A stretch of DNA of 10,848 bases. Origin: an uncultured Collinsella sp. Its GTDB lineage: Bacteria; Actinomycetota; Coriobacteriia; Coriobacteriales; Coriobacteriaceae. The translations under genes were made by a program, and so were the position numbers. The notes beneath the pieces were generated by a model. It saw only the letters and a program-made list of their open reading frames with translations. It ran no database searches and was not told where the DNA came from. This document shows, in pieces, positions 1 to 10,848 of the stretch (its first letter is position 1; the number at the start of each line of letters is the position of its first letter). Location of the stretch: NCBI GenBank assembly GCA_902495955.1, contig CABUZE010000015.1:1-10848 (forward strand), given 5' to 3'.

Positions 1-701
1 TCGCGGAACGCCTTGAGGATGGACTTGAGCGCCTTCTTGCGGCCGCGGTTGACGCCGATCAGCGACAGCGAGCCGGCAAGGTCGTAAGAGAGCTCGGGCT
101 TGACGTCGAGCTTTGCCGTGAGCTGCGCCGCCGCGGGCGGAATGCGGCCGCCGGCAGCCAGTGCGTCGAAGCTCTCGAGCGTAAAGTAGCCGTGGACGTA
201 GGTCTTTGCCTCGTTTGCCCAATCGACCAGCTGCTTGGCGGTCAGTCCCGCCGAACGCTGGCGCACGGCCTCGAGCGCCAAGAGCGCACCGGTCGCGCAG
301 GGCAGAGCGTTGTCGACCACGTAGAGCTCAAAGTTGGGATACTCGGCGCGCACGGCATCTGCCGCCTGGCACGCGGAGTTGTAGCTCGACGACAGCGCCG
401 AGGTAAAGCACAGGTAGACCGTGGGCGTGCCCTCTTTGGCGCACTCGGTAAAGAACTCGATATAGCGACCGAGCGACACAGCCGAGGTGGACACGCGGGC
501 GCCGGCGCGCATCCGGTCGTAGAACTCCTTGGGCGTGATGCTCGACCAGATGTCATCCGTGCGCTCTTCGCCATCGATAATGAAGGGGAAACCCAGGATA
601 TCGACATCGAGGTTCGCAGCGACCTCGGGGCTAAAGTCGCAGCAGGTATCGACGACGATGCGGCAACGGTTCGAATGACCGGCGGATGCGGCTTTGTCCA
701 T
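1..701 (-). CDS. DegV family protein, 3' end cut off by the window
   Basis: The DegV fold binds a fatty acid; characterised members (FakB) present fatty acids to the kinase FakA for acyl-phosphate synthesis. Whether this copy is a FakB is not known. The 233 visible codons show the family pattern: an N-terminal strand ending in IVVDTCCD (15-22), the STSAVS segment (71-76), the ligand-loop segment YLCFTSALSSSYNSA (96-110), VVDN (128-131) and the FDALAAGGRI segment (178-187). Families are usually about 280 residues, so about 50 C-terminal residues lie outside the window. The loop reads SALSSSYNSA where many members have S-LSGTYQSA. The ATG at 699-701 is preceded by AAGGAG (710-715) with 8 nt spacing. 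The gene sits directly behind the hpf terminator with little room for its own promoter. Family call is firm; function beyond lipid binding is inference. Confidence 0.9.
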   Translation of the reverse strand, partial: MDKAASAGHSNRCRIVVDTCCDFSPEVAANLDVDILGFPFIIDGEERTDDIWSSITPKEFYDRMRAGARVSTSAVSLGRYIEFFTECAKEGTPTVYLCFTSALSSSYNSACQAADAVRAEYPNFELYVVDNALPCATGALLALEAVRQRSAGLTAKQLVDWANEAKTYVHGYFTLESFDALAAGGRIPPAAAQLTAKLDVKPELSYDLAGSLSLIGVNRGRKKALKSILKAFR

Positions 702-719
702 CAAAGCGACTCCTTACGT

Positions 720-751
720 AAAAAGGCGGCCACCCGCATGGGATGGCCGCC
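720..751 (-). terminator. Intrinsic terminator downstream of hpf
   Basis: On the minus strand the arms GGCGGCCA (744-751) and TGGCCGCC (725-732) can pair over 8 bp, extended inward by 3 bp past a one-base bulge, and are followed by five T (724-720). It lies 30 nt after the hpf stop codon. The T run ends only 4 nt before the degV Shine-Dalgarno, so it may also attenuate degV. Confidence 0.8.
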
Positions 752-754
752 AAC

Positions 755-776
755 CGTTAACTCATGCAAGTTAACG
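755..776 (-). repeat. Small perfect inverted repeat in the hpf 3' region
   Basis: CGTTAAC (755-761) and GTTAACG (770-776) form a perfect 7-bp inverted repeat with an 8-base spacer, just after the hpf stop and 3 nt before the terminator stem. It could be a protein site, a second 3'-end hairpin, or chance. No function is assigned. Confidence 0.45.
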
Positions 777-780
777 TATT

Positions 781-1365
781 TTACTCGTCAAGTGTTTCGA
801 TGCGGGGCTTGATGATGCCATATCCACCATTCTTACGGTGATACACCACATTGATGAGACCAGTCGTCGCGTTCTCAAACACGTAGAAGTCGTGGCCCAG
901 CAGATCGGTCTGCACCAGCGCCTGCTCCTCAGTCATCGGGGTGACATCGATGACCTTCTCGCGGACGAGCAGGTCGTCCTCCTCCTCGGGCAGCAGCAGG
1001 TCGGCCAGATCCTCGACGCGCTCGACCGGCGCAACATCCGCTGCACTGGCACCGCCCTGGCGGTTGTCCACGACCTTGGTCTTGAACTTGCGCAGCTGGC
1101 GGGTGACCTTATCGGCGGAGAGGTCGATGGCGGCGTACATATCTGCACCGTGCTCGGCAACGCGAATCACCGAACCGCGGGCACGAACCGTAACCTCGAC
1201 GATTGCCGGGTTGGGGTTCGAGGGGTTCTTCTCATAGCGAAGTACAACGTCGACCGTCATGGGCTCGATATCGAAAACCTTGAGCGCCTCGCCGATCTTC
1301 TCATCCACATGCGCACGCAGAGCATCGGTTACCGTCGTCTTGCGTCCAGAAACCTTGATATCCAT
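781..1365 (-). CDS. hpf: Ribosome hibernation promoting factor, long form
   Basis: Long HPF binds the 30S decoding region and dimerises 70S ribosomes into inactive 100S particles in slow growth. The 194-residue product has the S30AE fold at residues 1-97 (MDIKVSGRK start, then IVEVTVRARG and YAAIDLSADKVTRQLRKFK). An acidic linker follows (117-131, including PEEEDD), then the C-terminal dimerisation domain at 133-188 with the signature PMTEEQAL...GHDFYVFEN...NVVYHRKNGGYGII. Length and both domains mark the long, not the short, form. The ATG at 1363-1365 is chosen over an ATG 20 codons upstream because the family N-terminus begins here and GGAG (1372-1375) sits 6 nt ahead. It is followed by its own terminator. 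No convincing promoter was identified; a hairpin lies about 120 nt upstream. Confidence 0.95.
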   Translation of the reverse strand: MDIKVSGRKTTVTDALRAHVDEKIGEALKVFDIEPMTVDVVLRYEKNPSNPNPAIVEVTVRARGSVIRVAEHGADMYAAIDLSADKVTRQLRKFKTKVVDNRQGGASAADVAPVERVEDLADLLLPEEEDDLLVREKVIDVTPMTEEQALVQTDLLGHDFYVFENATTGLINVVYHRKNGGYGIIKPRIETLDE

Positions 1366-1486
1366 ACGTGGCTCCAATCTGCCTCGGGGACTTACTGTAC
1401 TGGCTATGTACCCATTGCCGTGCATTTAATCACGCGGATTCCTAAAGACCCGAATAACGATTGCTTGATACCGCATACCGAAGTCT

Positions 1487-1510
1487 CGCACTTTTCTGTG
1501 GCAAAGTGCG
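1487..1510 (-). promoter_or_regulatory. Hairpin-forming inverted repeat upstream of hpf
   Basis: CGCACTTT (1487-1494) and AAAGTGCG (1503-1510) form a perfect 8-bp inverted repeat with an 8-base loop. It lies 122-145 nt ahead of the hpf start in the stretch 1366-1582, which otherwise shows no convincing gene or promoter. It has no T run on either strand, so it does not look like a terminator. An operator or leader hairpin for hpf is possible but only inferred from position. Confidence 0.4.
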
Positions 1511-1582
1511 CTATAGGAGGGGGCCGACGGCTTTGGTTTTGCACCTAAAAAATGTCCTTGACCTGCTGGTTTTATGGAAACG

Positions 1583-1616
1583 AAAAAGCCGGGCTCCCCT
1601 ATTGGGAAAGCCCGGC
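1583..1616 (-). terminator. Intrinsic terminator after the solute-binding protein gene
   Basis: On the minus strand GCCGGGCT (1609-1616) pairs with AGCCCGGC (1588-1595). An inner CCC/GGG pairing closes a short loop, and five T follow (1587-1583). It lies about 67 nt after the stop codon of the gene ending at 1683 and is a textbook rho-independent terminator. Confidence 0.85.
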
Positions 1617-1682
1617 AATGCGTGTTGAAACCGTGAAGAGGTGTCCTTTCCAACGTATAGGAGACACCACCCCTAGCAATAA

Positions 1683-2690
1683 CTAGCTATTGAGTTTGTT
1701 AATGTCGTCGTCGGTGATGGCGCCTTCCTGGCTGGACGATTTGTCCTCGGAGGATGCGGTCTCATTGTTGGAATCGGAGGACTCGCTGCCGGAGGACGTG
1801 GTCTCACTGGACTCAGAGTCGCCCGGCTGCACGTTAGCGCCCGAAACCGTCTTAGTGGTGAGGTCGTAGGGCATCCTGCCATACCAGACGCAGTGAACTG
1901 CCTCGAGCGTGCCGTCGACCGTGATGTCGTCGAGGGCATCGCTCACGGCACGGCACAGTTCGTCATTGGACGAGAGGCCCGCAACACCAAGCGTCGAGGG
2001 CGCCTCGAGCGCACCGACATAGGAGACCTCGCTCATCAGGCGTGCAAGGTAGCCGCCAGCCGTGGAGTCGCAGATCACATAGTCGACCTCGCCGGACTCG
2101 AGCGCCTCAAAGCACTCGTTGATGTTGGAGTAGGTCTTTTGGTTGGCGGTAATGCTCTGCTTGGCAAGCGCCTCCTGCGAGGCCGAGGACATCTGGACAC
2201 CCAGGGTAGACGTGTTAAGGGTATCGGTGGAAACGCTTAGCGACCCACCATCGCTGGTTTTACCGAACACAGAAGCGGCATCGTACAGGCAGGTGCCGAG
2301 CGAGCTAATGTCCCCGTCCGTGGAGTTAATCTCGCCGATAAAGATATCGGCCTTTTTGTCGCCGAGCGCGGAACCTGCCGAGGACGCATCGACGAAGGCG
2401 ACCTTAAGGCCCATGCGGCTTGCGAGGGCGCGGGCGGCGTCAACCGCATACCCCGTGAGCTCGCCGTCGGCGCCCTGCATGGCCTGCGGCGCATCGGAAG
2501 TATCGAGGGCGACCGTCAGGGTTCCGGGAGTGACCAGGGCATCGTCCGACACCGCCGGCGTGACGGTCTCGTACTCGATCTGGTCGATCGTGGGAGTCGT
2601 GAACGTAGACAGCGGGTTGAACGCGCATCCGCTCAGGCCCAAAACGGCGATGACCGCTGCGGTCCCAGCACCTAACCGAGCCGCGTGCAT
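1683..2690 (-). CDS. Orphan family-3 extracellular solute-binding lipoprotein
   Basis: The 335-residue product begins with a lipoprotein signal peptide: MHAAR, a hydrophobic core, then the lipobox LSGC with Cys22 as the lipidated residue. Residues 55-277 resemble the bacterial family-3 solute-binding fold used by polar amino acid ABC importers. Supporting segments are GTLTVALDTSDAP, DGELTGYAVDAARALASRMG, KADIFIGEI and CFEALESGEVDYVICDS. The C-terminus (about 288-335) is a Ser/Glu/Asp-rich, probably disordered tail. No permease or ATPase gene is adjacent, so the ligand and partner are unknown. The ATG at 2690 is preferred because GAGGGG lies just upstream and the signal peptide has normal length; ATG at 2708 (341 residues) is a near alternative. 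The same frame stays open to 3089, but codon choice there (AGA, CGA, AGG, GTA) is unlike the gene body. A terminator follows and a strong promoter lies at 3040-3068. Confidence 0.85.
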   Translation of the reverse strand: MHAARLGAGTAAVIAVLGLSGCAFNPLSTFTTPTIDQIEYETVTPAVSDDALVTPGTLTVALDTSDAPQAMQGADGELTGYAVDAARALASRMGLKVAFVDASSAGSALGDKKADIFIGEINSTDGDISSLGTCLYDAASVFGKTSDGGSLSVSTDTLNTSTLGVQMSSASQEALAKQSITANQKTYSNINECFEALESGEVDYVICDSTAGGYLARLMSEVSYVGALEAPSTLGVAGLSSNDELCRAVSDALDDITVDGTLEAVHCVWYGRMPYDLTTKTVSGANVQPGDSESSETTSSGSESSDSNNETASSEDKSSSQEGAITDDDINKLNS

Positions 2691-3033
2691 CAAGCTGCCC
2701 CTCACCATGTCCACTACCCTGCCTTCTGTGTCGTATACAATCCGTGCGTTGCGCGGAATATCAGGTTGTTCCCACCAGCTGACCTGGTATTTGACCCCAC
2801 ACTTGCGCACCGGGGTGTTTGCTCGGGAGGCCGCAGCCACCTTCACGACTGACCCGCTCGCCCGCGAGGCGGTATTGCCCCAAAGAAAGTAGAACGGACG
2901 GTGCGGCTTACATCTAGGACGCGCCATGATCGCGCCGCGCGCACGCGGTCGCTTACGTGGATCCCTTTGACCGCGTCTGTCTTGGACTAGGACGGGCATT
3001 TCGTCCGTCCGCAACCACAGCCTGGTAGGAACG
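2691..3033 (-). other. Long 5' leader of the solute-binding protein gene
   Basis: Transcription from the TATAAT at 3040-3045 would start near 3033, giving an untranslated leader of about 340 nt. The stretch stays open in the downstream reading frame but lacks a ribosome site at its internal ATG (2925-2927) and uses rare codons, so I read it as non-coding. It can form several local hairpins, for example ACCAG/CTGGT and an overlapping CAGGT/ACCTG pairing at about 2763-2783, which would be mutually exclusive. I recognise no known riboswitch or small RNA family. Confidence 0.4.
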
Positions 3034-3039
3034 AAGCGC

Positions 3040-3068
3040 ATTATAACTAAGTTCAAGCTAAAGTTTAA
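3040..3068 (-). promoter_or_regulatory. Sigma-70-type promoter for the solute-binding protein gene
   Basis: The minus strand carries a perfect -10 box TATAAT (3040-3045) and, exactly 17 nt upstream, TTAAAC (3063-3068) as a weak -35 with three consensus matches. The surrounding 3040-3070 region is clearly AT-rich against a GC-rich background. It is the best promoter seen upstream of the gene starting at 2690. Confidence 0.65.
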
Positions 3069-3126
3069 GGTTAGGGGCGTCATTCGCATCTCGAGTACAG
3101 ATTTTGCGGGTCGGAGCGGACCATTC

Positions 3127-3188
3127 GTGCCCCTTTGATGCCCGTAGCTCCCCTACGGGTAGCTCCGGGGCACCCGTCTCAGGGTGCC
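3127..3188. repeat. Cluster of nested GC-rich inverted repeats
   Basis: An outer stem GTGCCCC (3127-3133) / GGGGCAC (3167-3173) encloses a 7-bp hairpin CCCGTAG (3141-3147) / CTACGGG (3153-3159). A further perfect pair GGCACCC (3169-3175) / GGGTGCC (3182-3188) overlaps the outer stem, so the two are alternatives. GTAGCTCC also occurs twice directly. There is no T run, so it is not a standard terminator. It abuts the inverted-repeat element that begins at 3190. Function unknown. Confidence 0.5.
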
Positions 3189-3189
3189 G

Positions 3190-3406
3190 TGTGCAAAAAA
3201 CGGCAAATATGAGTACTGTTACCAATTTAGTAGCAGCGTATTACCGCCTCACGAGCCCTTTTTGAGTTCCGCACAGCCTGCTTGGCGCCAAGATATTCCA
3301 CATTCGTTTATTATCTCTTCGCTGAATCCAGATTATCGGCCCAAGTTTCTTTGTTTTTGCTGTCACTAATCTAGTAACAGTACTCATATTTGCCGTTTTT
3401 TGCACA
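3190..3406. mobile_element. 217-bp element with 33-bp perfect terminal inverted repeats (MITE-like)
   Basis: Positions 3190-3222 are the exact reverse complement of 3374-3406, and similarity continues imperfectly inward for about 14 more bases (9 matches). The arms begin TGTGCAAAAAACGGC. Each arm ends in a nested palindrome of consensus CTGTTACYARWTTAGTRRCAG (3216-3236, and the complement of 3360-3380). Near the centre is a perfect 12-bp palindrome CTTGGCGCCAAG (3281-3292). The element is visibly more AT-rich than its surroundings and encodes no convincing protein, which fits a non-autonomous miniature inverted-repeat element or a large intergenic palindrome. No target-site duplication is obvious at the ends. 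It lies about 35 bp past the stop of the gene ending at 3442 and could also act as a bidirectional transcript end, since each strand reads a long stem ending in TTTTTT. Confidence 0.7.
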
Positions 3407-3441
3407 GAGCATATAAACAGACCCCCTATAAAGCCATAGTT

Positions 3442-4551
3442 TTACGCTGGTTTGAGCCCAAAGCACGCTCGGAGCGTATTCAGCAGAGCATCTTGCCTCT
3501 TTCGACGAGCCTCTACGCGATTCTGATATCGCTTACCCATACGCTGGTGGATGCGCCATGCGAGTGCTTCCATCGCTTCCATGTCGCAGAGCATTTCGTT
3601 GTTGACCGTCGCGACCTCGATTCCCATAGTAATCAAGCCCGTGTTGCGTTTTTCATCATGGATACGTCCCCTCCGGGAGGAATGGCCCAGCTCACCGTTG
3701 TATTCCAGGTCAAACTGGGCTGCTTCCTGATACGCATCGCAAACTGCATGCGGCATCCCCGAGATTGCCCGCGCGCGGTCATCGAACTCGATCTTGTAGT
3801 CGGTCTTAAAGGGACCGCAGGCAAATCCGCCATAGGAAAACGGAAGCGAAAACAGAGCGAGCATGATGCACTCCATGGGCGAGCGCGGGTTTTCTGACAA
3901 GTAGGGACACAGACGCTGCAGTTGTTTGGCCGCATTCCCCTTGCATACCGCGAGGTAATCTGCCAGACGATCGGGCGTCAGCACCGGCTCAACCTCAAAG
4001 TAGCCCACGTCTGCTGGCTGGTCCTTGTCCTTTGCAAGTTTATTCGTAACGGGCGAGGTGTAGGGAGGCAGATACTTCCCGCGGTCACTCAGCGAAATCT
4101 TAGAGCACAGCTCCTGGGCCAGGGCAAATGCCTGGATACAGCCGACCTCGCGCGCGACGGCTACGCAAAGGGCCTCGGGAGATTGACTGTACACCCCCGG
4201 TTCCACCTCTAGAATCGAGCCGGCGGGCAACTCGGAGCATACGGACCAGCTCACGCCAAGAATACGGCGGCGCTGCGCCGCAGATCCCACCAGCAAGCAA
4301 AGATCTTCTTGCACCTCGCCGCTTGCGGCCCCAATCCGCACCAAGTCGGGAAGATAGATGTCCTCGGTCGAGGGCGACGACGTGCGCAGCACATGGCGCT
4401 CTTCATCGGGATCAAGGTCCCTCCAGCTTATGTAGCCCATCTGCCGGCGCTCGGAGCGCATCATGCGTAGCGCCGAGGCGCCTGTTAGGATTACGGAAGC
4501 CGCTAGCTGTTCGCTTGTCGGCTCGTTGCGCCGCTCAATCTTCACTGCCAC
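3442..4551 (-). CDS. Putative PD-(D/E)XK/DUF559-like nuclease-fold protein
   Basis: The 369-residue product is not a named protein. Its layout is one I associate with Coriobacteriia: an N-terminal AbiEi-like part, a central SPMEC...LPFSYGGF segment (224-243), and a C-terminal domain resembling DUF559/Vsr endonucleases. That domain contains FDLEYNG (280-286: D281, E283), H290, and D299...R302 before a GIEVATV strand. An acid-x-acid pair, a following His, and an Asp-x-x-Arg before a hydrophobic strand are the usual pattern of that fold. Catalytic activity is inferred only. The GTG at 4549-4551 is chosen because AGGGG, overlapping the comF stop, is 7 nt upstream; the longer open frame to 4923 only shadows comF. 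The gene follows comF by 10 nt and ends the operon. DNA repair, competence-linked DNA handling or defence are all possible. Confidence 0.75.
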   Translation of the reverse strand: MAVKIERRNEPTSEQLAASVILTGASALRMMRSERRQMGYISWRDLDPDEERHVLRTSSPSTEDIYLPDLVRIGAASGEVQEDLCLLVGSAAQRRRILGVSWSVCSELPAGSILEVEPGVYSQSPEALCVAVAREVGCIQAFALAQELCSKISLSDRGKYLPPYTSPVTNKLAKDKDQPADVGYFEVEPVLTPDRLADYLAVCKGNAAKQLQRLCPYLSENPRSPMECIMLALFSLPFSYGGFACGPFKTDYKIEFDDRARAISGMPHAVCDAYQEAAQFDLEYNGELGHSSRRGRIHDEKRNTGLITMGIEVATVNNEMLCDMEAMEALAWRIHQRMGKRYQNRVEARRKRQDALLNTLRACFGLKPA

Positions 4552-4561
4552 AAAACCACCC

Positions 4562-5368
4562 CTACCAAACGCGTGCGATAGCGAGGCCATCAACGGCCGC
4601 GGCACCGGCGCGCTTGAGTTCCGCCGAAGCCGCGGCCATCGTCGCGCCCGTGGTGATAACGTCATCGATAAGCAGCAGGCGGCGGCCGTGCACGTCCTCA
4701 ACCGTCTCATACATGCCTTGGGCACGCTCGCGGCGCTCCTCACGACCGAGTTCGCGCTGGTCGCCATGGCCGTACTTGACCAGGGCGTCCAGCAACGGCA
4801 CGCCCGACAGCTCGCAAAATGGGCGCGCAGTGGCCTCCATATGATCGAAACCACGCCGCCGAAACGCTGCCGCCGTCGCAGGCACAAACACCACCGCATC
4901 CGCACCGGACAGCACACCTCCATAGCGATCGGGCGCTACGACCTGGGCATGCAGGGCGGTGTCGTAGAGCAGCTCCGCCAGATACGGAGCCAGACGTCGC
5001 TCGCCCGCATCCTTGTACGCTTTAATGATGCGCGGCAGCGGATGCGTGTAAGCGGCACATGCCAGGCACCGGTCGAGAGCTTCGGCCATCGCCGAGGACG
5101 TGCCCTCGACCGAGCACTCGGTGCACAGCAAGTCTCCAAACGGGGCACCGCATCGGATGCAGCTATAACGTGGATCGATGAGCGCAAGCGCCGCCAGGCA
5201 GTCTTGGCAAATAAGCGCGCCGGAGCGCTCGCAGCCGGCGCATCGCGTGGGCGACAACGCCTCAAGCGCCTCGTGCGCCGCCCGCTCGGCAAACGGTAGC
5301 AATTCGTCAGCAAACGGTAGGATGCCGGCACTTTGCAGGCGTCCCGACACATTCAAATGTCTCTTCAC
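4562..5368 (-). CDS. comF: ComF family phosphoribosyltransferase-like protein
   Basis: ComF proteins take part in handling internalised single-stranded DNA during natural transformation; many also occur outside competence operons. The 268-residue product has the family's cysteine-rich N-terminus with two CxxC...CxxC zinc-ribbon-like knuckles (C43, C46, C54, C57 and C70, C73, C82, C85). It also has RRRGFDH (170-176) and the PRPP-binding loop LLLIDDVITTGAT (231-243) near the C-terminus. About 30 residues precede the first cysteine pair. The start is GTG at 5366-5368, with AGGGAGGG (5376-5383) 7 nt upstream; this ribosome site lies inside a perfect hairpin. It follows ricT by about 100 nt and precedes a putative nuclease-fold gene by 10 nt, a pairing compatible with DNA uptake or processing. 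Confidence 0.92.
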   Translation of the reverse strand: MKRHLNVSGRLQSAGILPFADELLPFAERAAHEALEALSPTRCAGCERSGALICQDCLAALALIDPRYSCIRCGAPFGDLLCTECSVEGTSSAMAEALDRCLACAAYTHPLPRIIKAYKDAGERRLAPYLAELLYDTALHAQVVAPDRYGGVLSGADAVVFVPATAAAFRRRGFDHMEATARPFCELSGVPLLDALVKYGHGDQRELGREERRERAQGMYETVEDVHGRRLLLIDDVITTGATMAAASAELKRAGAAAVDGLAIARVW

Positions 5369-5371
5369 GAC

Positions 5372-5407
5372 ACAACCCTCCCTACGCTCGGTCGCAGGGA
5401 GGGTTGT
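5372..5407 (-). promoter_or_regulatory. Perfect 12-bp hairpin burying the comF Shine-Dalgarno
   Basis: ACAACCCTCCCT (5396-5407 on the minus strand) and its exact complement AGGGAGGGTTGT (5372-5383) frame a 12-base loop. The 3' arm contains the comF ribosome site AGGGAGGG at ideal distance from the GTG start. In the transcript the site would be fully paired. No T run follows, so it is not a terminator. Confidence 0.7.
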
Positions 5408-5470
5408 TGATTCAGCGCTATGGTACCCCGACGCGTTTGGGGTCAGGCAGGTTAAATCCGTTTGCGGGCG

Positions 5471-7171
5471 CTATTCGCCGGTGGGCGGTTGCGGTGCGGA
5501 CGAGTTTTGGGTCGAGCCCTCGCCACCATCTTGACGCGGCTTGCGGGAACGACGACGGCGACGGCGCTTCTGGCCCTGGTCGGCCGAACCCTCGCCACCA
5601 CGATCTTCACGCGACTCGTGTTCGTCGCGAGCAGCGCCGCGCGCGGCCTTGGCAGCCGCCCCTCCGCCATCTCCGGGGCGACGACGTGTGACCTTGACCT
5701 CGCCATCCGAGACCTGATCGGCCACGGAGGGCACCGAGGGCTTTTGCTGCGTGCCCGAGGAATGGCGACGACGCGGACGCGGGGCGCGCTCGTCATCGTT
5801 GCGCTGCTTGCCGCCCTTGTCGGCAGGCGTATCGGAACCCGAACCACCCCTGGGGGCGGCACCGGCTTCGCGAGCGGCTGCGGCGCGGAAGGCGTCCTCG
5901 CGCTCCTCGCTCGACAAATGGCGGCGGCGACGGCGCGTGGGATTCATGCCACCGCCGCGATTCTGCTGCTGAGGTTGCTGGGCCTCGCGCTCGCGGGAGG
6001 AGTTCTTGCCTGCGGGAGCGGCCTCGCCGGCATCGCCCGAACCCGAGCGCTTGCGGCGGCGACGTCCACCGGCAGCCTCCTCGGCCTCGGGTGCCTCGGC
6101 CTTGCCGCGACCCTTACCGCGGCCGCGACCCTCGCCCTGGCTCTGACCGGCACGGGTATCGGCGTCCGCATCGCGGCGACGGCGCTTGGGCATCGTCGTC
6201 CCCGCCAGACGGTCGGCGCTCGACAGGCCATCGCCCACGTCGACGCCGTTCTCGCGGTCGAGCTCCATAAGCGCCAAGCGCATCTCGGGCGACTCGATAC
6301 GCTCGAGTACATCGCGCGTCACGCAGTCGGGACGGCAGTTGCAGCCCTGCTCGGCGGCCTTCTTTTTGCAGCCCTCAGAGCAGGTCATGTCGGCCAGGTT
6401 GACCTTAAAGACTTTGCCGTTCTCCAGGCGCAACACCAGCTGCTCACGCGGCGTGTCATATTCCTGGATGCGCGCCCTGCCAAGCGGCGTATCGATAAGC
6501 GTCTTCTTTTTGGGCGCGCGGCTCTTAAAGTCCTTGTACGCCTCGAACTCATAGCGCAGGCAACACATCAGGCGACCGCAGACGCCGCTAATCTTGGACG
6601 AGTTGAGCGGCAGGTCCTGCTCTTTTGCCATACGGATCGAAACCGGCTCAAACTGTCCGCCAAAGCGCGTGCAACAGAGCTCCTGGCCGCACTGGGCATA
6701 GCCGCCCACCAGGCGGGTCTCGTCGCGCACACCGATCTGGCGCATGTCGACGCGAATGTGCAGCGTCGAGGAGAGGTCCTTGACGAGCTGACGGAAATCG
6801 ACGCGCTCCTCGGCGGCAAAGTAGAACACAGCCTTCTCGCCGCCAAACAGGTACTCGACGCCGACCGGCTTCATCTCGAGGTCGAGTTCTTTGACCAGAC
6901 GGCGGAAATCGACCATCGCCTCGTCACCCTGGATAGCCAGGTCGTCGGCAAGCTGCAGGTCGATGTCGCTCGCTACGCGCAACACGGGCTTGAGCGGCTG
7001 ACCGATTTCGTCGAGCGGCACCTCGAAGGGGGCGGCCGTGACCAGGCCAATCTCGGTTCCGCGCTCGGTGGAGCAGATGGCATAATCGGCCTCGAGGATA
7101 TCCAGATCCTGTGGGTCGAACCACAGGTCGCGCGAGGCGTAGGTAAACTTAACGGGTACGACTAACGGCAT
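5471..7171 (-). CDS. ricT: PSP1/RicT domain protein with long arginine-rich tail
   Basis: RicT (YaaT) acts in Bacillus with RicA and RicF as an iron-sulfur regulator of RNase Y-dependent mRNA processing, and is needed for competence, biofilm and sporulation. Residues 1 to about 260 match this family. They carry the cluster cysteines in GYAQCGQELCC (C161, C166, C167) and GVCGRLMCC (C198, C203, C204). A second cysteine group follows, CSEGC...CNCRPDC (264-283). Residues from about 328 to 566 form an extra, low-complexity tail with basic blocks at 329-333, 346-357, 370-375, 413-417, 465-469, 496-498 and 535-547 (KRRRRRRSRKPRQ). Bacillus RicT is about 275 residues, so this protein is twice the usual size. 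The ATG at 7169-7171 overlaps the holB stop by 10 nt and has AGGAAGG upstream. The gene order holB-ricT is conserved in Firmicutes. The tail suggests RNA or nucleic-acid binding, by inference. Confidence 0.9.
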   Translation of the reverse strand: MPLVVPVKFTYASRDLWFDPQDLDILEADYAICSTERGTEIGLVTAAPFEVPLDEIGQPLKPVLRVASDIDLQLADDLAIQGDEAMVDFRRLVKELDLEMKPVGVEYLFGGEKAVFYFAAEERVDFRQLVKDLSSTLHIRVDMRQIGVRDETRLVGGYAQCGQELCCTRFGGQFEPVSIRMAKEQDLPLNSSKISGVCGRLMCCLRYEFEAYKDFKSRAPKKKTLIDTPLGRARIQEYDTPREQLVLRLENGKVFKVNLADMTCSEGCKKKAAEQGCNCRPDCVTRDVLERIESPEMRLALMELDRENGVDVGDGLSSADRLAGTTMPKRRRRDADADTRAGQSQGEGRGRGKGRGKAEAPEAEEAAGGRRRRKRSGSGDAGEAAPAGKNSSREREAQQPQQQNRGGGMNPTRRRRRHLSSEEREDAFRAAAAREAGAAPRGGSGSDTPADKGGKQRNDDERAPRPRRRHSSGTQQKPSVPSVADQVSDGEVKVTRRRPGDGGGAAAKAARGAARDEHESREDRGGEGSADQGQKRRRRRRSRKPRQDGGEGSTQNSSAPQPPTGE

Positions 7172-8289
7172 TTCAGTGCCTTCCTGATATCGAACAGCAT
7201 GACCTCGATGGCCAGCTGGGGAGTAACGTTTCTGGCGATGTTGCGCTCGGCGGTTGCGACTGCTTCGAGCGCCCGGGTGGCACCCGCAACATTCGTCGCC
7301 GCGGCAAGCCGCCCGATCGTGTCGCGCACGTCCTCGTTCACAACGTCCGCCGCCTCATCCTGAAGCGTCAGCAGCACGTCGCGCATGAGCGTCCGCGCGC
7401 TCGCCAGCGCTTCCATGATACCCGAACGCTCGCGCGCGTTGAGTTCGCGCTTGTTGCGGTCCTCAAGCTGCTTCAATGCTCCACGCGACAGGTAGTCGGC
7501 ATTTTGCTCGAGCACCTTTTCCTGCGTGGACTTGACCTCGGCGAGCGGCGCCTTGACGGCGACGATGAGCGACTTGGCGCGACTGAGCACATCGGCCTCG
7601 TCGGCGGCGATGAGCGAGTCGATGGCACGGACCATCTGGCGACGGGCGTCCTGGCGCTCGGCGCTCTTGAGGAACTCGATACCACGCGTGGGGCTTCCCG
7701 CCACGGCGACGGCCATGCGGCAGCGCGCGGGATCTTGACCGGTGGCGCGGCTCACGGCCTGCGCGGCCACAGTGGGCGACACCAGCCGAAACGGCACGCA
7801 CTGGCAGCGGCTCACGATGGTGGGCAGCATCACGTCGGCCGAGGTGCCCAACAGGATGAACATGACGCCCTCGGGCGGTTCCTCGAGCGTTTTGAGCAGC
7901 GCGTTGGCGGTGTTGGCGCGCAGTTGCTCGGCACGGTCGATGATGTAGACCTTCGCCTTGGCGCGGATGGGCGCCAGGGGCACGTCGTCGAGCAGCTCGC
8001 GGGTCTGCGCGATGAGGTAGCCCGTAGCGCTTTCGGGGGTGTAATAGTGCACGTCGGGGTGCGTATGGCGTGCGACGCGCACGCAGCTGTCGCACGAGCC
8101 GCAGCCGTCCTGCTCGCACAGGAATGCCTGGGCAAGCGCCCACGCGGCGTCGAGCTTACCGGCGCCGGGCGCGCCCAAGAACAGGTAGGCGTGCGATGCG
8201 CGGGCGCTTGCGATGGCGTTGGTCAAAAAGTCGCGCACGCGCTGTTGGGTGTCTAGCTTGGCCAGCAGGCTTGTCCGCGCGGGGGCCAT
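7162..8289 (-). CDS. holB: DNA polymerase III clamp-loader delta' subunit
   Basis: Delta' is the stator of the clamp loader that places the beta sliding clamp on DNA. The 375-residue product has the AAA+ P-loop GAPGAGK (39-45). It also has the delta'/gamma zinc module C58-C63-C66-C69 (CEQDGCGSCDSC), Walker B VYIIDRAEQL (114-123), ALLKTLEEPPEG (130-141) and the arginine-finger motif SRC (160-162). Leu follows the P-loop lysine where ATP-binding paralogues have Thr or Ser, consistent with delta' rather than gamma/tau. The C-terminal third is helical, as expected for the collar. The ATG at 8287-8289 has AGGAGG 9 nt ahead and lies 1 nt after the tmk stop; a longer open frame to 8391 merely overlaps tmk. 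The last 10 nt overlap ricT, so translation is probably coupled. Confidence 0.93.
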   Translation of the reverse strand: MAPARTSLLAKLDTQQRVRDFLTNAIASARASHAYLFLGAPGAGKLDAAWALAQAFLCEQDGCGSCDSCVRVARHTHPDVHYYTPESATGYLIAQTRELLDDVPLAPIRAKAKVYIIDRAEQLRANTANALLKTLEEPPEGVMFILLGTSADVMLPTIVSRCQCVPFRLVSPTVAAQAVSRATGQDPARCRMAVAVAGSPTRGIEFLKSAERQDARRQMVRAIDSLIAADEADVLSRAKSLIVAVKAPLAEVKSTQEKVLEQNADYLSRGALKQLEDRNKRELNARERSGIMEALASARTLMRDVLLTLQDEAADVVNEDVRDTIGRLAAATNVAGATRALEAVATAERNIARNVTPQLAIEVMLFDIRKALKCR

Positions 8290-8290
8290 G

Positions 8291-8974
8291 TTACTCAGCC
8301 TCCTGGGCAAGCGCGGCGGCGACGGCATCTTGGGGAATGTCGAGACCGTACGCACGAACCTGCTCGACCGTCTGCGCGAAGACGTCTGCAATTGACGCGG
8401 TGGCGTCGATGAGCTTTACGCGATTTGGCTCTTCGGCGGCAATGCTGCAAAATCCCTGGTAGACGCGCTCCTGGAAGGCCATGCCCTTGGCCTCCATGCG
8501 ATCGGCCGCACCGCGGGCCGCCATGCGCAGCGCCGCCTGCTCGGGCGTGATGTGATAGACGAGCGTGAGCGCCGGGTGCGTTCCCGCGACGGCCAGGTTG
8601 TTGGCATCACGTACCATCTGGCGATCGAGGCCATCGGCAAACGCCTGATAGCAGGTCGTGGAATCGTAGAAACGGTCGCACAGGACCACCTTGCCGGCAG
8701 CGAGGGCAGGCGCGATGACTTCGTGCACCAGCTGGGCACGCGCGGCCTCGTAGAGCAGCAGCTCGCAGGTGTCGCCCATCGCCGTATTGGCGGGGTCGAG
8801 CAGCAGGGCGCGGATCTTTTCGCTGATGGCGGTGCCGCCCGGCTCGCGCAGAGTTACGACCTGATAGCCAGCGAGGTCGAGCGCGCGGGCCAGCAGGCGC
8901 GCCTGCGTGGACTTGCCGGCGCCGTCGACGCCCTCGAGCGTGATAAAGCTATGTTGAGCGGGCTCAAAAGCCAT
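8291..8974 (-). CDS. tmk: Thymidylate kinase (dTMP kinase)
   Basis: Phosphorylates dTMP to dTDP with ATP, an essential step in dTTP synthesis. The 227-residue product shows the P-loop GVDGAGKST (15-23), the substrate loop REPGGT (43-48), the DRF motif (100-102) with the following YDST, and a lid region with ARGAADRMEAKG. Length is normal for the family, with a short extra C-terminal tail. The ATG at 8972-8974 follows an AGGAAGGGG ribosome site. It is the first gene of the operon tmk > holB > ricT > comF > nuclease-fold protein. The grouping with holB and ricT matches the Bacillus tmk-yaaQ-yaaR-holB-yaaT region, minus yaaQ and yaaR. Confidence 0.96.
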   Translation of the reverse strand: MAFEPAQHSFITLEGVDGAGKSTQARLLARALDLAGYQVVTLREPGGTAISEKIRALLLDPANTAMGDTCELLLYEAARAQLVHEVIAPALAAGKVVLCDRFYDSTTCYQAFADGLDRQMVRDANNLAVAGTHPALTLVYHITPEQAALRMAARGAADRMEAKGMAFQERVYQGFCSIAAEEPNRVKLIDATASIADVFAQTVEQVRAYGLDIPQDAVAAALAQEAE

Positions 8975-9010
8975 GGGCGCAGCCCCTTCCTACAAGGCGC
9001 GAAAATGCAA

Positions 9011-9019
9011 GTTATAGCA
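9011..9019 (-). promoter_or_regulatory. Extended -10 promoter for the tmk operon
   Basis: The minus strand reads TGC followed by TATAAC (9011-9016), an extended -10 pattern, about 36 nt ahead of the tmk ATG. No recognisable -35 box lies 17 nt further up. It is the best promoter candidate between the palindromes at 9052-9186 and the operon. Confidence 0.45.
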
Positions 9020-9051
9020 ACCAAGCCATGATACCCCAGGGGCAGGGGCTA

Positions 9052-9110
9052 GGTGGCAGTTAGGGACGTTCCCAAAGTGCCGGCAGAAAAGGAACGTCCC
9101 AACTGCCGCC
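9052..9110. repeat. Large imperfect palindrome 1
   Basis: GGCAGTTAGGGACGTTCC (9055-9072) pairs with 9091-9107 over 17 bp with one unpaired A. Outer G-C pairs (9052-9053 with 9109-9110) extend the stem past a G-T pair. The 18-base loop contains the palindrome TGCCGGCA (9078-9085). There is no T run. It looks like a REP-type extragenic palindrome rather than a terminator. Confidence 0.65.
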
Positions 9111-9113
9111 CCT

Positions 9114-9186
9114 CTAAGTTGCGGTGAAATAGGGACTGAATACGCCTTCTAACAGCAAATACAATCCCTATTTCACCGCAAGTTAG
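9114..9186. repeat. Large palindrome 2, overlapping a stop codon
   Basis: Positions 9119-9135 (TTGCGGTGAAATAGGGA) are the exact complement of 9165-9181, with four more outer base pairs (CTAA 9114-9117 / TTAG 9183-9186) after one mismatch. The loop is 29 bases. The right arm runs into the stop codon (9183-9185) of the serine hydrolase gene. It lacks a T run but could still form the 3' end of that transcript. Confidence 0.7.
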
Positions 9187-10238
9187 GAGTGGGCGCGGGC
9201 GTTGATGGCGAAGGAAATGTCGCGCTCGAGGGCTAGGGCCTGTTCGCGTTCGAGGTCTTGGGTGAGGATTGCCAGCACGTAAGGGCGCTCGGCATAGACG
9301 ATTGCGGCATCGTGCTGAGCATTCGCCAGGCTGCCCGTTTTGTGCGCAACCAAAACGCCGCCAGGAACACCCTCGACAATACCGCGCGCGTCTTCCTGCG
9401 CCAGCAGATATCCGCGCGCTCGCTCGCACAGCTCGGGCGTCGCGATTGTCCCCGCCGCCAGCCGCTGCAACACGGCCGCAGCATCACGGGCGCTCGTATA
9501 GTTCTCGCGACCCTGCGCCTGGGCATCGGTGTCCATCATCAAACGAGCGAGCACAGTCTGGGTCAGTCCCAATGCGGCACACGTTTCGTTGACCGTATCC
9601 ATGCCAAGCCTGCCGATAACAAGGTTCGCTGCCACGTTATCGCTCTGGGCGATCATAGCGTGCAGTAGCTCGTCAATACTGTACGACACACCCGCGCCGC
9701 GCGACTGAATGTTGCCGCTGCCACCCACGATATCCTGTTGCGTTACCGTTATCTGCTCGTCGAGGGACAGCTCGCCCGCCGCCACGGTCTCGAGCGCACA
9801 AGCGAGAACGGGAAGCTTGATGATGCTTGCCGCCACATGTCGCGCATCCGGCGCCACAGCGGCTTCACCATCGAGCGACGCGAACGTTTGAGGATCAAGC
9901 GCCACAGCATAGACCGAGGTAGACCCACCATACGGCTCGACAAGGGCTTCGATATCTTGCTGAAGGCCGGCAATCCAAGAAGCCCGGGAGACAGCTTCCG
10001 CCTTTTGAGCGGACGGATGATTCGCTTTTTGTTTGGCAGGGACAGCGGAGCCCTCAGCCTCGTTGCGGCGCGCGGCACAACCGCCGAGACTCATCACCGA
10101 GGCAAGCGCTCCGGTCAACATCCCGGCACAAAACACTCGACGCGAGCAATCGCGCGCAGTGAGGGGTGCATCCCCCGGCGGGATCCGGAACGCCTCCACG
10201 TTTTCGCTGCCACCCCGACCTTGCTCGCCGCAGTACAC
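9183..10238 (-). CDS. Beta-lactamase-fold serine hydrolase with twin-arginine lipoprotein signal
   Basis: The 351-residue product has the three active-site motifs of the class A beta-lactamase/penicillin-binding superfamily: SIIK (138-141, nucleophile Ser138), SDN (199-201) and KTG (300-302). The class A ExxLN glutamate motif is not visible; the omega-loop area reads RENYTSARD (244-252). A cell-wall or other serine hydrolase is therefore as likely as a true beta-lactamase. The N-terminus carries SRRVF (32-36), a hydrophobic stretch and the lipobox LGGC (Cys54), which suggests Tat export and lipid anchoring. The start is chosen as GTG at 10236-10238 because GGGGAG lies 7 nt upstream; ATG at 10256 in the same frame has a poor ribosome site. 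A possible -10 TAGAAT at 10260-10265 also fits the downstream start. It stands alone, with palindrome 2 at its stop. Confidence 0.82.
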   Translation of the reverse strand: MYCGEQGRGGSENVEAFRIPPGDAPLTARDCSRRVFCAGMLTGALASVMSLGGCAARRNEAEGSAVPAKQKANHPSAQKAEAVSRASWIAGLQQDIEALVEPYGGSTSVYAVALDPQTFASLDGEAAVAPDARHVAASIIKLPVLACALETVAAGELSLDEQITVTQQDIVGGSGNIQSRGAGVSYSIDELLHAMIAQSDNVAANLVIGRLGMDTVNETCAALGLTQTVLARLMMDTDAQAQGRENYTSARDAAAVLQRLAAGTIATPELCERARGYLLAQEDARGIVEGVPGGVLVAHKTGSLANAQHDAAIVYAERPYVLAILTQDLEREQALALERDISFAINARAHS

Positions 10239-10365
10239 AGACTCACTCCCCACCATCGCATTCTACCGAGCCGTCGATAAACGGCCGCGCCGGACACCCA
10301 GCACGCCGCACTCATTGTGACGCATGCGACAGGGCTTGCGCGACATGATCATCCTCACATAACCA

Positions 10366-10386
10366 GTTGGGTCGGCGCGGCCCAAC
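10366..10386. promoter_or_regulatory. GC-rich palindrome overlapping the -35 region
   Basis: GTTGGG (10366-10371) and CCCAAC (10381-10386) pair. With inner pairs including one G-T they form a 9-bp stem around three bases. The palindrome covers the expected -35 position (10380-10385) for the -10 box at 10403-10408, so it could be an operator for the gene starting at 10440. It could instead be a hairpin of no regulatory role. Confidence 0.45.
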
Positions 10387-10402
10387 CGCACCTGAACCAC
10401 CT

Positions 10403-10408
10403 TATAAT
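10403..10408 (+). promoter_or_regulatory. -10 box of the zinc-ribbon gene promoter
   Basis: A perfect TATAAT lies 31 nt before the ATG at 10440. No good -35 hexamer is seen 17 nt upstream (GCCCAA), so activation or operator control through the overlapping palindrome is possible. A ribosome site GGAAGGAA follows just before the start codon. Confidence 0.6.
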
Positions 10409-10439
10409 CTAGCCAACACATCGAACGGAAGGAACCATC

Positions 10440-10848
10440 ATGCCCCGGTTTTGTACCCATTGCGGCAAGCTTCTGAATGACGACGAGCGTTTTTGCACCA
10501 GCTGCGGAACGCCGGTAACCGATGATGGCCAGGCCTCTCAGTCGCAAGAGAATGCACAGGCAGCCGAACATGCCGCCGCGCCCAACGCCGCCTTCGACAC
10601 CGCCGCGACCACGGTTCAGCCTGCGCAGCAGCCCACGTCGACTCAGCCCCAACCGGCAGACGTGACCGTACAGTCCGCTCATCAGCCCGCGCCCGCTCCC
10701 CAGCCCGAAGTCGGCACGACGCAGCAATGGGCGGCGCCAGCCGGCTCCGCGCCGCAGCAGCCCATACCGACCGCCGCTCCGCAGGCCGGTGCTCCCGCCG
10801 CGCCCAAGAACAACAACGCCCTGCTCGTCGGCATCATCGCCGCGCTAA
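10440..10848 (+). CDS. Zinc-ribbon membrane protein, 3' end cut off by the window
   Basis: The 136 visible codons start with a zinc ribbon of two CxxC knuckles, FCTHCGKLL and FCTSCGTPV (C5, C8, C19, C22). This is followed by a long, probably disordered Ala/Pro/Gln-rich linker (about 30-120), and then KNNNALLVGIIAAL, which looks like the start of a membrane helix. Zinc ribbon, linker, single helix and a variable extracytoplasmic part are common in Gram-positive proteins of unknown role. The rest lies outside the window, so no function can be given. ATG 10440-10442 has AAGGAA 7 nt upstream. It is the only plus-strand gene and diverges from the serine hydrolase. Confidence 0.85.
   Translation, partial: MPRFCTHCGKLLNDDERFCTSCGTPVTDDGQASQSQENAQAAEHAAAPNAAFDTAATTVQPAQQPTSTQPQPADVTVQSAHQPAPAPQPEVGTTQQWAAPAGSAPQQPIPTAAPQAGAPAAPKNNNALLVGIIAAL

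Follow-up and report, generated by a model that had tools for sequence, protein, structure and literature searches.

A palindrome beyond the 3' end of a hypothetical gene

The window, that is, the whole stretch of 10,848 nt of an uncultured Collinsella sp. (contig CABUZE010000015.1) analyzed here, contains a long palindromic element between a raiA RNA and a hypothetical gene for which Pfam and NCBIfam searches gave no match. The perfect arm of the palindrome lies about 35 bp past the stop codon of this gene. The locus comprises the following features:

2770..3030, minus strand: raiA RNA (RF03072; Rfam), context outside the element
3185..3411, no strand: whole palindrome, counting the imperfect stretches at the outer and inner sides of the arms (inverted-repeat ranking; homologue in C. 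aerofaciens)
3190..3222, plus strand: left arm, 33 bp, perfect (sequence, inverted-repeat ranking)
3195..3200, plus strand: A6 tract just outside the CGGC base of the stem; minus-strand RNA would carry U6 behind the hairpin (sequence)
3205..3218, plus strand: left family core, AAATATGAGTACTG (core motif search)
3223..3373, no strand: interior separating the perfect arms, which drifts among genomes (genome comparison)
3374..3406, minus strand: right arm, 33 bp, perfect (sequence, inverted-repeat ranking)
3378..3391, minus strand: right family core, reverse complement of AAATATGAGTACTG (core motif search)
3396..3401, plus strand: T6 tract outside the stem base; U6 after the hairpin in plus-strand RNA (sequence)
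3442..4464, minus strand: adjoining hypothetical gene (extent borrowed from the annotated homologous gene in NZ_OY725717.1)

The perfect 33-bp terminal inverted repeats reported in an earlier, sequence-only reading of this DNA were verified at 3190-3222 and 3374-3406, with 151 nt between them. The longest inverted repeat of the window has 53-nt arms (3185-3237 and 3359-3411) that are 87% complementary and separated by a 121-nt spacer. A homologous 227-bp stretch of C. aerofaciens (NZ_OY725717.1) shows 93.4% identity to 3185..3411. By its matches, the window is Collinsella DNA near to C. aerofaciens. Folding of 3180-3416 yielded -94 kcal/mol for the plus strand (shuffle mean -49.5, z = -10.7) and -102.7 kcal/mol for the minus strand (shuffle mean -54.5, z = -12.5), and none of 200 shuffles was as good for either strand. 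The same reading described the element as AT-richer than the surrounding genes, and indeed the GC content of 3001-3500 is 0.490, compared to 0.57-0.63 for most adjacent steps. Each arm contains a short inner hairpin (CTGTTAC...GTAACAG) that is a mere part of the palindrome. A known RNA was rejected given that an Rfam search of the element matched no curated family. A different palindrome, at 9114-9186 of the window, consists of CTAAGTTGCGGTGAAATAGGGA and its complement (21 of 22 positions paired) with a loop of 29 nt.

A dispersed palindrome family in part of the genus Collinsella

In G001, the nearest relative among the genomes examined, the arms match several places, largely as inverted pairs; thus, dispersed copies with the same ends, proposed as a check in the sequence-only reading, exist within a single genome. 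We detected family members as paired cores, AAATATGAGTACTG ... CAGTACTCATATTT, located 145-175 bases apart; a reversed control pattern gave zero matches. Among the matches listed, paired cores were found in at least 21 of the 43 Collinsella genomes (21 of 65 over the whole family sample) and in none of the 22 genomes from five other genera of Coriobacteriaceae. Intact copies sort by interior and flanks into at least 14 loci; an initial flank-based clustering, which merged loci, probably via shared insertion sequence (IS) DNA, was not used. Copies from different loci share 0.785 identity in the arms (55 pairs) and a mean gapless identity of 0.353 in the interiors (24 pairs of equal length). The window's palindrome is a member of an intergenic family that is dispersed in part of the genus Collinsella; its own locus is denoted A.

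Like MITEs, the family members are short and non-coding, carry terminal inverted repeats, and occur in several copies per genome. No autonomous transposon with the family's ends was present among the matches listed, and the distant core pairs that were examined enclose an IS256-family element whose ends differ from those of the family. By eye, no target duplication is visible around the copies at the loci shown, although old copies may have lost it. TIMEs are Tn3-derived miniature elements, and such an origin was rejected given that the Tn3 transposase (PF01526) was found in none of the four genomes searched. A phage or plasmid origin was also rejected: phage records and viral contigs contain no match to the family, and in the sole matching record of the plasmid collection, the element is surrounded by ordinary chromosomal genes. 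NZ_OY725717.1 (L034), a 900-kb sequence named plasmid 6 of C. aerofaciens, may be a mislabelled piece of chromosome.

Other palindromes are present in G003. By motif sorting, 34 of its 87 long inverted repeats belong to a second, larger family, for example, 1186825-1186989 (L190) and 1555362-1555518 (L209). Its arms, 21-49 nt long and in many cases perfect, vary in sequence from locus to locus, whereas the loop of about 60-74 nt is similar throughout and contains an inner hairpin; an Rfam search of six chunks of G003 gave no match for such neighboring families. A third family, with eight copies by motif sorting, for example, 1839191-1839343 (L223) and 1846547-1846700 (L224), has ends like CAAAACTATGCCGGTTTAC and an inner hairpin CCGCAGG...CCTGCGG.

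Same-site inheritance

We traced locus A through the DNA of the neighboring gene (window 3412-4000), independently of the core. The gene was found in 19 of the 43 Collinsella genomes and is accompanied by the element in all 19: 16 copies are intact, and three (G001, G006, and G011) have an IS end inside the element, with solely the gene-side half in view in G006 and G011. The two family-bearing genomes lacking a match to the neighboring gene are G033, which is 72% complete, and G003, where gene and element are missing jointly. G022 has no paired cores; here the element is absent, and the 3442-4464 gene is largely deleted. Because the junctions lie near 3122 and 4510 in G003 and near 3119 and 4378 in G022 (left and right, respectively), both losses look like deletions. 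At two other G003 loci without a copy, the junctions retain scars of the outer arm ends, as judged by eye. The raiA side is present in 21 of the 22 genomes that lack the family. At 17 of these 21 loci, a match to the comF-side gene lies near it, inverted in one case, and the 420 bases following the best match showed nothing resembling the core.

The exactness of the arms had been taken to suggest recent origin, active mobility, or selection on the folded form. With the element at the same site in 19 of 19 genomes carrying the gene, exact arms do not imply recent insertion, so recent origin and active mobility at locus A lose ground, whereas selection on the arms gains support from the comparisons below. 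Empty sites in sister strains, expected for a mobile element, were seen in 0 of 19 genomes, and the deletions in G003 and G022 remove the gene too. The pattern is that of an element fixed at one site and lacking a parent transposon among the matches listed, as the sequence-only reading anticipated for an immobile sequence, but it is multi-copy rather than single. Judging from these site comparisons, the palindrome at locus A appears not to have arrived recently by mobile insertion. A MITE that inserted recently and is still active strikes us as highly improbable: the exact arms and the recurrence of the ends at several loci within one genome are compatible with it, but same-site presence in 19 of 19 genomes, for which we rejected it, interiors that differ between loci, and the failure to see any clean empty site with a target duplication all speak against it.

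Two narrow length classes

Lengths were measured from 22 bp before one core through 22 bp after the other, with core spacings of 140-230 admitted. The 61 distinct intact copies are 242 (27 copies), 231 (22), 232 (5), 243 (3), 230 (2), 241 (1), and 223 (1) bp long, so that 60 of 61 measure either 230-232 or 241-243 bp, two classes about 11 bp, or about one helical turn, apart. Both classes occur at two loci, through loss of 11 bases or of 10 plus 1 bases (L066/L248 and L071/L249). Part of this pattern could reflect common ancestry, with one founder of 231 bp and another of 242 bp; interiors only about 35% identical between loci, however, should under such descent have accumulated many indels.

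Alignment was ungapped in 12 of 20 copy pairs, at identities as low as 0.68, although two of the aligned pairs (L040/L264 and L063/L252) may represent different loci. With pairs below 5% divergence dropped, by which locus J fell out, there were 0.012 indels per substitution in the interiors versus 0.045 in non-coding flanks, and 0.004 versus 0.027 at locus A; the ratio is reversed at loci D (0.041 versus 0.010) and O (0.051 versus 0.019) and equal at locus I. Distinct indels within elements number 12: nine single-base events and one event each of 9, 10, and 11 bases. The flanks have 37, nine of which are of other sizes; this size contrast alone is not significant (P = 0.09). The G003 copy at locus E (L036) was excluded from the indel-ratio, indel-event, and divergence analyses and examined separately; additional loci, or copies that differed in length, were also omitted from the latter two analyses. 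Because indels of 1, 9, 10, or 11 nt within loci are unlike those of a reading frame, and the longest ORF contained in the element encodes 61 aa (3184-3369) and no conserved protein, a coding reading was rejected, in agreement with the original description of the element as non-coding.

A central hairpin with a score of at least 11, centered at 152.5-158.5, is present in 13 of 18 representatives of the 242 class, and its two sides appear by eye to co-change at loci D and M. The copy in the window lacks it (best score 6).

Conserved arms and drifting interiors, one of them probably exchanged

Within loci, divergence is 0.007 in the core, 0.117 in the outer arms, 0.112 in the inner arms, and 0.223 in the interior. 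Core conservation is biased, the core having served as the search key for most copies, except at locus A, where divergence is 0.01 in the core versus 0.27 in the interior. At loci B and O, the outer arms are kept no better than the interior. Over 11 loci, we found 27 double changes in the arms, 23 of them from pair to pair, where about four double changes would be expected if the arms were independent; single changes are more numerous, with 33 that break and 29 that restore a pair. These counts use one reference per locus and genome pairs that are not independent, ignoring ancestry. The left and right inner arms have distinct sequences, each of which is kept; therefore, pairing alone is not what is kept. 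G-T and A-C mismatches in the stems are nearly equal in number (76 and 90 in the arms, 25 and 26 in the inner hairpins), a lack of wobble bias that speaks neither for nor against an RNA made from one strand.

At locus E, the G003 copy has the flanks and outer left arm of G004 and G010, including a rare core variant, and is 232 rather than 231 bp long. Its interior is similar to theirs at chance level in both directions (0.41-0.46), and the inner-arm types are swapped. As the swapped arm types come with an unrelated interior, this is not a plain inversion; the simplest reading of this one case is that the interior may have been replaced through the arms. The interior has a single orientation at locus A (16 intact copies) and likewise at loci B, C, D, F, I, K, and M. 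No plain inversion switch was found among these loci.

Insertions of an IS256-family element

An insertion sequence of 1506 bp, encoding an IS256-family transposase (above the NCBIfam cut-off; Pfam Transposase_mut), sits within family copies of several genomes. Of 12 full-length transposase copies in G001, five adjoin a family arm (loci E, A, N, G, and H), and one further IS copy lies just outside a family copy. We surveyed 24 distinct sites at which both IS ends and 200 bp of flank were present. An exact 8-bp duplication occurs at 22 of these, and nine, amounting to about eight separate insertions, are inside family copies: at locus N, both insertions share orientation and duplication, whereas at locus G, two insertions within about 1 base of each other have opposite orientations. 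G019 has an additional insertion at locus K. An inverted repeat with a score of at least 16 lies at or across 10 of the 24 sites; of 200 intergenic positions picked at random in G003, 5% have one (P about 6e-6, for sites that are not fully independent). Outside the family, 4 of the 15 sites also reach this score; at 6 of 24, the score is 8 or less. The IS256-family element also lies within palindromes resembling the third G003 family (L085 and L097). Given the IS-interrupted copies and the deletions, single copies are dispensable.

Gene ends, possible termination, and a proposed DNA-level constraint

By codon-usage gene calls, 7 of the 14 family loci lie between convergent genes, 7 between tandem genes, and none between divergent genes, although orientations may be wrong, since several loci have no called gene within 500 bp; the tally counts the annotated neighbor in the window, which gene calling had missed. 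For background, among gaps in G003 that span 250 bp or more, 238 are tandem, 90 divergent, and 86 convergent. Four of the 14 loci (B, C, I, and K) have a small terminator-like hairpin no more than 100 bp away; in the 2950-3700 region of the window, there is no second terminator-like site besides the palindrome.

The main rival to the explanation we favor, although itself rather unlikely, is a bidirectional intrinsic terminator or 3'-end RNA hairpin, in which transcripts from either direction would form a long stem followed by six U residues. As in such terminators, A6 and T6 tracts directly flank the CGGC/GCCG base of a stem located at a gene 3' end; both strands fold strongly, divergent loci are missing, and the window locus offers no other terminator-like site. 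Unlike known terminators, however, the palindrome has a very long loop (151 nt between the perfect arms); termination does not require arm sequence and length to be kept, yet both are; a terminator-like hairpin is already nearby at the four loci listed above; and IS insertions inside copies are tolerated. Slightly more doubtful still is a dead MITE, a relic that a since-lost transposase scattered in the distant past and that now decays without function. Dispersed copies with inverted ends and an AT-rich interior, the lack of an autonomous parent among the matches listed, and the occurrence of scars, half copies, and IS insertions in several copies would fit such a relic, but the interiors have few indels, the arms co-vary, and neutral decay is disfavored because of the difference between core and interior divergence at locus A.

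We tentatively favor, at somewhat less than even chances, an ancient MITE- or ERIC-like palindrome family that is now inherited vertically and kept at the DNA level by recognition of its two ends in a fixed geometry. Its dispersal, in the distant past, would have been transposon-like (MITE-like), and the simplest recognizer would be a putative protein that spans the two ends from a single face of the helix. This view builds on what the comparisons show directly: copies dispersed over several loci, inheritance at the same site, conserved arms that co-vary, few interior indels, restricted lengths, and a nearly unchanged length even in the locus E copy with its unrelated interior. Speaking against it are the dispensability of single copies, the reversed indel ratios at loci D and O, the poorly kept outer arms at B and O, the excess of single over double changes, and the part that common ancestry could play in the length classes. 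A more specific proposal, a DNA-looping element with inverted ends of about 50 bp, whole-turn spacing, and a free or exchangeable interior, bound by a putative architectural or regulatory protein of Collinsella near gene 3' ends, is speculative and about as improbable as the terminator.

Relationship to known palindromic elements

According to portions of PMC10969869, Correia elements are 204 bp long, are cleaved by RNase III at their ends, and number over 120 copies per genome, and effects of ERIC at gene 3' ends have been reported. Like these MITEs, as far as portrayed there, the Collinsella palindromes are non-coding sequences of about 200 bp with inverted ends, dispersed in intergenic regions; unlike them, they show no visible target duplication and no parent among the matches listed, differ in their interiors between loci (about 35% identity), fall into two narrow length classes, and, compared to Correia elements, have far fewer copies per genome. 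The REP and BIME sequences treated in sections of PMC1525189 are likewise intergenic palindromes hit by insertion sequences, and these sections report that ISRm5, of the IS256 family, is in a type 2 association with REPs (5 of 7). REPs measure 20-40 bp (excerpts of PMC3733652); the unit described here, by contrast, measures 231 or 242 bp and pairs arms that lie far apart. Text searches on palindromes, miniature elements, hairpins, or REPs in Collinsella or Coriobacteria turned up no description of the family. It falls within the wide class of palindromes dispersed between genes, but its length classes are unusual and its interiors are unusually free to vary.

The palindromes add a case of an IS256-family element favoring palindromic sites, and locus A illustrates that exact arms need not signal a young insertion. 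In Collinsella, a common gut genus, the family keeps its ends and length while the middle drifts, which makes a DNA-level function of intergenic palindromes directly testable.
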